A DNA stretch of 64,000 bases, taken from NCBI GenBank assembly GCA_903945175.1, contig CAJAUM010000134.1:1-64000 (forward strand), written 5' to 3'. The notes below the pieces were generated by a model. It ran no database searches and was not told the DNA's origin. It saw only the letters and a program-made list of their open reading frames with translations. Made by a program: the position numbers and the translations under genes. The stretch is from an uncultured Bacteroidales bacterium (lineage in GTDB: Bacteria > Bacteroidota > Bacteroidia > Bacteroidales > FEN-979). Positions 1-64,000 of this stretch are shown here, in pieces. Each line of letters begins with the position of its first letter. Within the stretch, counting starts at the first letter, position 1.

Positions 1-1
1 C

Positions 2-109
2 ACTGGTGCCGAAACTTTTGCAATCCTGCGATCGATAATTGACACTGCGATTAAAAATAATCTGAATCCGTTGCATTCTCTTTCCCAAATTAATGCCCTA
101 CATTTGTAG
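2..109 (+). CDS. C-terminal fragment of an unidentified protein, possibly a transposase
   Basis: An open frame enters from the left edge and ends at a TAG at 107..109, giving about 35 residues with the segment AILRSIIDTAIKNNLNPLHS. This Ile/Thr-Ala/Lys-Asn-x-Leu-Asn-Pro pattern recalls the C-terminal tail of IS66-type transposases (typically SLIETAKANGLNP), but the fragment is too short to be sure. No terminal inverted repeat is visible downstream. It could equally be the tail of an ordinary gene. Reading frame seen directly; family is a guess. Confidence 0.35.
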   Translation, partial: TGAETFAILRSIIDTAIKNNLNPLHSLSQINALHL

Positions 110-197
110 GGGGTGAGTTGTTACCAAATGACAAATTACAAACGACAAATTAAGAATCAATTTATGTATGGAAGGAGGTTTGTGATGAAGGTTGGGA

Positions 198-1217
198 TCA
201 GGAGATAGGGTCCATTTGACTTTTAATGTGTTCCCATCGTTCGGCTGACATTTTCGATCCCATGAATTCAATGACATTGCCGGCAAGAACAGCGCCAAGT
301 TCGCCACATTCCTTGAGCGGAAGACCGACCGACAACCCATAAAGAAATCCGGATGCATAAAGGTCCCCGGCGCCTGTGGTATCGATGGGAGTTACCTCAA
401 TAACGCCTATAGTATAGGTTTCATCACCTGACTTCAGAAGCGAACCGCTGCTTCCGGTTTTTACAATTGCTACTTTAACAAGTTTGCTCAATTCCTGAAG
501 TGCCTCCTCCGGCTCCAGTCCGGTCAATGCCCTTGCCTCATCTTCATTGGCAAACACGATATCAATATATTCATCGATAATCGAAAGCAGGAATTCTTTG
601 TTGGCCTCCACCACATTGTAGCTGGCCATATCTAATGATACGATCAATCCATGTTCCTTCGCCAGTTTCACGGCCCTGCGAATCAGTTCATGGTTTTGAA
701 CCAGGTACCCCTCAATGTGAAAATACGAATAACCCTTAAAAACACTCAAATGGCCATTGGTAATTGGTAATTGGTCATTCGTGCCACGGTGCTCCAGGTG
801 TTCTGCCGAAAGTTCGATTGCCGCACCAAGAAAGGTGGCAAAGGTACGCTCAGAATCTGGCGTTACAAGCGCAAGAGCACGTCCGGTTTCCTGACTGCTA
901 TGTATCATATGGGGATCAACACCTGCCTGAATAAGATCGCGAACAAAAAAACCACCGAGTTCATCTTCGCCGACAACCCCGATATAACCTGTTTTGGCTC
1001 CCAGCATGGCCAGACCATGAATGGTGTTGGCTGCTGAACCTCCGGCCGAATAACTCCTTTTATACTCTTTTAAAGATGAGAGCACTGAATTGCTGCGCTC
1101 CATGTCAACCAGCTGCATGCTCCCTTTTGGTAAAGCCAGAAGTTCAAGGATGTTGTCATTTTCAATAGGAATCATAATGTCCACAAGGGCATTTCCCATG
1201 CCAAGTATTTTTTTCAT
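198..1217 (-). CDS. PfkB-family carbohydrate/nucleoside kinase (adenosine kinase-like)
   Basis: 339-residue ribokinase-fold kinase. The N-terminal GNALVD segment, the YSAGGSAANT glycine-rich substrate loop (about residues 56-65) and the DTTGAGD anion-hole/catalytic base motif near residue 290 are the two PfkB signatures. Overall pattern is closest to bacterial adenosine-kinase-like PfkB proteins, which phosphorylate a nucleoside or sugar with ATP in the cytosol; the actual substrate is not fixed by sequence. A TAnnTTTG promoter box lies 24 bp before the start. Residues around 143-158 form a polar insertion encoded by 7-bp tandem repeats (756..783), between two otherwise well-conserved segments, which is unusual inside a coding region. 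Confidence 0.88.
   Translation of the reverse strand: MKKILGMGNALVDIMIPIENDNILELLALPKGSMQLVDMERSNSVLSSLKEYKRSYSAGGSAANTIHGLAMLGAKTGYIGVVGEDELGGFFVRDLIQAGVDPHMIHSSQETGRALALVTPDSERTFATFLGAAIELSAEHLEHRGTNDQLPITNGHLSVFKGYSYFHIEGYLVQNHELIRRAVKLAKEHGLIVSLDMASYNVVEANKEFLLSIIDEYIDIVFANEDEARALTGLEPEEALQELSKLVKVAIVKTGSSGSLLKSGDETYTIGVIEVTPIDTTGAGDLYASGFLYGLSVGLPLKECGELGAVLAGNVIEFMGSKMSAERWEHIKSQMDPIS
756..783. repeat. Heptamer tandem repeat inside the PfkB gene
   Basis: ATTGGTA, ATTGGTA, ATTGGTC, ATTCGTG follow one another without gaps (756-762, 763-769, 770-776, 777-783). Read on the coding (minus) strand it gives an extra polar loop. The unit resembles the AT-rich filler repeats seen between genes elsewhere in the window. 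Confidence 0.8.
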
Positions 1218-1240
1218 CTGCTAAAAATTTAAAAGGATCG

Positions 1241-1248
1241 CAAAGTTA
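1241..1248 (-). promoter_or_regulatory. Bacteroidota -7 box of the PfkB gene
   Basis: On the minus strand the sequence reads TAACTTTG, matching TAnnTTTG, 24 bp upstream of the ATG at 1217. No convincing -33 TTG element was identified. Confidence 0.55.
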
Positions 1249-1347
1249 CACATTATCCTGTTGGCGGGGGAATACTTTGAATGTATAACCTACAGTTTTT
1301 CGGCCGGTCACAAATGAATCCCCTGTGCCTACAAAAGGCAATAAAAA

Positions 1348-1385
1348 GGTTACACTTACTTATTTCAATAAAAATAAATGTAACC
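1348..1385. repeat. Inverted repeat in the divergent intergenic region
   Basis: GGTTACA at 1348..1354 is matched by TGTAACC at 1379..1385, with an inner TTATT/AATAA pair between them. It lies between the divergent PfkB and secreted-protein genes, 40 bp before the latter, so it may be an operator or a hairpin. Function is unknown. Confidence 0.4.
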
Positions 1386-1424
1386 ATATGGGACTTAGCC
1401 CCGTAGAAAACGAAAAAAGACCCC

Positions 1425-1913
1425 ATGAAAACGCGCATCATTTTATCTCTGGCCATGATGTTCATCTTCTCTCTCAATGTGAAAGCAGTTGATGATGATT
1501 GCCCTTGCAGAAAGAAAAAAGTTGTAGTTCCGATAGTTAAGAAAAAGGTTGTTCCTCCTCCTGTTAAGAAAATACCACGTTCCAATGTGCTTTTCGAAGA
1601 TCAACCCATTGTATATGAAAATCTTTGCAAAGGAACGGCCAGGGAGCGCGTCAATGTAAAGGTAAGAATCATGCCAAATCCGGTACTTAAGTATATCAAT
1701 GTCATCTATGACACCGAAAACGGGCAAAAGGTCAAAATCGAATTGCTCTCCTGCCAGGGAAAGCTGATCAAGACCCTCATGAACAAGGTGGTTTATGGAG
1801 AGGGCATGAAAGAAAGTACATTTGACATCAATGGTCAGGTGAGCCGCGGAGATGCTTATGTTAAGCTTACCTCTGGCGTAATTACCAAAATCGAAAAAAT
1901 ATTTATTCTCTGA
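1425..1913 (+). CDS. Small secreted protein with type IX secretion C-terminal sorting domain
   Basis: 162 residues. An N-terminal signal peptide (hydrophobic residues about 5-20 ending VKA) is followed by a short CPCRKKK segment and a Lys/Val/Pro-rich repeat (KKKVVVPIVKKKVVPPPVKK, residues 30-49). The last 80 residues look like a T9SS type A sorting domain: MPNPV start, VKIELLSCQGKLIKTL middle and a TKIEKIFIL end. This domain normally directs export across the outer membrane and cell-surface attachment by PorU. Almost no cargo precedes the domain, so the mature protein is essentially a basic linker plus sorting tag. Function unknown. Stands alone between divergent PfkB and co-directional msrBA. 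Confidence 0.75.
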   Translation: MKTRIILSLAMMFIFSLNVKAVDDDCPCRKKKVVVPIVKKKVVPPPVKKIPRSNVLFEDQPIVYENLCKGTARERVNVKVRIMPNPVLKYINVIYDTENGQKVKIELLSCQGKLIKTLMNKVVYGEGMKESTFDINGQVSRGDAYVKLTSGVITKIEKIFIL

Positions 1914-1952
1914 TGTGATTTTTCGATCTTATTAAGCCCAATTACATTTGAT

Positions 1953-2906
1953 ATGTTTGCAAAAGATGGCGTGTTTCTATGTCTGTTTTCACTCATCACC
2001 ATTTCCGGGTGCACACAGAATCAGGAGCAGTCCGCAATAAATAATAAGCATACTATGGATTTCAGAAAATTATCTCCAGATGAGGAACGGGTGATCGTTC
2101 AAAAAGGGACCGAGCCCCCCTTTACCGGAAAATATGAAAAATTCAATGAAGCCGGCACCTATATTTGTAAACGCTGCAGTACCCCTTTATACCGGTCAGC
2201 CGATAAGTTTGATGCGAACTGCGGTTGGCCTGCTTTCGATGACGAAATTTCCGGTGCGGTGAAACATATCCCCGACGCTGATGGCATGCGCACTGAAATT
2301 GTTTGTACCTCGTGTGGCGCCCACCTCGGACATATCTTTACCGGGGAGGGATTCACAGATAAAAACACACGCCATTGTGTAAATTCCATTTCGCTCGAGT
2401 TCATCCCTGCTGGCAAAATTGCAATGACCGATACAGCCATTTTTGCCGGCGGATGTTTTTGGGGAGTCGAATATTTTATGCAAAAAATCAAAGGGGTCAT
2501 TTCGACAGAAGTGGGTTATACCGGCGGAAAAACAGAAAATCCAACCTATAAAGAAGTTTGCGGAGGTAAAACCGGTCACTACGAAGCCATCGAAGTGGTG
2601 TTTGACCCTGGTCAGACCTCCTATGAAGAGGTTACTAAAATGTTTTTTGAGACCCACGACCCTACACAGTGGAACCACCAGGGTCCCGATTGGGGTGAAC
2701 AATACCGTTCAGCTGTGTTTTATCGTGATGATAAGCAAAAGAAAATCACAGAGGATCTGATCAAACAATTGAACGAAAAAGGATTTAAGGTGGTAACTGA
2801 ATTAATCCCGGCGAAGACCTTCTGGAAAGCTGAAGACTATCACCAGGATTATTACGACCACAAAGGGACTACCCCCTATTGCCATGGTTATGTGAAGCGG
2901 TTTTGA
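1953..2906 (+). CDS. msrBA: MsrB-MsrA fusion, peptide methionine sulfoxide reductase lipoprotein
   Basis: 317-residue bifunctional repair enzyme reducing both R- and S-methionine sulfoxide in proteins. Residues 1-20 are a lipoprotein signal peptide ending in the lipobox TISGC, so it should work in the periplasm. The MsrB domain (about 38-152) has two CxxC zinc pairs (C72/C75 and C118/C121) and the catalytic C142 in RHCVNS. The MsrA domain (about 161-317) has catalytic C168 in GGCFWG and the GEQYRSAVFY substrate segment. The order MsrB then MsrA is the reverse of the commoner MsrA-MsrB. A TACATTTG box lies at 1943..1950, directly before the ATG; if it were the promoter, translation would begin at ATG 2055 and give a cytosolic form. 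The 3' end overlaps the convergent channel gene by 19 bp. Confidence 0.93.
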   Translation: MFAKDGVFLCLFSLITISGCTQNQEQSAINNKHTMDFRKLSPDEERVIVQKGTEPPFTGKYEKFNEAGTYICKRCSTPLYRSADKFDANCGWPAFDDEISGAVKHIPDADGMRTEIVCTSCGAHLGHIFTGEGFTDKNTRHCVNSISLEFIPAGKIAMTDTAIFAGGCFWGVEYFMQKIKGVISTEVGYTGGKTENPTYKEVCGGKTGHYEAIEVVFDPGQTSYEEVTKMFFETHDPTQWNHQGPDWGEQYRSAVFYRDDKQKKITEDLIKQLNEKGFKVVTELIPAKTFWKAEDYHQDYYDHKGTTPYCHGYVKRF

Positions 2907-3751
2907 ACTAAAAATTCTTCTTTCACCTTTGCGTCCATCTCCTCAATTCTTTCGAAGTTCCCCCACCGGAAATTTTTTCTTCTGCCGTTGGTATCCCAGG
3001 AATAAACATTGAGGAACATCTTGCCGAAATAAAGATGGCGGGAGTCGTAATATTTTGCAAAAGCCACCTGCTCGCCTGTTTTAATATCATTTCCAATAAA
3101 GGAAAATTTCATGTGTAACAGGGTTCTTTTGCTCAATGCATCGCGGATCGCTTCACGGAGTGACCTGTTGTTTGCATCATCCAGGTTGATGTCGTAATAA
3201 AGTATCTTCTCCAGATCAGGTAAATCCTCCTCGGTGCGGAAAGCCCTGATCCGGGAATTATTTTCTATGGTCCAGGCCTCGAATTTACTCTTTAGATCGA
3301 TGATGTCACGTCCTTTGTTGCCAACACGTAAAGACAAGAAATATTGACTTTTCCGGAAGCGGATATAGACTTTCTTCGTAGTAAATACATCCTGGGGCCG
3401 CTTGATCACGAAATAGACCAGGAATCCTGAAAAAACAGAGTTAAAGAATAGGGAAATGGTTGATTGGATCATTACAATCTGCCGGCCGAGTTGTGAAATC
3501 GGGTGAATGTCGCCAAACCCGATCGTATGAAACGAAACGATACTGAAATAAATGGCTTTTTCGAAATTAATTTGGTCTGCATAACGACTCCCAAGGGTTT
3601 TGGAATGCGGCGTCATCTCAATACTTCCTGTTATAAAGTATATGTATGCAAATCCAAAAATAAACACTGTGTATATACACAGTGAAACCAAAATAAAAAC
3701 CAGGACCTCCCTTGTTTTAAAGCGAAAATTCATAGATGAGGTATTATCCAT
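2888..3751 (-). CDS. Two-TM potassium channel with Kir-like cytoplasmic domain
   Basis: About 287 residues from the chosen ATG. Two transmembrane helices flank a pore loop carrying the selectivity filter TIGFGD. The following region (IRFRKSQYFLSLRVGNKGRDIID and onward) matches the start of the immunoglobulin-like cytoplasmic domain of inward-rectifier (KirBac) channels, whose usual filter is T-V-G-Y/F-G-D. It should conduct K+ across the inner membrane. A longer open frame extends to 3880, but that would overlap the divergent TPR gene and adds a charged non-conserved leader; starts at 3766 or 3733 remain possible. It overlaps the msrBA stop tail to tail. Confidence 0.75.
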   Translation of the reverse strand: MDNTSSMNFRFKTREVLVFILVSLCIYTVFIFGFAYIYFITGSIEMTPHSKTLGSRYADQINFEKAIYFSIVSFHTIGFGDIHPISQLGRQIVMIQSTISLFFNSVFSGFLVYFVIKRPQDVFTTKKVYIRFRKSQYFLSLRVGNKGRDIIDLKSKFEAWTIENNSRIRAFRTEEDLPDLEKILYYDINLDDANNRSLREAIRDALSKRTLLHMKFSFIGNDIKTGEQVAFAKYYDSRHLYFGKMFLNVYSWDTNGRRKNFRWGNFERIEEMDAKVKEEFLVQNRFT

Positions 3752-3775
3752 CGTAAAAGTAAACATTAATTTCCG

Positions 3776-3783
3776 TAAATTTG
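3776..3783 (+). promoter_or_regulatory. Bacteroidota -7 box of the TPR gene
   Basis: TAAATTTG fits TAnnTTTG, 26 bp before the ATG at 3809. No clear -33 element. Confidence 0.5.
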
Positions 3784-3808
3784 GGTGTTCTTTTTCAATC
3801 CGGAATAA

Positions 3809-4855
3809 ATGAAACGAATGCGATGGTTGCTGATCCTCTTGTTCAGCCTGTTTTTCTTGAATCAGACTGCCAAAACCCAAACGCTTGAACTTCGCGAAAT
3901 TTGTAATTTAAATTACAGAACAGATTATACTTCTATTGCCGACCGCAATAAGGATGACCTCTTTCCAAAAGGCAGCACCGTCGGATTTGTGCACTTTTAC
4001 CGGGGAATCAGCCTGCTTCGCCAGCGATCGTACCGTGAATCTATCTTCGATTTCAAGCATGCATTAGCTGATACTACTGTTTCCCGCTCACTGTGCAATC
4101 TATATCTCGGGATTGCCTTTATGCAACTTAACATGCCCGACAGTATCCTGTTCATGTATAGCAAGGCCATGAGTGTTCCCGTTGCGGAATTGAAAAAACC
4201 CGAATTTTGGGATAGTACGCCATATATCAAAGATAACACCTTTGGCGCCTACCTTATGGGAACCAACAACGCATTGCACAACACCACCGATACCCTTTTG
4301 ATCGAAGCTCTTTTCAACTATGCCATCAAGGATGAAACATTTTACGATGCCTTTGTTAATTATGGATGCTATACTTATAACCTGATGCGTTTCAGCAAGG
4401 CCATCAGCTTTTTGTTAAAGGCCCGTGAAATTGAAAAGAAAGATGACAGTACCCTCTTGTTATCAATGGGGTACCTTTATCGCCTTGTAGGTGATAACAC
4501 GCAGTCAATCAAATCGTACGATCTGCTTCTTACAAAAGATAATAACAATGCGGCAGCCTATAACAACATGGGGTGTGTGAACGCTTACCTGGAGAAATAC
4601 CCTCGGGCGCTCAGCGATCTGGGAAAGTCAATTGACAAAGATGAACATTTGATTGAAGCTTACTGGAACCGGGGAATTATCTATTTGAAAATTGAAAAAT
4701 TCGACAAGGCCATTGAACATTTCACAAAAGCAATCCAACTACAACCCAACTTTGGTGATGCCTATTACTATCGTGGATTTGCAAAAAAAGCAATTGGGGA
4801 TCTGCCTGGCTCTGTGACGGATTTCACTAAGGCCCTGCAACTAAAGAAACATTAA
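3809..4855 (+). CDS. Secreted tetratricopeptide-repeat protein
   Basis: 348 residues. A signal peptide (residues 1-23, hydrophobic [14 protein letters not shown]) precedes tandem TPR units, clearest in the C-terminal 150 residues: [40 protein letters not shown] and [19 protein letters not shown], spaced 34 residues apart. TPRs are protein-binding scaffolds; the partner cannot be told. Periplasmic location inferred. Divergent from the channel gene and followed 64 bp later by fusA with its own promoter. Confidence 0.85.
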
Positions 4856-4888
4856 TTATTTTTCTAAGGGCATTTCAGAAATAAGGTG

Positions 4889-4896
4889 TACCTTTG
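4889..4896 (+). promoter_or_regulatory. Bacteroidota -7 box of fusA
   Basis: TACCTTTG fits TAnnTTTG and lies 24 bp before the ATG at 4920, in the short gap after the TPR gene, so fusA has its own promoter here. Confidence 0.6.
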
Positions 4897-4919
4897 CACC
4901 CCCAAAAAATCATGCTGAT

Positions 4920-6995
4920 ATGCCATTAAACAAACTTAGAAATATCGGGATTGCCGCACATATTGATGCCGGCAAAACCACTGTTACCGAACGCATTCTC
5001 TTTTTTTCCGGAACCAATCGTAAGATGGGTGAGGTACACGACGGTGCAGCTACCATGGATTTCATGAAGCAGGAACAGGAGCGCGGAATCACCATCGCAT
5101 CTGCAGCCATCACCTGTGCATGGAAAGGCCACCAGATTAACCTGATCGATACGCCAGGACACGTTGACTTCACCATTGAGGTGGAGCGTTCACTTCGTGT
5201 AATCGACGGCATGGTTGCCGTTTTTTGTGCCGTTGGTGGTGTTGAACCCCAGAGTGAAACCGTATGGAATCAGGCAGACCGTTACCGGGTTCCCCGTTTT
5301 GCCTTCATCAACAAAATGGACCGTACAGGAGCCGATTTCCCCGCCGTTGTTGCCCAGATGAATAAATACCTTGATGCCAATGCCGTGCCTTTTCACCTTC
5401 CAATAGGAGCAGAGGAGCATTTTACAGGGATTATTGATATTATCTATCGCAAGGCATATATGTTCCGGGAAATGGAGCAGGTTGAAACCGAAATCCCGGA
5501 AGAATATAAACAAAAAACCGAAGAGGCGCGGGCCTGGGCTGTTGAAAAATTAGCGGAATTCCATGATGAAATAATGGAGTTATTCATGGAAGACAAGGCG
5601 GTTTCTCCTGAACTGATGAAGAAGGCGCTGCGCGAATCAACGCTTAAGCTGCTGATCACCCCGGTTTTCTGTGGTGCTGCATATAAAAATAAAGGTGTGC
5701 AGATGCTGCTTGATTCGGTGGTTGATTACCTTCCTTCCCCAGTGGATGTTGGCGCTGTAACCGGTACCGACCTGGATGATCCTGAAAAACTTCACACCTG
5801 CCATCCTTCACCAAAAGAACCATTTTCGGCCCTGGCATTTAAACTCATCCACGACCCATTTGTAGGACAACAAACATTCACCCGCATCTTCTCCGGTACG
5901 CTCAGAAGTGGGATGCAGGTATTTAATTCCACCAAAGGAAAACATGAACGGGTAGGCCGCATTTTCCGCATCCATGCGAAAGACCGCGAGGAAATCGCAG
6001 AAGCAGGCCCCGGTGATATCGTAGCCCTGATCGGAATGAAAGTAACTAAAACCGGAGATACCCTCTGCAGTGACGAACATCGCCTCCTGCTCGAAAATAT
6101 CCATATTCCACCCAGTGTTATTGAGCTTAAAATCAACCCCACGAAACGTGCCGACCAGTCGAAACTAGGTGAAGCACTGCATAAACTGGCCATGGAAGAC
6201 CCCTCCTTCAACGTTCGCTTTGATGATGAAACAGAAGAAACCATCATTGCCGGGATGGGTGAATTGCACCTCGAGATCATTGTTGACCGATTAAAAACCG
6301 AATTCAAAGTTGACGCGATTGTGGGTGAACCTGCCGTTGCCTTTCGCGAAACGATCACCAGTGAAGTTGAAACGAATTACAAGCATTCAAAACAAACAGG
6401 CGGCAAGGGTCAGTTTGCCCACGTGCTGATGCGCATGGAGCCGAATGAAGGCAAGGGGTATGAATTCATCGAAAAAATCAAAGGTGGAAACATCCCGGCC
6501 GAATACATTCCCTCGGTAAACAAGGGTATTCTGAAAACCCTCGAACGTGGTGTGATGGCAGGCTATCCGGTTGTCGACGTGAAAGTCGTTCTGCTTGATG
6601 GCAGCTTCCATCCGGTCGATAGTTCTGATATGGCCTTTCAGACTTGTGCCTCCATCGGTTTTAAACAGGGATTCATGAAAGCGGATCCAGTTTTGCTCGA
6701 ACCGATGATGAAGGTGGAAGTCAACACTCCCGACGAATATATTGGGGATGTGGTAGGAAATCTTAACCGCCGCCGCGGAAAAATTGAAGCCATGCGCCGT
6801 TACCGTAAAGGATCACAAAAGGTGAATGCCTATGTCCCTCTTATGGAAATGTTCGGATATGCGACACAGCTAAGAAATATTTCAAGCGGTCGCGCCAACT
6901 ACTCAATGGAATTCTACAAATATACGCCACTGCCAAAGTTACTGCAGGATGAGGTATTGAAAAAGATTGCTGACGAGAAGAAAGCAGCAAAATAA
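4920..6995 (+). CDS. fusA: Elongation factor G
   Basis: 691-residue translational GTPase that drives ribosome translocation. The G1 loop AHIDAGKTT (residues 13-21), the RGIT switch-I threonine segment, the DTPGHVDF G3 motif and NKMD G4 motif are intact. Domains II-V follow in full, including the domain IV segment [11 protein letters not shown] and the C-terminal [20 protein letters not shown]. Length is normal. It stands alone rather than in a rpsL-rpsG-fusA operon, so it may be a second EF-G copy, which is common in Bacteroidota; which paralog it is cannot be decided here. Confidence 0.96.
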
Positions 6996-6997
6996 CA

Positions 6998-7330
6998 TCA
7001 TTCCCTTATAAAATGAGGCATTTCGAGGGGAATTTCGAGCGAAAGTTCGATTATTCCCCTGAATTCGCCGTCTTTGAACCAGGGCGACTGGTAGATGATC
7101 TTTTTCTTTCCCCTTTTTTCTATCGTGTAAACATTTTTCTCGCCTGAGGTCATAATCTCCATGATTTTCTTCCTTGAAGATTCATTGTGGCATTCCAGTA
7201 GGTCTCTGCCAATGAGATTTATTCCGCCATCTTTTTCATAATGCGCGAGGGCCTTCTCATTCATATAAATAATTCTTCCCTTTGCATCGCTGACGATCAC
7301 ATTCCCATCCAGTTTTTCAATCCATTCCAT
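6998..7330 (-). CDS. Single-domain PAS protein
   Basis: About 110 residues from the ATG giving MEWIEKLDGNVIVSD. The PAS fold pattern is visible: VIVSDAKGRIIYMNEKAL, then LIGRDLLECHNESS and a C-terminal beta-sheet half ending near residue 100. No output domain is attached. A longer frame starts at 7387, but a TATTTTTA near-match to the -7 box at 7347..7354 on the minus strand supports the shorter form. The ECHNES segment is typical of PAS domains near redox/NO genes in anaerobes. Ligand unknown. Its end lies 2 bp from fusA's stop, tail to tail. Confidence 0.7.
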   Translation of the reverse strand: MEWIEKLDGNVIVSDAKGRIIYMNEKALAHYEKDGGINLIGRDLLECHNESSRKKIMEIMTSGEKNVYTIEKRGKKKIIYQSPWFKDGEFRGIIELSLEIPLEMPHFIRE

Positions 7331-7430
7331 CACTTCAGTTTTTTTGTAAAAATAGAGACTTTTGATCGACACTTTGCGGCTATTCAACTGTTTTCATTCA
7401 TATATTTGTAACTAAAGAATGAAAACATCA

Positions 7431-7462
7431 TCAAATCTTCAAATTCTCAAATCTTCAAATTA
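7431..7462. repeat. 16-bp direct tandem repeat upstream of PspC gene
   Basis: TCAAATCTTCAAATTC at 7431..7446 is repeated at 7447..7462 with one change (last base A). It lies in the untranslated leader of the PspC gene, 5 bp before its ATG. Such AT-rich filler repeats occur between genes in many Bacteroidota. Confidence 0.85.
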
Positions 7463-7467
7463 TTTTT

Positions 7468-7662
7468 ATGGAAGCAAAAAGATTATTCCGTTCGAAAAAC
7501 GACCGCGTGCTTGGCGGAGTTTGCGGAGGCCTTGGAAAATATTTTAATATCGACCCTGTCCTGGTTAGGGTATTATGGGCAGTCTCATTCTTTGTTGGGG
7601 GTGTTGGTTTCCTCGCTTACATCGTCGCCTGGATTATTATTCCGGAAGAGCCTGTTGCATAA
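7468..7662 (+). CDS. PspC-domain membrane protein
   Basis: 64 residues forming one PspC domain: basic start KRLFRSKNDRVLGGVCGGLG, the DPVLVRVLWAV segment and one strongly hydrophobic helix (about 33-57) ending IIIPEEP. PspC proteins are small inner-membrane proteins tied to envelope stress, though many stand-alone copies have no known role. A TATATTTG -7 box lies at 7401..7408, and the leader contains the 16-bp tandem repeat. Confidence 0.88.
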   Translation: MEAKRLFRSKNDRVLGGVCGGLGKYFNIDPVLVRVLWAVSFFVGGVGFLAYIVAWIIIPEEPVA

Positions 7663-7667
7663 ATACA

Positions 7668-7793
7668 TTGAGCTATTTAGATTATTCAATAGGTTATCCG
7701 CCCGAAAAAGGCTGTCTTGAGAATTGTCCTGGCGGAAAATGGATCGGCGATCTGTCAAACAAAGAGCTGAAAGAAATTTTCAGGCTGAGTTAA
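7668..7793 (+). CDS. Possible 41-residue small protein or gene remnant
   Basis: A frame beginning at a TTG and ending at TAA 7791..7793 encodes YSIGYPPEKGCLENCPGGKW and then an acidic/basic helix (about 41 residues in all). Composition looks protein-like, with two cysteines four apart, but there is no clear ribosome-binding site and the start codon is non-ATG. It overlaps the convergent PepSY-type gene by 4 bp. Could be the 3' remnant of a lost gene. Confidence 0.25.
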   Translation: MSYLDYSIGYPPEKGCLENCPGGKWIGDLSNKELKEIFRLS

Positions 7794-9325
7794 TTTTTCA
7801 TCACCCCGGCTTTCTCTTTCCTGCGCTTTGTCAGCCACCACGAGAAAAATCCGCTGACGAGAATAAATAGGGTGGAAAGGCCAACCAAAGGAACCACAAA
7901 GATGTAGAAAGGCCCAAGAAGGGGTTCGAAAATGCGCCCGGTATGAATTTCAAGGCACACGTTCCATAATGATATCGGACTGACCTCAACAATGTTTGAA
8001 GGAACAGCAGGTAAAGGATTTTTTCCAGCAAGTGGAATCACCCCATGTGCGTAATCGAAAATAACTCTGGCTGAGTCATTGCATTGAATTGAACCTGAAA
8101 CGCTTACATTTCCAAATGGAGGCCCGCTTTCGCCTGTATTAACATATTCTGTCTGTGTGATGCAATCAAGCGTGCGGCTGGTAGCAGGTTCCCATTCGAA
8201 GATCCCGCTGAATGATCCAACAAGGTAGCGACCGGTGCTGATTTTTTCAAAAACATTAATCCCCATTACACTTACCGGAGGCTGAGCTGGAAATACCTTT
8301 AATTCACTGCTAAAACGGTCATCTGAATAATAAATACCATCACTTGTTGCAATCAGGTATCGTCCCTTTTCTTTATCATAAAGCAAATCGCGGAACCTAT
8401 CGAACCATGGATTGGGATCAGCAAGCTCGGTGTACCTGAGCTTTGTCACTCTTTCTCCTGCAATGGGGATAAGCAGCGGGGGACGAAGGAATATCCCTGT
8501 TACAGTGCTTATCAGCAAAATAATAATAGCCCATGAACCAAGCACGTTATGCCATTTCAATGAAGACTTGTTGAACTTTTTTAGGTTCGCCCGTCGAAGT
8601 TCATCTTTCAAACTTTTCAACCTGTATGGAACGAAAAAATATATCATCCCGGTGATGCAAAGTATGATAAAAATGACACCAGCCACGTCCACGATTATTT
8701 TCCCCACCAGGCCATATATTTCCCCACTGTGGATTACCCATAGGGTTTTAAAAAGTCCGATCTTCCCGTCGCTGTCTTCACCTCTTGGAACATTAATTTC
8801 CCGAAATTCACGAAATCCGGTGGCAGTTGACGTAAAAAATAATTTGGAGCGGGTCATCACCAGGAGACTATCTCCCCGTTGCAACACTTTCACGACTCGC
8901 GCTCCGGCAACCGGCAAGGTAACCTTTATCCAGAACCGTCCGTCAAACCTATAAAGACCGAACAAGGTGCCTGCATAAAGTCCCGTTTCCGGCGACCATG
9001 ACAAAGAATTAATTTTTCTGTTATCAATTCCCTCAGAAAAACCAGCATTCAGGTCACAAAATGATTTGTATGTGCTGTCTGTCAGCCAAACACCAATATT
9101 ACCATAAAGCAGGATACCGTCATCTTTGTATTTTACTGAACCCTTTAAAGCAGCCAGGTTCCAGTTCTTATACCTGTAAACAGGAGGTAGCATTTTTCTG
9201 CTTACATCAAACCCGGAAAGTAATTCTCTGTGGTTCAGTATTATTCCTGATAAGGCGAAAAAGAAGATAAAAATGGTGGTGAAAAGACTGAACCATTTGT
9301 GGTATTTCCGAAAAAATTTCGCCAC
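7790..9325 (-). CDS. PepSY-associated TM-helix (PiuB-type) inner-membrane protein
   Basis: 511 residues. Starts FFRKYHKWFSLFTTIFIFFF, the typical first helix of PepSY-TM/PiuB proteins, followed by an extracytoplasmic region, a central pair of helices (about 215-235 and 262-285) and a final helix near 480-500. Such proteins often sit beside metal or haem uptake and redox genes; the activity is not established. The start codon is GTG, embedded in a CGCTATTTCG-type filler repeat. It lies 12 bp downstream of the DUF2249 gene on the same strand, so it may be the last gene of the NO operon. Confidence 0.75.
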   Translation of the reverse strand: MAKFFRKYHKWFSLFTTIFIFFFALSGIILNHRELLSGFDVSRKMLPPVYRYKNWNLAALKGSVKYKDDGILLYGNIGVWLTDSTYKSFCDLNAGFSEGIDNRKINSLSWSPETGLYAGTLFGLYRFDGRFWIKVTLPVAGARVVKVLQRGDSLLVMTRSKLFFTSTATGFREFREINVPRGEDSDGKIGLFKTLWVIHSGEIYGLVGKIIVDVAGVIFIILCITGMIYFFVPYRLKSLKDELRRANLKKFNKSSLKWHNVLGSWAIIILLISTVTGIFLRPPLLIPIAGERVTKLRYTELADPNPWFDRFRDLLYDKEKGRYLIATSDGIYYSDDRFSSELKVFPAQPPVSVMGINVFEKISTGRYLVGSFSGIFEWEPATSRTLDCITQTEYVNTGESGPPFGNVSVSGSIQCNDSARVIFDYAHGVIPLAGKNPLPAVPSNIVEVSPISLWNVCLEIHTGRIFEPLLGPFYIFVVPLVGLSTLFILVSGFFSWWLTKRRKEKAGVMKN

Positions 9326-9337
9326 CTCGCTATTTCG

Positions 9338-9589
9338 CTATTTTTTGAAGTAACTATGAAACATCCCATCTGCTCCTGATTCCGAATGAGTTTCAAATCC
9401 CCCTGCGGCCATTTTTTCAATCATCGGTGCAGGTGGAAACGGAGTGATTATTTCAAAGATTTCTCCTGGTTGAAGTGCTGTACATTCCTGTTGCACGCGT
9501 TCAAGTGGATGGATTCCCTGGGCAAGCAATGGCCTTGCATCAAGTGAAATTTTGACCTTGTCTTTCTTTAACCAATCAGGTGCAGTCAT
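9338..9589 (-). CDS. DUF2249-domain protein
   Basis: 83 residues from the ATG at 9589 (a longer frame to 9682 adds a filler-derived leader). The pattern SLDARPLLAQGIHPLERV, then GEIFEIITPFPPAPMIEKM and the end FHSYFKK matches DUF2249, a small SirA/TusA-like fold found next to NO reductases, hemerythrins and nitrite-responsive genes. Biochemical role unknown. 19 bp downstream of the DUF438 gene on the same strand. Confidence 0.8.
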   Translation of the reverse strand: MTAPDWLKKDKVKISLDARPLLAQGIHPLERVQQECTALQPGEIFEIITPFPPAPMIEKMAAGGFETHSESGADGMFHSYFKK

Positions 9590-9608
9590 TCTTTTGTTTT
9601 TTAGATTA

Positions 9609-10883
9609 TTAACCGGGATTTTGAGGAGCCTCTTGTTTTTCGCTATTTCGTAATTTATTATACGTAAGCAACCGCTGATCACCGCTGATTTTGCGTTTTT
9701 CCGTCAAATCCTGCGACATTTCCAACGTTCCCAGATATTCTCCTTTTTCATTCCGCAGGGCAAAATATTCAATATGGATGAACTTGCCGCCCATCTGGAT
9801 CCAGAAGGGAGCGCTGTCGGCTTTCCCACTCTTGAAATCAGCTACGATCTGGTCCACGATATGAACACTTGAAGGGGGGTGGCACATTCTCACATCACGG
9901 CCCAGGATAGCCCGGTTCCGGTCAAAAATCCGTTCGTTCCCCTGCGAAAAATACTTTACTTTGTCATTTCGGTCCACAAAGGTGAGATCAACCGGTAAGG
10001 TATTCAGGATTGCCAGAAGTTCTTCGGAAGTGAATTTTCCGCTTGGAAGGCTGATATTCCCCTCTTCAGCTGATGTTTCTTCGGTAATTTCAGCACCTTG
10101 CGGTTTCCAGGTAACATCCGGATCGTAAAGACAGTAGCCGATTTCATTGGTCTGCTTATAAATCTGGTACCAGTCGGTTTCCGTGAGTTTGTCAAGGGTC
10201 ATGGGAAGAAGGATCTCCTCTTCCTTCATGATCATGTCGGTAATTGCTTTTACCGCAGGATTAAGGTGAAGTTCCGCCTTCAGCTGCATCATCTCCGGGC
10301 TTATATCTCCGGGCATGTTCAGTGCATTGATTGCGTTTTTCAGCAAATCGCGGGTTTCGTCATGCTTCCCCCACATCACCTTTGGCGGACCAGTAATACC
10401 ATATTTCTCGAGAAAGGGGAACAACAGGTTTTCCTTGCGCCGGTAATGCTTGTCTACATCCATCAGGTTGTTGAACAGGCCTTTCACTTTATTGAGATAC
10501 TTATCCTTTCCAGTCCCGGAAAGTTCTGCTTCCGCCTGGCTGAAGAGCTCGTGAAGTTGCCTTACCGCCTTCTCCAGTTCATGATTTTCTCTTTTGAAAG
10601 TATCAACAGGGTGCCCGGGTGCTACGATTTTCATTCCCGATAGGTCAATATGACCTTCCAGAGCCTGGCTGTGAATATCGCAGAGGCGGAGAACTTCAGA
10701 TTCGGGAAGCCCTTCGCTGATCAGTTCCTGTTCCACCTCCACTACTTCACCGTAAGGTATTTTCGTTAACAGTTCAACCATGCGTGCGCGCACTGCTTCC
10801 GGCGCCACACCTTCGTGCAGCTGAAGAATCATGTGTTTGAGCAATTCCTTCCTGCTTTGGGAGTTATTGATGAGTTCGCTCAT
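9609..10883 (-). CDS. DUF438 / hemerythrin / PAS protein
   Basis: 424 residues in three parts. Residues about 10-85 are a DUF438 domain (KELLKHMILQLHEGVAPEAV). About 90-235 is a hemerythrin HHE domain with His/Glu ligands seen in RENHEL, DKHYRRKENLLFPFLEKYG, WGKHDETRD and MKEEEILLPM; such di-iron centres bind O2 or NO. About 290-410 is a PAS-like domain (LPVDLTFVDRNDKVKYFSQG, then RDVRMCHPP). Proteins of this layout accompany NO and nitrite stress genes, probably as sensors or NO scavengers. It lies 3 bp after the cupin gene, so translation is likely coupled. Confidence 0.87.
   Translation of the reverse strand: MSELINNSQSRKELLKHMILQLHEGVAPEAVRARMVELLTKIPYGEVVEVEQELISEGLPESEVLRLCDIHSQALEGHIDLSGMKIVAPGHPVDTFKRENHELEKAVRQLHELFSQAEAELSGTGKDKYLNKVKGLFNNLMDVDKHYRRKENLLFPFLEKYGITGPPKVMWGKHDETRDLLKNAINALNMPGDISPEMMQLKAELHLNPAVKAITDMIMKEEEILLPMTLDKLTETDWYQIYKQTNEIGYCLYDPDVTWKPQGAEITEETSAEEGNISLPSGKFTSEELLAILNTLPVDLTFVDRNDKVKYFSQGNERIFDRNRAILGRDVRMCHPPSSVHIVDQIVADFKSGKADSAPFWIQMGGKFIHIEYFALRNEKGEYLGTLEMSQDLTEKRKISGDQRLLTYNKLRNSEKQEAPQNPG
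9641..9656. repeat. Dispersed filler repeat, copy 1
   Basis: CGCTATTTCGTAATTT here is identical to the copy at 31743..31758; a shorter form occurs at 9328..9337. It falls at the 3' end of the DUF438 gene, inside its last codons. Confidence 0.7.
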
Positions 10884-10886
10884 AAT

Positions 10887-11216
10887 TTATCCTTTGATCA
10901 TGGTTAACACCATCTTAAACTTCTCGGTTGCATTCACAGCGTGAGGGATTCCTGCCGGCATAATAATGGTCTCTCCCGTGGTTAAAATAAACTGTATATC
11001 GTTGATGATGATTTCGGCCTTTCCCTCGATCACCTGCAACATGGCATCGTAGGGAGCGGAATGGGTGCTCAGGCGCTGTCCCTGATCAAACGAGAATAAA
11101 GTTACTGTCCCTACCTGACGGTTAATAACCTGTTTGCTGATGATTCCTCCCGATGAATATTCCACCTGGTCAGAGAACCGGAACACATTGGAGTGTTCAA
11201 ATATGCTTTTTTCCAT
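10887..11216 (-). CDS. Small cupin-domain protein
   Basis: 109 residues, single cupin beta-barrel. Cupin motif 1 is degenerate (FSFDQGQRLSTHSAPYDAML) and motif 2 reads IIMPAGIPHAVNA, with His retained. Cupins bind a metal; the substrate is unknown. Placement between NO reductase and the hemerythrin protein, 34 bp after the former and 3 bp before the latter, makes a role in NO stress likely by context only. Confidence 0.85.
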   Translation of the reverse strand: MEKSIFEHSNVFRFSDQVEYSSGGIISKQVINRQVGTVTLFSFDQGQRLSTHSAPYDAMLQVIEGKAEIIINDIQFILTTGETIIMPAGIPHAVNATEKFKMVLTMIKG

Positions 11217-11250
11217 AAGTTAAATTTAATTCAAAGTTAAAAGTTTTACA

Positions 11251-13497
11251 CTAATTTTTTTCAACGGACCAGCCGCCCTTCAACCCGAAAATGAACCACG
11301 CCAGCGCCAGAGCCCCGGCAGCAAATACTGTATCACCAATTACCCGAAGCCAGCGGAAAAAAGCAATGGTGGGATCCTGCATAAATTCAGCCGAACGTGC
11401 ATACCACATGCCGGTTCTGACGCTCACCCAGGTTTGTGCCAATCCCACAGGCAGGACACTGATCAGAACCATCAGGGCCAATCCGATGTTGATAGACCAG
11501 AAGGCAAATTTCACCCATTTTTCGTTCCAGATTTTCGCCGGTTCCATGCTTTTTAAAACAAACAGCATCAAACCGATACCAAGCATTCCATAAACACCGA
11601 ACAGTGCAGTATGTCCATGCACCGGGGTGGTATTCAGCCCCTGCATGTAATAAAGAGCAATGGGGGGGTTGATCAGGAATCCGAAAATGCCGGCGCCGAC
11701 TAAATTCCAGAAGGCAACCGAAAGGAAAAAGTAGATCGGCCATTTATAACCGGAGATCCAGTTTTTGCTCTGGGAAATCTTGAAATTCCCATAGCCTTCA
11801 AATCCCATCAATACGAGCGGAACTACTTCGAGTGCGCTGAAGGTCGCTCCCAATGCAATAACGACTGTTGGAGTTCCTGTGAAATAAAGATGATGGAATG
11901 TTCCCAAAATTCCTCCTGATAAAAATACGATAGTCGAAATAAGCACACTGGCTGTGGCGGTTGCAATCCTGACCAATCCCAGGCGAACAAAGAGAAAAGC
12001 AATGGCCACGGTGGCAAAAACTTCGAAAAACCCTTCTACCCAGAGGTGAACTACCCACCAGCGCCAGTACTCAGCAATGGCCAGATTTGTCTGCTGTCCC
12101 CACATAAGACCAGCGCCATAAAATGCGGCAATTGCAATGGTCGAAATAAGGAACATGGTAAGCAATGACTTATTCTCCGATTTAGCCTTCAGGGCCGGCA
12201 TGAGTCCGCGGGCCATTAAAACCAGCCAGATGATTAGTCCAACAAATAGGAACAATTGCCAGAAACGGCCAAGGTCGACGTACTCATATCCCTGATGTCC
12301 GAACCAGAAATTGGTGACTAGTCCCAACCGTTGCATTACACCAAACCATTGACCAATGAGGGATCCGACAACGATAACCAATAGGGCGATAAACAGGAAA
12401 TTAACGCCAAGCGCCTGGAATTTAGGCTCTTTCCCAGAAACTGCAGGTGCCAGGTACAAACCGGTTGCCAGCCATGAAGTTGCAATCCAGAAAATAGCCA
12501 GCTGAATGTGCCAGGTGCGGGAAATGGAATAGGGGAGCAATCCGGAAAGTGGTAGACCATAAAATGCCTGACCCTCAACACCATAGTGGGCGGTGATTAC
12601 CCCCATCAGGATTTGAACGAGTATTAACGCTGTTACAACCCAGAAATATTTCAAAGTGGCTTTCATCGAAGAGGTAAAAATGCCGCCAAGTAATGGGTCA
12701 TTTGAAGGAATGTCACTTTCAGAAAGTTTCTCTTCCTTCCGCGAAGCATAATACCAGCCCATGAGTCCGATACCGGCAATAAGCATGATAACACTGAATC
12801 CTGTCCACAAAATCAAAGAACTTGTTGGTTTATTGTCGACCAGCTCTTCTGATGGCCAGTTATTTGTATATGAGATTTCACTTCCAGGACGATCAGTGAC
12901 ACAAGACCATGAAATCCAGAAAAAGAAAGCATTCATCTTGCTCATGCGACCTTGCTCTTTAATGGAATTGGGTGGAATGGCATAGGCATCGCGTAATTTG
13001 TCGAGCTTTGGATCTGCCATGAACAAGCCTGCATAATGCGCACCAACTGCTTTGATGGCCCGGGCCCGCAAAGGCGAGATGACAATTTTTCCGGAAGTGG
13101 CATCATAGGTGTTGGTGCGGAGTTCCTTCTGAAGCCTGACTTTTAACATCGCTTTCTGTTCAGCAGTGACATCAGCATATGCTTTATGATATGATGTATC
13201 TGCCAGGTAATTGAGGATGTATTCCGATTCGCGGTGCAGCCAGTCAGCCGACCAGTCGGGGGCCACATAGGAGCCATGACCCCAAACAGTTCCAACTTCC
13301 TGCCCTCCTATAGATTGCCAGATGTTCTGACCGTCTTTAATGTCCTGACCGGAAAACAACAGGGTTCCGTCAGTCGTTACAACCTCCGAGGGTATTGGTG
13401 GAGCCTGTTTGTAAATCTCCCGTCCAAAATACAACAGGACAGTGAAGGAAATTGCAATTACGGCGATGAAGCCGAACCATAGTTTTCGTGTTTGCAT
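11251..13497 (-). CDS. norZ: Quinol-dependent nitric oxide reductase, single subunit (qNOR)
   Basis: About 748 residues. Reduces 2 NO to N2O at a haem b3/non-haem iron site, taking electrons from quinol in the inner membrane. The N-terminal extension (residues about 30-225) replaces the NorC subunit and contains SIGGQEVGTVWGHGSYVAPD, typical of qNOR. About 14 helices follow, with the catalytic-core segments HLWVEGFFEVFATVAIAFL, HHLYFTGTP and TTPVHGHTALFGVYGMLG carrying haem and FeB histidines. No NorC, NorD or NorQ is nearby, as expected for qNOR. ATG at 13497 chosen; 13503 is also possible. 36 bp after the Fe-S protein gene. Confidence 0.95.
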   Translation of the reverse strand: MQTRKLWFGFIAVIAISFTVLLYFGREIYKQAPPIPSEVVTTDGTLLFSGQDIKDGQNIWQSIGGQEVGTVWGHGSYVAPDWSADWLHRESEYILNYLADTSYHKAYADVTAEQKAMLKVRLQKELRTNTYDATSGKIVISPLRARAIKAVGAHYAGLFMADPKLDKLRDAYAIPPNSIKEQGRMSKMNAFFFWISWSCVTDRPGSEISYTNNWPSEELVDNKPTSSLILWTGFSVIMLIAGIGLMGWYYASRKEEKLSESDIPSNDPLLGGIFTSSMKATLKYFWVVTALILVQILMGVITAHYGVEGQAFYGLPLSGLLPYSISRTWHIQLAIFWIATSWLATGLYLAPAVSGKEPKFQALGVNFLFIALLVIVVGSLIGQWFGVMQRLGLVTNFWFGHQGYEYVDLGRFWQLFLFVGLIIWLVLMARGLMPALKAKSENKSLLTMFLISTIAIAAFYGAGLMWGQQTNLAIAEYWRWWVVHLWVEGFFEVFATVAIAFLFVRLGLVRIATATASVLISTIVFLSGGILGTFHHLYFTGTPTVVIALGATFSALEVVPLVLMGFEGYGNFKISQSKNWISGYKWPIYFFLSVAFWNLVGAGIFGFLINPPIALYYMQGLNTTPVHGHTALFGVYGMLGIGLMLFVLKSMEPAKIWNEKWVKFAFWSINIGLALMVLISVLPVGLAQTWVSVRTGMWYARSAEFMQDPTIAFFRWLRVIGDTVFAAGALALAWFIFGLKGGWSVEKN

Positions 13498-13533
13498 AAT
13501 CAAAAATTTTAAGATTTTACTGTTATCAATACT

Positions 13534-14388
13534 TTAGGTCCAATCCTCCTCAATTACCTCTCCTTGTACACTGATGATGGCTTGCTTGATGGGAATATTC
13601 CTTCCGGCATTGGTTCGGGCGGTCTGGGCCATATGTAATAAACCTCCACAGCAGGGCACCTCCATCATCACTACAGTGAGAGAATTGATCTTCGTATCTG
13701 AAATCATGGATGTAAGTTTCTGAATGTATGATTCTTTATTGCTGTCCAGTTTCGGACAGGCGATGGCAACGGATTTCCCTTTAAGGAACCGTGAGTGAAA
13801 ATTGCCCATGGCAAAGGCTGCACAATCAGCGGCCAATAAAACATCTGAATTTTTAAAATAGGATGCCTGAGGATTGAGCAAATGTAACTGAACTGGCCAT
13901 TGGCGCAGTTCGGAGGCAATCACCTGCGCTACCGCCGGAACAGCTGCTGCTTCCTGTTTGATTTCTTCGGCTCGGAAATCCCTGGCCATTGAGCCGGGGC
14001 ATCCGCATTCACCATGTGAATGATTTTCTGTTTTTTCTGGACTCATCATCATGTTGTGTTCTTTTAAATAATCAATTGCTTGTTGTAAAAATTCATGTTC
14101 GTTATGATCACGGAGATGATCAAGATGGGCCAGGATGGTATTCCTTCCCTTTGGAACCATCATCTCCATTACTTTTCTCTCATCATAGGGTTCCGCTTCA
14201 CGCTCGATGATTTCAATGGCTCCTTCAGGACAATGGCCGATGCACGCCCCCAGGCCATCGCAAAACAAGTCGCTGATAAGCCGGGCCTTTCCATCGATCA
14301 GCTGCATGGCACCTTCATGGCAGTTCGGAATGCAAATACCACATCCGTTGCATTTCTCTTCATCAATCTGAATAATCTTTCGTTTCAT
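13534..14388 (-). CDS. Ferredoxin-type 4Fe-4S protein of the NO operon
   Basis: 284 residues. N-terminal double ferredoxin domain: first motif CNGCGICIPNC is complete, the second reads CDGLGACIGHC with only three of the four cysteines in the usual array, followed by CPEGAI-type sequence. The C-terminal two thirds (about 140-284) include a cysteine-rich CGCPG segment and MMEVPCCGGLLHMA. Such proteins are common in anaerobes beside hybrid cluster protein or NO reductase genes and likely move electrons in nitrosative stress. First gene of the operon; a candidate operator lies at 14401..14418, just before its ATG. Confidence 0.82.
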   Translation of the reverse strand: MKRKIIQIDEEKCNGCGICIPNCHEGAMQLIDGKARLISDLFCDGLGACIGHCPEGAIEIIEREAEPYDERKVMEMMVPKGRNTILAHLDHLRDHNEHEFLQQAIDYLKEHNMMMSPEKTENHSHGECGCPGSMARDFRAEEIKQEAAAVPAVAQVIASELRQWPVQLHLLNPQASYFKNSDVLLAADCAAFAMGNFHSRFLKGKSVAIACPKLDSNKESYIQKLTSMISDTKINSLTVVMMEVPCCGGLLHMAQTARTNAGRNIPIKQAIISVQGEVIEEDWT

Positions 14389-14400
14389 ATATTATAGATG

Positions 14401-14418
14401 TATTTAGGTATTTGTTTG
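14401..14418. promoter_or_regulatory. Candidate NsrR-type operator, copy 2
   Basis: TATTTAGGTATTTGTTTG matches the element at 14842..14859 at 14 of 18 positions, including all of the GGTATT centre. It sits 13 bp before the Fe-S/qNOR operon start. Binding by the adjacent Rrf2 protein is inferred. Confidence 0.45.
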
Positions 14419-14438
14419 CCTCTTTATATACAAAAAAA

Positions 14439-14837
14439 TTAAAGATATGATTGTAGGGTCTGTTCCTTCAAAAACTTCTTAAATTCAGCAGTAAGCCTGT
14501 TCACCACATTCCCCATCAGGCAGCGGTCAAATCCGCAAAGGTCATATGATAATGGACATTCGCCGATGTCGATCTGTCCTTCAATGGATTGATAAATGTC
14601 AAGCAGGCTGACATTCTTCGGTTCCATTTTCATGGAGAACCCACCTGAAGGACCACGTACCGATTTGAGCATGTCGTTTTTCACGAGACGTTGTAACACC
14701 TTAGCAATATGATTCTTTGAAAACCCTGTAATTTCGGCAATCTTAACCGCGTTGATTCCATTTTCGGAACGGGCTATAATAACCATGCTGTGAATCGCAA
14801 TTGAAGAAGCTTCCGAAAGGGCAAAAATCTTTGACAC
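14439..14837 (-). CDS. nsrR: Rrf2-family Fe-S transcriptional regulator, NsrR-like
   Basis: 132 residues. N-terminal winged helix (ALSEASSIAIHSMVIIARSE, then KIAEITGFSKNHIAKVLQRL recognition region and RGPSGGFSM wing) followed by a dimerisation helix. Three cysteines C94, C101 and C106 (spacing C-x6-C-x4-C) match the cluster-binding loop of NsrR/IscR proteins. NsrR loses DNA binding when its cluster reacts with NO. Position directly upstream of the qNOR operon on the same strand, 50 bp from the Fe-S gene, supports NO sensing. IscR-like or other Rrf2 roles cannot be excluded by sequence. Confidence 0.82.
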   Translation of the reverse strand: MSKIFALSEASSIAIHSMVIIARSENGINAVKIAEITGFSKNHIAKVLQRLVKNDMLKSVRGPSGGFSMKMEPKNVSLLDIYQSIEGQIDIGECPLSYDLCGFDRCLMGNVVNRLTAEFKKFLKEQTLQSYL

Positions 14838-14841
14838 GTTC

Positions 14842-14859
14842 TATTCAGGTATTTGAATA
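14842..14859. promoter_or_regulatory. Candidate NsrR-type operator, copy 1
   Basis: TATTCAGGTATTTGAATA is an inverted repeat with arms TATTCA/TGAATA around a 6-bp centre. It lies between the -7 box and the start codon of the Rrf2 gene, a position suited to autorepression. Confidence 0.5.
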
Positions 14860-14861
14860 CG

Positions 14862-14869
14862 CAAATGTA
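14862..14869 (-). promoter_or_regulatory. Bacteroidota -7 box of the Rrf2 gene
   Basis: On the minus strand TACATTTG fits TAnnTTTG, 25 bp before the start at 14837, immediately upstream of the inverted repeat. Confidence 0.55.
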
Positions 14870-14963
14870 TGTATATATTTCGATTCTCCAACAAAGAAAC
14901 AAAAAAAAAGTTACTTTTGATGAAAATCATTGTATATCAAGCCAAAATAAGAGGCAAAGCAAT

Positions 14964-15767
14964 ATGGTCAAAGTCATCTCTAGTGTACAAAACCCGCTGA
15001 TAAAAAATGTGTTGCTCCTCAGCGATAAACCACGTGCCCGCAAGGAACAAAATCGGATAGTGATTGAGGGTCTTCGCGAGATAACGCTTGCAACAATGAG
15101 CGGCTTTCCTATAACTGATTTGTTTTATTGCCCGGCCATAATCAATGATCCTGATCTCCAATCGCTTTTTCTCCATTTGGAAAAGAATATTGAAATGGTT
15201 GAAGTAAGTACAAATGTCTTTAACCGGTTGGCCTATCGTAAGGACAGCGGAGGTGTTTTGGCCCTCGCCGAACCAAGAAGACTGGCACTTAGCGATCTGA
15301 AACTGACTAAACAACCACTCCTGCTGGTACTGGAAACGGTTGAAAAACCAGGAAATCTCGGTGCACTGCTTCGTACAGCAGACGCCGCCAGTCTGGATGC
15401 AGTGATCATCTGCGATCCGCAAACAGATATCTATAATCCGAATGCAATCCGGTCTGGCATCGGTTGCATTTTCACCATGCCTGTCGTTACAACCACTTCA
15501 GAAGAGGCGATGAAATGGATGCGATCTGCTGGTATTAAAATGTTTGGAACAGCACTTACAGCATCCCGCTGTTACCATGAAACTGATTTCAAAAAGCCAT
15601 CCGCGATCATTATGGGCTCGGAGGCAAACGGACTGAGTAATGGCTGGCTTGAAGGAGCCGACGACCTGATTAAGATTCCAATGAGGGGAAAAATTGACTC
15701 GATGAATGTCTCTGTATCCGCCGCTATCGTGATTTTTGAAGCCATGCGGCAACGGAATTTTCAGTGA
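14964..15767 (+). CDS. TrmH/SpoU-family RNA 2'-O-methyltransferase
   Basis: About 267 residues from the ATG giving MVKVISSVQNPLIK, the usual start of this family; an upstream in-frame start at 14853 lies inside the Rrf2 promoter and is unlikely. N-terminal substrate-binding domain (about 1-100) with KPRARKEQNRIVIEG. SPOUT knot domain follows with LVLETVEKPGNLGALLRTAD (motif 1), MGSEANGL (motif 2) and IPMRGKIDSMNVSVSAAIV (motif 3), which bind SAM. It modifies a ribose in tRNA or 23S rRNA; the exact target is not determined. Confidence 0.92.
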   Translation: MVKVISSVQNPLIKNVLLLSDKPRARKEQNRIVIEGLREITLATMSGFPITDLFYCPAIINDPDLQSLFLHLEKNIEMVEVSTNVFNRLAYRKDSGGVLALAEPRRLALSDLKLTKQPLLLVLETVEKPGNLGALLRTADAASLDAVIICDPQTDIYNPNAIRSGIGCIFTMPVVTTTSEEAMKWMRSAGIKMFGTALTASRCYHETDFKKPSAIIMGSEANGLSNGWLEGADDLIKIPMRGKIDSMNVSVSAAIVIFEAMRQRNFQ

Positions 15768-15807
15768 ACTTTAACCCCACCCTGACAGCGTGAGAGCACC
15801 GCCTGAT

Positions 15808-16683
15808 TTATTTATATTTCTCGTCACCGGGCTTTAACTCCAGAAACCCTTTTGGCATCTTGCTTTTAAAGTCGATGAGTTTCCCGGTAACAGGATGACG
15901 GATGGAAAGATAAAATGCATGCAGCCGAATGCGGCGCTCGTATTGTGAATCAGCGCCATAACGCCGATCACCTACCACCGGACAACCCATCTCTGAAAGA
16001 TGAACCCGGATCTGGTTCTTTCGTCCGGTTTCAAGTTCAACCTCCAGGAGTGCATAATCCGGTGTGCGGTCCATTACACGATAATGCGTAATCCCTAACT
16101 TTGCCCCCTCCTGAACACTTACAGAATAAACCCGCTGATCATGCCCTTCTGTCAGCCAGGTGCGAATGGTGCCTTTATCCTCTTTTGGTTGTCCTTCAAC
16201 AAGTGCATAATATAACTTTTTTGTATCCATCCAATGGTTCTTGATCTCTTCCTGCAGGGTTTCACTTTTCGCAAAAAGCAGGATTCCGGACACCTCGCGG
16301 TCGAGCCGGTGAACCACAAACAGGCGCTCTTTCCCCTTGGAATTTTCTTTGACGTAGGCTTGCATTTGCTGGTAAAACGAGGTGCCCCCAAGCCCCCTGT
16401 CCCCTATGGTTAGCAACCCTGCAGGCTTTACCGCCACCAGAATGGCATCATCCTCAAAAAGAACCTGATATGGCGGTTTTACCTTGTTTATTTTTACTGC
16501 TTGCTTAACGTATTCAACCGTATCACCCTCCTTCAGTAGGACTGACGGGTTGGTTACCATTTTCCCGTTCACCCGCACATTGCCATGCGAAATCCTTTGT
16601 TTCACAGTGGTTTTTGAGGCAGTTTGAAACTCTGTAAGCATTTGGTCCAGTAAGGAACACGCTTTTGTAATTTTTAATTTCAT
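15808..16683 (-). CDS. RluA-family 23S rRNA/tRNA pseudouridine synthase
   Basis: 291 residues. An S4 RNA-binding domain (about 12-70, ASKTTVKQRISHGNVRVNG) precedes the RluA catalytic domain. The catalytic aspartate lies in HRLDREVSGILLFAKS, the family's HRLD motif, and ETGRKNQIRVHLSEMGCPVVG is the second conserved region. Isomerises uridine to pseudouridine; target site unknown. Monocistronic, tail to tail with the methyltransferase gene. Confidence 0.93.
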   Translation of the reverse strand: MKLKITKACSLLDQMLTEFQTASKTTVKQRISHGNVRVNGKMVTNPSVLLKEGDTVEYVKQAVKINKVKPPYQVLFEDDAILVAVKPAGLLTIGDRGLGGTSFYQQMQAYVKENSKGKERLFVVHRLDREVSGILLFAKSETLQEEIKNHWMDTKKLYYALVEGQPKEDKGTIRTWLTEGHDQRVYSVSVQEGAKLGITHYRVMDRTPDYALLEVELETGRKNQIRVHLSEMGCPVVGDRRYGADSQYERRIRLHAFYLSIRHPVTGKLIDFKSKMPKGFLELKPGDEKYK

Positions 16684-16736
16684 AATTGTATCTCTATCGG
16701 GCGGCCTTTTGTCCTCATGTTAAACATTACCCAAAT

Positions 16737-17804
16737 CTATTTTAATCTGATTTTCACCATAACCGGTTCATGATCAGAATATTTAAATTCTAGCGGAATG
16801 ATCCCAATGTGACTGATCTCAACATTGGGTGAAATAACAAAGAAATCAATGATGGTTGTTCGTGTCACCCCTTTTTGATAAGGGATATCAGTAAACCTGT
16901 TTGAGGGATTAAGCGAATCAAATACAAATGCCCACCCTGGAAGAAATGTGTCTGAAATGGGTGGATCAATAGTCGTCAATAAATCACCCTGACGAATCGC
17001 TTCTGGATGAAACCCACGCGGATTGCTGTTCCAGTCTCCCCCTCCAATTATATAATTTCCCCGGTTGTATTCAGATGTAAACACCGAATCGAGAACGAAA
17101 AGTTCCCGTTCTCGCAACAAACCCGTGGAATCATACGCCGAATTGTGAAGGTTGACAATCACAAGATCCTTTCCGTTATCAAGTCTGAAGCGGAAAAGTA
17201 TATAACATCGTTTAAGCATCGCCAGCCGTGTTGGCCAGGGAAAATCGGATCCATAATACTGAACGGTTGCATCATCGGGCCGGAAAATGGAAAATGTTGC
17301 CAGGCCCGCTTTTACCTTACCCATCGGATCTAAAAACGGAACAGGAATAAACCAACAATTATAATTGGGAGAGAAGCCATGAAAATGTCCTGATAATAGA
17401 GAAGATAGTCCCGCATACTCATCCTGGTACCAGGCCCTTTTTGAATAGACATCTATCTCCTGGATAAACATGAAGTCTGCACTGTCATTGGCCCTGATAA
17501 CTTCTTGAATTTCCCTGAAGTACTCAAGACACTGGGTCCGCCCAGGCCGGGTTTTCTTCCCTCCGTCATAAAAAAAATCCATCTCCTTTCCCAGTCCGGC
17601 GTACCCTATATTCCAGCTGAAGAGGGTGAACTCACGTCGACCCGGGTCCATGGATTTTCCTTTTCCGCTAATCTCCAGTTTAGATTTCAAATCAGGAGAA
17701 AATTCGGTAGCCGTCGTAAAAATAAGGAAGCCAAGGATTAGTATAACGAGAAGTCCCAACAGCGCTCCTGAAATCCCTAAAAATATTCTAACCGGTTTTG
17801 ACAT
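16737..17804 (-). CDS. Membrane-anchored endonuclease/exonuclease/phosphatase-family protein
   Basis: About 355 residues from MSKPVRIFLG. One N-terminal helix (about 6-30) anchors the protein, and an EEP fold follows: FTLFSWNIGYAG, FIFIQEID-like DFMFIQEID with the metal-binding Glu, IVNLHNSAYDS, GGDWNSNP and YSDHEPVMVKI with the catalytic His. The fold covers nucleases, inositol phosphatases and sphingomyelinases; the envelope location suggests a phosphoester hydrolase acting outside the cytoplasm. Substrate unknown. A near -7 box (TACTTTCG, minus strand, about 17822..17829) supports the start. Confidence 0.85.
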   Translation of the reverse strand: MSKPVRIFLGISGALLGLLVILILGFLIFTTATEFSPDLKSKLEISGKGKSMDPGRREFTLFSWNIGYAGLGKEMDFFYDGGKKTRPGRTQCLEYFREIQEVIRANDSADFMFIQEIDVYSKRAWYQDEYAGLSSLLSGHFHGFSPNYNCWFIPVPFLDPMGKVKAGLATFSIFRPDDATVQYYGSDFPWPTRLAMLKRCYILFRFRLDNGKDLVIVNLHNSAYDSTGLLRERELFVLDSVFTSEYNRGNYIIGGGDWNSNPRGFHPEAIRQGDLLTTIDPPISDTFLPGWAFVFDSLNPSNRFTDIPYQKGVTRTTIIDFFVISPNVEISHIGIIPLEFKYSDHEPVMVKIRLK

Positions 17805-17880
17805 CAGGTCGGTATAAAAATCGAAAGTACACAATTTTTTTTATCTTTACCTTTTCTATCGTTCAATATATCCTTGACCA

Positions 17881-19425
17881 ATGCCAATTCTCGGGTCCCT
17901 CATCCGGAAAGCTTACGAACTTCGCCAGTTGCCCATTGATATTCTCAGCATCGATCCGGTACTTGAACAGAAAAAGGTATTGAAAAAATTATTATTAAAG
18001 GCCAGGAATACTGCATTTGGTGAGTTTTATAATTTCAACAGGATGGCCGGCCGTAATGATTTTCGTGAACAGTTCAGCGTTTCGGTCCCTGTTCATGATT
18101 ATAGCTCTATGTTTAAAAACTGGTGGTATCGCAGCCTCAATGGAGAACCCTATGTTACCTGGCCAGGCCGGGTTAAGTATTTTGCCTTAACTTCCGGCAC
18201 TTCGGAGGCCTCCTCAAAACATATCCCCGTTACCGCAGAGATGCTCCGCGCCATCCAGAAAGCCAGCGTCCGCCAACTGGTTTCTGCGACAAAATATGAC
18301 TTTCCAGATGAGTTTTATGAAAAGGGTGTTTTAATGATCGGGGGCAGTACCCATTTGAGTTACAACGGAACCTATTACCAGGGTGACTTGTCAGGCATCA
18401 CAGCCGGCAGCATCCCATTTTGGTTTCAGCACTTTTATAAACCAGGGCGAAGGATTTCGCGGGAACAGGAGTGGTCTGTTAAATTGAACGAAATAGTTCG
18501 GAATGCGAAAGAATGGGATATCGGGATCATCGTGGGTGTTCCTGCATGGATCCAGATCATTTTGGAAAAAATTATCGATTTTTATGGTGTCCGGACTATC
18601 CATGACATCTGGCCAAACCTCTCAGCTTATGTGCATAGCGGAGTCTCATTTGAACCCTACATCAGGAGTTTCGAAAAATTACTCAGCCGGCCAATCCTGT
18701 TTAATGAAACCTATCTCGCTTCCGAGGGATACATCGCGTTTCAGCGACCCGGGAACCAGAAAACCATGGAATTGATCCTGGACAATGGCATTTATTACGA
18801 ATTCATTCATTTTAATGACGATAACTTTGATAGCGAGGGGGATCTGAAACCCAATCCTGAAACATGCACCATTGCAGATGTTGAGATAGGAAAAGAATAT
18901 GCCCTTTTAATATCTACCTGTGCCGGGGCCTGGAGATACCTGATTGGAGATACGATAAAATTCATTTCCAAGGAACGCTGCGAAATCATGCTCACCGGCC
19001 GCACCAAACAGTTCATCAGTCTTTGCGGGGAGCATGTATCACAGGATAACCTCAACCGGGCTATCCGGATGTTCCAGGATGAATACAACGTGAAAATCAA
19101 TGAGTATACCATCACCGGAATACGGTATGGCAATCTTTTTGCACATAAATGGTATCTTGGATCCGATGATAAAATTGACCCGGGACTTGCTGCATCGAAG
19201 CTTGATGAATATCTCAAAATTTTGAACGACGACTACAGGGTTGAACGAATTGAAGCCATTAAAAACGTTTCGGCAGAAGTATTACCTTTGCAGGTGTTTT
19301 ATGACTGGATGAAGATCAGAGGGAAAGAAGGGGGCGCACATAAATTCCCCAGGGTGCTTAAAAACAGTCAGATGGATCAATGGATTATACATATTAACGC
19401 GTATAAATCACAGGCGAATACTTGA
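17881..19425 (+). CDS. GH3 auxin-responsive promoter family protein
   Basis: 514 residues. Matches the GH3 acyl-adenylate-forming enzymes: ATP-binding motif FALTSGTSEASSKHIPVT (about 100-118), NETYLASEGYIAFQRPG, and the C-terminal LTGRTKQFISLCGEHVSQDN. Plant GH3 enzymes join amino acids to jasmonate or auxin; bacterial versions are frequent in Bacteroidota but their substrates are unknown. Its TGA stop overlaps the TTG start of the LysE gene, so the two are translationally coupled. Confidence 0.9.
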   Translation: MPILGSLIRKAYELRQLPIDILSIDPVLEQKKVLKKLLLKARNTAFGEFYNFNRMAGRNDFREQFSVSVPVHDYSSMFKNWWYRSLNGEPYVTWPGRVKYFALTSGTSEASSKHIPVTAEMLRAIQKASVRQLVSATKYDFPDEFYEKGVLMIGGSTHLSYNGTYYQGDLSGITAGSIPFWFQHFYKPGRRISREQEWSVKLNEIVRNAKEWDIGIIVGVPAWIQIILEKIIDFYGVRTIHDIWPNLSAYVHSGVSFEPYIRSFEKLLSRPILFNETYLASEGYIAFQRPGNQKTMELILDNGIYYEFIHFNDDNFDSEGDLKPNPETCTIADVEIGKEYALLISTCAGAWRYLIGDTIKFISKERCEIMLTGRTKQFISLCGEHVSQDNLNRAIRMFQDEYNVKINEYTITGIRYGNLFAHKWYLGSDDKIDPGLAASKLDEYLKILNDDYRVERIEAIKNVSAEVLPLQVFYDWMKIRGKEGGAHKFPRVLKNSQMDQWIIHINAYKSQANT

Positions 19426-20096
19426 GCTCGGTTTTACATCCACTGTTTGAAGGCATTATTTTAGGCCTTACTGTCGCCATATCCCTTGGCCCTGCATTGT
19501 TTGCTTTGTTGCAAACCAGTATCAAACATGGTGTTAAAATCGGAATATTCCTTGCAGCTGGCATATTCACAAGCGACCTCACCCTGGTTGTCGGATTTTA
19601 TTATGGTGCGGCACAGATTGTCACCGACCCAAGGTATCATCTGGTGCTTGGTATCATCGGCGGCATCGTGATGTCCATTTTCGGAATCTATACCTTTTTT
19701 AAAAAGGTTCCACTTACAGAACAGGTCGAAGCCATTGATGAAATTAAGGTCAAGAAAAAAGGCCCCTTTCCCTACTTTTTCAAAGGATTCATCCTGAACC
19801 TTGCCAATCCCTTCCTCTGGGTTTTTTGGATCACTTCGATGCTTGCCATCAACGCAACCTATGGGGGAGATCAAAAATCTGTCGCCCTGTTTTTTGTTGG
19901 CAGCCTATCCGTAATCCTGATGACCGATATTTTGAAGGTTGTCCTTGCCAACAAGATCAAAATCGCCAATAATCCGCAAGTCAAATTATGGATGAACCGT
20001 ATAGTGGGATTTCTCTTTATCATCATCGGAGCCTTTGTGATTTCAGGCTCACTGTTGGAATATTTTCGGGGAATTTCACTTCAGGTAGTCCCTTGA
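19422..20096 (+). CDS. LysE-family exporter
   Basis: 224 residues with six predicted helices. Start LFEGIILGLTVAISLGPALF and the NLANPFLWVFW segment are typical of LysE/RhtB amino-acid exporters. It begins with TTG at 19422, overlapping the GH3 stop (TTGA), and no in-frame ATG lies in the first 90 residues, so TTG is the likely start. Coupling with a GH3 enzyme suggests export of an amino-acid-derived product, an inference only. Confidence 0.87.
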   Translation: MSSVLHPLFEGIILGLTVAISLGPALFALLQTSIKHGVKIGIFLAAGIFTSDLTLVVGFYYGAAQIVTDPRYHLVLGIIGGIVMSIFGIYTFFKKVPLTEQVEAIDEIKVKKKGPFPYFFKGFILNLANPFLWVFWITSMLAINATYGGDQKSVALFFVGSLSVILMTDILKVVLANKIKIANNPQVKLWMNRIVGFLFIIIGAFVISGSLLEYFRGISLQVVP

Positions 20097-20124
20097 TCCA
20101 TTGATCGAATGGTTTGCCTTGATA

Positions 20125-20841
20125 TCAAATTAATTTAATCAGTTTCTCAAAATCCGTTTTGAAATTGGTGCCGATAGGGATCAGCCGGTCTTTAATCTTT
20201 ACATGATTCCCCTCAATCAGGTCTACCCGTGACAATGCAATGATAAAGGATTTGTGGATGCGCGGGAACAATTTGGATGGGAGTAAGGTTTCAATATTCT
20301 TCAGCGATTGATAACTGACAATCATTTTGTCAGTGGTATAAATTTTAACATAATCTCCAAGCGCTTCAATGTACAGGATGTCGTCAAGCGTAACCTTGTA
20401 GGTTTTTTTACTGGATTTAATGAAGATGAAACTCTCATCAGCCCTTTCCACTGTTTTCATCTCAAAATGTGGTAATTCCCTGCTTTTTAGCAAATCTTCC
20501 ACCTTTTGGATAGCTTTGTAAAAACGGTCAAAGGCAATTGGCTTCATCAAATAGTCAACCACGTCAAGTTCAAATCCCTGAATGGCAAATTCAGCATACG
20601 CCGTGGTGATGATTACCAGCGGCGGATTTATTAATGTTTTAAGGAAATCTATTCCGCTAATACGGGGCATATTGATATCCAGAAATAAAAGATCCACATC
20701 GGTATGATGTAACACATCAATGGCATCAACGGCATTGCTGCATTTTGATACAATTTCGAGAAAGGGAATATTCTCGGTATACCGCTCAATGACCCGCTGG
20801 GCCAATGGTTCATCATCTATGATTACGCATCGGATATTCAT
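20125..20841 (-). CDS. LytTR-family response regulator
   Basis: 238 residues. Receiver domain (1-120) with acidic DDE pocket near residue 10, phosphoacceptor Asp in LLFLDINMPRISGIDFL and conserved Lys in YLMKPI. The C-terminal LytTR DNA-binding domain (about 140-238) has IEALGDYVKIYTTDK and FPRIHKSFIIALSRVD. It overlaps its sensor kinase gene by 4 bp. LytTR regulators usually bind paired repeats in promoters; targets unknown. Confidence 0.94.
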   Translation of the reverse strand: MNIRCVIIDDEPLAQRVIERYTENIPFLEIVSKCSNAVDAIDVLHHTDVDLLFLDINMPRISGIDFLKTLINPPLVIITTAYAEFAIQGFELDVVDYLMKPIAFDRFYKAIQKVEDLLKSRELPHFEMKTVERADESFIFIKSSKKTYKVTLDDILYIEALGDYVKIYTTDKMIVSYQSLKNIETLLPSKLFPRIHKSFIIALSRVDLIEGNHVKIKDRLIPIGTNFKTDFEKLIKLI

Positions 20842-21890
20842 AAAACTACAATGGTTAATTCAACACGATAAAGCGTTTTTGTCTCAGTGATCTTCAGATC
20901 ATACCGGCCATGATAAAGTAATTCAAGTCGCTTTTTTACATTTGAAAAACCAAATCCCCCTGCCGGCTTCCGCTCAACCTCAGGATCTACCTTGTTTTCT
21001 ATCATAAAGACCACACGATCTGTATGCTCCAGATTGAAAACAATGTGAATATACGGATCATTTTTCATTTCCTTGGATCCGTGTTTAAATGCGTTTTCAA
21101 TAAACGCAATAAACAAAAGCGGGGCAATGGCCAGATCAAAATTGCGGCCCCTCACTTCAAAATTCACCTTCAGGTTTTCATCGGCGCGAAGCCGTTCAAG
21201 GTACACGTAACTTTGCAGGAATTCCAGCTGTTTGACCATGGGAACCAGGTCGTCCTTTGACTCATAAATGATATACCGCATCAGGTCCGAAAGTTTCAAT
21301 ATCATCTCAGGCGCTTTGTCCGATTTGTCAAGACTTAAGGAGTAAAGGCTGTTGAGCGTATTGAAAAAGAAATGCGGATTTACCTGTGCTTTCAGTGCCC
21401 TGAGTTCAGCCTCAATTTTTTGCTTCTCAACCTCTTTCATCCGAAGTTCCACATCCTGCAATGTAATTGAATCACGCATGACCTCCAGCAAGGTTGATAC
21501 CACGAGGAATAACAAAATCAGAATAAACTCCGCAACGAACTCAGCCAAAAAATTCGGGTGGCTTCCTCCTTCGAAAAAATAGGTGACATAATAATTCAGC
21601 AAGATAAAAAGCAGAATATTGGCCACCTCAAGAATGCCAAACAGGAGGAATCTCCTTTTATTAAAAAAAACCGGAATCAGCCATAGCAGGTTGATATATA
21701 CGGAGAGGGCTATAAAAGCAACCGTTATCAGAATACTTGCCGCCATCTGGAGGGTAATGCTGTAAAAATTAAAATCGCCCCGGGTGTAGATAAGCACAAC
21801 CGTAAACAATACAATGCTGATGATCCAGAAAAGGAGATGTTGAATGATGAGGGGTCGTTTCCCTTTATGATAAAGATTGATAAGGTCCAT
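20838..21890 (-). CDS. LytS/YehU-type sensor histidine kinase
   Basis: 350 residues. Four membrane helices fill about 14-150, then a coiled linker and the His_kinase domain with the phosphoacceptor in VNPHFFFNTLNSLYSL. The ATPase part shows FIENAFKHGSKE (N box) and a GGFGFSNVKKRL glycine-rich box. No extracytoplasmic sensor domain, as usual in this group. Pairs with the overlapping LytTR gene. Signal unknown. Confidence 0.93.
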   Translation of the reverse strand: MDLINLYHKGKRPLIIQHLLFWIISIVLFTVVLIYTRGDFNFYSITLQMAASILITVAFIALSVYINLLWLIPVFFNKRRFLLFGILEVANILLFILLNYYVTYFFEGGSHPNFLAEFVAEFILILLFLVVSTLLEVMRDSITLQDVELRMKEVEKQKIEAELRALKAQVNPHFFFNTLNSLYSLSLDKSDKAPEMILKLSDLMRYIIYESKDDLVPMVKQLEFLQSYVYLERLRADENLKVNFEVRGRNFDLAIAPLLFIAFIENAFKHGSKEMKNDPYIHIVFNLEHTDRVVFMIENKVDPEVERKPAGGFGFSNVKKRLELLYHGRYDLKITETKTLYRVELTIVVL

Positions 21891-22020
21891 TGAAATGATT
21901 TTTTCGCAAATGTGCGCATTGATTTCCTGATTATCAATTTTTTTTGATATCCCGACTAAAAAACGGGTTGAAAGCCTCTCTTTTAACCATGAGGTTGAGG
22001 GTGTTTTACCTGCCGATTTG

Positions 22021-22167
22021 ATGCGATCATCGAGAATTTCACTGGTTGATCAAAAAACAGGGATGTTTGCCGAAATTGTCACTAATATTGCCCCACGCTT
22101 CAAGGAAGCAGCCTGCGAAGAAAACTCAATGGTTATCATTCTCCAATTTAATAACATGCGTGTATGA
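22021..22167 (+). CDS. Possible 48-residue small protein upstream of S46 peptidase
   Basis: An open frame from ATG 22021 to TGA 22165..22167 includes SLVDQKTGMFAEIVTNIAPR and ends LQFNNMRV. Its stop overlaps the S46 peptidase ATG by 4 bp (ATGA), an arrangement typical of translational coupling. The frame is open upstream to 21931 without a start codon, so it may instead be a remnant of a longer gene. No family recognised. Confidence 0.35.
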   Translation: MRSSRISLVDQKTGMFAEIVTNIAPRFKEAACEENSMVIILQFNNMRV

Positions 22168-24356
22168 AAAATGTATCAATGAAAATCAAATTTGCCCTTA
22201 TGGCAATGGTCTTTTGCATGACCTCGGTATCATTCAGTTATGCTGAAAACCCGCCTGATGAAGGAATGTGGCTTCCAATGCTGCTTGAGCGCCTTAATTA
22301 TGTTGATATGCAAAAAATGGGACTGCATCTCACAGCAGAGGAGTTATACAGTATCAACCACAACAGCTTAAAAGATGCCATCGTTGGCCTTTCAAACGGT
22401 GGAGTGAATGGTTTTTTCTGCACCGCCGAAGTGGTCTCCCCACAGGGGCTCCTTTTCACAAACCACCACTGCGGTTTTGGGGCCGTTCAGGAACAGAGTA
22501 CAACCGAACACGATTACCTGACCAACGGATTTTGGGCCATGTCAACAAAAGAGGAGTTGCCAAATGAAGGCATGTGTGCCTCTTTTTTGAAAAGAATTGA
22601 AAATGTGACCGACTCCATTATTCCCCTGTTATCGAATGATATGAAAGAGGCTGACAGGAGTAGTAAAATCCGTGAAATTTCAACGCGCATCCGTAAAAGG
22701 GCCGAAGAAAACGGAACCTTTGAAACCACCGTGAAGCCGTTCTATGGCGGCAATGAATTTTACCTTTTCGTATTCAAAACATTTAAAGATGTCAGGCTTG
22801 TGGGAGCTCCCCCCTCCTCGATCGGCAAATTTGGTGGTGATACCGACAACTGGATGTGGCCTCGGCATACCGGAGATTTTACCGTTCTTCGGGTATACTC
22901 CGATAGCGCTGGAAACCCTGCAAAATATTCTGAAAATAACATTCCTTTGAAAGCTCCGTACCATCTGCCCATTAGCCTGAAAGGTATCAAGAAAAATGAT
23001 TTTGCCATGATCTGGGGTTACCCGGGCCGTACCTCTCGCTATCTTACCTCCTACGGAACGGAATTCAACATGAATGTGCTCTATCCTACCCTGGTAAAGC
23101 TCTATGGAAAAAAACTCGAGGTAATGAAAGAACGCATGGATGTGGATAATGCTGTTAAAATTGCCTATGCCGCAAACTATTACGGCATTTCCAACTCCTG
23201 GAAAAACTTTATTGGCCAGACCAAAATGCTGAAACGGAATAAAGTGGAATTGAAAAAGAGGGCGATTGAAGAAAAATTCATTGCCTGGTACAAGCAGGAT
23301 TCTGCCCGTGAACAACAATACGGCAAGGTGCTTGATAATCTGAAAAGCACCTATGATGGTTTGGCCAAAGCATCAATCCCGTTCTTTTATTCCAATGTTG
23401 GTGGCAATGGTCTTGATGTTGTAAAAATGGCTACCCAGTTCACCGGATTAAAAAGCGCACTGGAAAAGAAAAACAAAGAAGCCATCAAATTAGCACAGGA
23501 AGATGCCCGTACTGCTGTGAAAGAACATTTTAAGGAATGGGATCTGGCAATCGAAAAGAATACAATGATTGCGTTACTTAAAATGTACAGTAACGATGTA
23601 CCCAAAGAACAGCTTCCATCCATTTTTGCTGTGATTGAAAAAGATTACAAGAACGATTTTAACGCCTTTGCCACCGAGGTTTATGCAACATCCGTATTCG
23701 CAACGGCCGAATCGGCTAATAAATTTATCGAAAAACCCAGTCTGAAAGTTTATAAAAAAGATCTGGGATGGATGCTTAAGGAATCTATTTCAGAAGTCTC
23801 GGGCAAATATGCTCCAATGTACACCTCCGCTCAGGGAAATGCTGGATTATATAACCGTTTATTTGTCGCAGGACTGCGTGAAATGGATCCGAACCTTGTG
23901 AAATACCCTGATGCCAATTCGACCACGCGTATGACCTATGGCAGCGTTCTTGATTATTACCCCGCCGATGCCATTCATTATGATTTTGTCACCACGCTCA
24001 ACGGGGTTATGCAAAAGGAAGATCCTGACAATGAAGAATTTATTGTTGATAAAAAACTGAAAGAACTCTTCAAGGCAAAGGATTATGGTCCTTATGGTGA
24101 GAACGGAGAAATGATCACCTGCTTTCTGACCACCAATGATATCACCGGGGGAAATTCCGGAAGCCCGGTAATCAATGGCGATGGACAACTCATCGGCATT
24201 GCTTTCGACGGCAACTGGGAAGCCATGAGCGGGGATATCATGTTTGAACCCGACCTGCAGCGCACCATCAATGTCGATATTCGATACGTGCTCTTTGTTA
24301 TTGATAAATTTGCCGGTGCCAAGAACCTAATTGATGAAATGACCCTGGTAAAATAA
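22164..24356 (+). CDS. S46-family dipeptidyl-peptidase, DPP7-like
   Basis: 730 residues, the normal S46 size. A signal peptide (about 1-27, ending SYA) sends it to the periplasm. The catalytic His lies in TNHHCGFG and the catalytic Ser in GGNSGSPV, both in a chymotrypsin-like fold that is split by a helical domain. Eighteen residues after the catalytic Ser is Gly (FDGN); in characterised enzymes Gly here goes with DPP7 (hydrophobic P1) and Arg with DPP11 (acidic P1), so a DPP7-type specificity is likely. Such enzymes feed dipeptides to amino-acid-fermenting Bacteroidota. A second start, MKIKFALM at residue 6, is possible. Confidence 0.93.
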   Translation: MKNVSMKIKFALMAMVFCMTSVSFSYAENPPDEGMWLPMLLERLNYVDMQKMGLHLTAEELYSINHNSLKDAIVGLSNGGVNGFFCTAEVVSPQGLLFTNHHCGFGAVQEQSTTEHDYLTNGFWAMSTKEELPNEGMCASFLKRIENVTDSIIPLLSNDMKEADRSSKIREISTRIRKRAEENGTFETTVKPFYGGNEFYLFVFKTFKDVRLVGAPPSSIGKFGGDTDNWMWPRHTGDFTVLRVYSDSAGNPAKYSENNIPLKAPYHLPISLKGIKKNDFAMIWGYPGRTSRYLTSYGTEFNMNVLYPTLVKLYGKKLEVMKERMDVDNAVKIAYAANYYGISNSWKNFIGQTKMLKRNKVELKKRAIEEKFIAWYKQDSAREQQYGKVLDNLKSTYDGLAKASIPFFYSNVGGNGLDVVKMATQFTGLKSALEKKNKEAIKLAQEDARTAVKEHFKEWDLAIEKNTMIALLKMYSNDVPKEQLPSIFAVIEKDYKNDFNAFATEVYATSVFATAESANKFIEKPSLKVYKKDLGWMLKESISEVSGKYAPMYTSAQGNAGLYNRLFVAGLREMDPNLVKYPDANSTTRMTYGSVLDYYPADAIHYDFVTTLNGVMQKEDPDNEEFIVDKKLKELFKAKDYGPYGENGEMITCFLTTNDITGGNSGSPVINGDGQLIGIAFDGNWEAMSGDIMFEPDLQRTINVDIRYVLFVIDKFAGAKNLIDEMTLVK

Positions 24357-24372
24357 AACCAATGACCAGGTG

Positions 24373-24409
24373 AAAGAGGCTGTTCCAAATAAATTGGAAC
24401 AGCCTCTTT
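24373..24409. terminator. Bidirectional rho-independent terminator
   Basis: A 16-bp perfect stem (24373..24388 with 24394..24409) and 5-base loop, with A-run and T-run on either side, between the convergent S46 and membrane-protein genes. Confidence 0.9.
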
Positions 24410-24410
24410 T

Positions 24411-25010
24411 TTATTTGCTGAAATCATCTTTCATCCGTCGGATCTTTTTATAAATTGTCCGTTTGCTTTTGTCCCATTGCATCTTTCCGGCCCAGTAACC
24501 TACACCCGTTGCAACAATGTATACCATTATAAAAATCAAACCCGGAAGGATGGAGCCTGGATAATACTTTTCAAATGAACTGGTTACGATAATACTACCA
24601 CCCCATCCCATCAACACAAGCAGCGGCCCTGAAATAACAAGCTCCTGCCATGTCCAGTAAGCATAGCGTCGCTCAGCCTCCCTGAGGAAGACCAGGGTAG
24701 GCGCAGTATAGTCGGTTTTTTTCTGCTTCAGGAACTTAAACAGGAAAAATAAAAGTGAAAGCCCGAATCCTCCCGCCAGCATTGCATAGCCGGCCTGCAT
24801 GGCCCCCTTTTGTAACTTCATTCCCGAAAGGTACAGAACGACAAAGAGACCAAAAACCAGAATGATGCCTAGCAATACCTTGTTCTCCTGTTTGTCCTTT
24901 TCCTTCATTTCAGCAATCAGCTCCTGTAACGGATCGACTTTAACATCCTTCCTGTTTTTTACATCGATTGTATCTGCCTTCCCGGCAGGTTTGAAATCAT
25001 CCAGTTCCAT
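24411..25010 (-). CDS. Four-helix membrane protein downstream of ECF sigma factor
   Basis: 199 residues. A charged cytosolic N-terminus (about 1-42, rich in Asp/Lys, including MKEKDKQENK) precedes helices near 44-62, 70-90, 123-142 and 155-172. It overlaps the sigma-factor gene by 14 bp, so they are co-translated. Membrane partners in this position often act as anti-sigma factors, but no anti-sigma motif is recognisable. Function unknown. Confidence 0.75.
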   Translation of the reverse strand: MELDDFKPAGKADTIDVKNRKDVKVDPLQELIAEMKEKDKQENKVLLGIILVFGLFVVLYLSGMKLQKGAMQAGYAMLAGGFGLSLLFFLFKFLKQKKTDYTAPTLVFLREAERRYAYWTWQELVISGPLLVLMGWGGSIIVTSSFEKYYPGSILPGLIFIMVYIVATGVGYWAGKMQWDKSKRTIYKKIRRMKDDFSK

Positions 25011-25518
25011 TTTGTTTTTCCTCCCATTCTTTTTTAATTTTTTCCTTTATCCGGTGTATCCTTACCCGCAGGTTTGTTTCTGACATTCCGGTTACTTCTG
25101 CCATTTCCTTCGTAGAAAGATTTTCAAGGTACAGCGAAACCAGCGTGCGGTCAGCCATACTGAGATTTAACAAAAACTGTTGCAGAAAAATCATTTTATT
25201 CTCCTCAATGAAGTCATTTTCATTCCCGGCAGATTCGGGAATAAGTAAGATCTCGGGATCGATGGTGCTTTCAATGAGATTATTGCGCTGATTCCTGCTG
25301 CGGATATGCGACAGGCATGTATTGACCGCCACCCGGTAAATCCAGGTGCTTAGCAACGAATTTCCTTTGAATGAATGCAGATTTTCCCAGATCCGGATCA
25401 GCGTCTCCTGGTAGGCATCGTTCCGGTCATCCCTGTCAATGAAAAAATAGTTGCAAATTCGAAAAATGCGCTGGTTGTTGTCCCCAATGGCGTTTCTGAA
25501 AAGGTGTTCCCGGTTCAT
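24997..25518 (-). CDS. ECF-type RNA polymerase sigma factor
   Basis: About 173 residues from MNREHLFRN. Region 2 contains DAYQETLIRIWENLHSF and NSLLSTWIYRVAVNTCL; region 4 (about 120-170) contains LSTKEMAEVTGMSETNLRVR, the helix-turn-helix for -35 recognition. No C-terminal extension. An earlier ATG at 25539 is possible. Target genes unknown; the co-translated membrane protein and the next membrane protein downstream are candidate partners or targets. Confidence 0.92.
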   Translation of the reverse strand: MNREHLFRNAIGDNNQRIFRICNYFFIDRDDRNDAYQETLIRIWENLHSFKGNSLLSTWIYRVAVNTCLSHIRSRNQRNNLIESTIDPEILLIPESAGNENDFIEENKMIFLQQFLLNLSMADRTLVSLYLENLSTKEMAEVTGMSETNLRVRIHRIKEKIKKEWEEKQNGTG

Positions 25519-25568
25519 GTTTTTCCTGTTTGCACCCATTTGGATACAAACAGGTTCGTTTTGTTACA

Positions 25569-26255
25569 TCAGGATGTGGTTTTTTCCTGTTTTTCTTTGC
25601 CCGAAACGACCATATATATCGTTGCAAAGGCAAGGCTGATCCAGATAGTTGCTGGAAACACGCCAACGATAAAGCAGATCAATCCGGCTATTGCGACAAA
25701 GAATGCCGTAATTCCCATGAGGAATATGGAACCGGTGTAACCTTTGGTCATCTTCCAGCTTTTCCTTACGGCATCAACCGCCTCCATTTTTTCATCCATA
25801 ACCAGGTAGGGAACAAATGAAAGCTTACAGGCAAAAATGATCCCGGGAACGATCAACATAACGAACCCGGCACCGACAATGAGGAAAACCAAAACATTGG
25901 CCAAAAAAATGTTCGGGAACGACTGGTAGGCGAAAAAAATGTCCTGCACCCTGAAGGGTTCGCCGCGCACGGCCTTCAGATATACCCATGAAGATCCATA
26001 ACTGATCGGCATCAATACCAGAACACCATAAATGAAATTGAACAAACCCGTCGTGAAGGTGCCTGCAAACGCTTCATTGAACAGCAGTTGCGTAACACCC
26101 ATCGGGGCTGAAAGCAGCATCTGAACAAGCAGGAGCAGAAGCAATTCCGGAAAATACTTTTTCAGAATTTCCCATCCATGTCCATAAGACCCTGATACAC
26201 CCGCTTCGGGCATCTGGTGCTGATTATTAACACTTTTATTTTCTAACGTTTCCAT
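25569..26255 (-). CDS. Multi-helix integral membrane protein
   Basis: About 228 residues from METLENKSVNN (a longer frame to 26360 runs into the preceding gene). Five or six hydrophobic helices, with GVLVLMPISYGSSWVYLKAV and FVMLIVPGIIFACKLSFVPY. The layout resembles DUF975/glycerophosphoryl-diester-phosphodiesterase-associated membrane domains found in Bacteroidota and Firmicutes. Role unknown. Upstream of the sigma gene on the same strand. Confidence 0.75.
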   Translation of the reverse strand: METLENKSVNNQHQMPEAGVSGSYGHGWEILKKYFPELLLLLLVQMLLSAPMGVTQLLFNEAFAGTFTTGLFNFIYGVLVLMPISYGSSWVYLKAVRGEPFRVQDIFFAYQSFPNIFLANVLVFLIVGAGFVMLIVPGIIFACKLSFVPYLVMDEKMEAVDAVRKSWKMTKGYTGSIFLMGITAFFVAIAGLICFIVGVFPATIWISLAFATIYMVVSGKEKQEKTTS

Positions 26256-26289
26256 ACTGTTTTTTTTATGATTAAAAGTAATGGTTTTA

Positions 26290-27591
26290 TTAAAATCTCT
26301 GACGGTACAACATTTTATTATCCGCATCACCCGGAATATTGTAAAGGTAAAATACAACATTATTGTAAACCTTGATTTTTTCAGGATAGTAGTGAAAAAG
26401 AGTCAATCTTTTTATTAGAATTCCTGAATTCAAATCAATTTCATAAATACCATACTGTCCATTGGAAATAAATGTGGTATAAACCTTCTCTGTATATCCA
26501 TCTGTTAAAATATCACTGGTCCATCGGCCATCATTTACTAGGTTAATCTTAAGCGCAAGTTTAAAGGAAAAATTTCCCCCGGAATCATAAAACTCCATTT
26601 GACGATCAGGCGTGTTAAAAATGCAGATAAAACTTCCGATTTTATAGAGGGCCGTTTTAATGGGCCTGTAGAGAATTTTGTGGACGTAATTCCATGTCAC
26701 AAAATCATCCCTTGAAATGGGTTGGGTGGCTTGCATCAGCAAGGCGGCATCATCGGAATTGCGCCTGAACATTTTCATTCTTTTTTCGTCCTTTACATGC
26801 GTAATGGTCTGTTTTGAGAAGGTTTTCCTGTTCACGCCATAATATTCAACACCAAGCCCCTGGTCAGTGCTTTTTTGGAAAAATAAAATGTTGGGGGTTG
26901 CAGCAACACAGTTTTTAAGCACATGATCAAATTTTCGGAGGTTTATCGGATATAAAAAATTTAATTCCTTTTCATTACGAAATACCTGGAAACCTGTATC
27001 ATGCCCTAAAATATGCAGGATGCCCAGGCAATCTTTAAACAGCCTGACGGGATTGAAGTTTAACGGTTTGGATTGAGCGATGGTATCCCCTGCTGTGTTC
27101 TTGCAAATCAACTCCGCACTTGAAACACGTTGCCTGAAAATTAGCAGATAAACCAGGTTGCTGTCGATCTCATAATCAAGAACCGCATAATGGTCATCCT
27201 TGAAAAATGCCTCATGAACACTGGCTTTGATCTCCACCTCCTGTAACTCTTGTACTTCCAGTGAAAGGTACAGGGTCAGTGAAAATGAAGTTTCATCAAG
27301 CTGAATGGTTTTCGTCTTGAAACCAACGCAACTCACCACCAGTGTCGCAGGAATACTGTCGATAAAAAAGGAAAAATTGCCCTTGTTATCGGTCACGGTT
27401 CCTACCCTGGATCCGGCTACTGAAAGATTAACATCAGGAATGCCCGCCTTCGTCATACCATCGAGCACCTTGCCATAATAGAAATGATATTGACCCTGGG
27501 CAGCTGCAGCAAAACAGACAAACTGCAACAGCAGCATAAATATCCGGAAATGACAGAAAACTGCAGATCTGCGTTTTTTTATTTCATCCAT
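26290..27591 (-). CDS. Exported protein with carboxypeptidase-regulatory-like domain
   Basis: 433 residues. Signal peptide (hydrophobic residues about 17-33 ending AAAQGQ). Residues about 38-115 form a CarboxypepD_reg-like beta-sandwich: YGKVLDGMTKAGIPDVNLSV, GTVTDNKGNFSF and VVSCVGFKTKTI. This domain usually begins SusC/TonB receptors but here is followed by a soluble ~300-residue beta-rich region (6-bladed propeller-like in feel) instead of a barrel. Function unknown. Head-to-head with the second LytS kinase. Confidence 0.8.
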   Translation of the reverse strand: MDEIKKRRSAVFCHFRIFMLLLQFVCFAAAAQGQYHFYYGKVLDGMTKAGIPDVNLSVAGSRVGTVTDNKGNFSFFIDSIPATLVVSCVGFKTKTIQLDETSFSLTLYLSLEVQELQEVEIKASVHEAFFKDDHYAVLDYEIDSNLVYLLIFRQRVSSAELICKNTAGDTIAQSKPLNFNPVRLFKDCLGILHILGHDTGFQVFRNEKELNFLYPINLRKFDHVLKNCVAATPNILFFQKSTDQGLGVEYYGVNRKTFSKQTITHVKDEKRMKMFRRNSDDAALLMQATQPISRDDFVTWNYVHKILYRPIKTALYKIGSFICIFNTPDRQMEFYDSGGNFSFKLALKINLVNDGRWTSDILTDGYTEKVYTTFISNGQYGIYEIDLNSGILIKRLTLFHYYPEKIKVYNNVVFYLYNIPGDADNKMLYRQRF

Positions 27592-27616
27592 GTTGACACA
27601 GAAATATTTCCACTTT

Positions 27617-27624
27617 CAAAGGTA
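27617..27624 (-). promoter_or_regulatory. Bacteroidota -7 box of the regulatory-like-domain gene
   Basis: Minus strand TACCTTTG fits TAnnTTTG, 26 bp before the ATG at 27591. Confidence 0.55.
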
Positions 27625-27795
27625 ATTTAAAATGGGTTATTTTTTTCAAGGAATTACGCTTTATGGATTCGCATTTTTACCGGCTGAATTGAACGCATGA
27701 CCGGATATACAGCCAACATGATCGATTTGTCCCTGTTTCTTTTGGTTTTATGCTGCATCTTGCGTTAATTTGTATATGTATTTCAACAACATGAG

Positions 27796-28821
27796 ATGAA
27801 AACGAAGTACAAAATCCTGATTCACGTCGCCTTTTGGGCCTACATGTTCAACCAGATACTGCTCACCTTTGCCATGTGGGTGGGAAAAGGTTATGATCCG
27901 TATCAGGAAATAACCATTTATCCGATAACAAGTTTCATTACGTTTTATACCTTATATTTTACCTATGGATTGTTTTTCACCAGAAAAAACAAACTTTATC
28001 CTGTACTATTATTGATTGCCCTTGTTATCATTCTGATACCATTGCGGGTCGGACTTGAATATTTTTTCTGGAAATATATCGGTTACACCCACATGAAACC
28101 CGGAGAGAAACTGACCATTGAAAGCAGCTGGTGGTTTAACTCAGTACGACTCACGATAATATATGGGATATATGCGCTATTTATGCAACTTGCCATCGGA
28201 TGGTTTGAAACACAGAAGCTGAAATCGGCTTTAATGGTTGAAAAACAATCAAGTGAACTGGCCCTCCTCCGGTCGCAGATAAATCCACATTTTCTTTTTA
28301 ACACCTTGAACAACATTTATTCGTTGGTGTATAAAAAATCGGAAGATGCCCCTGAAGCCGTGATGAAACTGTCGGCCATAATGCGATATATGCTGTACGA
28401 TGCAACAACCGACAAGGTTTTGCTTGAGAAAGAGATCGAATATCTCAAAAGCTTCATTGAACTCGAAAAGCTCCGGATAAAGCACAAAGATTTTGTAGAA
28501 TTGAATATTACAGGCAATGTGGAAGGGCGAACCATTGCCCCAATGCTCCTGATCCCTTTTGTAGAAAACGCATTCAAACATGGAGGTAAAACCTTGACAA
28601 ATCCCGGTATTCGAATCACGTTATCCATCTTGCCTCAGAAAATCCTGTTTGAAGTCAGCAACCACCTGCGTAAAAACATAACCGCCATTAGCGACAAAAC
28701 GGGCGGAATAGGTTTGACCAACATCCGCCGCAGACTAAACCTGCTTTATCCTGGCAAACATCAGCTTGAAATAACCTCCAGTGAACATTCATTCAACATC
28801 AAACTAATCCTTTCAATATGA
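27796..28821 (+). CDS. LytS/YehU-type sensor histidine kinase
   Basis: 341 residues. Four membrane helices (about 10-30, 42-62, 70-90, 115-138) then the phosphoacceptor segment INPHFLFNTLNNIYSL, N box FVENAFKHGGKT and glycine box GGIGLTNIRRRL. Overlaps the following LytTR gene by 4 bp (ATGA). Paralogous in layout to the kinase at 20838..21890 but on the opposite strand. Signal unknown. Confidence 0.93.
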   Translation: MKTKYKILIHVAFWAYMFNQILLTFAMWVGKGYDPYQEITIYPITSFITFYTLYFTYGLFFTRKNKLYPVLLLIALVIILIPLRVGLEYFFWKYIGYTHMKPGEKLTIESSWWFNSVRLTIIYGIYALFMQLAIGWFETQKLKSALMVEKQSSELALLRSQINPHFLFNTLNNIYSLVYKKSEDAPEAVMKLSAIMRYMLYDATTDKVLLEKEIEYLKSFIELEKLRIKHKDFVELNITGNVEGRTIAPMLLIPFVENAFKHGGKTLTNPGIRITLSILPQKILFEVSNHLRKNITAISDKTGGIGLTNIRRRLNLLYPGKHQLEITSSEHSFNIKLILSI

Positions 28822-29546
28822 ATATCAACTGTATCGCGATCGACGACGAGCCCCTGGCTCTGGATATTATCAAAGATTATTGTTCAAAGGTGGCATTCCT
28901 GAATCTGCTCAGGACATTCGACAATGCGATTGAATCAATTGAGTATATCAGGTCAAATAAGGTCGATCTCATTTTTTTGGATATCCAGATGGAAGAACTC
29001 ACCGGAATCCAATTGTTGAATGCCCTGAAACATCGTCCATTTGTGATTTTTACTACTGCTTACGAACGATACGCAATCCAGGGTTTTGAGTTGGATGTGG
29101 TGGATTACATGCTGAAGCCGATCTCCTTCGAACGATTCATCAAAGGTGTCAATAAGGTGTCGGAGCGGATACAACTTGATGCAGGGGGAGCTAAGCCGGA
29201 AAACGGCAAAACCAAATCTGCCGAAGCCTCATTTTTCTTCGTTAAAACCGAAACCCGGATGGAACGCATCGAAAATTCCGATGTGTTGTATGTCGAAGGC
29301 ATGGGTGACTATTGGCGGATTGTCACGAAAACAAGGAGGATCATGACCCTGATGAATGCACGGAAACTTGAAGAGGTATTGCATGAACCTCAATTTTGCC
29401 GGGTCCACAAATCATTTTTTATCGCTCTGGATAAAATCGAATCGATTGAACGTAACCGCATAAAAATCGCCGACCAGTACATTCCTGTAAGCGAAACATA
29501 CCACAAGGCTTTTTTTGATCTGATCGAACGAAAAAAACTGGCCTGA
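28818..29546 (+). CDS. LytTR-family response regulator
   Basis: 242 residues. Receiver domain with phosphoacceptor Asp in LIFLDIQMEELTGIQLL and Lys in YMLKPI; C-terminal LytTR domain with VEGMGDYWRIVTKTRR and FCRVHKSFFIALDKIE. Translationally coupled to the kinase upstream. Ends 2 bp from the convergent rnr stop. Confidence 0.94.
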   Translation: MNINCIAIDDEPLALDIIKDYCSKVAFLNLLRTFDNAIESIEYIRSNKVDLIFLDIQMEELTGIQLLNALKHRPFVIFTTAYERYAIQGFELDVVDYMLKPISFERFIKGVNKVSERIQLDAGGAKPENGKTKSAEASFFFVKTETRMERIENSDVLYVEGMGDYWRIVTKTRRIMTLMNARKLEEVLHEPQFCRVHKSFFIALDKIESIERNRIKIADQYIPVSETYHKAFFDLIERKKLA

Positions 29547-29548
29547 AA

Positions 29549-31705
29549 TCAGGAAACCCAGTCATAATCCATTTGCTTGCGGGCAAGATCTATGCGTTTG
29601 ACTCTGATTTTCAACTTGTCTCCAAGTTTAAACCGATAGCCATGCCGCTGTCCGATAATCTGGTAATTCTCTTCGTCTAAGTAGTAATAGTCATCCTCCA
29701 GGTCACGTAGCCGGATCATTCCTTCACATTTTGTACCGATAATTTCAGCAAAAATGCCCCATTTGCTCACTCCTGAAATCAGGGCATCAAACTCCTGCCC
29801 CACCTTATCAAGCATGTATTCCGCCTGTTTGTATTTCACCGACATACGCTCAGCATCCACTGCCCTGCGTTCCATCTCCGATGCATGTTCACACATCGGT
29901 TCATATACCTCCTTTGAAACCGATGGGGCATTGTGCATATAATCGAACAGCAGCCGGTGTACCATCAGGTCGGGGTACCTTCGGATGGGAGAGGTAAAAT
30001 GTGAATAAAATTGAAACGCCAGGCCATAATGGCCGATGTTGTTAGTAGAATAATAGGCCTTTGACATGGTCCGGATGGCAATGGTCTCAATCATTGTTTC
30101 GGTACCGGTTCCCTTGATGTCGCTGAATAGCTTGTTAAAGGAGTCGGCCAGTGATTTCTTTGAACTGATTTTGATCTTATAGCCTAACCGCTCGACAAAT
30201 TGGGTGAAATTTTCCAGTTTTTCTGGATTTGGCGTATCGTGCACCCGGTAAACAAAGGTTTTCACAGTCTGATTTTCTCTTTTTTTTCCAATAAATTCAG
30301 CCACCTTGCGGTTGGCCAGCAACATGAAATCTTCAATCAGCTTGTTGGCATCCTTCATCTCCCTGATGAAAATGCTCAATGGCCTGCCTGAATCATCAAG
30401 CTTAAATCTGACCTCCTGGGTTTCGAAGTTAAAAGAACCCTTCTGGAACCGCTCCTCCCTCAATTTCAGGGCTACGCCGTTCAATACATTGATTTCGGAT
30501 GCATATTCTCCGGTTCCCGACTCAATGATGGCCTGTACCTCCTCGTATGAAAATCGACGGTTCGACCGGATCACGGTTTTGCCAAACCACTCGGAATATA
30601 TTTTTGCCTTTTCGTCCATTTCAAATACAGCAGAAAAGCACAACCGGTCTTCATCCTGCCTCAGGGAACAGAGTCCGTTTGATAACCGCTCAGGAAGCAT
30701 TGGAATCGTTCGGCCAACCATGTAAACCGACGTTCCGCGTTCGACCGCCTCCTCTTCAATGGCCGACCCTGGTTTTACGTAATACGACACATCGGCAATG
30801 TGCACCCCGATCTCCCAGTGTCCGTTATCCAGTGCCCGGAGTGAAATGGCATCATCAAAATCTTTGGCATCCTCGGGGTCAATGGTAATGGTAAAAACCG
30901 GGCGGAAATCCTTGCGTTTATTGATCTCCTCCTCTGGGATGGTATCAGGAAAAGAGGCGGCCTCCTTCTCTGCCTTTGGGGAAAAAGACAATGGAAAATC
31001 GATTTCTGCTAAAATCGACTGCATCTCCACCCGGTTATCTCCGGGTTTCCCAAGGACCTCTTTTACTTCACCAAATGGATTGGCTGACTGCGCAGGCCAT
31101 TCGGTAATGATTGCGACAACCTTCTGCCCGTTCTTAGCCCCATTCAGTTTTGAAATAGGGATGAAAATATCGACCGGCATCGTGTTATTGTCCGGTCTTA
31201 AAAATGCAAAATTCTTGGAGGTCTCAATCGTTCCAACAAATTGTTTTTTATTTCGTTTGATAATTTCCGAAATTTCTCCTTCCAGCTTATGTCCTTTCCG
31301 TCTGGGAAAAATAAAGACCTTGACCTTGTCCCCATTTAGCGCGTGATTTGTATTGGTTGCGCCAATAAAGACATCTTCCGATTTATCATCCGGGATTACA
31401 TAGGCCTTGCCTGTCTGTTTCATATCAACCGTGCCAGTGATCGAGGTCTTTACTTCACCTTCATACTTCGGACTTTCACGGTTGATTTGATATTTTCCAC
31501 GCTTACTCATGGCGAGTTCCTTGCTCTTGAAAAGTTGACCGATAATCAGGCTGATCAGGTCCTTACTGGCCCGGTCCTTAATGCCAAGCCTTGCAGCAAT
31601 CTGCTTATAATTGAAACTGCTGTAAGGATTGTTCCGAAACACATCCAGTACCGATTTTGCAAACGTATTCTTCTCCAACCCGCTTAAACTTGTTTTCTTT
31701 CCCAT
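29549..31705 (-). CDS. rnr: Ribonuclease R
   Basis: 718-residue 3'-5' exoribonuclease of the RNB family that degrades structured RNA. Order: N-terminal helix-turn-helix (about 15-70), cold-shock/OB domains, RNB catalytic domain with the metal-binding aspartates in ITIDPEDAKDFDDAISL, and a C-terminal S1 domain (about 630-715, DALISGVSKWGIFAEI). All regions are intact and the length is normal. A filler repeat follows upstream of the start at about 31737..31765. Confidence 0.95.
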   Translation of the reverse strand: MGKKTSLSGLEKNTFAKSVLDVFRNNPYSSFNYKQIAARLGIKDRASKDLISLIIGQLFKSKELAMSKRGKYQINRESPKYEGEVKTSITGTVDMKQTGKAYVIPDDKSEDVFIGATNTNHALNGDKVKVFIFPRRKGHKLEGEISEIIKRNKKQFVGTIETSKNFAFLRPDNNTMPVDIFIPISKLNGAKNGQKVVAIITEWPAQSANPFGEVKEVLGKPGDNRVEMQSILAEIDFPLSFSPKAEKEAASFPDTIPEEEINKRKDFRPVFTITIDPEDAKDFDDAISLRALDNGHWEIGVHIADVSYYVKPGSAIEEEAVERGTSVYMVGRTIPMLPERLSNGLCSLRQDEDRLCFSAVFEMDEKAKIYSEWFGKTVIRSNRRFSYEEVQAIIESGTGEYASEINVLNGVALKLREERFQKGSFNFETQEVRFKLDDSGRPLSIFIREMKDANKLIEDFMLLANRKVAEFIGKKRENQTVKTFVYRVHDTPNPEKLENFTQFVERLGYKIKISSKKSLADSFNKLFSDIKGTGTETMIETIAIRTMSKAYYSTNNIGHYGLAFQFYSHFTSPIRRYPDLMVHRLLFDYMHNAPSVSKEVYEPMCEHASEMERRAVDAERMSVKYKQAEYMLDKVGQEFDALISGVSKWGIFAEIIGTKCEGMIRLRDLEDDYYYLDEENYQIIGQRHGYRFKLGDKLKIRVKRIDLARKQMDYDWVS

Positions 31706-31742
31706 GTTTTTCTACATTTAAAATTTCTTCATTTCTCCACCC

Positions 31743-31758
31743 CGCTATTTCGTAATTT
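31743..31758. repeat. Dispersed filler repeat, copy 2
   Basis: CGCTATTTCGTAATTT, identical over 16 bp to the copy at 9641..9656, here in the gap between the rnr start and the ABC ATPase stop. Nearby ATTTCTTCATTTC is part of the same AT-rich filler. Confidence 0.7.
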
Positions 31759-31768
31759 CATTATTTTG

Positions 31769-33457
31769 TTACAAAATGTCACCTCCCGGTATGGCCGCCA
31801 GTAACATCCTTGTATACTCCGATTGCGGATTTGCATAAACCTGGTCAGCCTCCCCCATCTCTTCGATTTTTCCATTTTTCATAACGATAAGCCTGTCCGA
31901 CATGTACTTAACTACAGAAAGGTCGTGTGAGATGAAAATATAGGTCAGCCCAAAATCCCTTTTTAAATCATTTAACAAGTTTAAAACCTGCGCCTGGATT
32001 GAGACATCAAGGGCCGACACAGATTCATCACAGATGATTAGCCTGGGTTCAACGGCAAGTGCCCTTGCAATGCAGATTCGCTGCCGCTGCCCTCCTGAAA
32101 ATTCGTGCGCATACCGAAAATAGTGCTCCGGCTTAAGTCCGACCTTTTGCAGCAACTCCATGACCCGGGCCTTTCTGACTGTATCATTCTGGTGCAATTT
32201 GTGCACCTTCATGGGTTCAAGAATTGACGGGCCAATCGCGATCCTGGGATTCAGGGATGAATATGGATCCTGGAAAATGATCTGAAGATCCTTGCGAAGT
32301 TTCTTCAATTTGCCCGTGGTAAGTTTCGTGATGTCCTGATCCTGGTATATGATTCTTCCTTCAGAAGCAGGAATCAGTTCAAGCACCACCCTGGCCAGGG
32401 TGGTTTTGCCACTTCCTGACTCCCCAACGATTCCAAGTGTTTCGCCAGGATAAACGGAAAAACCAGCTTTATCAAGCGCAGTAAAAGAACCAAACCGTTT
32501 CCCAAGATTCTCAACCTCCAATATGGGTTTCTGCGCATACAGCCGCTTATGCTCTGCGTTTCGTTGATCAGGCGTCACCACCGGTTTGGATTCATCCCCT
32601 CCCTCATGCATGTATTTTTCAATTGTCGGCAACCGGGTCAGCCGCACATCAAGCGGTGGCCGGCAAGCAAGTAAACCACGTGTGTATGGATGCTGAGGTG
32701 AATGGAAAATATCTTTCACAGTACCCTCTTCAACCAACTGCCCCTTGTTCATCACCAGTACCCTGTCAGCAAATCCATTGACAAGCCCAAGGTCGTGGGT
32801 AATAAAAAGGATGCTCATTTTCCTCGACTCCTGGAGATTTTTCATCAGTTCAAGAATGGTTTTCTGCACCGTTACATCGAGTGCCGTCGTTGGTTCATCG
32901 GCAATAAGAATAGCCGGACTGCAGGAGATCGCCATGGCGATCATCACCCGCTGCTTTTGTCCGCCTGATAACTGGTGTGGATAGGCTTTTAAAATTTCGG
33001 AAGGCCTCGGTAATTTAACCTCGTTGAACAGATCCAGCACCTTTTCACGAGCCTGATTTTTAGTAACGTTTAAATGTACCCTCAAACTCTCCATCACCTG
33101 GTCTCCACAGGTAAATACCGGGTTCAGGGAGGTCATGGGCTCCTGAAAGATCATCGAGATCGAACCTCCCCTGAGTTGCTGCATGGCGCGCTCGTCCAGT
33201 TGAAGAATATTCCTGGCGGAATTTTCTCCATTTCTGAACATGATCTCTCCGCTGTCAATCTTACCCGGGGGAATTGGAATCAGCCTTAAAACGGCCAACG
33301 CGGTAACGGTCTTTCCGGATCCTGATTCCCCTACTACAGCAAGGGTTTCAGCTTCATTTAAGCAAAACGATACCCGATCAACAACAGTCAAATTCCCACG
33401 ATCAGAATCAAAACTGACCGAGAGATTACGAATTTCGAGTAACGGCGGGGATTCCAT
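31769..33457 (-). CDS. Fused double-ATPase ABC transporter protein, Dpp/Opp type
   Basis: 562 residues with two complete ATPase domains, like DppD joined to DppF. Domain 1: Walker A GESGSGKT (about 39-46), signature LSGGQKQR, Walker B ILIADEPTTALD. Domain 2: Walker A GESGSGKT (about 345-352), signature FSGGQRQR, Walker B LIICDESVSALD. Each carries the oligopeptide-family C-terminal segment (HPYTRGLL and SEYTRMLL). It would power import of peptides or nickel, but no permease or binding-protein gene is adjacent, so partners are elsewhere. Confidence 0.94.
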   Translation of the reverse strand: MESPPLLEIRNLSVSFDSDRGNLTVVDRVSFCLNEAETLAVVGESGSGKTVTALAVLRLIPIPPGKIDSGEIMFRNGENSARNILQLDERAMQQLRGGSISMIFQEPMTSLNPVFTCGDQVMESLRVHLNVTKNQAREKVLDLFNEVKLPRPSEILKAYPHQLSGGQKQRVMIAMAISCSPAILIADEPTTALDVTVQKTILELMKNLQESRKMSILFITHDLGLVNGFADRVLVMNKGQLVEEGTVKDIFHSPQHPYTRGLLACRPPLDVRLTRLPTIEKYMHEGGDESKPVVTPDQRNAEHKRLYAQKPILEVENLGKRFGSFTALDKAGFSVYPGETLGIVGESGSGKTTLARVVLELIPASEGRIIYQDQDITKLTTGKLKKLRKDLQIIFQDPYSSLNPRIAIGPSILEPMKVHKLHQNDTVRKARVMELLQKVGLKPEHYFRYAHEFSGGQRQRICIARALAVEPRLIICDESVSALDVSIQAQVLNLLNDLKRDFGLTYIFISHDLSVVKYMSDRLIVMKNGKIEEMGEADQVYANPQSEYTRMLLAAIPGGDIL

Positions 33458-33579
33458 TTTTCAGTAAATTTTGATCAAACCTACATGATTTTTTTTAATG
33501 TTGGGTAGATGTTGAAAAATAACCCGGTGCAGGAACGTCACCTTTTCCACGCTGGGGTGATTAACCATAAACAACCATC

Positions 33580-34269
33580 ATGATCTTTATAAGTGATTTC
33601 ATCTCCCTCATTTTTCCTAAAATTTGCGTTGGATGTGGAAGCAGTCTCTGGAAAAATGAAGAGCTCCTTTGCCACCTCTGCGCATATCACCTTCCAAAAA
33701 CAAATTTCCATTTTGAACATGAAAACCCCGTAACCCGACTGTTCTGGGGTAGGGTCCCCATTGAAACCGGAACTGCTTTCCTCTACTTTAACAAGGGGAA
33801 CAGGGTTCAGCGATTGATACATCAACTGAAATACAAAGGGAAAAAGGAGATCGGAATTTTTCTGGGGACTCAATATGGCCAGGAATTAAAGCATGCCCCC
33901 GGATTTAATTCGGCTGATGCGATTATCCCTGTTCCACTTCATAAGAAAAAATATATGAAACGGGGCTACAACCAAAGTGAACAGTTTGCTATCGGATTGA
34001 CAGGGTCCATGAATATTCCAGTTGAAAGGCATCTGCTGTGCCGGATTAAAGCTACAGAAACACAAACAAGGAAATCCAAATTCAGGAGATACCAGAATGT
34101 TCATGAAATATTCTCAGTCAATCACCCGGAAAACTGGATAGGAAAACACCTTATACTGGTGGATGATGTTGTTACTACCGGAGCTACGCTTGAGTCATGT
34201 GCCCGTGCATTGAAGGAAATTCCAGATGTGAAAATCAGCATTGTTTGCATTGCCGCGGCTCTGTTATAG
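33580..34269 (+). CDS. comF: ComF-family phosphoribosyltransferase-like protein
   Basis: 229 residues. N-terminal zinc-ribbon cysteines (CVGCGSSLW and CHLC) and a C-terminal type I phosphoribosyltransferase domain with the PRPP loop LILVDDVVTTGATL. The central KRGYNQSEQFA segment is typical of ComF, linked to DNA uptake and replication-repair (with PriA) in other bacteria. Overlaps the convergent lamin-tail gene by 6 bp. Confidence 0.92.
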   Translation: MIFISDFISLIFPKICVGCGSSLWKNEELLCHLCAYHLPKTNFHFEHENPVTRLFWGRVPIETGTAFLYFNKGNRVQRLIHQLKYKGKKEIGIFLGTQYGQELKHAPGFNSADAIIPVPLHKKKYMKRGYNQSEQFAIGLTGSMNIPVERHLLCRIKATETQTRKSKFRRYQNVHEIFSVNHPENWIGKHLILVDDVVTTGATLESCARALKEIPDVKISIVCIAAALL

Positions 34270-36888
34270 TTTTCCTCCAAGGATCGCCGTTTTTTTTATT
34301 TTTCTGACCATGCCGTCCGGTCGTGAAATTTCAATAAGTAAAATATAAAAACCCAAAGGCGCCTTGCTACGTGAATCTGTCATGCCATCCCAAATGAAAA
34401 TTCCTTCACTGCCAGATAAAACATGGTTGGCCAGTTGCCTGGCCAGCCGCCCCCCCGAATCATATATGCTTATGTTTACCGCACAATCCGGTTCGTTTTT
34501 ACTGAGGGCGATATGCAGTAAATCATCCCGCCCATCGTTATCAGGAGAAAAAATATCGGGCGTTATGGTGATTTCCTGGTCTTCGCCTCCCGATGTGAAC
34601 TTTTGAGAGTTTTGATAGGCCGGTGTGGCAAATCCAACAGTTTCAGCCGCTGAGTGCCAATTGTTTTTGTCACCCGATGGCATTTCAGAATTGGCTCGCT
34701 CCAATGAAACCCCCTCTTTTGTAGACAATAAAGGATAGTGCATTTCGGGATCATAACGCATCTTGTCAATGATAGCCAAATCGTCTTTCCTGGCAAGGAT
34801 TACCGTTCCTGTATCATCTCCGAATGTGGGAAATTCACTCATCCCGACAACATCCTCCGGCGCCGGAGATCGATACCTTTCACAAATATCGCCCGGGTTG
34901 GAGGTCAGGGCGATGTAATCTCCGGGAAATAACAGGTAACCTGCCGACATCAAGGGTTCTGAATTCGGAAGCAACCCGCCTGTCGTGTCGCTGTTAGATA
35001 AAACCATTGACCGCATATCGATAATTTTTTCCGACCGGTTGTACAATTCAACAAATCTTGATCCTCCGCTTGCAGGGTCTGTCAAAATTTCATTGATTAT
35101 GATATCGTGACACGAAACAGTATCTGGAATAGCAAACCGGATCGAAACAACAGAATCGCATCTGTTTCCTGCACAATCTTTCAGGTTGCCCGAAACATGA
35201 AGGAGATAGGTGACACCCCTTTCAAACACTTCATTAATACGTAATTGTGTTGATATAAAATCCGGTGGGCCAGGTGTCACTTTTACAGGGCGCACCTCCC
35301 CGTCAGGAAAATCTGCGAATGGACTGATCATCCAGTTTGTCATTCCCAGCAAAGAAATACTATCCATGGCTTCAGAAAAATAAACTGTCAGTATTGATGA
35401 ATCTGAAATTACCGCTCTTCCCGGATAGGGATCCACCACATCGGAATTCGACGAAAAAATTGAATTGCCCCTTCCTGGTGTGCCCCCGGAGGCATCCTTT
35501 GAAGCATTCCAGTTTTCACGGCAACCACATGGATTCATCGGATCAATCATTTCCAAAGACCACCCTCCCTTTTCCTTGAATGATCCCCTATACCATTCAG
35601 GATCGTACGAAACAGCATGGATCACATGACCCTGTGAGTCTTTCAATACCAGTGTTGTTCCTTCATTCGACAAGGAGGATGAAGAGGTAAATATAACCGC
35701 GCAATTAGCATAATTTATATAGGACGAGTCCTTTACGATGAGCAAATATCCTTTGGGTGGCAAAATCAATGCATTGAATGCCTTTGAATAACTGCCATAC
35801 TTTATGCTCCAATCTTTTAAATTAATTGGAAATTCAGTCCTGTTATATAATTCTATAAACTCACCATTCGGCAATTCAACCTGCGGCTCCGGGTCTGCCA
35901 TGATTTCATGAATAAGGATATCGTATGGTTTTGGCCGGTAGTAGCAAACCGGAACAATTGTATCCGGCATTCGGTTCCCAGATTCATCCCTGATGTTTTG
36001 AATGCGCAATGAATCAGGCTGGGCCTCTGCCATTACTTCATTAAAAAACAGGGTTACAGCAGCCGGCTGATGAATCTCCAACCTGGCTGAATCGGGTCTG
36101 GCTCCTGTTGAGCTGATCTGATAATTTCCCGGAATCTCGGCAGATTGTCTCTGAATCGCTTCGGTAAATGTTAACCGAATTGTTGTTTCTGTCAGAACCT
36201 CCTGAGAAACGATTTTTGGTGGCAGGGTGTCCTGGATAATCGGACCAACATAAAAATCATCGAAATAGAATTTTGTTGCGTTACTGGAGGTATACCGGCA
36301 TAAAATCCCAAACCACCGGGAAAATTGGAATGAATCATCGAAAAAAGATCCTTCATGATGATAATTAAACCCGCCTGTTGTGTCAATCAAGGCCTCCCAG
36401 GTTCCATCTTCTCCTGAAATAATTTTTACCCTGATAATATTGGTTGAATGAGCTGTTTTAAATGATTTAAAACTGAACATTTTTTCAATTATATCACCTG
36501 TTTGTTTCATGATGCAAATGGAATCATCCGCGCCACCAACCTGGATAAAGCAGCCATTTACCTGCGATTGAAGACCGGATGTGTCAGCAGTCAAATAGAC
36601 CCTTGCATGGTTGTTTGATGAAGTATTAAAGGAAAGTTTCATCCAAAAACTCCATTGCGTATTTTTAACCCGGGCATTGGGGGTGGCAAGTACGGAAGTA
36701 TCTGTGCCCGCCGAACGCAAATGAAGCTGGCTTAAATCATTGATTTCAAACTGGGCACCATCTCCCGTCCATACAGGGTTTTCTGTAAAATTCCCATCTG
36801 AGAAATCATCTGTCACCTGCCCCGGGGATATGTATGAAATGCACACAATGCACACAATGTAAATAGTTCGGGAATATACAATTTTCAT
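34264..36888 (-). CDS. Large exported lamin-tail-domain surface protein
   Basis: 874 residues. Signal peptide (about 1-24; VCIVCIS encoded by a 9-bp tandem repeat). A laminin-G/concanavalin-like region (about 25-215), Ig-like SbsA-type segment (about 222-310, TIRLTFTEAI), a first lamin-tail domain (about 315-440, ILIHEIMADPEPQVELPNGE), an Ig-like linker, a second lamin-tail domain (about 585-700, IIINEILTDPASGGSRFVEL) and a FlgD-like C-terminal domain (TPDIFSPDNDGRDD, then a conserved beta strand end). Such proteins are surface-exposed and T9SS-related in Bacteroidota. Function unknown. Confidence 0.85.
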   Translation of the reverse strand: MKIVYSRTIYIVCIVCISYISPGQVTDDFSDGNFTENPVWTGDGAQFEINDLSQLHLRSAGTDTSVLATPNARVKNTQWSFWMKLSFNTSSNNHARVYLTADTSGLQSQVNGCFIQVGGADDSICIMKQTGDIIEKMFSFKSFKTAHSTNIIRVKIISGEDGTWEALIDTTGGFNYHHEGSFFDDSFQFSRWFGILCRYTSSNATKFYFDDFYVGPIIQDTLPPKIVSQEVLTETTIRLTFTEAIQRQSAEIPGNYQISSTGARPDSARLEIHQPAAVTLFFNEVMAEAQPDSLRIQNIRDESGNRMPDTIVPVCYYRPKPYDILIHEIMADPEPQVELPNGEFIELYNRTEFPINLKDWSIKYGSYSKAFNALILPPKGYLLIVKDSSYINYANCAVIFTSSSSLSNEGTTLVLKDSQGHVIHAVSYDPEWYRGSFKEKGGWSLEMIDPMNPCGCRENWNASKDASGGTPGRGNSIFSSNSDVVDPYPGRAVISDSSILTVYFSEAMDSISLLGMTNWMISPFADFPDGEVRPVKVTPGPPDFISTQLRINEVFERGVTYLLHVSGNLKDCAGNRCDSVVSIRFAIPDTVSCHDIIINEILTDPASGGSRFVELYNRSEKIIDMRSMVLSNSDTTGGLLPNSEPLMSAGYLLFPGDYIALTSNPGDICERYRSPAPEDVVGMSEFPTFGDDTGTVILARKDDLAIIDKMRYDPEMHYPLLSTKEGVSLERANSEMPSGDKNNWHSAAETVGFATPAYQNSQKFTSGGEDQEITITPDIFSPDNDGRDDLLHIALSKNEPDCAVNISIYDSGGRLARQLANHVLSGSEGIFIWDGMTDSRSKAPLGFYILLIEISRPDGMVRKIKKTAILGGKL

Positions 36889-36979
36889 ACCTCCTTATTT
36901 TCTGCTTAATCGGGAATTCTTAAAAAGGTGACTGTTGTGTTGATAAAAAGTTCAAGCTGGTTTTCGCTATTTTTTCCCC

Positions 36980-36987
36980 TATCTTTG
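36980..36987 (+). promoter_or_regulatory. Bacteroidota -7 box of asd
   Basis: TATCTTTG fits TAnnTTTG, 17 bp before the ATG at 37004. A TTCGCTATTTTTT filler stretch lies just upstream (36963..36975). Confidence 0.6.
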
Positions 36988-37003
36988 CCAAAAATCATCT
37001 AAT

Positions 37004-37999
37004 ATGAAACTGGCAGTTGTCGGTGCAACCGGCCTTGTTGGAAGAGAAATCCTGAAGGTTCTTGGTGAGCGAAAAATCTTTCCCACCCCGCTAATTCCTG
37101 TCGCTTCCCAAAAATCTGCAGGACTTCCACTCACATTCAACAACCATCGTTATTTTATTCACACCCACGAACAGGCTATAGCAGAAAAGCCCGATATGGC
37201 TATATTTTCTGCCGGTTCCGGTACCTCAAGGGAATGGGCTCCGCGGTATGCAGATGCAGGCATTACCGTAATAGATAATTCATCCGCATGGCGCATGGAT
37301 CCGGAAGTTCCGCTGATTGTTCCCGAAATCAATGCATCCATCCTGACCAGGGATCATAAGATCATAGCCAACCCAAACTGCTCCACGATACAACTTGTGT
37401 TGGTTTTAGCACCCCTTCATGCAAAATACAAAATCAAACGAATTGTAGCATCCACCTACCAATCCGTTACCGGTACCGGAGCCAAGGCAGTCAGGCAACT
37501 TGAAAACGAACGCAGGGGGATAAAAGGAGAAATGGCTTACCCTTACCCCATCGATCTGAACCTTTTTCCGCATGGTGGCGATTTCCTTGAAAACGGATAT
37601 ACCACCGAAGAGATGAAACTGGTGAATGAAACCCATAAAATCCTTGATGATAATTCAATCAGAATTACAGCTACCATCGTCAGGGTTCCTGTTATGGGCG
37701 GCCATTCTGAGGCCGTTAACATAGAATTTGAACATGCGTTTTCACTCAGCGAAGTTGTTTCCCTTCTTCACTGTACCCCCGGAATAATCCTCCGCGATGA
37801 TGTTAAAAATAATATCTACCCCATGCCCATCGAAGCTGCAGGCAAAGATGAGGTTTTCGTTGGAAGGATCCGCCGTGATGAATCACAGCCCAATGCCCTA
37901 AACCTCTTTATTGTCGCAGACAATTTAAGAAAGGGGGCCGCTACAAACGCTGTCCAGATTGCCGAATTCCTTGAATCAAACGGACTTCTTCGTTGTTGA
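37004..37999 (+). CDS. asd: Aspartate-semialdehyde dehydrogenase
   Basis: 331 residues. Reduces aspartyl phosphate with NADPH to the semialdehyde used for lysine, diaminopimelate, threonine and methionine. NADP-binding GATGLVGREIL at residues 8-18; active-site Cys126 in ANPNCSTIQL; substrate-binding arginine/His segment RVPVMGGHSEAVNIEF. Normal length. Single gene with its own promoter; no riboswitch-like leader is visible in the 115-bp gap upstream. Confidence 0.95.
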   Translation: MKLAVVGATGLVGREILKVLGERKIFPTPLIPVASQKSAGLPLTFNNHRYFIHTHEQAIAEKPDMAIFSAGSGTSREWAPRYADAGITVIDNSSAWRMDPEVPLIVPEINASILTRDHKIIANPNCSTIQLVLVLAPLHAKYKIKRIVASTYQSVTGTGAKAVRQLENERRGIKGEMAYPYPIDLNLFPHGGDFLENGYTTEEMKLVNETHKILDDNSIRITATIVRVPVMGGHSEAVNIEFEHAFSLSEVVSLLHCTPGIILRDDVKNNIYPMPIEAAGKDEVFVGRIRRDESQPNALNLFIVADNLRKGAATNAVQIAEFLESNGLLRC

Positions 38000-38061
38000 T
38001 ATATCTCAATTTTCTGATTGATTAAAAAGGCGTAAAAGATTGCTTTATATCAATTTAGTGT

Positions 38062-38069
38062 TATCTTTG
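38062..38069 (+). promoter_or_regulatory. Bacteroidota -7 box of the Crp/Fnr gene
   Basis: TATCTTTG fits TAnnTTTG, 39 bp before the ATG at 38108, leaving room for a hairpin leader. Confidence 0.55.
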
Positions 38070-38100
38070 TCTGCTTAACCAAAATTTGTTACGAGCAGAC
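38069..38100. promoter_or_regulatory. Inverted repeat in the leader of the Crp/Fnr gene
   Basis: GTCTGCT (38069..38075) is matched by AGCAGAC (38094..38100), with CAAA/TTTG pairing inside. It begins next to the -7 box and ends 8 bp before the ATG, so it is either an operator at the start site or a leader hairpin that could mask the translation start. Confidence 0.45.
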
Positions 38101-38107
38101 AACCCTG

Positions 38108-38803
38108 ATGGTAAACAAAATTCATCATAACTCCAATTGCGCCGAATGTAACTGCAAAGCCTCCATTTTTAGTAATTTGAGCCCCCTTGAACTTGAATTG
38201 ATCAACAGCAGCCGTTTCCAGGTAAGCTATAAAGCAGGCGAGATTATCTTTAAGCAGGGGACGCCCTCCCCCTATTTTGTTTGTGTCACCTCCGGGCTAG
38301 CCAAAATATATATTGAGGGATACGGAAAGAATCTGATCCTGGCTTTGATTAAGCCGATTGATTATATTTTCGGCCCCGGAATCTACGTCGATAACCGTCA
38401 CTACTATTCTGCTGCTGCCGTCGAAGATTGTACTGCTTGTCTTGTGGATGTAACCATATTTAAAAAATTGATTCGCGAAAACCCAGATTTTGCTGAAGAA
38501 TTCATTAAACGGGTCTCACTGCAGTCGATCTTTAACTTCGACCAGGTGATCAGTCTTACCCAAAAACAGATGCATGGGCGCATTGCCGATGTGATATTTT
38601 ATCTATCAGATAAGATTTACTGCCAGAACCCATTTGAAATGACCATCTCCCGTCAGGACCTCGCCGACCTCTCCGGAATGTCGAAAGAGAGCGCCATCCG
38701 GATTTTAAAAGAGTTTAAGGAGGAGGGAATTCTTACAACCTCAGGGAATACAATGGAAATCCTCAATTCAAAACAACTTCGGCAGATTAGTGAGACTGGC
38801 TGA
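38108..38803 (+). CDS. Crp/Fnr-family transcriptional regulator
   Basis: 231 residues. N-terminal cysteine group C11, C14, C16, then a cyclic-nucleotide-binding-type beta barrel (about 22-130, YKAGEIIFKQGTPSPYFVCV) with C108 and C111, a dimer helix, and a winged helix with recognition segment GMSKESAIRILKEF (Lys-Glu-x3-Arg, close to Crp's Arg-Glu-x3-Arg). FNR has an N-terminal Cys cluster plus one Cys about 93 residues further on, so redox sensing by an Fe-S cluster is possible here but the Cys spacing differs. Stands immediately before the cytochrome cluster and the palindromic array it may bind. Confidence 0.88.
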   Translation: MVNKIHHNSNCAECNCKASIFSNLSPLELELINSSRFQVSYKAGEIIFKQGTPSPYFVCVTSGLAKIYIEGYGKNLILALIKPIDYIFGPGIYVDNRHYYSAAAVEDCTACLVDVTIFKKLIRENPDFAEEFIKRVSLQSIFNFDQVISLTQKQMHGRIADVIFYLSDKIYCQNPFEMTISRQDLADLSGMSKESAIRILKEFKEEGILTTSGNTMEILNSKQLRQISETG

Positions 38804-38983
38804 TATTCGCTTCACGTCCATGTTGATGTTTTTCCGATTTTCTCTCCTGCTTTTTCTCTTTCCAATACACATGTAACGATATAGGTATTGATATATAATT
38901 CACAACAAAGGCCTTATTATTGTTCTGATTTTTACATTTAACCTCTTTTTCTCAGCTCCTGCAAGTTTGTTTTTATACAAAAA

Positions 38984-38997
38984 TTGATATATGTCAA
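38984..38997. promoter_or_regulatory. Fnr/Crp-like palindrome, site 1
   Basis: TTGATATATGTCAA, arms TTGA/TCAA, close to the Fnr consensus TTGAT-N4-ATCAA. First of a series with 21-22 bp spacing in the 345-bp gap between the Crp/Fnr gene and the hexahaem cytochrome. Confidence 0.65.
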
Positions 38998-39004
38998 CGA
39001 AGAA

Positions 39005-39018
39005 TTGACAAATGTCAG
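39005..39018. promoter_or_regulatory. Fnr/Crp-like palindrome, site 2
   Basis: TTGACAAATGTCAG, with perfect TGACA/TGTCA arms, 21 bp after site 1 so on the same face of the helix. Confidence 0.65.
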
Positions 39019-39026
39019 TTATTATA

Positions 39027-39040
39027 TTAACAAATCTCAC
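39027..39040. promoter_or_regulatory. Degenerate Fnr/Crp-like site 3
   Basis: TTAACAAATCTCAC matches site 2 at 11 of 14 positions and follows at 22 bp. A weaker fourth match, TTAACACAGCCAT at 39048..39060, follows 21 bp later. Confidence 0.4.
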
Positions 39041-39073
39041 CATTTTATTAACACAGCCATCCATAATCTTCGA

Positions 39074-39081
39074 TATTTTTG
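39074..39081 (+). promoter_or_regulatory. Bacteroidota -7 box of the hexahaem cytochrome gene
   Basis: TATTTTTG fits TAnnTTTG, 67 bp before the chosen ATG. Sites 1-3 would then centre about 97, 76 and 54 bp upstream of the start point, suitable for activation. Confidence 0.5.
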
Positions 39082-39148
39082 TCTCTGAAACTATTTGCAC
39101 AAGTTGTCAGCTGTAAAATCCTATTTATTAACAAAAACTGTAAGAGTT

Positions 39149-40507
39149 ATGAAAAATGTACAAAAGTTATTTTATGTTGTCGGTTTGATTTTCATGGTTG
39201 TAAGTTTAACCTTTACTTCCTGTACCAAGGAAGGCCCCCAAGGCCCCCAGGGTGCCCAAGGCCCTATCGGTAAAGATGGCACCCCCGGTAAGGATGGTGG
39301 TGAATCCTGCAAACAATGCCATGCAAAAGCCGTTGTCGACGCAATTGCTGTTGAATTCCAGATGTCAAAGCACTTCTGGGGCGCTGCCGCCTTCGAAGAA
39401 GCTGGAAACACATCCTGTGGTCCCTGTCACGAACAAAAAGCATATGTCTATGTTTGTGAGAACAACACGCCAGCAACATTTACCTTTAAAGGTGGTAAAT
39501 GGGTTAATGACTATGCAACAAACGCTGCCAATGCAATTGGTGAGATCGGTTGCTTTACCTGTCACACCAATCTTCACACCACGTATGGTATGTCTGATCT
39601 GGCACTTACCTCTGTAGCTCCGGTTCCCATGACAATGTGGGGTGGCGCCAAAACCATCGACCTGCAACAGGGTGGTGGCAAGAGCAACTTGTGCGTAAAA
39701 TGTCACCAGCCGCGTCCGCTCACCTGCGGAAACGATCCTGCCGGCAGATTACTCAATTATGACTCTGTTAAGAATTTTCCGACTGCCGTTATGTACGACA
39801 GTGCTACCGGTGCGAAAAACACGATGTTAAAACCCTCTTACAGAATGCACATTCACTACGGTGCGATCAGTGGCGTATATGCAGGGGTAGGAGCAATCGA
39901 ATATCCTGGTACCCGTACCTATTCCAATTCACCCCATACCACGGTTGCTACCTGTCAGGATTGCCATATGGCCGGTCCAATGACCGGTATCGCAGGGGGA
40001 CATGCTTTCAATATGAGAAACGCAAAAGAATCCGCGTTAAGTTCAGGTACAACCTGGAACTTCAATGGTTGTAACATAACAGACTGTCACGCAGCAAACC
40101 CGATTGATGCCAATTCAGCCAAATTCAAGGATGTAAGGGCTGAAGTTAAAACTTTGCTTGATGCACTGGCTGCAAAAATTAACGCTTGCGGTGGTGGAAA
40201 TGACATTCTTCACAAAGATGCGAGCGCAGCCAATCTATGGGCCGGTGTCACAACCAAGAATTATGATGGCTATCTCGATATTTATAGTTCTTCAACAAAT
40301 CCGCTTGGATACTGGAGAGATCCTTATAATACAAGTGCTGCCAACATGGCAAAACCAAAATTCCCCAAATTACTGATGGTTCAAACAGGTGCCCTTATCA
40401 ACTTCCAGTTCTGTTTAAGGGAGTACAGCTTAGGTATTCATAATACCCAATATGTAAAAGCCCTGTTAACCAATTCTGTTGAAGCTCTGAATGCAGCTGG
40501 TCTGTAA
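39149..40507 (+). CDS. Hexahaem c-type cytochrome lipoprotein with collagen-like linker
   Basis: About 452 residues from the ATG giving MKNVQKLFYVVG. Lipoprotein signal with lipobox Cys25 (LTFTSC), then about seven Gly-X-Y triplets (residues 29-51, GPQGPQGAQGPIGKDG onward), then haem motifs CKQCH 54-58, CGPCH 90-94, CFTCH 135-139, CVKCH 182-186, CQDCH 269-273 and a CX4CH-type CNITDCH at 308-314. The last 130 residues carry no further haem motif. The stiff linker would hold the haem domain away from the membrane, consistent with a surface electron carrier. No family with known reaction is recognised. Leads the cytochrome cluster; a strong terminator follows. Confidence 0.87.
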   Translation: MKNVQKLFYVVGLIFMVVSLTFTSCTKEGPQGPQGAQGPIGKDGTPGKDGGESCKQCHAKAVVDAIAVEFQMSKHFWGAAAFEEAGNTSCGPCHEQKAYVYVCENNTPATFTFKGGKWVNDYATNAANAIGEIGCFTCHTNLHTTYGMSDLALTSVAPVPMTMWGGAKTIDLQQGGGKSNLCVKCHQPRPLTCGNDPAGRLLNYDSVKNFPTAVMYDSATGAKNTMLKPSYRMHIHYGAISGVYAGVGAIEYPGTRTYSNSPHTTVATCQDCHMAGPMTGIAGGHAFNMRNAKESALSSGTTWNFNGCNITDCHAANPIDANSAKFKDVRAEVKTLLDALAAKINACGGGNDILHKDASAANLWAGVTTKNYDGYLDIYSSSTNPLGYWRDPYNTSAANMAKPKFPKLLMVQTGALINFQFCLREYSLGIHNTQYVKALLTNSVEALNAAGL

Positions 40508-40517
40508 AATGATCTGA

Positions 40518-40564
40518 TTAATCAAAAAAAGGCTTCAGAGATCCTGAAGCCTTTTTTTGATTAA
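40518..40564. terminator. Rho-independent terminator with 21-bp perfect stem
   Basis: 40518..40538 pairs perfectly with 40544..40564 around a 5-base loop (AGATC), with A and T runs inside the stem. Ends transcription after the hexahaem gene and separates it from the next cytochrome. Confidence 0.92.
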
Positions 40565-40628
40565 TTTTGAATAGTAGATCTGTTGAAAAGACAACACCCC
40601 TAATCCTCAAACCCTTAAAATAAAATAT

Positions 40629-41009
40629 ATGCAAAAGCTTAAATGGATCAATCTGATTGTCGTTGTGATAGGAATTTTTCTGTTTGGTGCATGTGAATAT
40701 GCCACCATACAGCCTGATGCACCTATTCCCCCCCCCCCTCCTGGTGATTCTACCAGTTATTCACTTAAGGTACAACCCATCTTTGATAGCAAATGTTTAT
40801 TATGTCATTCCGGAAATCAAATACCTGACCTGCGTTCAGGCAGATCGTACCAAAGCCTGATGGATAACAACATGGTCGTTAAGTCTAATTCTGCTGAGAG
40901 TGTTTTGTATAAAAAAATTCTCCCGGGAGCAAGCATGAATATGTATTGTAGTTCCACAGAAATCTCGACCATCAAGTTCTGGATCGATGAAGGAGCAAAG
41001 AACAATTAG
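40629..41009 (+). CDS. Monohaem c-type cytochrome lipoprotein
   Basis: 126 residues. Lipobox FGACE (Cys about 21), a Pro-rich linker PIPPPPPGD encoded by an 11-C run, and one haem motif CLLCH (about 57-61) with the following IPDLRSGRSYQSLM and KILPGASMNMYC, a pattern like planctomycete-type cytochrome domains. Methionine in ASMNM is a candidate sixth ligand. Probably an outer-membrane-anchored periplasmic or surface electron carrier. The next gene begins 8 bp after its stop, so they form a unit. Confidence 0.85.
   Translation: MQKLKWINLIVVVIGIFLFGACEYATIQPDAPIPPPPPGDSTSYSLKVQPIFDSKCLLCHSGNQIPDLRSGRSYQSLMDNNMVVKSNSAESVLYKKILPGASMNMYCSSTEISTIKFWIDEGAKNN
40728..40738 (+). repeat. Poly-C tract of 11 in coding sequence
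   Basis: Eleven C in a row inside the linker of the monohaem lipoprotein gene, just after the lipobox. Homopolymer tracts of this length often slip during replication; a frameshift here would switch the gene off. Confidence 0.85.
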
Positions 41010-41016
41010 ACACGGC

Positions 41017-42006
41017 ATGAAAAAAACATTCACTAAAAACACGAAAACAATGCACACATTTATATTTTCTTCGAAAAAGATGATCCTTGGCCTTGTATTT
41101 ATTTTCCTCGGTTTAGGGACAATTATGGCGCAGGACTCCATTCCTGCAGAGCCGGAAATAACACAGAAACCATTGGCTAAACCTGCATTTGAAAGCGGAA
41201 TCTGTATGGATAACATAACGGTAGCGTTGCCATCGGCCCATACGCTCGAATTTGTACTGCAACACCGTTTTGGCACCATCCAGCAAAAATGGTCCGACCT
41301 TTTCGGCCTGTGGGGCGCCTCCAATATTCGTTTGGGGTTGAACTTCACCATCACCAAAAACCTGATGGTCGGGTTGGGAACTACAAAAAATAACCGCCTA
41401 CAGGATTTTCAGTTAAAATATGTCTTTGCCCATCAACGTAAAGGGGGATTCCCATTGACCATTGCCTACTATTTTGACTTGTCGCTGAATGCATTGAGCA
41501 GCGATAATAACAAGTTCGGGGCAGAGTACAAATTTATTGACCGGCTGACCTACTACAACGAGTTTTTATTTGCCCGAAGGTTTTGTAAGGAATTTTCAGC
41601 ACAGATTGGTATTAGTTATACCCACATCAATAAAACGGATGGGAAAGTCGACACCAGCCAGAATGTTGTGGGGAATGATGCATTGGCCTTTTCACTGCTT
41701 GGTCGGCTTAAGTTAAGCCCTCAATCATCTATTGTGTTGTCATATACGCAACCCATTATATTAAATTACGATCCGGCTTTTATTGTCAGGGCCGGAAAGA
41801 ACTGGATGGAAATCCCGAAAAACAAGGCTCCTTATGCCAATATTTCTCTGGGTTGGGAGGTTTCAACAAGTACCCACGCATTTCATGTATACATTTCGGC
41901 AGCACAGGGCATTCTTCCTTCAGAAGTCGTAATGCATAATACCAACAACTTTTTTGATGGCTTTATTCTTGTAGGGTTCAATCTTACCCGTTTATGGAGT
42001 TTTTAA
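41017..42006 (+). CDS. DUF5777-family outer-membrane beta-barrel protein
   Basis: About 329 residues from MKKTFTKNTK, or 318 from ATG 41050. Signal peptide region ends near TIMAQ. The body is a run of amphipathic strands typical of a beta-barrel: LEFVLQHRFGTIQQKWSDLF, NIRLGLNFTITKNLMVGLG and a terminal aromatic LTRLWSF. DUF5777 barrels are often found beside multihaem cytochromes in Bacteroidota. A barrel in such a cluster could let electrons pass the outer membrane with a cytochrome inside or attached, as in porin-cytochrome conduits; this is inference. Confidence 0.85.
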   Translation: MKKTFTKNTKTMHTFIFSSKKMILGLVFIFLGLGTIMAQDSIPAEPEITQKPLAKPAFESGICMDNITVALPSAHTLEFVLQHRFGTIQQKWSDLFGLWGASNIRLGLNFTITKNLMVGLGTTKNNRLQDFQLKYVFAHQRKGGFPLTIAYYFDLSLNALSSDNNKFGAEYKFIDRLTYYNEFLFARRFCKEFSAQIGISYTHINKTDGKVDTSQNVVGNDALAFSLLGRLKLSPQSSIVLSYTQPIILNYDPAFIVRAGKNWMEIPKNKAPYANISLGWEVSTSTHAFHVYISAAQGILPSEVVMHNTNNFFDGFILVGFNLTRLWSF

Positions 42007-42043
42007 CCAACTATATTATTGTTTAACCTAAATTTTATTGATT

Positions 42044-42460
42044 ATGAAAACATCGAAAAAAATTGCAACGATTATGGCAGCTGCTCTGCTTGTCGTATTC
42101 TTCCTTTTTGGCAATACGCTTCAAGCCCAGCAGGCAAAGGCAAAAGCATGGCCTGTTCCAGATAAGGACAAGGCAATGAAAGCCACAGGAAAAGCTGATT
42201 TAGCAACAGGCAAAGAACTCTGGGCAAAGCATTGTAAATCATGCCACGGAAGTAAAGGTCTCGGCGACGGCCCAAAAGGCGCCTCGTTGAAAACTTTTGC
42301 AGGTGACTTCTCTGCTGCTGACTTCCAGGCTGGAACAGATGGCGAACTTTATTATCGTACCAGCAAAGGTCGTGATGAAATGCCGGGATACGAAAAGAAA
42401 ATTCCTGAAGCCGCTGATCGCTGGGCATTGGTTGCCTTCATGCGTACAATGAAAAAATAG
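42044..42460 (+). CDS. Small periplasmic class I cytochrome c
   Basis: 138 residues from ATG 42044 (an in-frame TTG at 42038 is also open). Signal peptide (about 1-29, ending LQAQ). Single haem motif CKSCH at 64-68 in ELWAKHCKSCHGSKGLGDGP, and the Met ligand in DEMPGYEKK near residue 113. Soluble shuttle type, probably moving electrons between the inner-membrane complex and the outer-membrane proteins. Followed by a terminator. Confidence 0.93.
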   Translation: MKTSKKIATIMAAALLVVFFLFGNTLQAQQAKAKAWPVPDKDKAMKATGKADLATGKELWAKHCKSCHGSKGLGDGPKGASLKTFAGDFSAADFQAGTDGELYYRTSKGRDEMPGYEKKIPEAADRWALVAFMRTMKK

Positions 42461-42463
42461 CTG

Positions 42464-42485
42464 AATAATGATTCAATAATGATTC
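42464..42485. repeat. 11-bp perfect tandem duplication
   Basis: AATAATGATTC occurs twice in direct succession (42464..42474, 42475..42485) in the gap after the cytochrome c gene. No function evident. Confidence 0.8.
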
Positions 42486-42487
42486 AC

Positions 42488-42527
42488 AAAATGGGTGTTA
42501 ACGGGGATTCCTGTTGACACCCATTTT
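42488..42527. terminator. Rho-independent terminator
   Basis: AAAATGGGTGT (42488..42498) pairs with ACACCCATTTT (42517..42527), extended by a G-U and AAC/GTT pairs, followed by T7. Separates the outer cytochrome genes from the inner-membrane complex genes. Confidence 0.85.
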
Positions 42528-42566
42528 TTTCTAAACCAATCCGAGTAACCTACTACACAATACCAT

Positions 42567-43592
42567 ATGATTTATAAAGCAAATATCCGGCCTGCATGGG
42601 TCGTACTGTTGATGATGATGTTATGCTTGCTCGCATTCACCATGATTAAAACCTCAGACAACTCGTCTCCGGTAAATAAAAAAATCCAGGCCGAACAGGA
42701 AACCTCCCCACAGGTCGATCTCACCAAGTTTAAAAATGCAGAGGAAAATGAAAAATGTTTCAAATGCCATGGCCAATCAAAATACACCTACGAAAACCCG
42801 GATTCGAAAAAAATTGTGAATAAACGCATGTATGGTGAGTTGGTCATGAACCGTGATGTATTCTACGTTTCAAACCATCGTGAGTTTAAATGCATTGATT
42901 GCCATTCCGAAGATTATGGGACCTTTCCGCATGCCGGGAACCTTCGCATGGAGGCGATTGCCACCTGCATCGATTGCCATGGCGGAGATGAAAAATATGC
43001 CAAGTTTGAGTTCGAAAAAATCGATACGGCCTTCCTTGCCAGTGTTCATTCCGTAAAACACAATCAAGATTTTACCTGCTGGATGTGCCATGATGCACAT
43101 ACCTATAAAATTAATGCCCGCTCAAATGAAATTCTTAAAGAAACGATAACTTACGATAACCTGATTTGCCTGAATTGTCATGGAGATCTTAAGAATTATC
43201 AATTACTAACCGATAAGGCCAAGCCAAACATTCTGAAGAAACATGAGTGGTTGCCCAACCAGGCATCCCACTTTACCAATGTACGCTGCATCGAATGCCA
43301 TGCAAGAAATGAAGATACCCTGGTAGTCGCACATCATGTGGTGTCGAAAAGTCAGGCCGTCAGAAAATGTGAATCCTGTCATTCGAAAAATTCCATTCTC
43401 TATGCCTCCCTCTATAAGTACCAGGTAAGTGAAAAGATTCAGAAAGAGGGCATCATTAAGGGCCTGCTGATGGGAGAATCGACCTCCATCGGTCCTGATA
43501 AAAGCAATACGTTGAATATCATTAGCCTGACCATCTTTGGATTAACAATTTTGGTCATCATTATCCATGCGATCCTGCGCATTAAAAAATAA
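42567..43592 (+). CDS. Heptahaem membrane-anchored cytochrome c
   Basis: 341 residues. N-terminal signal anchor (about 9-27), seven CXXCH motifs (64, 109, 134, 171, 201, 241 and 268 as first Cys positions) and a C-terminal helix (about 315-336, ending AILRIKK). The protein is thus held in the inner membrane with its haems in the periplasm. No NrfA-like CXXCK and no known active-site pattern, so it is more likely an electron relay than a reductase. First gene of the inner-membrane operon (cytochrome c, cytochrome b, Fe-S, NrfD). Confidence 0.92.
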   Translation: MIYKANIRPAWVVLLMMMLCLLAFTMIKTSDNSSPVNKKIQAEQETSPQVDLTKFKNAEENEKCFKCHGQSKYTYENPDSKKIVNKRMYGELVMNRDVFYVSNHREFKCIDCHSEDYGTFPHAGNLRMEAIATCIDCHGGDEKYAKFEFEKIDTAFLASVHSVKHNQDFTCWMCHDAHTYKINARSNEILKETITYDNLICLNCHGDLKNYQLLTDKAKPNILKKHEWLPNQASHFTNVRCIECHARNEDTLVVAHHVVSKSQAVRKCESCHSKNSILYASLYKYQVSEKIQKEGIIKGLLMGESTSIGPDKSNTLNIISLTIFGLTILVIIIHAILRIKK

Positions 43593-43600
43593 ATCGAACA

Positions 43601-44224
43601 ATGAACCATCAAACTGAACGACTCTATCTGTATCCTGTCTGGATCAGGATCTGGCATATGACCAATGCCCTGCTCTGCCTTATTTTGATCATAACCGGTT
43701 TAAGTATCCAGTTTTCAAACCCAACTACCGTAGTTAAATTTAATGCAGCTGTCACCGTGCATAATTTGGCTGGAATTATTCTGACGATCAGTTACGGATT
43801 GTTTTTTCTCGGCAATCTTTTTACCCCCAATGGCTCCCATTACGTTATTTCTGTAAAAGGGTTTATAATGCGACTGAAAAAGCAATTTTATTATTATACC
43901 ATAGGCATATTCAAGAAGGAAAATGCTCCGTTCCCGATAAATGAAGATGGTAAATTTAACCCGCTCCAACAGGTTACCTACGTTGTACTGATGTATGGAT
44001 TTGTTCCGTTTGTCATCATTTCCGGCTGGGGACTTCTTTACCCTGAAATGACGGTATATAGTGTTTTTGGCATCAGCGGACTTGATCTGACCGATCTGCT
44101 CCATATCACTGCAGGCTTTGGAATCAGCATCATTATGTGTGTACATATCTATTTCTGCACCATTGGAAAAAATCCGACCAGCAACTTTAAAAGCATGATC
44201 AATGGTTATCATGAATCTCACTAA
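43601..44224 (+). CDS. Dihaem cytochrome b subunit
   Basis: 207 residues, four helices. Starts YPVWIRIWHMTNALLC with His19 and AAVTVHNLAG with a second His, then DLLHITAGFGISIIMCVHIYF with two more, fitting a four-helix cytochrome b561/thiosulfate-reductase-type subunit that binds two b haems and exchanges electrons with quinone. 8 bp after the heptahaem gene; 25 bp before the Fe-S gene. Confidence 0.88.
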   Translation: MNHQTERLYLYPVWIRIWHMTNALLCLILIITGLSIQFSNPTTVVKFNAAVTVHNLAGIILTISYGLFFLGNLFTPNGSHYVISVKGFIMRLKKQFYYYTIGIFKKENAPFPINEDGKFNPLQQVTYVVLMYGFVPFVIISGWGLLYPEMTVYSVFGISGLDLTDLLHITAGFGISIIMCVHIYFCTIGKNPTSNFKSMINGYHESH

Positions 44225-44249
44225 AAAATAAATAAACGTGGAAGAAGAA

Positions 44250-45200
44250 ATGAATAAAAATCAGAAAAACTCACGTCGTCAATTCCTCAAAAAAGGACTT
44301 ATCGCCGGTGCAGGAGTTGCTATCGGAGGAGGCCTTGTCGCGGCCTATGTTGACGTTTCAGCTGCCGAAACCGGAGAAAAGGTAAAAGTGCTGACGACCG
44401 ATGGCGAAATCATGGAGGTGGACAAGGGGCTTCTTAAGTTGCCCCGGGTTTCAATCGCTGAATCCCACAAAGGCATTCCCGGCCGTAAATTTGTCATGGT
44501 TATTGATCTTGGCAAATGTAAAAACGCCAGGAAATGCGTAGAAGCCTGCCAAAAAGGACATCATCTTCCACAAAGTCAGGAGTTTATGAAGGTTTATCTC
44601 CTTCAAGATTCGGAGAAAACAGCCCCTTACTGGTTTCCCAAGCCATGCTTCCACTGCGACAACCCTTTGTGTGTTAGCGTGTGTCCGGTTGGCGCAACCT
44701 ACAAACGTACTGACGGTATTGTACTGATAGACAATGAACGCTGCATTGGCTGTAAGTTTTGTATGACGGGTTGTCCCTATTCAACCCGCGTTTTTGCCTG
44801 GAAACACTATCCTGAATTTGATGAAGATAAAGAGCCCTACTCTCCCGAGGCCAGCAGCCCCGGAAAAGAAGGCACGGTTTCAAAATGTGATTTTTGTCCA
44901 GACCTGATCCGCATTGGTAAAATTCCATATTGCGCCTCCGCTTGTCCGATGGGGGTCATCTATTTCGGTGATGTGGACGAGGATACCGTGACGAATGGAA
45001 CCGAAACGTTGCAATTCAGTAAATTAATACATGACCGGGCAGGATACCGCTATCTTGAAACACTTGGAACCCGCCCATGCGTATATTATCTTCCTCCCGT
45101 TGATCGCCAGTATGAAGTCGACAGAGGGTTCGGCGATCTTGAAGAATCTGTGAAAGAAAGATACAAAGACACTCCATACAGTAAAAAAAATAAACAGTAA
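44250..45200 (+). CDS. Tat-exported four-cluster ferredoxin-type Fe-S subunit
   Basis: 316 residues from ATG 44250; a GTG 12 bp earlier is in frame but the intervening GAAGAAGAA looks like leader. Tat signal SRRQFLKKG (Arg9-Arg10). Four DmsB/NrfC-like cysteine groups: I C90, C96, C100 with Ala93 where the second Cys is expected; II C133, C136, C141, C145; III C165, C168, C171, C175; IV C213, C216, C228, C232. The missing Cys suggests a 3Fe-4S cluster at that site. It should carry electrons along the periplasmic face between NrfD/cytochrome b and the heptahaem protein. 2 bp before the NrfD gene. Confidence 0.9.
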   Translation: MNKNQKNSRRQFLKKGLIAGAGVAIGGGLVAAYVDVSAAETGEKVKVLTTDGEIMEVDKGLLKLPRVSIAESHKGIPGRKFVMVIDLGKCKNARKCVEACQKGHHLPQSQEFMKVYLLQDSEKTAPYWFPKPCFHCDNPLCVSVCPVGATYKRTDGIVLIDNERCIGCKFCMTGCPYSTRVFAWKHYPEFDEDKEPYSPEASSPGKEGTVSKCDFCPDLIRIGKIPYCASACPMGVIYFGDVDEDTVTNGTETLQFSKLIHDRAGYRYLETLGTRPCVYYLPPVDRQYEVDRGFGDLEESVKERYKDTPYSKKNKQ

Positions 45201-45202
45201 CC

Positions 45203-46516
45203 ATGGAACTAGAACAAAAAAATCCGTTAAGGGACTTTTCTCCGCAACTCGAGCGGACCTCCATCCTGGGATATGCCTGGATCGTCTTCTTGCTCGGAGT
45301 AATCGGTTTAGGCTTTTATGCATTTCTCGCACAAGTATATGAAGGTCACGAAGTTACAGGTATGCGGGACAATGTGGTTTGGGGCGTTTATATCGTCAAT
45401 TTTATCTTTTTTATGGGCATCAGCTATGCTGGTGCACTCATTTCAGGGACCTTACACCTGTTTAAAACCGCCTGGAGAAAACCGATCATCCGCATGGCTG
45501 AATTTATTACCATCATTGCACTTTTGATCGGCCCCTGCTTTATTCTGCTCTGCATCGGGCGACTTGATAAATTACATTACCTGGTCCTTTTCGGGAGAAT
45601 TCAGTCCCCGATCACGTGGGACGTCATCGCTATTTCGACCGATATTTTCGGGTGTTTTATTTTTCTCTACCTATCGGTGTTGCGTGACCTGGCCACATTG
45701 CGTGACTATGAATTGCTTCAGCTTCCAAATTGGAGAAAAAAATTGTATCGCCTTCTTGCACTTGGATATACAGGAACTCCCGAACAGCAGCAACGGTTAA
45801 ACAGGGCAACGGATATCATGGCTGCCATGGTTATTGCGATCGCAATCATTGTGTACTCTGTATTGGCCTGGATTTTCAGCGTCACCCTCCAGCCGGGCTG
45901 GCACAGTACCATCTTTGGCCCCTATTTCGTTATTGCGGCGGTCTATTCCGGAAGCGCGGTGCTGATTCTTTGTATGTGGGTTTTCAGAAAAATTTACCAT
46001 CTTGAGGAGTACATTACAAAAAAACATTTTGTGGCCGTTGGGGTTATCATGCTTGTTTTGGCAGCTTTTTTCGGCTATTTTACCTTCAGTGATTATCTGA
46101 CCAAATGGTATGGCTCGGAAAAAAATGATGAATTGCTCATACAGCTCCTCTTTAAGGAATTCTACTGGCCCTTCATTATTTCAAACTATATTGGGGTACT
46201 TTTACCTCTGCTCGTGGTTGGTATTGCCAAACTCAGGACCATCACCAACATCACTTTGACAGCGATTGTAGTTGTCATCGCACTATGGCTCAACAGATAT
46301 CTTATTGTGGTTCCTACATTGGAATCGCCCTATTTACCCATTCAGGATTCACGTGCTGCATGGCTGAATTATTCAGCTACATGGGTAGAATGGAGCCTTA
46401 CGGCAGCAGGGGTTGCTATTTTTTGCCTTCTTTTTACACTGGCATCCAAGTTCATTACCATCGTCCCTGTTACAGGTCTAATCAAGGAAGAAAAAAAGGA
46501 AGATATTTTAGTATAA
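45203..46516 (+). CDS. nrfD: NrfD/PsrC-type quinone-interacting membrane subunit
   Basis: 437 residues with about ten helices, as in the NrfD family (WIVFLLGVIGLGFYAFLAQV start, VVWGVYIVNFIFFMGISYAG, final pair around 370-425). NrfD subunits oxidise or reduce quinone at the periplasmic side and usually pair with a four-cluster Fe-S protein, as in Psr, Nrf, Act and Qrc complexes. The upstream gene supplies this partner. Exact complex type cannot be assigned. Confidence 0.92.
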   Translation: MELEQKNPLRDFSPQLERTSILGYAWIVFLLGVIGLGFYAFLAQVYEGHEVTGMRDNVVWGVYIVNFIFFMGISYAGALISGTLHLFKTAWRKPIIRMAEFITIIALLIGPCFILLCIGRLDKLHYLVLFGRIQSPITWDVIAISTDIFGCFIFLYLSVLRDLATLRDYELLQLPNWRKKLYRLLALGYTGTPEQQQRLNRATDIMAAMVIAIAIIVYSVLAWIFSVTLQPGWHSTIFGPYFVIAAVYSGSAVLILCMWVFRKIYHLEEYITKKHFVAVGVIMLVLAAFFGYFTFSDYLTKWYGSEKNDELLIQLLFKEFYWPFIISNYIGVLLPLLVVGIAKLRTITNITLTAIVVVIALWLNRYLIVVPTLESPYLPIQDSRAAWLNYSATWVEWSLTAAGVAIFCLLFTLASKFITIVPVTGLIKEEKKEDILV

Positions 46517-46546
46517 ATATTCATCGGAATTACTCAATATACCCTT

Positions 46547-47446
46547 ATGAAAAGAGTTTTCGTGTTCTCATTGATTATTTGCACCATGATTTCCATGGTT
46601 TTTCAGCCAATTTCCTCCTATGCTGAAAACAACACAGATTCCACCAATATACCGGTTGAGTCACGTATGGCACTAAACTACATCTGTAGCTCCGATTCGC
46701 TCCTCTTAACTGCAACACTCAGTATTAAGAAAGGAGATATCACGTTGGCACTTGAAAATGCTACAATAGAATATAGTGCGTCGAATGGTGCAATCAGCAA
46801 ATTACTTGGGAAGGCCACAACCGATCAGGAAGGAAATGCTGTTTTTAAAATTTCCAGTGCGGGATTGCCTGCTGATAAGGAAGGAATGGTCTCCTATTCG
46901 GCAAAGTTTCCGGGAAATAATAAATATCCTGCGGCGGAGGCCAATTTTATTGCCAAACCTGCGAAGATTAAGCTTTTTTTCAGCATTGAGGACTCTTTGC
47001 GTGTAATGAAAGTTACTGCTACTCAGAAAAATGAAAAAGGCGAGGATGTTGCAATCCCTAAGGAAACTGTCAATATTTACGTTCCCCGGCTGTTCAGTTT
47101 ATTGAAAATCGGTGAAGTTGCACTTGATGAAAATGGGACCGGAACCATGGAATTTCCAAAGGAAATCGTGGGTGATACCATCGGAAACATTATTGTGATG
47201 GCTAGAATTGAAGAACACGATCAATTTGGATTCGTTCAGGGTGAAAATATGATCAACTGGGGCGTTCCTAAACAATATTACAAGGCTGAAGTGCCTTCCC
47301 GTGAGCTGTGGACTCCGATCGCCCCATTATGGATGATCATTACCCTCCTGATCATGCTGGCTGGTGTTTGGGCTCACTATGCGTATGCTGTGTATGAGCT
47401 GGTCATGATCAAGCGCCTCAGTAAAAAAAATAAGCCACTTTTCTAA
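46547..47446 (+). CDS. Ig-like periplasmic protein with C-terminal membrane helix
   Basis: 299 residues. Signal peptide (about 1-25, ending SYA), two beta-sandwich-like halves (about 40-135 and 140-245) and one C-terminal helix (LWMIITLLIMLAGVWAHYAY, about 259-278) followed by basic residues. No cysteine-haem motif. 30 bp after the NrfD gene, so likely part of the operon, perhaps an assembly or docking subunit of the complex. No family recognised. Confidence 0.7.
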   Translation: MKRVFVFSLIICTMISMVFQPISSYAENNTDSTNIPVESRMALNYICSSDSLLLTATLSIKKGDITLALENATIEYSASNGAISKLLGKATTDQEGNAVFKISSAGLPADKEGMVSYSAKFPGNNKYPAAEANFIAKPAKIKLFFSIEDSLRVMKVTATQKNEKGEDVAIPKETVNIYVPRLFSLLKIGEVALDENGTGTMEFPKEIVGDTIGNIIVMARIEEHDQFGFVQGENMINWGVPKQYYKAEVPSRELWTPIAPLWMIITLLIMLAGVWAHYAYAVYELVMIKRLSKKNKPLF

Positions 47447-47482
47447 TTTGGTGTTGCTTTTTAACGTTAGTAGTGTATTTAC

Positions 47483-47935
47483 ATGAACCTCCCTTTGAAT
47501 TCTCCCCAGGTGCTTGCAGCATTGTCGAATGGAAAGATCCGTGAAGCCAACGAGTTGATGAAATCCGTGTATCTTATCCATGCCCTGGTTGTTCATGGAA
47601 ATCACCTTGGCCGGTCCCTTGGGTATCCCACAGCGAATCTTGAATTACTGAAAAATAAGCCTTTTTTGTTGGCCCATGGAGTTTATGCAGTTAAAGCCGA
47701 ATTCAATCACGCGGTGTATAACGGGATGGCCAATGCAGGAGTTCGACCTACCATCGATGGTAAAACAATGACGATCGAAATCAATTTATTCGACTTTTCG
47801 GGATCTTTATATGGGAAAACGCTCGTCGTTTATTTTATTGACCGTATACGGGATGAAAAAAAATTCAATACCCTCGATGAGTTGGTTGCACAAATCCATT
47901 TAGACAAACAACAGGCACTTAAATTACTTTCCTGA
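47483..47935 (+). CDS. ribF: Stand-alone riboflavin kinase
   Basis: 150 residues. Contains only the riboflavin kinase domain of RibF: LVVHGNHLGRSLGYPTANLE, YNGMANAGVRPTIDG with the PTxxG-type substrate loop, and IEINLFDFSGSLYGKTLVVYF. The first 30 residues (SPQVLAALSNGKIREANELM) match the linker that in full RibF joins the FAD synthetase domain, so the N-terminal domain is lost or was never present. Makes FMN from riboflavin and ATP. A separate FAD synthetase is needed elsewhere. 36 bp after the Ig-like gene. Confidence 0.85.
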   Translation: MNLPLNSPQVLAALSNGKIREANELMKSVYLIHALVVHGNHLGRSLGYPTANLELLKNKPFLLAHGVYAVKAEFNHAVYNGMANAGVRPTIDGKTMTIEINLFDFSGSLYGKTLVVYFIDRIRDEKKFNTLDELVAQIHLDKQQALKLLS

Positions 47936-48409
47936 TTCTATCACCCGGATGCCTATGCCCATAACCCCTTCTGTAACCAACCGGGGCGTGAGATTCTCAA
48001 TTTCAATTTTCAATATGCCTTGTTTGGACAGGTAAAGCTCCCTTTTTAATAGCACAACTCCCTCACAGGAATCATTTTTACATTCAATCAAAAAACTACC
48101 CGCCTTGGATTTAACATTCAACTGGTACTCCTTTATTCGCTCCTCCCCGGCTGGTGTGTTCATAATCATATTGAAATCGAGTGTGTTATATTGAAAATCA
48201 TGTGTGAACCGTGCAAACAGATAAACATCATATGGCTTTTTCACATTTATCAACGGCACCTCAAAACTGAGAAAATTAAACCGGTGCCAGGTTTTATCAG
48301 GAAATTTATGATATAACTCATTGATTTCATTTTTTTTACATCCATTGTTAATTAAAAGGGCCAGGCCGATGACACCAAAAAGAAAAGCCAGGGTTTTAAA
48401 CAGTTTCAT
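47924..48409 (-). CDS. GldH-like gliding lipoprotein
   Basis: About 161 residues from MKLFKTLAFLFG; a longer frame to 48508 overlaps the kinase gene too far. Lipobox near LLINNGCKK (Cys about 24). Features LYHKFPDKTWHRFNFLSFEV, YDVYLFARFTHDFQYNTLDF, MNTPAGEERIKEY and the end GVMGIGIRVIE resemble GldH, a lipoprotein needed for gliding/T9SS in flavobacteria. The protein is short for GldH and the central segment is weak. Overlaps the kinase gene by 14 bp on the same strand. Confidence 0.6.
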   Translation of the reverse strand: MKLFKTLAFLFGVIGLALLINNGCKKNEINELYHKFPDKTWHRFNFLSFEVPLINVKKPYDVYLFARFTHDFQYNTLDFNMIMNTPAGEERIKEYQLNVKSKAGSFLIECKNDSCEGVVLLKRELYLSKQGILKIEIENLTPRLVTEGVMGIGIRVIESGK

Positions 48410-51400
48410 TTTGCTTTTGTATATCATCTGCCGGAAGTTTAAGAATAAATGTTGTTCCCTCGTGTTCTTGTGAAGTAAAAGAAATTTCGCCATGCATCCC
48501 TGCCACAATGCTTTTCACTATAGCCAAACCCAGCCCCATTCCACCGGTTTTGGTCGTAAAATCCGGTTGAAATATTTTCTCTGCCCTCTCCGTTGAAATT
48601 CCCGAGCCATTATCAGAAATTGCAATATTCCATCGGAGTTGTTCAGCCGAAACCTGAATTGAAATCAATCCGCCGGGTGAATCTCCAATGGCCTGAATGG
48701 CATTATTCAGTAAATTGGTGAAAATCCGGATTAGCAAAGCCCGGTCTGCCCAGAGATAGGGCTCTTCATTTACACAATGAAAATCATACTGAATTTCAGA
48801 GGTGTCCCTGTACATTGAAAGCACAAAAAGAATCAGCTCCTTTAGATTGATCCGTTCATTGATCACGGCAGGCATTTTGGCAAAACTTGAAAAATCAGAC
48901 GCAATGGCTGATAATGTATCAATCTGCTCGATTAAGGTCCGGGTAAATCGGGCCAATCGCTCATCCATATCCGGCGCTTTTTCAATCCAGGCCTTTTGCA
49001 AATGCTGGGCGCTGAGTTTCATTGGGGTTAACGGATTCTTAATCTCATGAGCAACCTGCCGGGCCATTTCGCGCCATGCACCTTCGCGTTCCGACCGCGC
49101 CAAAACTTCAGCACTTCTTCCCAATTCATCAATCATTCTGTTATACTCCAATACCAGTTGTCCGATTTCATCATCCTGCTTCCATTCAATTTTATCATTC
49201 ACCAGCCCCAGCCGAAGCCGCGACATTTTTTCAGAAAGAATGGCAAGCGGTGCTGTAATATAATTTGATATAAGGATGGTAATAAAAACGCCAAATAAAA
49301 TTAACAAGATATAAATATTTACAAAGGTCACCAGGAAAGTGGAAATTTCCTTTTTCATCTCGTCCTGCCGTGAAAAATAGGGTAGGTTGATATAGCCAAG
49401 CAGGCGGTTCTGTTCATTATATAAGGGCAAATACGCTGAACTGAAATGCATACTTCCGATTGATTCATTGTGAATAAACGCAGAGCCCTTTTCAATGATC
49501 AGTTTTACGTAGGCGTCCGGATTCATTCTGCCTGAAACCAAACCCTCGTCAAATATCTGCCGACGGCTGGAGGCCAGCACGATTCCCTGTGTATCGTAGA
49601 AATTAATGTCAGTGAAAAACACATTGGATAACTTGATCAGAAAATCTTCCAATTCGCTTTTTGGAACATCCTCTATCGCTCGTAAGGCACTATATCTGTG
49701 TTGTACTTCAACCTGGACAGAATAGGCCTTTTCACGCAGATTGGCTATATTTTTTTTTGAATTAATATTTATAATATTGATAATCTGAACGATACCTATT
49801 ACAATGAAGGTAACTACCAAAACTCCGATCAGTGATAAATGAAGACGATTGCGCAGACTGGCGGGAATGATATGGGGATTCCGGGGATAATAAATCAGGA
49901 CAGAAACCAACAGTGCAATTACCGTAAAAAAAACAAAGAGATATGGAAAAGGAGAAATCAAGGTGAGAAAATTTTCCTCATTTTTACTGATCAGCAATAA
50001 ATTTGTGCGATCAATGGTATATTGGTAATGAACCATTTGATCATCTGGAAAGAATGGATGTTTCGTTGAAAAGGATTTATACTGACCGAGTTCCATCCGA
50101 TAATTGTATGATCCAACGCTATGAACCAATCGGCCGTGTTGAAATAAACCATAGGAATAATCAGATAAATTTGGAAGATCAATTCTGGTGTTGTCCATCA
50201 ATAAACCAGGATAGCCAGGATCCGGGTAGGAATTCAATAAATTAAATTCAAGGATCAGGGATGGCCTGAATGATGTTCGTTGATTTGAATTGCCTTCAGA
50301 AAGAATGGCCAGGTAATATTCTTTTCCAAAACCATAATCCAGGAAAAAAAGGTTTGGCAATTGCGTAGGTTCGCCATAGTCCTTCACGATCCCATGAAAG
50401 TAAGTTCCACAGTTTATCAAATATCCCTGCGGCTGGATCCGTAATTCCTTTATTGAATCACATACCGTAATCTGTATATCATATTTTTTCCAGTAATCAT
50501 TAAAATACCGCTCTTTCAGATAAATCATCAAGCTGTCCTGCCGGATCCTGCTTCCGTTCGGCAAAGGCTTAATAAACCCCTTCACAACGGTATCTGAAAG
50601 AAGTTTACGCTCGAGTTGTTCATAGCGTACTTCAGTAACAGGGTTCCGCCGCGTAGATAATTTTACCGCCAATAACTTTAATTTTTCTTCCTTTTTTTGA
50701 TTGTTTGAACGGTTCAGCTCAATGGTGGCGAAAACAGCGTAAAAACACAGGAAAAACAGCAGATTGTGTACTGAAAAAATGGTTCGGCTTTTTGATTTTA
50801 TGTACCAGTATGAAACCAAATAGAAATAGAAAAACAAGAGGATAATATAGTCAATTTGCCCAATGAAGGTCAAGCAAATCAGGTAGTATAGTATTCCGGC
50901 TATTCCGGCATAGAGGACCAGAAATTTTTGCTGGACTGCAGTTGAAATAATGTCATTAAATACCCTGGTTGAAATTAACCAGAACGAAAATAGCATAATT
51001 GCAACAATGAACAAGCCGTATCCACTTTCATATGTCAGCCCTGAAATGTCCTGCAAATTCAATGATAGTGACGAATTAATAACCAGGTCAGAGATAATAA
51101 ATCCTACAAAATGAAAGAAAAAAAGGACGAAGAAAATAGAGGATGAATTTAAAATAAGGCTCCTGGCTTTCGCCTGAAATTTCTCCGGATGATTTATCGA
51201 AACATTCCTGGAGATTACTAAAGATATCACGAACAATAAAATAACATTGAGCGAAAAATCACCCAGTGATGGCAAGATGGCTGTTGAGGAGTAGAGGCCA
51301 GGGCTAAATAATTCAGATTGAGTTAATTCCTGGGGAAACTTCAGCCAGTATTGAAAAACACGCAATAACAAAAGATCTGTAACATAAAAGAGGACCATCA

Positions 51401-52136
51401 GGTTTCTCCTGTCATCAAACCAAGGAAAATAATGGTACAACCTGTAGATAAAAAAGAATAAACACAAAGACCCTGTCACAAAAAGGAAAAAGTAAAGCAA
51501 TGGTGGAAAAGGCAGCGTCCCCGAATAACCAGAAAAATTTAAACTTAACAGATAACTTCCATCTCCAGAAAAAACAGGGAATCCTATGTTATTCTTGTCA
51601 ATTAAAACAGCTTCAGGGCAATTGAATTGTGGGGAGAATTTGTTTTTTAAAAAGTCATTTTGAAAAGGAAATTCACTTTTTATCAAATAGCAACCCAGAA
51701 AATAATATTGACCGCTCTTTTTTCCTGTAAAACCATACCAGCCGTTTTTTAATTTTTCTACGGTTGAAATGTCTGCAAGTTGACGACCAAATTTTTCTGG
51801 TAAAATAATTTTATTATTATTCCAATATAACAAGGAGTCCTTTTTAAAAACAAACAAAAAGATCCCCTCCTCCATCATTTTTTGTACCTGACTATTATTA
51901 ACGGCCAAATTATTATTAAAGCCTCCAACAAAACGACTGCTTAATAATTCAACTGATTTTTTTGCTCTTTCCTCAGTTTGAAGAATGCTCCTTTGAAAAT
52001 TGCGTGAAATAGTTTTGGGTTCGTTTTGAATATTAAAAAAAAAGCGGAGACCAAAGACGGAAAGAAATAACAGAAATGCCACAAATAAATAGGGCAATCC
52101 CAGATTTTGGATATTTTTTGAAAAACCTATCACCAA
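48396..52136 (-). CDS. Very large NtrY-like sensor histidine kinase
   Basis: 1246 residues. An N-terminal helix, a periplasmic part (to about 205), several helices (about 205-470), a second extracytoplasmic region (about 470-760), further helices, a dCache-like region (about 815-930), HAMP (ISNYITAPLAILSEKMSRLR), the histidine box QVAHEIKNPLTPMKLSAQHL and an ATPase domain with NLLNNAIQAIGD, DNGSGIST and GGMGLGLAIVKSI. NtrY-like kinases respond to nitrogen or redox/envelope signals; here the signal is unknown and no response regulator is adjacent, so its partner is elsewhere. The GldH-like gene follows with a 14-bp overlap. Confidence 0.9.
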   Translation of the reverse strand: MVIGFSKNIQNLGLPYLFVAFLLFLSVFGLRFFFNIQNEPKTISRNFQRSILQTEERAKKSVELLSSRFVGGFNNNLAVNNSQVQKMMEEGIFLFVFKKDSLLYWNNNKIILPEKFGRQLADISTVEKLKNGWYGFTGKKSGQYYFLGCYLIKSEFPFQNDFLKNKFSPQFNCPEAVLIDKNNIGFPVFSGDGSYLLSLNFSGYSGTLPFPPLLYFFLFVTGSLCLFFFIYRLYHYFPWFDDRRNLMVLFYVTDLLLLRVFQYWLKFPQELTQSELFSPGLYSSTAILPSLGDFSLNVILLFVISLVISRNVSINHPEKFQAKARSLILNSSSIFFVLFFFHFVGFIISDLVINSSLSLNLQDISGLTYESGYGLFIVAIMLFSFWLISTRVFNDIISTAVQQKFLVLYAGIAGILYYLICLTFIGQIDYIILLFFYFYLVSYWYIKSKSRTIFSVHNLLFFLCFYAVFATIELNRSNNQKKEEKLKLLAVKLSTRRNPVTEVRYEQLERKLLSDTVVKGFIKPLPNGSRIRQDSLMIYLKERYFNDYWKKYDIQITVCDSIKELRIQPQGYLINCGTYFHGIVKDYGEPTQLPNLFFLDYGFGKEYYLAILSEGNSNQRTSFRPSLILEFNLLNSYPDPGYPGLLMDNTRIDLPNLSDYSYGLFQHGRLVHSVGSYNYRMELGQYKSFSTKHPFFPDDQMVHYQYTIDRTNLLLISKNEENFLTLISPFPYLFVFFTVIALLVSVLIYYPRNPHIIPASLRNRLHLSLIGVLVVTFIVIGIVQIINIININSKKNIANLREKAYSVQVEVQHRYSALRAIEDVPKSELEDFLIKLSNVFFTDINFYDTQGIVLASSRRQIFDEGLVSGRMNPDAYVKLIIEKGSAFIHNESIGSMHFSSAYLPLYNEQNRLLGYINLPYFSRQDEMKKEISTFLVTFVNIYILLILFGVFITILISNYITAPLAILSEKMSRLRLGLVNDKIEWKQDDEIGQLVLEYNRMIDELGRSAEVLARSEREGAWREMARQVAHEIKNPLTPMKLSAQHLQKAWIEKAPDMDERLARFTRTLIEQIDTLSAIASDFSSFAKMPAVINERINLKELILFVLSMYRDTSEIQYDFHCVNEEPYLWADRALLIRIFTNLLNNAIQAIGDSPGGLISIQVSAEQLRWNIAISDNGSGISTERAEKIFQPDFTTKTGGMGLGLAIVKSIVAGMHGEISFTSQEHEGTTFILKLPADDIQKQNETV

Positions 52137-52251
52137 TCCATTGATTAAGAATGCATTATCCTGGACTATTCCAAGGCGGTCTGCCCCCGTTTCGTTTCCT
52201 GGTTGATATATTCGGTCAAAACAGGCCCCGCGTTCATTACAAGGCTTAAAA

Positions 52252-53172
52252 TTAAGTATTTTTCAATGTGAGAATGAAAATCATGCTTGAATGACCTGTT
52301 TCCTTTCTGGTGGCCTGAAGGTTTGACCAAAAACCTGCAACGACAGATTTAAAATAATGTGGTTTACCTGACTTGTATTTTTCACTGAGCATTGAAACAT
52401 AATACGCATCAAGTTTCTGTGGATAAATTTTCACGACTTGCATCTTAGACCTTGTAGCAAGTTTCAAAATAGTATCTTTTGTAAAATGATACAGGTGCCT
52501 TGGAACATCATAGGCTGCCCAATGCTGATTATAATGCTGTGCATCCCAGGAATTGCAGTTAGGAACAGCAATAATAAACATTCCTGCCGGTGCAAGTAAT
52601 TTTCTAACTCGAATTATCAACCCGTTCAGGTCATGTATATGCTCAAGAACATGCCACATCGTGATGCAATGAAAGGTTCCTTGTAAGTCTGCTAAAGCAT
52701 CCAGCTGTTCATACGTAGTAATCAGGTTCCTTGTTTGAGCAAATAAACGCGCTTTTTCATTGGGCTCAATCCCTGTAACATCCCATCCCTGCTTCTGGCA
52801 ATATGCAAGAAATTCAGCAGTTCCACATCCTATATCCAATATCTTCCTGCCGCCTGAACATCTGCTAACGATCCCGTATTTTCTCCTAATTGATATTCTT
52901 CGTGCGAATTTATATATTATGCTCAAAAAATCTTTCTTTCCTGCATCATGGGAAATATAGTCATCAGACTGGTAATATCTGCCAATATCGGATTTATCGG
53001 GTCTGGGATTAACAAACCTGAATCCGCATGATCCGCATGAAAGTATTGAAAACTCCTCCTGTGATAAAAAATAATCCTTTACCTTTAGCAAAGGTGAAAA
53101 TACTGTACCATCACAAACCGGACAATGTATAATTATTTCAACCATTTTAGTTACCTGTTTCACGTGGAACAT
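52252..53172 (-). CDS. Class I SAM methyltransferase with N-terminal zinc-ribbon
   Basis: 306 residues from ATG 53172. N-terminal Cys pairs (CPVCDG and LSCGSCGF) suggest a zinc ribbon; the methyltransferase domain (about 95-240) has ILDIGCGTAEFLAYCQKQGW and MWHVLEHI. Many such proteins modify sugars or quinones; substrate unknown. Its ATG overlaps the mnmG stop by one base (TGATG), implying translational coupling. The first codons, MFHVKQ, are encoded by a parS-like palindrome. Confidence 0.85.
   Translation of the reverse strand: MFHVKQVTKMVEIIIHCPVCDGTVFSPLLKVKDYFLSQEEFSILSCGSCGFRFVNPRPDKSDIGRYYQSDDYISHDAGKKDFLSIIYKFARRISIRRKYGIVSRCSGGRKILDIGCGTAEFLAYCQKQGWDVTGIEPNEKARLFAQTRNLITTYEQLDALADLQGTFHCITMWHVLEHIHDLNGLIIRVRKLLAPAGMFIIAVPNCNSWDAQHYNQHWAAYDVPRHLYHFTKDTILKLATRSKMQVVKIYPQKLDAYYVSMLSEKYKSGKPHYFKSVVAGFWSNLQATRKETGHSSMIFILTLKNT
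53156..53171. promoter_or_regulatory. parS-like site 1
   Basis: TGTTTCACGTGGAACA fits the parS consensus TGTTnCACGTGnAACA at all fixed positions. Lies in the first codons of the methyltransferase gene. Confidence 0.7.
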
Positions 53173-55040
53173 CACCGACCGAGATAGACAATCAGCACAG
53201 AAATATCAGCGGGAGAAACTCCGCTAATCCTTGAAGCCTGTCCAATTGTCCTGGGTTGGATTCTGTTAAGTTTTTCTCTCGCCTCATTTGATAGAGATGT
53301 CAATTTTGAATAATTAAAACCCTCCAAAAGGGTTAGATTTTCAAGATTTAACATTTTATCAGCCACCTCTTGTTCTTTTTCCAAATAATTTTCATACTTG
53401 ATCAGCAATTCAACTTCTGCAATAATATCTTCATCGAAGGAATCATATTCTTCAACAAAACTATTGATTGTTTCCACGCTTTTAATCATGTCCTTAAGAC
53501 AAACCTGTGGTCTTAATAAAATTACAGCGGCCTTTTGCTTTTGCGAGATAACATTCTCATTTACTTCCAATAGCAAATCGTTTGCTTGCACTGGCATAAG
53601 ACTTTCTGATTTAAGAAATGTGATCAATTTGTCTATTTTCAGGTACTTATCTTTCACCTTTGATAGTCGTTCAGCGGAGGCTAGCCCAATGCTATTCGAT
53701 AGCCGGGTTAACCGTTGATCGGCATTATCCTGTCTCAATAGCAATCTGTATTCCGCCCGTGAAGTAAACATGCGGTATGGTTCTTCTGTTCCCTTTGTAA
53801 TCAGATCATCAATTAATACTCCTATATAGGCTTCCGAACGTTTAAGAATAAATGCCTCCTGCCCTTGAATCTTTAGGTGTGCATTGATTCCCGCCATCAG
53901 CCCCTGGGCGGCAGCTTCTTCATATCCGGTGGTTCCGTTTATCTGTCCTGCAAAGTATAAATTTTGTATCAACTTGGTCTCCAAGGTTGATTTTAATTGC
54001 AAAGGGGGAAAGTAATCATATTCGATTGCATAGCCAGGTCTGAAAAATTTTGCTTTCTCAAATCCCCTTACCTTTCTCAATGCCTTAAACTGAACGTCCT
54101 CAGGAAGAGAAGATGAAAAACCATTGACATAGTATTCTTCCGTGTTCCATCCTTCGGGTTCTATAAAAAGCTGATGCCGGTCTTTGGTAGAAAAACGGTC
54201 AATCTTATCCTCAATAGATGGACAATACCGAGGTCCCCGGCCCTGAATCCTTCCCGAAAACATAGGCGATTTTCCAAATCCGGTTCTAAGTATATCATGT
54301 ACCTCCTGGCTGGTATACGTAAGATAGCAACTTCTTTGCCTTTTCAATCCGGGGGTCTCGGTAAATGAAAATTTTCCTGGGATTTCATCACCAGGTTGTT
54401 CCACCATACGTCTAAAATTAAGTGATCTGCCATCGACCCTGACCGGAGTACCCGTTTTCATCCTGCACGAATTAAACCCCAAATTCACCAATTGCTCAGT
54501 AAGGTTTTTGGCAGCGCGATCACCCATTCGCCCGCCTGAAAAATGTTTTTCACCTATGTGTATGATTCCGTTTAAGAAAGTGCCATTGGCAAGGATCACC
54601 GAGTTGCATTTAAAGAACATTCCCAAGCCCGTTTTAACCCCGATAATTTTATCACTTTTTACGTTAATCTCGATTACTGTATCTTGCCAAAAATCGATAT
54701 CTCTGTTATTCTCTAAAACTTTTCTCCATTCCATTGAATACAAAAAGCGGTCATTTTGCGCTCTGGGACTCCACATGGCAGGACCCTTTGATTTGTTGAG
54801 CATCCTGAATTGAATCATGGTAAGGTCTGTAATGATACCTGAATAACCCCCCATCGCATCGATCTCCCGTACAATTTGTCCTTTTGCAATTCCGCCCATA
54901 GATGGATTACACGACATCTGCGCCATATTCATCATGTTCATTGTAATCAGCAATACTTTTGATCCCAAACTGCCAGCAGAAGAGGCTGCTTCGCAACCAG
55001 CATGTCCCGCTCCAACAACAATGATGTCGTATTTATTCAT
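53172..55040 (-). CDS. mnmG: tRNA uridine-5-carboxymethylaminomethyl modification enzyme MnmG
   Basis: 622 residues, normal length. Forms, with MnmE, the cmnm5U34 modification of wobble uridines. FAD-binding dinucleotide motif [16 protein letters not shown] at the N-terminus; [20 protein letters not shown]; and the conserved [18 protein letters not shown] near residues 355-372. The C-terminal MnmE-binding domain is present ([15 protein letters not shown]). Preceded by a parS-like site; followed by the methyltransferase with a one-base overlap. Confidence 0.97.
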
Positions 55041-55048
55041 AAATATAT

Positions 55049-55064
55049 TGTTCCACGTGAAACG
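55049..55064. promoter_or_regulatory. parS-like site 2
   Basis: TGTTCCACGTGAAACG matches the parS consensus except for the last base; it lies 9 bp upstream of the mnmG ATG, 1.9 kb from site 1. Confidence 0.6.
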
Positions 55065-55105
55065 CGTCTCTTATTGTTCTGCTTTTAAAAAGCGCCATTG
55101 CTTAA

Positions 55106-55537
55106 TTAAATCCCGGAAAGTCTCTCAAGGTAAAAATTTTCTTTCTGACGCATTTCAGCCTTTTCTGTAATCGCCGCATCACCATATCCAATTAAATGTA
55201 AAACACCGTGAATGATAACACGGTGAAGTTCGTTCGAAAGTCTTTGTCGGTAAATTTTGGCATTTTCCTTTACCCTGGGAATACTAATAAAGATATCTCC
55301 GCTGATAACGCCCCGTTCTTCCAAGATTGGAAAGGTAATTATATCAGTTAATGTATTATGTTTTAAATATTTACGATTAAGCTTATGTAAATATGTATCA
55401 TCACAAAAAATAATATTTATTTCACCGGCAGTAACATTTTCTTCATTGGCAGAATTGGTAATCCATCGGCGAGTTTTATTTTTTTCCCTGTATCTAAATG
55501 AGATATCTTCGGAAAAGAAATGAATTGTTCCGCTCAT
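55106..55537 (-). CDS. ybeY: rRNA maturation endoribonuclease YbeY
   Basis: 143 residues. The metal site reads HGVLHLIGYGD, the Bacteroidota form of the usual HGxLHLxGYDH, with the last ligand position Asp-like rather than His. SGDIFISIPRVKENA and TDIITFPI are the other conserved parts. Processes 16S rRNA 3' end and in quality control. Overlaps the upstream ATPase gene by 4 bp. Confidence 0.92.
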   Translation of the reverse strand: MSGTIHFFSEDISFRYREKNKTRRWITNSANEENVTAGEINIIFCDDTYLHKLNRKYLKHNTLTDIITFPILEERGVISGDIFISIPRVKENAKIYRQRLSNELHRVIIHGVLHLIGYGDAAITEKAEMRQKENFYLERLSGI

Positions 55538-56019
55538 TTCTTTTGTTTTACATCTTCCTTCTTTGTCCAGTATTCCTTCAACTGGTTTATCCTTAAAAGA
55601 GACTTTTCATAATTCATGCTTGACACATAGAACACAAGAATAATACTTTTGGCATTAACCGAAATGGTTATTTCATCCGTAAGCGCTTTAATGATAAATA
55701 TATCCCTTGAAAGTTTGTGCTTCCTAATCTCTTGCTCCAAAATATCTTCTCCCTCCTCAAGCTTATCCTCTGAATTGCTTAGCCGGATTTTAAAGATCAG
55801 CCCCTTTGACGTTCTGTCGAATGATATAAATATCTTTCCATCTGACAATGAGTCGTTCAGTGAGAATAAAATACCTGCAGCTTCGGTGGTGGCCAGCAAG
55901 ATATTCCCAAAATATTCATTGTTTATATTATAGTAATCGCAAATCTCTTCAACGAATCGCTCTAACTTGGTAATCTCTTTGTTACCGGTGATAACCAGCT
56001 CTCTATAATCATGTTTCAT
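55534..56019 (-). CDS. Anti-sigma-type (SpoIIAB/RsbW-like) ATPase-domain protein
   Basis: 161 residues. GHKL-like fold with ATTEAAG as the N-box segment (about 42-48) and a degenerate glycine region; single domain, no kinase or receiver part. Such proteins bind sigma or anti-sigma factors or act in regulatory switches. The ATP-binding residues are weaker than in SpoIIAB, so catalysis is uncertain. 1 bp after the DUF4175-type gene and overlapping ybeY. Confidence 0.65.
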   Translation of the reverse strand: MKHDYRELVITGNKEITKLERFVEEICDYYNINNEYFGNILLATTEAAGILFSLNDSLSDGKIFISFDRTSKGLIFKIRLSNSEDKLEEGEDILEQEIRKHKLSRDIFIIKALTDEITISVNAKSIILVFYVSSMNYEKSLLRINQLKEYWTKKEDVKQKK

Positions 56020-56020
56020 A

Positions 56021-59000
56021 TCAGTATCCTATTTTCACAGTATAACTACTAATTTTACTTTTATAAAACGAACTAACGACAGGTAAAGTTAATTCAATAT
56101 GATCGATGCCCGCTCTCTTTTTAGCGTTATACTGAAAATATTGATTAGGGTTACTTGTTTTCCTGCTTTTTGCCTCCTCTGATTCTCTCTTTTCTTCCTG
56201 ATCCCTCATTTGTTCGGCCTTTTCAGATTCAAGAAGTCTAGACATTATCTTTTGTTGCCTCTGGATAGTTTCTTTCGTAATACTTTTATTAATTAAATCA
56301 TGTTCTATTTGTTCCATCTCCTTTTCCACGTCATTTAAATCCCCTTGGTTTTTTACACCCTTCGATCCACGTTGGTTCTGGTACTGTTGCATTTCATTTC
56401 TTAGGGCCTCCTGCTGTGCCGCCAGCTTCGCTATTTGCTTATTCATCGCGTTTTGTTTGGCTGTAACACCTCCATTCTTTCCGGAAGTCGCATCCATTCC
56501 TGCTTTAAGTTGCTGTAATTGCTTCCCAAGGTTTTCCTGTAGCTCCCTGATGCCCTTCATCGAAGGCTTTGCGCCTTTTGCACCAGGATTTGGACATGAT
56601 TTTTTACCGCCCTTTGATTTCGAACCTGAAGACATTTGTTCATTCATTTTTTCAAGTGACTCATTGAGCAATAGCGCCAGATTATTAATGGATGTCATCG
56701 AATATTGCTGTTTTGCAACAGCCAGATTAATGTTCCGGCTATCCATCGCCTCAAGCGTCAAATCAATATTTCGCTTGATTGCAGAAATTTCTTTTGTGAT
56801 GAAAGGCTTTAACATAAGCTGCCTCTTCCCGATTGAATTCAACGAATCTTCAATGATTGTTAACTTTTGAATAAACTCACGCTGGCTTAATATTATTTCA
56901 GGATACCTTGGATCACTCCTGGCAATGATCCTGGTCCTGGTGATAATATCTTCCTGTTCAAATGAAAGCCGGACCAGGTTCTCGACAATCATACGAATAT
57001 TTGAAGCGTCTTCAGCAAGTTGTTCATCCTCATTTTCTTGTTGTGATTCTTCCATTTGTCTGGCGAGATCTCTCATCTGCCTGGCGGCTTCCCGTTGAGA
57101 TTTTGAAGCCTCCCTGTTTCTCTTTTCCTCCAGTTTACTTTTACTATCTCCCAGAATCCTTTGCAGGCTGTCTTGCTTTTCTTCAGTTACTCCAATATCA
57201 ACAGGTGTTTCAAATTTCTTTCCTTCTTCTTTAAGATCATGTATTTGCTTTGAAACTGAGTCTGTATTTTTGTTAATATTATTCTGCGCGTCAAGTAATT
57301 TCTCACTGATTTGCTTTTGTTCCTCGGTATTTTTGGCCAGAATATCCTGCTTATCAGCGATTTTTCTAAGCTCATTGCTAAGATTTTCTATCTTTCTCTC
57401 GAATTCAATCTTCTTCATTAATTCCAGGTGTCTGTCCAGCTGAATCTCCAGTTCCTTATTAGAAACTTTCATCTTATCCAGCAAATTACTGAGTTTCGCC
57501 TTATCAACCTGTTTGATCAGATTCTGCATCTCCTCTATCATTTGTTTCATTTCGTCTGTAAGCAACAGCTCCATGAGTTCATTCAGCTGATTCTGCTTAT
57601 CAGTTATGCGTTTGCTGGTTTCTAAATATTTTTCTTCATTTGCCATATTTTCCTTGTTCTTGGCGATGGCGTCCCTTACCTTTTCCCCGATTTCAGAATT
57701 GGCCCTTATGAGCTCCTCCATCTTCCTTTTTTCCTGCCAGGAAATATTATTTTGATCAACCATCTTTTTATTCAATTCGTCCAACGTTTTCTGAATGGAG
57801 TTTGATTCTTTAAGGCTTTGTTCTATTTTATCCTTCATCGACTCAGCATTCTGGTCCGTACGCTCTACAATTTCTTCGATTGAAGGGGTTAAAATCTTCC
57901 TTAATTCAGATTTGGTACACTTCGGACCATGTACCCCATCGTTGTCACAGATTTCAAAAAAATAACGGAGTGTCATACCTGACTCCGGCATCAGTTTCTG
58001 AAGATCAATTGAATGATAAAAAACCTGATTGTCTATATTCCTGTCTATCAGTATGTTTTCAGAAAAAAGATTCCCCAAAATTGAATCATCATGGTTAATC
58101 ACATCGTAATTAAATGTCAATTTTGAAAATCCATAATCATCCTTGATGCTCCCTTTACAAAACACGGATGTATTCAATGTGGAATCCAGGGTTTCCGAAA
58201 CAACAATGGTCGGGTATCCATCGTTAACGACAAAAACACTGTAAACCAACGAGTCTGCTGATTGGTTCGTATCATTCAACGGCCTGATAGAATATGAGGT
58301 TGTCGTAAGTTTAGTCTCTGTGTGGGTAAATGTGTTTTTCTGGTCGCGATTAAGGTTGTTCATTATATTTCCAACACGTAGTTTAATCTGACTGACATCC
58401 TTTGTATAAAAGTTCCATTTGACTTCACTGCCCTCAGGAATCGTAATGTCACCTACATTTTCGATTTTTTCTGATGATTTGTTTAAATAGGAAGGAAACG
58501 TTACTTCCACATCAAAACTCAGCAAAATGGGCTTGGGAAGAACCACGATCTCATACTTTTGAGAGATAAAATCGCCTGCAGTAATCACGAAAGGGATATT
58601 TTCCTGCACTGATTTAAAAAGACAGGAAAAAACAAATCCCCTCTTTTTTGTCAGTTTATAGGTAACTGTTTTGGTTTTGATAAACACTTCGGAAGGGATT
58701 TCGTCTCCTGTTGCCACCACATTGAGCTCAAAATCATCCTGCTGAACAGCCCTGAGTGTTTTATTTAACACCTCTAGTCTAAAAGATAAAGGAGGGATAA
58801 AAGGCTGATAAAACCTTACAATCCTATTGGTTGGTTCTGAAATGATTTCAGGTGAAAGCAAAGCCAAAACTACAATGATAAAAACCGGGATCACTGCATA
58901 ACGAATATATCGTAAGTTTTTGGTAAAATCGATCACTTTGGTAAACGGAAATATCTTCAACGCCTCGGTTTTTTGTGCAATACTTGCAGTAAGTAACTCG

Positions 59001-59374
59001 GATTGATCGTTTCCGTGTTCACTCTTTCTCATGAGCTGAAGTGTATTCAGCAGTTTATCCTGAATTTCAGGAAAATGATTTCCAATAATTTCAGCGGCCT
59101 TCACATGTGAAATGATCTTTCCGATTTTTATTAACTGCAGGATCGGTATGAAGATTAGCCGGAAGAAAAGAAATACAGCCGTGGAAAGAAAAGCAAAAAA
59201 CAGAACAGTTCTGATGACTTGATTGAAATGAAAAAAATATTCACAGATGATTAAGATCAGATAGTACGCTGCAAGTAATGTAACGGCCCACAATACACCT
59301 CTCATCAGCCGGTTTCTGTAATATTTCCGGATGAACTCATCGAGTTTTTTTAACAGTATGTGTTCTTTTGACAT
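56021..59374 (-). CDS. DUF4175-type large membrane protein with long coiled coil
   Basis: About 1117 residues from MSKEHILLKKLDE. Three N-terminal helices (about 24-45, 55-80, 150-170), a large periplasmic-type beta-rich region (about 180-500), then a long charged coiled coil (about 510-800 with repeating Glu/Lys-rich heptads such as MIEEMQNLIKQVDKAKLSNL) and Gln/Lys-rich segment to 1060. Resembles DUF4175-family proteins of Bacteroidota and proteobacteria. No catalytic motif. Function unknown. Precedes the anti-sigma-type gene by 1 bp. Confidence 0.75.
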   Translation of the reverse strand: MSKEHILLKKLDEFIRKYYRNRLMRGVLWAVTLLAAYYLILIICEYFFHFNQVIRTVLFFAFLSTAVFLFFRLIFIPILQLIKIGKIISHVKAAEIIGNHFPEIQDKLLNTLQLMRKSEHGNDQSELLTASIAQKTEALKIFPFTKVIDFTKNLRYIRYAVIPVFIIVVLALLSPEIISEPTNRIVRFYQPFIPPLSFRLEVLNKTLRAVQQDDFELNVVATGDEIPSEVFIKTKTVTYKLTKKRGFVFSCLFKSVQENIPFVITAGDFISQKYEIVVLPKPILLSFDVEVTFPSYLNKSSEKIENVGDITIPEGSEVKWNFYTKDVSQIKLRVGNIMNNLNRDQKNTFTHTETKLTTTSYSIRPLNDTNQSADSLVYSVFVVNDGYPTIVVSETLDSTLNTSVFCKGSIKDDYGFSKLTFNYDVINHDDSILGNLFSENILIDRNIDNQVFYHSIDLQKLMPESGMTLRYFFEICDNDGVHGPKCTKSELRKILTPSIEEIVERTDQNAESMKDKIEQSLKESNSIQKTLDELNKKMVDQNNISWQEKRKMEELIRANSEIGEKVRDAIAKNKENMANEEKYLETSKRITDKQNQLNELMELLLTDEMKQMIEEMQNLIKQVDKAKLSNLLDKMKVSNKELEIQLDRHLELMKKIEFERKIENLSNELRKIADKQDILAKNTEEQKQISEKLLDAQNNINKNTDSVSKQIHDLKEEGKKFETPVDIGVTEEKQDSLQRILGDSKSKLEEKRNREASKSQREAARQMRDLARQMEESQQENEDEQLAEDASNIRMIVENLVRLSFEQEDIITRTRIIARSDPRYPEIILSQREFIQKLTIIEDSLNSIGKRQLMLKPFITKEISAIKRNIDLTLEAMDSRNINLAVAKQQYSMTSINNLALLLNESLEKMNEQMSSGSKSKGGKKSCPNPGAKGAKPSMKGIRELQENLGKQLQQLKAGMDATSGKNGGVTAKQNAMNKQIAKLAAQQEALRNEMQQYQNQRGSKGVKNQGDLNDVEKEMEQIEHDLINKSITKETIQRQQKIMSRLLESEKAEQMRDQEEKRESEEAKSRKTSNPNQYFQYNAKKRAGIDHIELTLPVVSSFYKSKISSYTVKIGY

Positions 59375-59506
59375 TCGTTGCATCAGTCGTTGTGAATTTA
59401 TTCTTCATGTACCTCAGTTTGGCAGTTGCCATTAAAGCCAGAATAATTCCTTGGCAAAAATACAAATATTCAAGGGCATCGGGGTCCCTAAATAGGCAGA
59501 ATAGCC

Positions 59507-59514
59507 TATTTTTG
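59507..59514 (+). promoter_or_regulatory. Bacteroidota -7 box of gltX
   Basis: TATTTTTG fits TAnnTTTG, 22 bp before the ATG at 59536. A minus-strand TATTTTTG at 59455..59462 may serve the divergent DUF4175-type gene. Confidence 0.55.
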
Positions 59515-59535
59515 TACTACCAAAAGAACCAACAA

Positions 59536-61068
59536 ATGATACCAAATCCCGTTCGCGTACGATTTGCACCAAGTCCAACCGGTCCGCTACACATTGGCGG
59601 CGTAAGAACTGCTTTATACAACTTTCTCTTTGCGCGTAAGCATGGAGGTACTTTGATACTCAGGATTGAAGATACCGACCAGAATCGGTTTGTCCCTGGC
59701 GCGGAACAATATATTATTGAATCGCTTGCATGGTGCGGTCTCAAATTTGATGAAAGTCCTGAACGTGGTGGTCCGCATGCACCCTACAGGCAATCGGAGC
59801 GATCTGAAATTTACAAAGAATATATCCAGCGGTTAATTGTCAATGGTCATGCATATTATGCTTTTGATACAGAGGCTGAACTGGAAGTAATGCGTGCCAG
59901 TTTTAAAGCTGATGGAAATAAGGTTTTCCAATATGATCAAAAAACACGGAAATCGTTAAGAAATTCCCTGACGGTCTCTGACTCTGAGGTCAATGCAATG
60001 CTTAAAGCCGGAACTCCCTATGTGATCAGGATAAAAATTCCGGAGAACCAACTGGTTGTAGTGCATGATTTGATAAGGGGAGATGTGACCGTGAACACGG
60101 CAAATCTTGATGATAAGGTGCTTTTCAAATCCGATGGACTGCCTACATATCACCTTGCCAATGTCGTAGATGATTACCTTATGAAAATCACCCATGTAAT
60201 CCGGGGTGAAGAGTGGCTTCCTTCAGCTCCATTGCATGTACTGCTTTACCGTTTTTTCGGATGGGAAGATATCATGCCTCAATTTGCCCATTTGCCGCTG
60301 ATTTTAAAGCCGGATGGAAATGGTAAATTAAGCAAACGAGATGGTGACAGGTTGGGGTTTCCTGTTTTTCCTACAGAATGGAAAGATCCGACTACCGGAG
60401 AATTGTATTCTGGTTATCGTGAATCGGGTTATTTATCCAACGCGGTGGTCAACATCCTGGTACATCTCGGCTGGAATCCCGGAACCGAACAGGAGCTTTT
60501 TTCGATGGAAGAGTTGATTCAACAATTTTCACTGGAGCGGGTTGGCAAGCACGGTTCAAAATTTGATCCAGAGAAGGCAAAATGGTTTAATCACCAATAC
60601 TTACAGAGGAAATCAGATGAGGAGCTTTATCAGATGCTGAAGCCCTTTCTGGAACATAGCGGTGTAGCTCCCCCGGGTGAATATGTTGAAAAAGTCATCC
60701 GACTTGTGAAGGATCGGGTATTTCTTGTCCCTGATTTGTGGAATGCGGCCTGGTTTTTCTTCATAAGACCCCGGGATTATGATGCCCAGGTATATCAAAA
60801 AATCTGGCAACCTGTGACTACGGAGTTAATTCAGGGCTTTGCAAAGGAGACAGCGCAGTTGGTGGATTTTAATAAAGAAACGCTTCATGAGCTGGTCTTG
60901 CATTTCATTGCAAATTCAGGCGTAAAGATGGGCCAGTTAATGAACCCGCTGCGCCTGCTGATGGTTGGTTCAAACCAGGGACCCGGTATGATGGACCTGG
61001 CCGAGGTTATAGGGAAAAAAGAGTTTCTTGAAAGGATCAGAATTGGCGTGGAAAAATTGACAAAATAG
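59536..61068 (+). CDS. gltX: Glutamyl-tRNA synthetase
   Basis: 510 residues from the ATG beginning MIPNPVRVRFAPSPTGPLHI; an upstream in-frame extension to 59368 adds non-conserved residues and would overlap the promoter. HIGG is the class I HIGH signature, and LSKRDGD is the KMSKS-type loop. Charges tRNA-Glu. Since glnS is also present (62055..63758), this is probably the discriminating type. C-terminal anticodon domain intact. Confidence 0.96.
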   Translation: MIPNPVRVRFAPSPTGPLHIGGVRTALYNFLFARKHGGTLILRIEDTDQNRFVPGAEQYIIESLAWCGLKFDESPERGGPHAPYRQSERSEIYKEYIQRLIVNGHAYYAFDTEAELEVMRASFKADGNKVFQYDQKTRKSLRNSLTVSDSEVNAMLKAGTPYVIRIKIPENQLVVVHDLIRGDVTVNTANLDDKVLFKSDGLPTYHLANVVDDYLMKITHVIRGEEWLPSAPLHVLLYRFFGWEDIMPQFAHLPLILKPDGNGKLSKRDGDRLGFPVFPTEWKDPTTGELYSGYRESGYLSNAVVNILVHLGWNPGTEQELFSMEELIQQFSLERVGKHGSKFDPEKAKWFNHQYLQRKSDEELYQMLKPFLEHSGVAPPGEYVEKVIRLVKDRVFLVPDLWNAAWFFFIRPRDYDAQVYQKIWQPVTTELIQGFAKETAQLVDFNKETLHELVLHFIANSGVKMGQLMNPLRLLMVGSNQGPGMMDLAEVIGKKEFLERIRIGVEKLTK

Positions 61069-61210
61069 ACTAACCCGGGCTTTTAGGGCGCCGGGGTCCG
61101 TGGTGCGTTGAATATTATCACTGCACTCAACCGCGGTTCCTTTGCGGCATACAAAAATTGATCTATTTATTTGTATATTTACCAAAATTTAACATTAAAA
61201 CAGCGAACAG

Positions 61211-61870
61211 ATGAAAACAGGAAAAAAAATTATTGGATTGTTGTCAGTTATGGCCGTGATCATGCTTAATTCATGTACTGCCCCGGTAACACTGACAAGC
61301 TGGAAAAATCCGGATTCCAAATCACAGGTTTCGAAGGTGGTTCTTATGCCAATGTTTGAAAAACTGGAATATATGAAACCCTTTGAACAATCAATGGATG
61401 CCTATTTCGAACAGCAGGGTCTCAAAACCATTGGCTCCCTGGACTTTCTGAATCCAAATATCAAATATTCCATTGACGACATCAAGAAAAAATGCGACAG
61501 CCTGAGCGCTGATGGTATTTTGGTTTTTATTTATAAAGGCACCGATAAGACTGAGAATTATATTCCGCCAACAACATACTATACCGGTGGCTATGGCGGA
61601 TATTGGGGCGGCGGATATTGGGGCGGCGGATACTATGGTGGATATTATGGTGGCACCGTTTCAACGGGAGGATACTGGACAACCACCTCTGTTCTTAACC
61701 TTACGGCAAGCCTTTATTGTTGGGGATCAAAAGATGCAGTTTGGACTGCTGAAATTACCATCACTGACCCCGAGTACGTTGATCAGGTTTCAGTTCAGAT
61801 TGCTCAGCAAATATTTGCCGATTGGCAGAAATACGGTCTTTTGAAGCCTATCGTGACTTCGAAGAAATAG
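61211..61870 (+). CDS. Lipoprotein with Gly/Tyr-rich repeat, DUF4136-like
   Basis: 219 residues. Lipobox MLNSC (Cys about 22). The APVTLTSWKNPDSKSQVSKV start and central DGILVFIYKGTDKT resemble the DUF4136 family. A run of Gly/Trp/Tyr repeats (GGYWGGGYWGGGYYGGYYGG at about 130-149) is encoded by tandem 15-bp units. The C-terminal region (LNLTASLYCWGSKDAVWTAE) matches the typical end. Function unknown. Confidence 0.75.
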   Translation: MKTGKKIIGLLSVMAVIMLNSCTAPVTLTSWKNPDSKSQVSKVVLMPMFEKLEYMKPFEQSMDAYFEQQGLKTIGSLDFLNPNIKYSIDDIKKKCDSLSADGILVFIYKGTDKTENYIPPTTYYTGGYGGYWGGGYWGGGYYGGYYGGTVSTGGYWTTTSVLNLTASLYCWGSKDAVWTAEITITDPEYVDQVSVQIAQQIFADWQKYGLLKPIVTSKK

Positions 61871-61898
61871 CCATTTCCAAGAGGCTCCACGGTCAAAC

Positions 61899-61935
61899 AA
61901 AAAGCCCTGTAAGTTGTTGATTTACAGGGCTTTTT
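61899..61935. terminator. Bidirectional rho-independent terminator
   Basis: A 14-bp perfect stem (61899..61912 with 61922..61935) and 9-base loop, with A and T runs on the flanks; between the lipoprotein gene and the tRNA-Gln, ending both transcripts. Confidence 0.9.
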
Positions 61936-61937
61936 TG

Positions 61938-62010
61938 TTGTCCGACTAGGGGTCGAACCTAGACTCTAATGATCCAGAATCATTTGTGTTGCCAGTTACA
62001 CCATCGGACA
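61938..62010 (-). tRNA. tRNA-Gln (anticodon CUG)
   Basis: On the minus strand, TGTCCGA pairs with TCGGACA as the acceptor stem, with discriminator A73. D arm GTGT/ACAC, anticodon stem AATGA/TCATT with loop TTCTGGA and anticodon CTG, T arm CTAGG/CCTAG with loop TTCGACC. 73 nt; CCA is not encoded. It lies 44 bp after the glnS stop on the same strand. Confidence 0.96.
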
Positions 62011-62054
62011 ATCTGAGCGCAAAATTAATACTTTTTTCGCAAAATTGTCAAGTT

Positions 62055-63758
62055 TTATTTTACCTTTTCCACTTTGGACCATGAATCCTTTAATGATACT
62101 ACCCTGTTGAATACCAGGTTTTGTGCGGTTGAATCATGGTCCACTGAAAAGTAGCCGATACGTTCAAACTGGTATTTTTCCAGAATCTGTGCATTTTTAA
62201 CAGCTGGTTCTATCATGGCCGTAACGATTTTCAGGGAATCGGGATTCAGATAATCCAGATATGTTTTTCCCTCTTCAGCCTCATCAGGATTTTCCATGAC
62301 AAATAAACGATCATATAGCCTGACTTCGGTCTTTATTGCATATTTTTCAGAAACCCAATGCAATGTTCCCTTTACCTTCCTGTTGCTCTCAGGCATGCCA
62401 CTTTTTGTCAACGGGTCGTATGTGCAATGAATTTCTTCAATCTCGCCCGTTTTTGGGTCTTTCACGACATGTTCGCACTTGATGATGTAAGCAGCCTTCA
62501 GTCGGACCTCACGGCCCGGAGCGAGGCGAAAAAACTTATTTGGGGGATCTTCCATAAAATCGTCCCTTTCGATGAAGATTGTCTTAGTAAAAGGAAGTTT
62601 ACGTTTTCCCTTTGTCTCATCTTCAGGATTGTTTACCGCCTCCATTTCCTCCACCAGCTCTTCAGGATAGTTGTCAATCACTATTTTCACCGGATCAAGC
62701 ACAGCCATCAAACGGTTAGCGCGCTTGTTGAGATCTTCCCGGATGCAGAATTCGAGCAGGCTGACGTCGATGATATTGTCGCGCTTGGCAACACCGATTG
62801 TTTCTGCGAAATTCCGTATAGATTCGGGCGTATATCCACGACGTCGCAATCCGCAAATGGTTGGCATACGGGGATCGTCCCATCCGGTTACATTGCCATC
62901 ACGGACCAGTTCCAGCAATTTACGTTTGCTCATTACGGTATAGGTCATGTTTAACCGTGCAAATTCGATTTGTCTGGGAGCATAAATGCCTATTTCGTGG
63001 ATAAACCAATCATACAGCGGCCTGTGCACTTCAAATTCAAGGGTACATATGGAATGGGTGATGCGCTCAATTGAATCGGACTGGCCATGGGCAAAATCAT
63101 ACATCGGGTAAATACACCACTGGTTGCCTGTACGATGATGGTGGGTATGCAGGATCCTGTACAGGACAGGATCGCGCATATGCATATTCGGGGAGGTCAA
63201 ATCAATTTTTGCACGCAATACCCTTGAGCCGTCGGGGAATTCACCGGCACGCATGCGTGCAAAAAGATCGATGTTTTCTTCTACCGAACGGTGCCGAAAA
63301 GGGCTCTCCTTACCGGGGCGGGTAGGGGTACCCCTTGTTTCGGAAATCTCTTCGGCTGTCATATCGCATACAAATGCTTTGCCTTTCCTGATCAGGATTA
63401 CAGCGTATCCATATAGTTGTTCAAAATAATCGGAAGCATAAAACAACCGGTCCTCCCAATCGAAACCAAGCCATTTTACATCTTCCATTATTGAATCGAC
63501 ATATTCAACCTCTTCTTTCACCGGATTGGTATCATCAAACCGGAGATTCGTTTTTCCGTTGTATTTTTTACTCAGGCCAAAATTCAGACATATGGATTTG
63601 GCGTGGCCGATATGCAGGTAGCCATTGGGTTCTGGTGGGAACCGGGTATGAACCCTGCTGTCATTTACCCCATTACGAATATCATTTTCAATGATTTCTT
63701 CAATAAAATTGAGCGATCGTATAATCTTTTCCTCTTCCTTTTTTCTGGGTTCTTCCAT
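62055..63758 (-). CDS. glnS: Glutaminyl-tRNA synthetase
   Basis: 567 residues. HIGH motif in [18 protein letters not shown] form VMSKRK, and FDDTNP before the active site; C-terminal beta-barrels for anticodon reading are present. Normal size. Charges tRNA-Gln directly, so the indirect amidation path is not required for glutamine. A TAAGTTTG -7 box is seen on the minus strand at 63833..63840. A tRNA-Gln lies just downstream and could be co-transcribed. Confidence 0.97.
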
Positions 63759-63910
63759 AAAAGCAATATAAACGTTTCAAAATGTCGTAAGAATAGGTAT
63801 TGGTTTGATAAAATATCTCCCCAACCCGACTGCAAACTTACTACAATTTAAAAACAGAGGGTCCGATTCCCGGGAATTTGATAATTTCACCGTTTAAAAA
63901 ATGAAATATT

Positions 63911-64000
63911 ATGGGCACGATTTTACTTGAAGGAATGGAATTCTTTGCATTTCACGGATGTTTCAAGGAGGAACAGATCATTGGAACAAAATTCATTGTT
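63911..64000 (+). CDS. folB: Dihydroneopterin aldolase (5' end, cut by window)
   Basis: The first 30 residues from ATG 63911 include GMEFFAFHGCFKEEQIIGTK, matching the start of FolB, which has a G-x-HGxxxxE pattern. It acts in folate synthesis. The rest is beyond the right edge. The gap 63759..63910 holds nothing further that can be identified. Confidence 0.85.
   Translation, partial: MGTILLEGMEFFAFHGCFKEEQIIGTKFIV

What the first reader, a model, noticed from the sequence alone, without database searches (positions are those of the whole stretch)
38108..47446. Candidate previously undescribed electron-transfer system across both membranes
The run encodes, in order, a Crp/Fnr regulator, a hexahaem surface lipoprotein with a collagen-like linker, a monohaem lipoprotein, a DUF5777 beta-barrel, a soluble cytochrome c, then a heptahaem inner-membrane cytochrome, cytochrome b, Tat-exported four-cluster Fe-S protein, NrfD subunit and an Ig-like anchored protein. 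Components suit a quinone-to-surface electron route. The parts are seen in sequence; the combined role is inferred. No NrfA, MccA, PsrA or other catalytic subunit is encoded in the cluster, and the gene set does not match a named porin-cytochrome conduit I know.
Basis: partly seen in the sequence, partly recalled or inferred. Interest (0 to 1): 0.82.

Follow-up and report, generated by a model that had tools for sequence, protein, structure and literature searches.

The report
Bacteroidales trans-envelope cytochrome gene cluster

Summary
In detail: all ten genes are there, in order, on the + strand. The cluster is real and widespread. The heptahaem protein is in 65 of 295 sampled Bacteroidales genomes. 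Of 41 well-flanked heptahaem loci, 41 have the cytochrome b, 40 the monohaem lipoprotein, 40 the DUF5777 barrel and 39 a hexahaem-family protein. The Fe-S/NrfD/Ig triad is optional.

Heptahaem plus cytochrome b has CbcL architecture; natural fusions exist. The hexahaem protein has six haem motifs and six other conserved histidines, so probably no open catalytic haem. Monohaem protein and barrel change as one unit (partial Mantel 0.93, p 0.0002). An FNR-like box follows the regulator gene in 12 of 15 loci.

The DUF5777-monohaem pair also occurs away from multihaem genes elsewhere in the phylum.

Verdict: a new variant of extracellular electron transfer systems with an unusual outer-membrane unit. 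Direction and substrate are not shown.

The parts
38108..38803 (+). Crp/Fnr-family regulator, probably FNR-type
   Evidence: PF00027, PF13545; Cys11 in 43 of 43, Cys14 in 42 of 43, Cys16 in 27 of 43 and Cys111 in 43 of 43 aligned regulators
38984..38997 (+). FNR-like box TTGATATATGTCAA between regulator and hexahaem gene
   Evidence: Pattern TTGAY-N4-RTCAA within 420 nt after crp in 12 of 15 loci (not in L031, L036, L039) against 138 of 30000 Markov-1 resamples; in the whole window 2 matches, 0.80 expected, 18 of 100 shuffles with at least 2
39149..40507 (+). Hexahaem (5 CXXCH + 1 CX4CH) collagen-linker lipoprotein
   Evidence: G-X-Y-like linker after the lipobox Cys in the 44 rows printed (read by eye, duplicates included); six non-motif His conserved; distant similarity to the NrfA/OcwA group, below significance in structure
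40629..41009 (+). Monohaem lipoprotein with a Pro-rich linker
   Evidence: Lipobox-like Cys22 and CLLCH; haem motif CX1-4CH in 62 of 62 distinct copies; co-varies with the barrel
41017..42006 (+). DUF5777 outer-membrane beta-barrel, 12 strands predicted
   Evidence: PF19089 3e-61; AlphaFold2 pLDDT 74.4, pTM 0.71; NanC/KdgM-like
42044..42460 (+). Small cytochrome c, probably periplasmic
   Evidence: PF13442/PF00034; hydrophobic N-terminus; in 35 of 41 well-flanked loci
42567..43592 (+). Heptahaem inner-membrane cytochrome c
   Evidence: 7 CXXCH, 8 further invariant His, N- and C-terminal hydrophobic segments
43601..44224 (+). Cytochrome b561-type quinone-reactive subunit
   Evidence: PF01292 2.6e-24; conserved His 19, 54, 168, 182, 204; fused to the heptahaem protein in L166; 526- and 549-aa heptahaem ORFs with no separate cyt b ORF in L179 and L180
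44238..45200 (+). Tat-exported four-cluster Fe-S protein, DsrO/QrcC-like
   Evidence: Fer4_11; NCBIfam DsrO 3e-49, below its cut-off; 15 conserved Cys
45203..46516 (+). NrfD-type integral membrane quinone-reactive subunit
   Evidence: PF03916 4e-31; NCBIfam DsrP 2e-23, below its cut-off
46547..47446 (+). Ig-like periplasmic protein with C-terminal membrane anchor
   Evidence: Weak Big_3_5 below cut-off; hydrophobic segment 258-276; present in the same 27 of 41 loci as NrfD
47483..47935 (+). Stand-alone riboflavin kinase, possibly a housekeeping neighbour
   Evidence: PF01687; 36 bp after the Ig gene, same strand; see Noticed in passing for the caveat

Best explanation
A trans-envelope respiratory electron-transfer system, most likely for dumping electrons outside the cell when oxygen is scarce. 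Step 1 (supported by family membership and natural fusions): cytochrome b and the heptahaem protein form a CbcL-like menaquinol dehydrogenase in the inner membrane. In many genomes the Fe-S/NrfD/Ig triad adds a second quinone-reactive, periplasm-facing module. Step 2 (inferred): the small cytochrome c carries electrons across the periplasm. Step 3 (coupling shown by co-variation, mechanism inferred): at the outer membrane the monohaem lipoprotein and the 12-strand DUF5777 barrel act as one unit. The haem probably sits at or in the mouth of the narrow barrel and passes electrons to a small diffusible redox carrier or to the neighbouring hexahaem protein. Step 4 (inferred): the hexahaem protein, on its collagen-like stalk, is the relay or terminal reductase for extracellular acceptors such as humic substances or Fe(III). 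It is an electron-transfer protein rather than an enzyme with an open haem. The regulator switches the operon on through an FNR box. Shown: gene content, conservation, co-variation, histidine pattern, FNR-like boxes. Not shown: surface exposure, outward direction, substrate, and how electrons pass the outer membrane.
For: Synteny: 41 well-flanked distinct heptahaem loci hold, within 9 kb, cytb 41, mono 40, barrel 40, crp 39, hexahaem-family 39, cyt c 35, Fe-S 28, NrfD 27, Ig 27. A further 20 loci, drawn from other families of the order, hold cytb 20, barrel 19, mono 18, hexahaem-family 17, crp 15, cyt c 13, triad 4 (L178 repeats L046, so 19 are new). The linkage survives rearrangement: hexahaem gene downstream or on the other strand in L045, L046, L059, L143, L144. 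Genome-level co-occurrence in 61 relatives: both 39, hexahaem only 2, heptahaem only 1, neither 19 (hexahaem at E 1e-3, distant relatives included, heptahaem at E 1e-20; Fisher 1.4e-12, not corrected for kinship). DUF5777 in 40 of 40 heptahaem-positive and 4 of 21 negative genomes. CbcL-type fusion: L166, domains 63-336 and 348-551. Hexahaem: 6 motif + 6 other His conserved at 95% or more in 28 rows. Mono-barrel unit: identity matrices r 0.93, partial Mantel 0.93 p 0.0002 in 17 same-genus genomes, against about 0 with the hexahaem protein. FNR-like box in 12 of 15 loci.
Against: The predicted barrel is too small for a sheathed multihaem wire, so one step lacks a physical model. The mono-DUF5777 pair also sits, elsewhere in the phylum, beside genes that I read by eye as YceI-like, without multihaem genes in the ~1.5 kb flanks printed (DUF5777 in 115 of 296 genomes), which suggests a more general role. 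Hexahaem orthologues occur apart from the cluster in several genomes. Mono also shows a small residual correlation with cyt c (0.21, p 0.002). The host has four haem-copper oxidase-family genes, so it is not a simple extracellular respirer and inward flow is possible. Surface exposure of either lipoprotein was not tested. No expression or physiology data.
Confidence: 0.55

Rival explanations
1. Same machinery run inwards: an electron-uptake system. Fe(II), reduced humics or another organism donates electrons at the surface, and they go through mono/barrel, cytochrome c and the heptahaem/cyt b (or NrfD) module into the quinone pool and then to oxidases.
For: Four haem-copper oxidase-family genes in the own genome. 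CbcL/MtoC homologues occur in both reducers and oxidisers (PMC6295460, abstract and passages). Qrc-type Fe-S/NrfD complexes take electrons from cytochromes to quinone (PMC8076601, passages). Single haem plus barrel resembles Cyc2, an iron oxidase (PMC8406198, passages).
Against: FNR-like control suggests use without oxygen. The lineage is probably heterotrophic (inference from order; not tested). No autotrophy genes were looked for.
Confidence: 0.22
2. The hexahaem protein is a reductase of a soluble substrate (nitrite, hydroxylamine, an oxyanion) descended from the NrfA/OcwA group, and the cluster is a respiratory or detoxification operon. The barrel is only a substrate porin.
For: Weak similarity to Cytochrom_C552 (1e-4, below cut-off) and OcwA (6i5b, E 0.0056). 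24 of 25 listed Foldseek matches are NrfA, octahaem nitrite reductase or OcwA chains, none at E 1e-3 or better. OcwA itself reduces nitrite (PMC6703420, passages). NanC/KdgM-like barrels are substrate porins (recalled).
Against: No CXXCK motif, though OcwA's open haems lack it too (PMC6703420). As many conserved non-motif His as haems, so no spare open haem is expected; which His serves which haem is not known. The family is variable and is replaced within the locus while the rest stays, unlike what I would expect of a catalytic subunit.
Confidence: 0.12
3. The mono-DUF5777 unit is not electron-conducting. It is a lipoprotein-barrel pair for envelope upkeep or uptake (as in the YceI-linked version), recruited next to an electron-transfer operon that ends in the periplasm.
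For: Widespread version beside YceI-like genes (read by eye) without multihaem genes in the flanks; inferred lumen with a conserved charged network.
Against: Haem motif kept in 62 of 62 distinct copies even as its spacing varies. The pair sits with the heptahaem/cyt b genes in 40 of 41 loci and through rearrangements.
Confidence: 0.11

Closest known systems
CbcL / MtoC / MtrH and CbcBA quinone-cytochrome modules (Geobacter and others)
   Same: Multihaem c plus b561-type subunit, inner membrane, in electron-exchange gene clusters; fused form present in relatives. Background: PMC6295460 and PMC12307469, passages
   Different: Split into two proteins here; no Geobacter sequence was compared; the haem number of CbcA is recalled, not checked
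MtrCAB / OmbB-OmaB-OmcB porin-cytochrome conduits
   Same: Outer-membrane barrel encoded beside multihaem cytochromes and a probable surface multihaem lipoprotein
   Different: 12-strand DUF5777 barrel, monohaem partner, no MtrB hit over cut-off; OmbB-type porins were not searched for
Cyc2 fused cytochrome-porin
   Same: One haem plus one barrel; in three f57 genomes the slot beside a collagen-linker hexahaem-family lipoprotein holds a single-protein monohaem porin (L169, L170, L171)
   Different: Two proteins; 12 against 16 strands; Cyc2 motif absent; the f57 fused porins are not detectably homologous to DUF5777
DsrOP / QrcCD / NrfCD modules
   Same: Tat Fe-S protein with four clusters plus NrfD subunit
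   Different: No DsrMKJ, QrcAB or NrfAB partner recognised; paired with an Ig-like anchor; accessory and absent as a block in many loci
OcwA (Thermincola)
   Same: Possible distant kin of the hexahaem protein
   Different: OcwA has nine haems, two of them open (PMC6703420, passages); here six, probably all bis-His
Bacteroidetes_1 seven-gene cluster on a bioanode (PMC8258643) and unassigned Bacteroidetes porin-cytochrome sets in a humic lake (PMC6344600)
   Same: Bacteroidetes, multihaem cytochromes beside a barrel, described as uncharacterised or novel (passages)
   Different: Sequences and supplements not seen; identity with this cluster unknown

Membership tests
MtrAB/PCC-type porin-cytochrome conduit | Large barrel (26 strands in MtrB, PMC8406198; at least 14 used as a criterion in PMC7399161) around a periplasmic multihaem protein | tested here: not met
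   12 strands; neighbour of the barrel is monohaem in the window
MtrAB/PCC-type porin-cytochrome conduit | MtrB/PioB homologue | tested here: not met
   PF11854: none over cut-off in 61 genomes, own included; no positive control in that call
MtrAB/PCC-type porin-cytochrome conduit | Barrel gene beside multihaem cytochrome genes | tested here: met
   40 of 41 loci
MtrAB/PCC-type porin-cytochrome conduit | Electrons shown to cross the outer membrane | not testable with these tools
   Needs biochemistry
Cyc2 | Cytochrome and porin fused in one protein | tested here: not met
   Two ORFs in the window
Cyc2 | AXPXFAR[Q/K][T/Y] motif before CXXCH | tested here: not met
   Monohaem alignment read by eye against the motif given in PMC8406198
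Cyc2 | Single haem c with an outer-membrane barrel | tested here: met
   Met as a two-protein unit
CbcL/MtoC/MtrH | Multihaem c domain joined to a b561-type domain | tested here: met
   As two adjacent genes in the window; fused in L166 by HMM domains; 526/549-aa frames in L179, L180
CbcL/MtoC/MtrH | Sequence homology to Geobacter CbcL or CbcBA | not tested
   No named reference sequence was compared
DsrMKJOP / Qrc / Nrf | Four-cluster Fe-S protein plus NrfD subunit | tested here: met
DsrMKJOP / Qrc / Nrf | Their catalytic or cytochrome partners, and NCBIfam cut-offs for DsrO/DsrP/QrcC/QrcD | tested here: not met
   All below curated cut-off; no such partner among the ten proteins
NrfA (cytochrome c552) | CXXCK catalytic haem and PF02335 over cut-off | tested here: not met
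FNR regulators | Three N-terminal Cys plus one central Cys, and a TTGAT-N4-ATCAA site (both recalled) | tested here: inconclusive
   Two N-terminal and one central Cys invariant or nearly so, a third in 27 of 43; box in 12 of 15 loci; Fe-S binding not testable

The most novel reading that the evidence does not exclude
A monohaem lipoprotein and a 12-strand DUF5777 barrel form a new, minimal and exchangeable outer-membrane redox unit, far smaller than the porin-cytochrome conduits known to me and common across Bacteroidota. The lipoprotein's proline-rich linker may thread the barrel so that its haem serves the far side. Anaerobic Bacteroidales have wired it to a CbcL-like quinol dehydrogenase and a collagen-stalked hexahaem protein for respiration outside the cell.
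Probability: 0.28. Interest if true: 0.88.

Novelty: new variant of a known kind. Interest (0 to 1): 0.7.

Why it matters
Bacteroidales abound in many anoxic waters and sediments and are usually treated as fermenters (recalled). A trans-envelope respiratory system whose heptahaem marker is in about a fifth of sampled Bacteroidales genomes (65 of 295) would change how carbon and iron budgets of humic and iron-rich waters are read. It also gives a first functional lead for DUF5777, a barrel family found in 115 of 296 sampled Bacteroidota genomes and named in no paper of the library searched, and a marker set for finding extracellular respiration in genomes where the MtrB family gives no hit.

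Tried and rejected

DUF5777 as a relative of the fused monohaem porins of f57: profile comparison gave a probability of 0.8 percent over 27 columns (only three sequences on one side), so the likeness is of position and architecture only.

Hexahaem as NrfA: motif, cut-off and His pattern against it; the structural search gave only sub-threshold NrfA/OcwA matches, kept as a lead.

NrfA as a hidden constant partner: 19 of 40 against 6 of 21 genomes, Fisher 0.18.

Riboflavin kinase as a flavin-shuttle part: by my reading of the list, a short copy is in 32 of 33 heptahaem-positive and 1 of 4 negative f1 genomes. However, the long RibF-like protein has lost its PTAN and GxRPT motifs in the five f1 copies checked, so the short gene may be housekeeping; and co-loss may be one deletion. 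Not claimed.

Reading all 'hexa' hits as one orthologous family: rejected; those at 24-30% identity are 6-haem paralogues lying beside or near the orthologue.

The lipobox-plus-haem control used a looser rule than the HMM count: by the control's own rule the DUF5777 loci score 23 of 30, by the HMM 25 of 30.

Literature: DUF5777 in no held paper. The listings show no title or abstract start that describes this gene set; most listed papers were not opened. The library is open-access only, and supplements could not be read.

The hexahaem model is modest (pLDDT 62.6), with several haem regions among the weak parts.


Full report
What is there. The window (own genome G000, 4.4 Mb, 155 contigs; order Bacteroidales judged from the record titles of same-genus contigs) encodes at 38108-47446, on the + strand, an FNR-like regulator, a hexahaem lipoprotein, a monohaem lipoprotein, a DUF5777 barrel, a small cytochrome c, a heptahaem protein, a cytochrome b, a Tat Fe-S protein, an NrfD protein and an Ig-like anchored protein. 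Gaps from the hexahaem gene on are at most 121 bases (coordinates).

How conserved. A search of 61 relatives with the hexahaem protein hit 41 (E 1e-3, distant relatives included), and with the heptahaem alignment 40 (E 1e-20); both are present in 39, hexahaem only in 2, heptahaem only in 1, neither in 19. In the home family the order crp-hexa-mono-barrel-cytc-hepta-cytb-(FeS-NrfD-Ig) is kept, in the window between asd and a riboflavin kinase. I pooled 50 distinct heptahaem loci (5-8 CXXCH). For the 41 with at least 4 kb upstream and 2 kb downstream, partners within 9 kb were: cytb 41, mono 40, barrel 40, crp 39, hexahaem-family 39, cyt c 35, Fe-S 28, NrfD 27, Ig 27 (nine loci with shorter flanks were left out of this count). 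Many of these are close kin. A second set of 20 loci drawn from other families gave cytb 20, barrel 19, mono 18, hexahaem-family 17, crp 15, cyt c 13, triad 4 (20 of the 65 hits were fetched; L178 is the same contig as L046; L192 lacks the outer-membrane part; L186 has its barrel on the other strand and no recognised mono). Across the order the heptahaem protein is in 65 of 295 genomes, 45 of 184 genera. In a phylum sample it is in 9 of 395, the own genome included; seven of these are f57 genomes with a 13-haem relative.

What is core and what is swapped. The Fe-S/NrfD/Ig triad comes and goes as a block: absent with flanks closed up in G005, G009, G011, G028 and G032, and absent in 16 of the 20 loci from other families, where 19-haem, 6-haem or 4-haem cytochromes often lie near cytochrome b. 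The hexahaem slot is variable: orthologues at 47-80% identity in some genomes, and 29-44% relatives in the same place in others. The monohaem and barrel genes come in two forms. Among eight loci, the barrel is 69-83% identical within a form and 48-57% between forms, and mono 57-78% against 35-46%, while hexahaem, heptahaem and cyt b show no such split. Over 17 same-genus genomes the mono and barrel identity matrices correlate at 0.93, and still 0.93 after removing the heptahaem and cyt b signal (5000 permutations, p 0.0002). Mono-hexa is -0.02 and barrel-hexa -0.06; mono-cytc shows 0.21 (p 0.002) and barrel-cytc 0.10 (p 0.09). The simplest reading is that mono and barrel are exchanged together because they work together; their being adjacent also helps joint exchange, so this is strong but not conclusive.

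Inner-membrane module. The heptahaem protein has seven CXXCH, eight other invariant His in 17 rows and two terminal hydrophobic segments; cytochrome b is PF01292 with conserved His. L166 carries both as one 554-aa protein, and L179 and L180 have 526- and 549-aa heptahaem frames with no separate cyt b gene while the cyt b profile still hits. This is the CbcL/MtoC architecture; PMC6295460 (abstract and passages) reports that family in 15 phyla, including five Bacteroidetes homologues, on both sides of iron redox metabolism. The triad resembles DsrOP and QrcCD but stays below every curated cut-off.

Outer-membrane parts. The hexahaem protein has a lipobox-like Cys, a G-X-Y linker of variable length, six haem motifs and exactly six other His conserved in at least 95% of 28 rows. 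This argues against a vacant catalytic haem, though which His serves which haem is not known. Its model is modest. PDB matches are sub-threshold but 24 of the 25 listed are to NrfA, octahaem nitrite reductases and OcwA, echoing the weak sequence hits; OcwA is a cell-surface terminal reductase of the NrfA group (PMC6703420, passages). The barrel model has 12 strands and, among monomeric porins, matches NanC, KdgM and VhGalP well (TM-score by target 0.67, 0.73, 0.65), with a conserved charged network on the inferred lumen side. MtrCAB has a 26-strand barrel that holds a decahaem protein, and Cyc2 is predicted to have 16 strands with one haem (PMC8406198, passages). So an MtrAB-like wire is unlikely. 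The monohaem protein keeps a haem motif in 62 of 62 distinct copies while the spacing drifts: CX2CH 44, CX4CH 14, CXCH 3, CX3CH 1.

A wider pairing. In the phylum sample, DUF5777 is in 115 of 296 genomes. Of the 30 loci read there (the best-scoring, one of them the own genome's second copy), 25 have a monohaem-family protein by HMM within about 1.5 kb, and 23 have a small lipobox-plus-haem ORF. The control used the second rule on 34 window tiles: 2 were positive, at offsets 37800 and 39600, which cover the window's own monohaem gene. Many of these loci also carry a small protein that I read by eye as YceI-like (output partly cut, not family-searched). So the mono-barrel pair is broader than the electron-transfer cluster, which is evidence both for it being a unit and against its being specific to extracellular respiration. 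In three f57 genomes (L169, L170, L171) a collagen-linker hexahaem-family gene is followed instead by a single 399-431-aa protein with one CXXCH and a barrel-like sequence, then a Tat-type protein (Rieske by Pfam in L170, the only one scanned), one or two small cytochromes c, a 13-haem protein and a cyt b. These fused proteins have no Pfam hit and no detectable homology to DUF5777, so the parallel is one of design.

Regulation. The regulators share Cys11, Cys14 and Cys111 (43, 42 and 43 of 43). TTGAY-N4-RTCAA follows the regulator gene in 12 of 15 loci, 89-92 nt after it in eight of the twelve, against 138 of 30000 resamples; L031, L036 and L039 lack it. FNR-type control is the natural reading; the consensus is recalled.

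Direction. The named carriers come from environmental MAGs. Several bin names (Loclat, Alinen, Ja1, LacPavin) I recognise as stratified lakes, and one (SulCav) as a sulfidic cave; apart from the names this is recalled. The own genome has no NrfA or MtrB hit over cut-off but four haem-copper oxidase-family genes. I favour outward flow under oxygen shortage; inward flow cannot be excluded.

Prior art. DUF5777 appears in no held paper. He et al. 2019 (PMC6344600, passages) mention unassigned porin-cytochrome sets in Bacteroidetes of a humic bog. PMC8258643 (passages) describes a Bacteroidetes bin enriched on an anode with a seven-gene cluster of six multihaem proteins and one barrel.

Verdict. 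A genuine, widespread and modular electron-transfer system; a new variant of extracellular electron transfer, with an outer-membrane unit that does not fit the conduits tested above. Confidence in the general function is moderate; in the outer-membrane mechanism, low.

Noticed in passing
window 47483-47935: Stand-alone riboflavin kinase follows the locus in the home family; a second ~310-aa RibF-like protein elsewhere has lost the PTAN and GxRPT kinase motifs in the five f1 copies checked. Either a flavin supply for the system or the relocated housekeeping kinase; G007, G022 and G029 have only the long copy.
   Followed up: partly
L133, L138, L141 (mono genes): The single haem-binding motif reads CXCH in three genomes of one genus (g8), and CX3CH or CX4CH in others, within one protein family. 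CXCH would be an unusual natural haem-attachment motif (recalled).
   Followed up: partly
L169, L170, L171: Single-protein monohaem porins (399-431 aa, Cyc2-like layout, no Pfam hit) beside a collagen-linker hexahaem-family lipoprotein and a 13-haem cytochrome, with a Rieske protein in L170.
   Followed up: partly
L042, L044, L053, L055, L150, L190: 19-haem cytochromes of 931-965 aa follow or lie near the heptahaem/cyt b pair where the Fe-S/NrfD/Ig triad is absent; a NapC/NirT-type 6-haem protein is also present in L042.
   Followed up: no
window 11251-13503 and 14589-14602: A haem-copper oxidase-family gene (750-aa ORF, possibly a nitric oxide reductase by its length; no NCBIfam hit) with an FNR-like box about 200 bases upstream of the next gene on that strand, 13534-14388.
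   Followed up: no
L156 (G000:C53): Second DUF5777 barrel of the own genome, with two monohaem-family proteins and a YceI-like protein (by eye), no multihaem gene in the 16 kb read.
   Followed up: no
L045, L059: The regulator gene lies beside a large gene that looks, by eye, like a ResB/CcsA cytochrome c maturation protein (not family-searched).
   Followed up: no
L031, L032, L039: A 6-haem paralogue (26-29% identical) precedes the hexahaem gene, a tandem pair of surface-type cytochromes.
   Followed up: no
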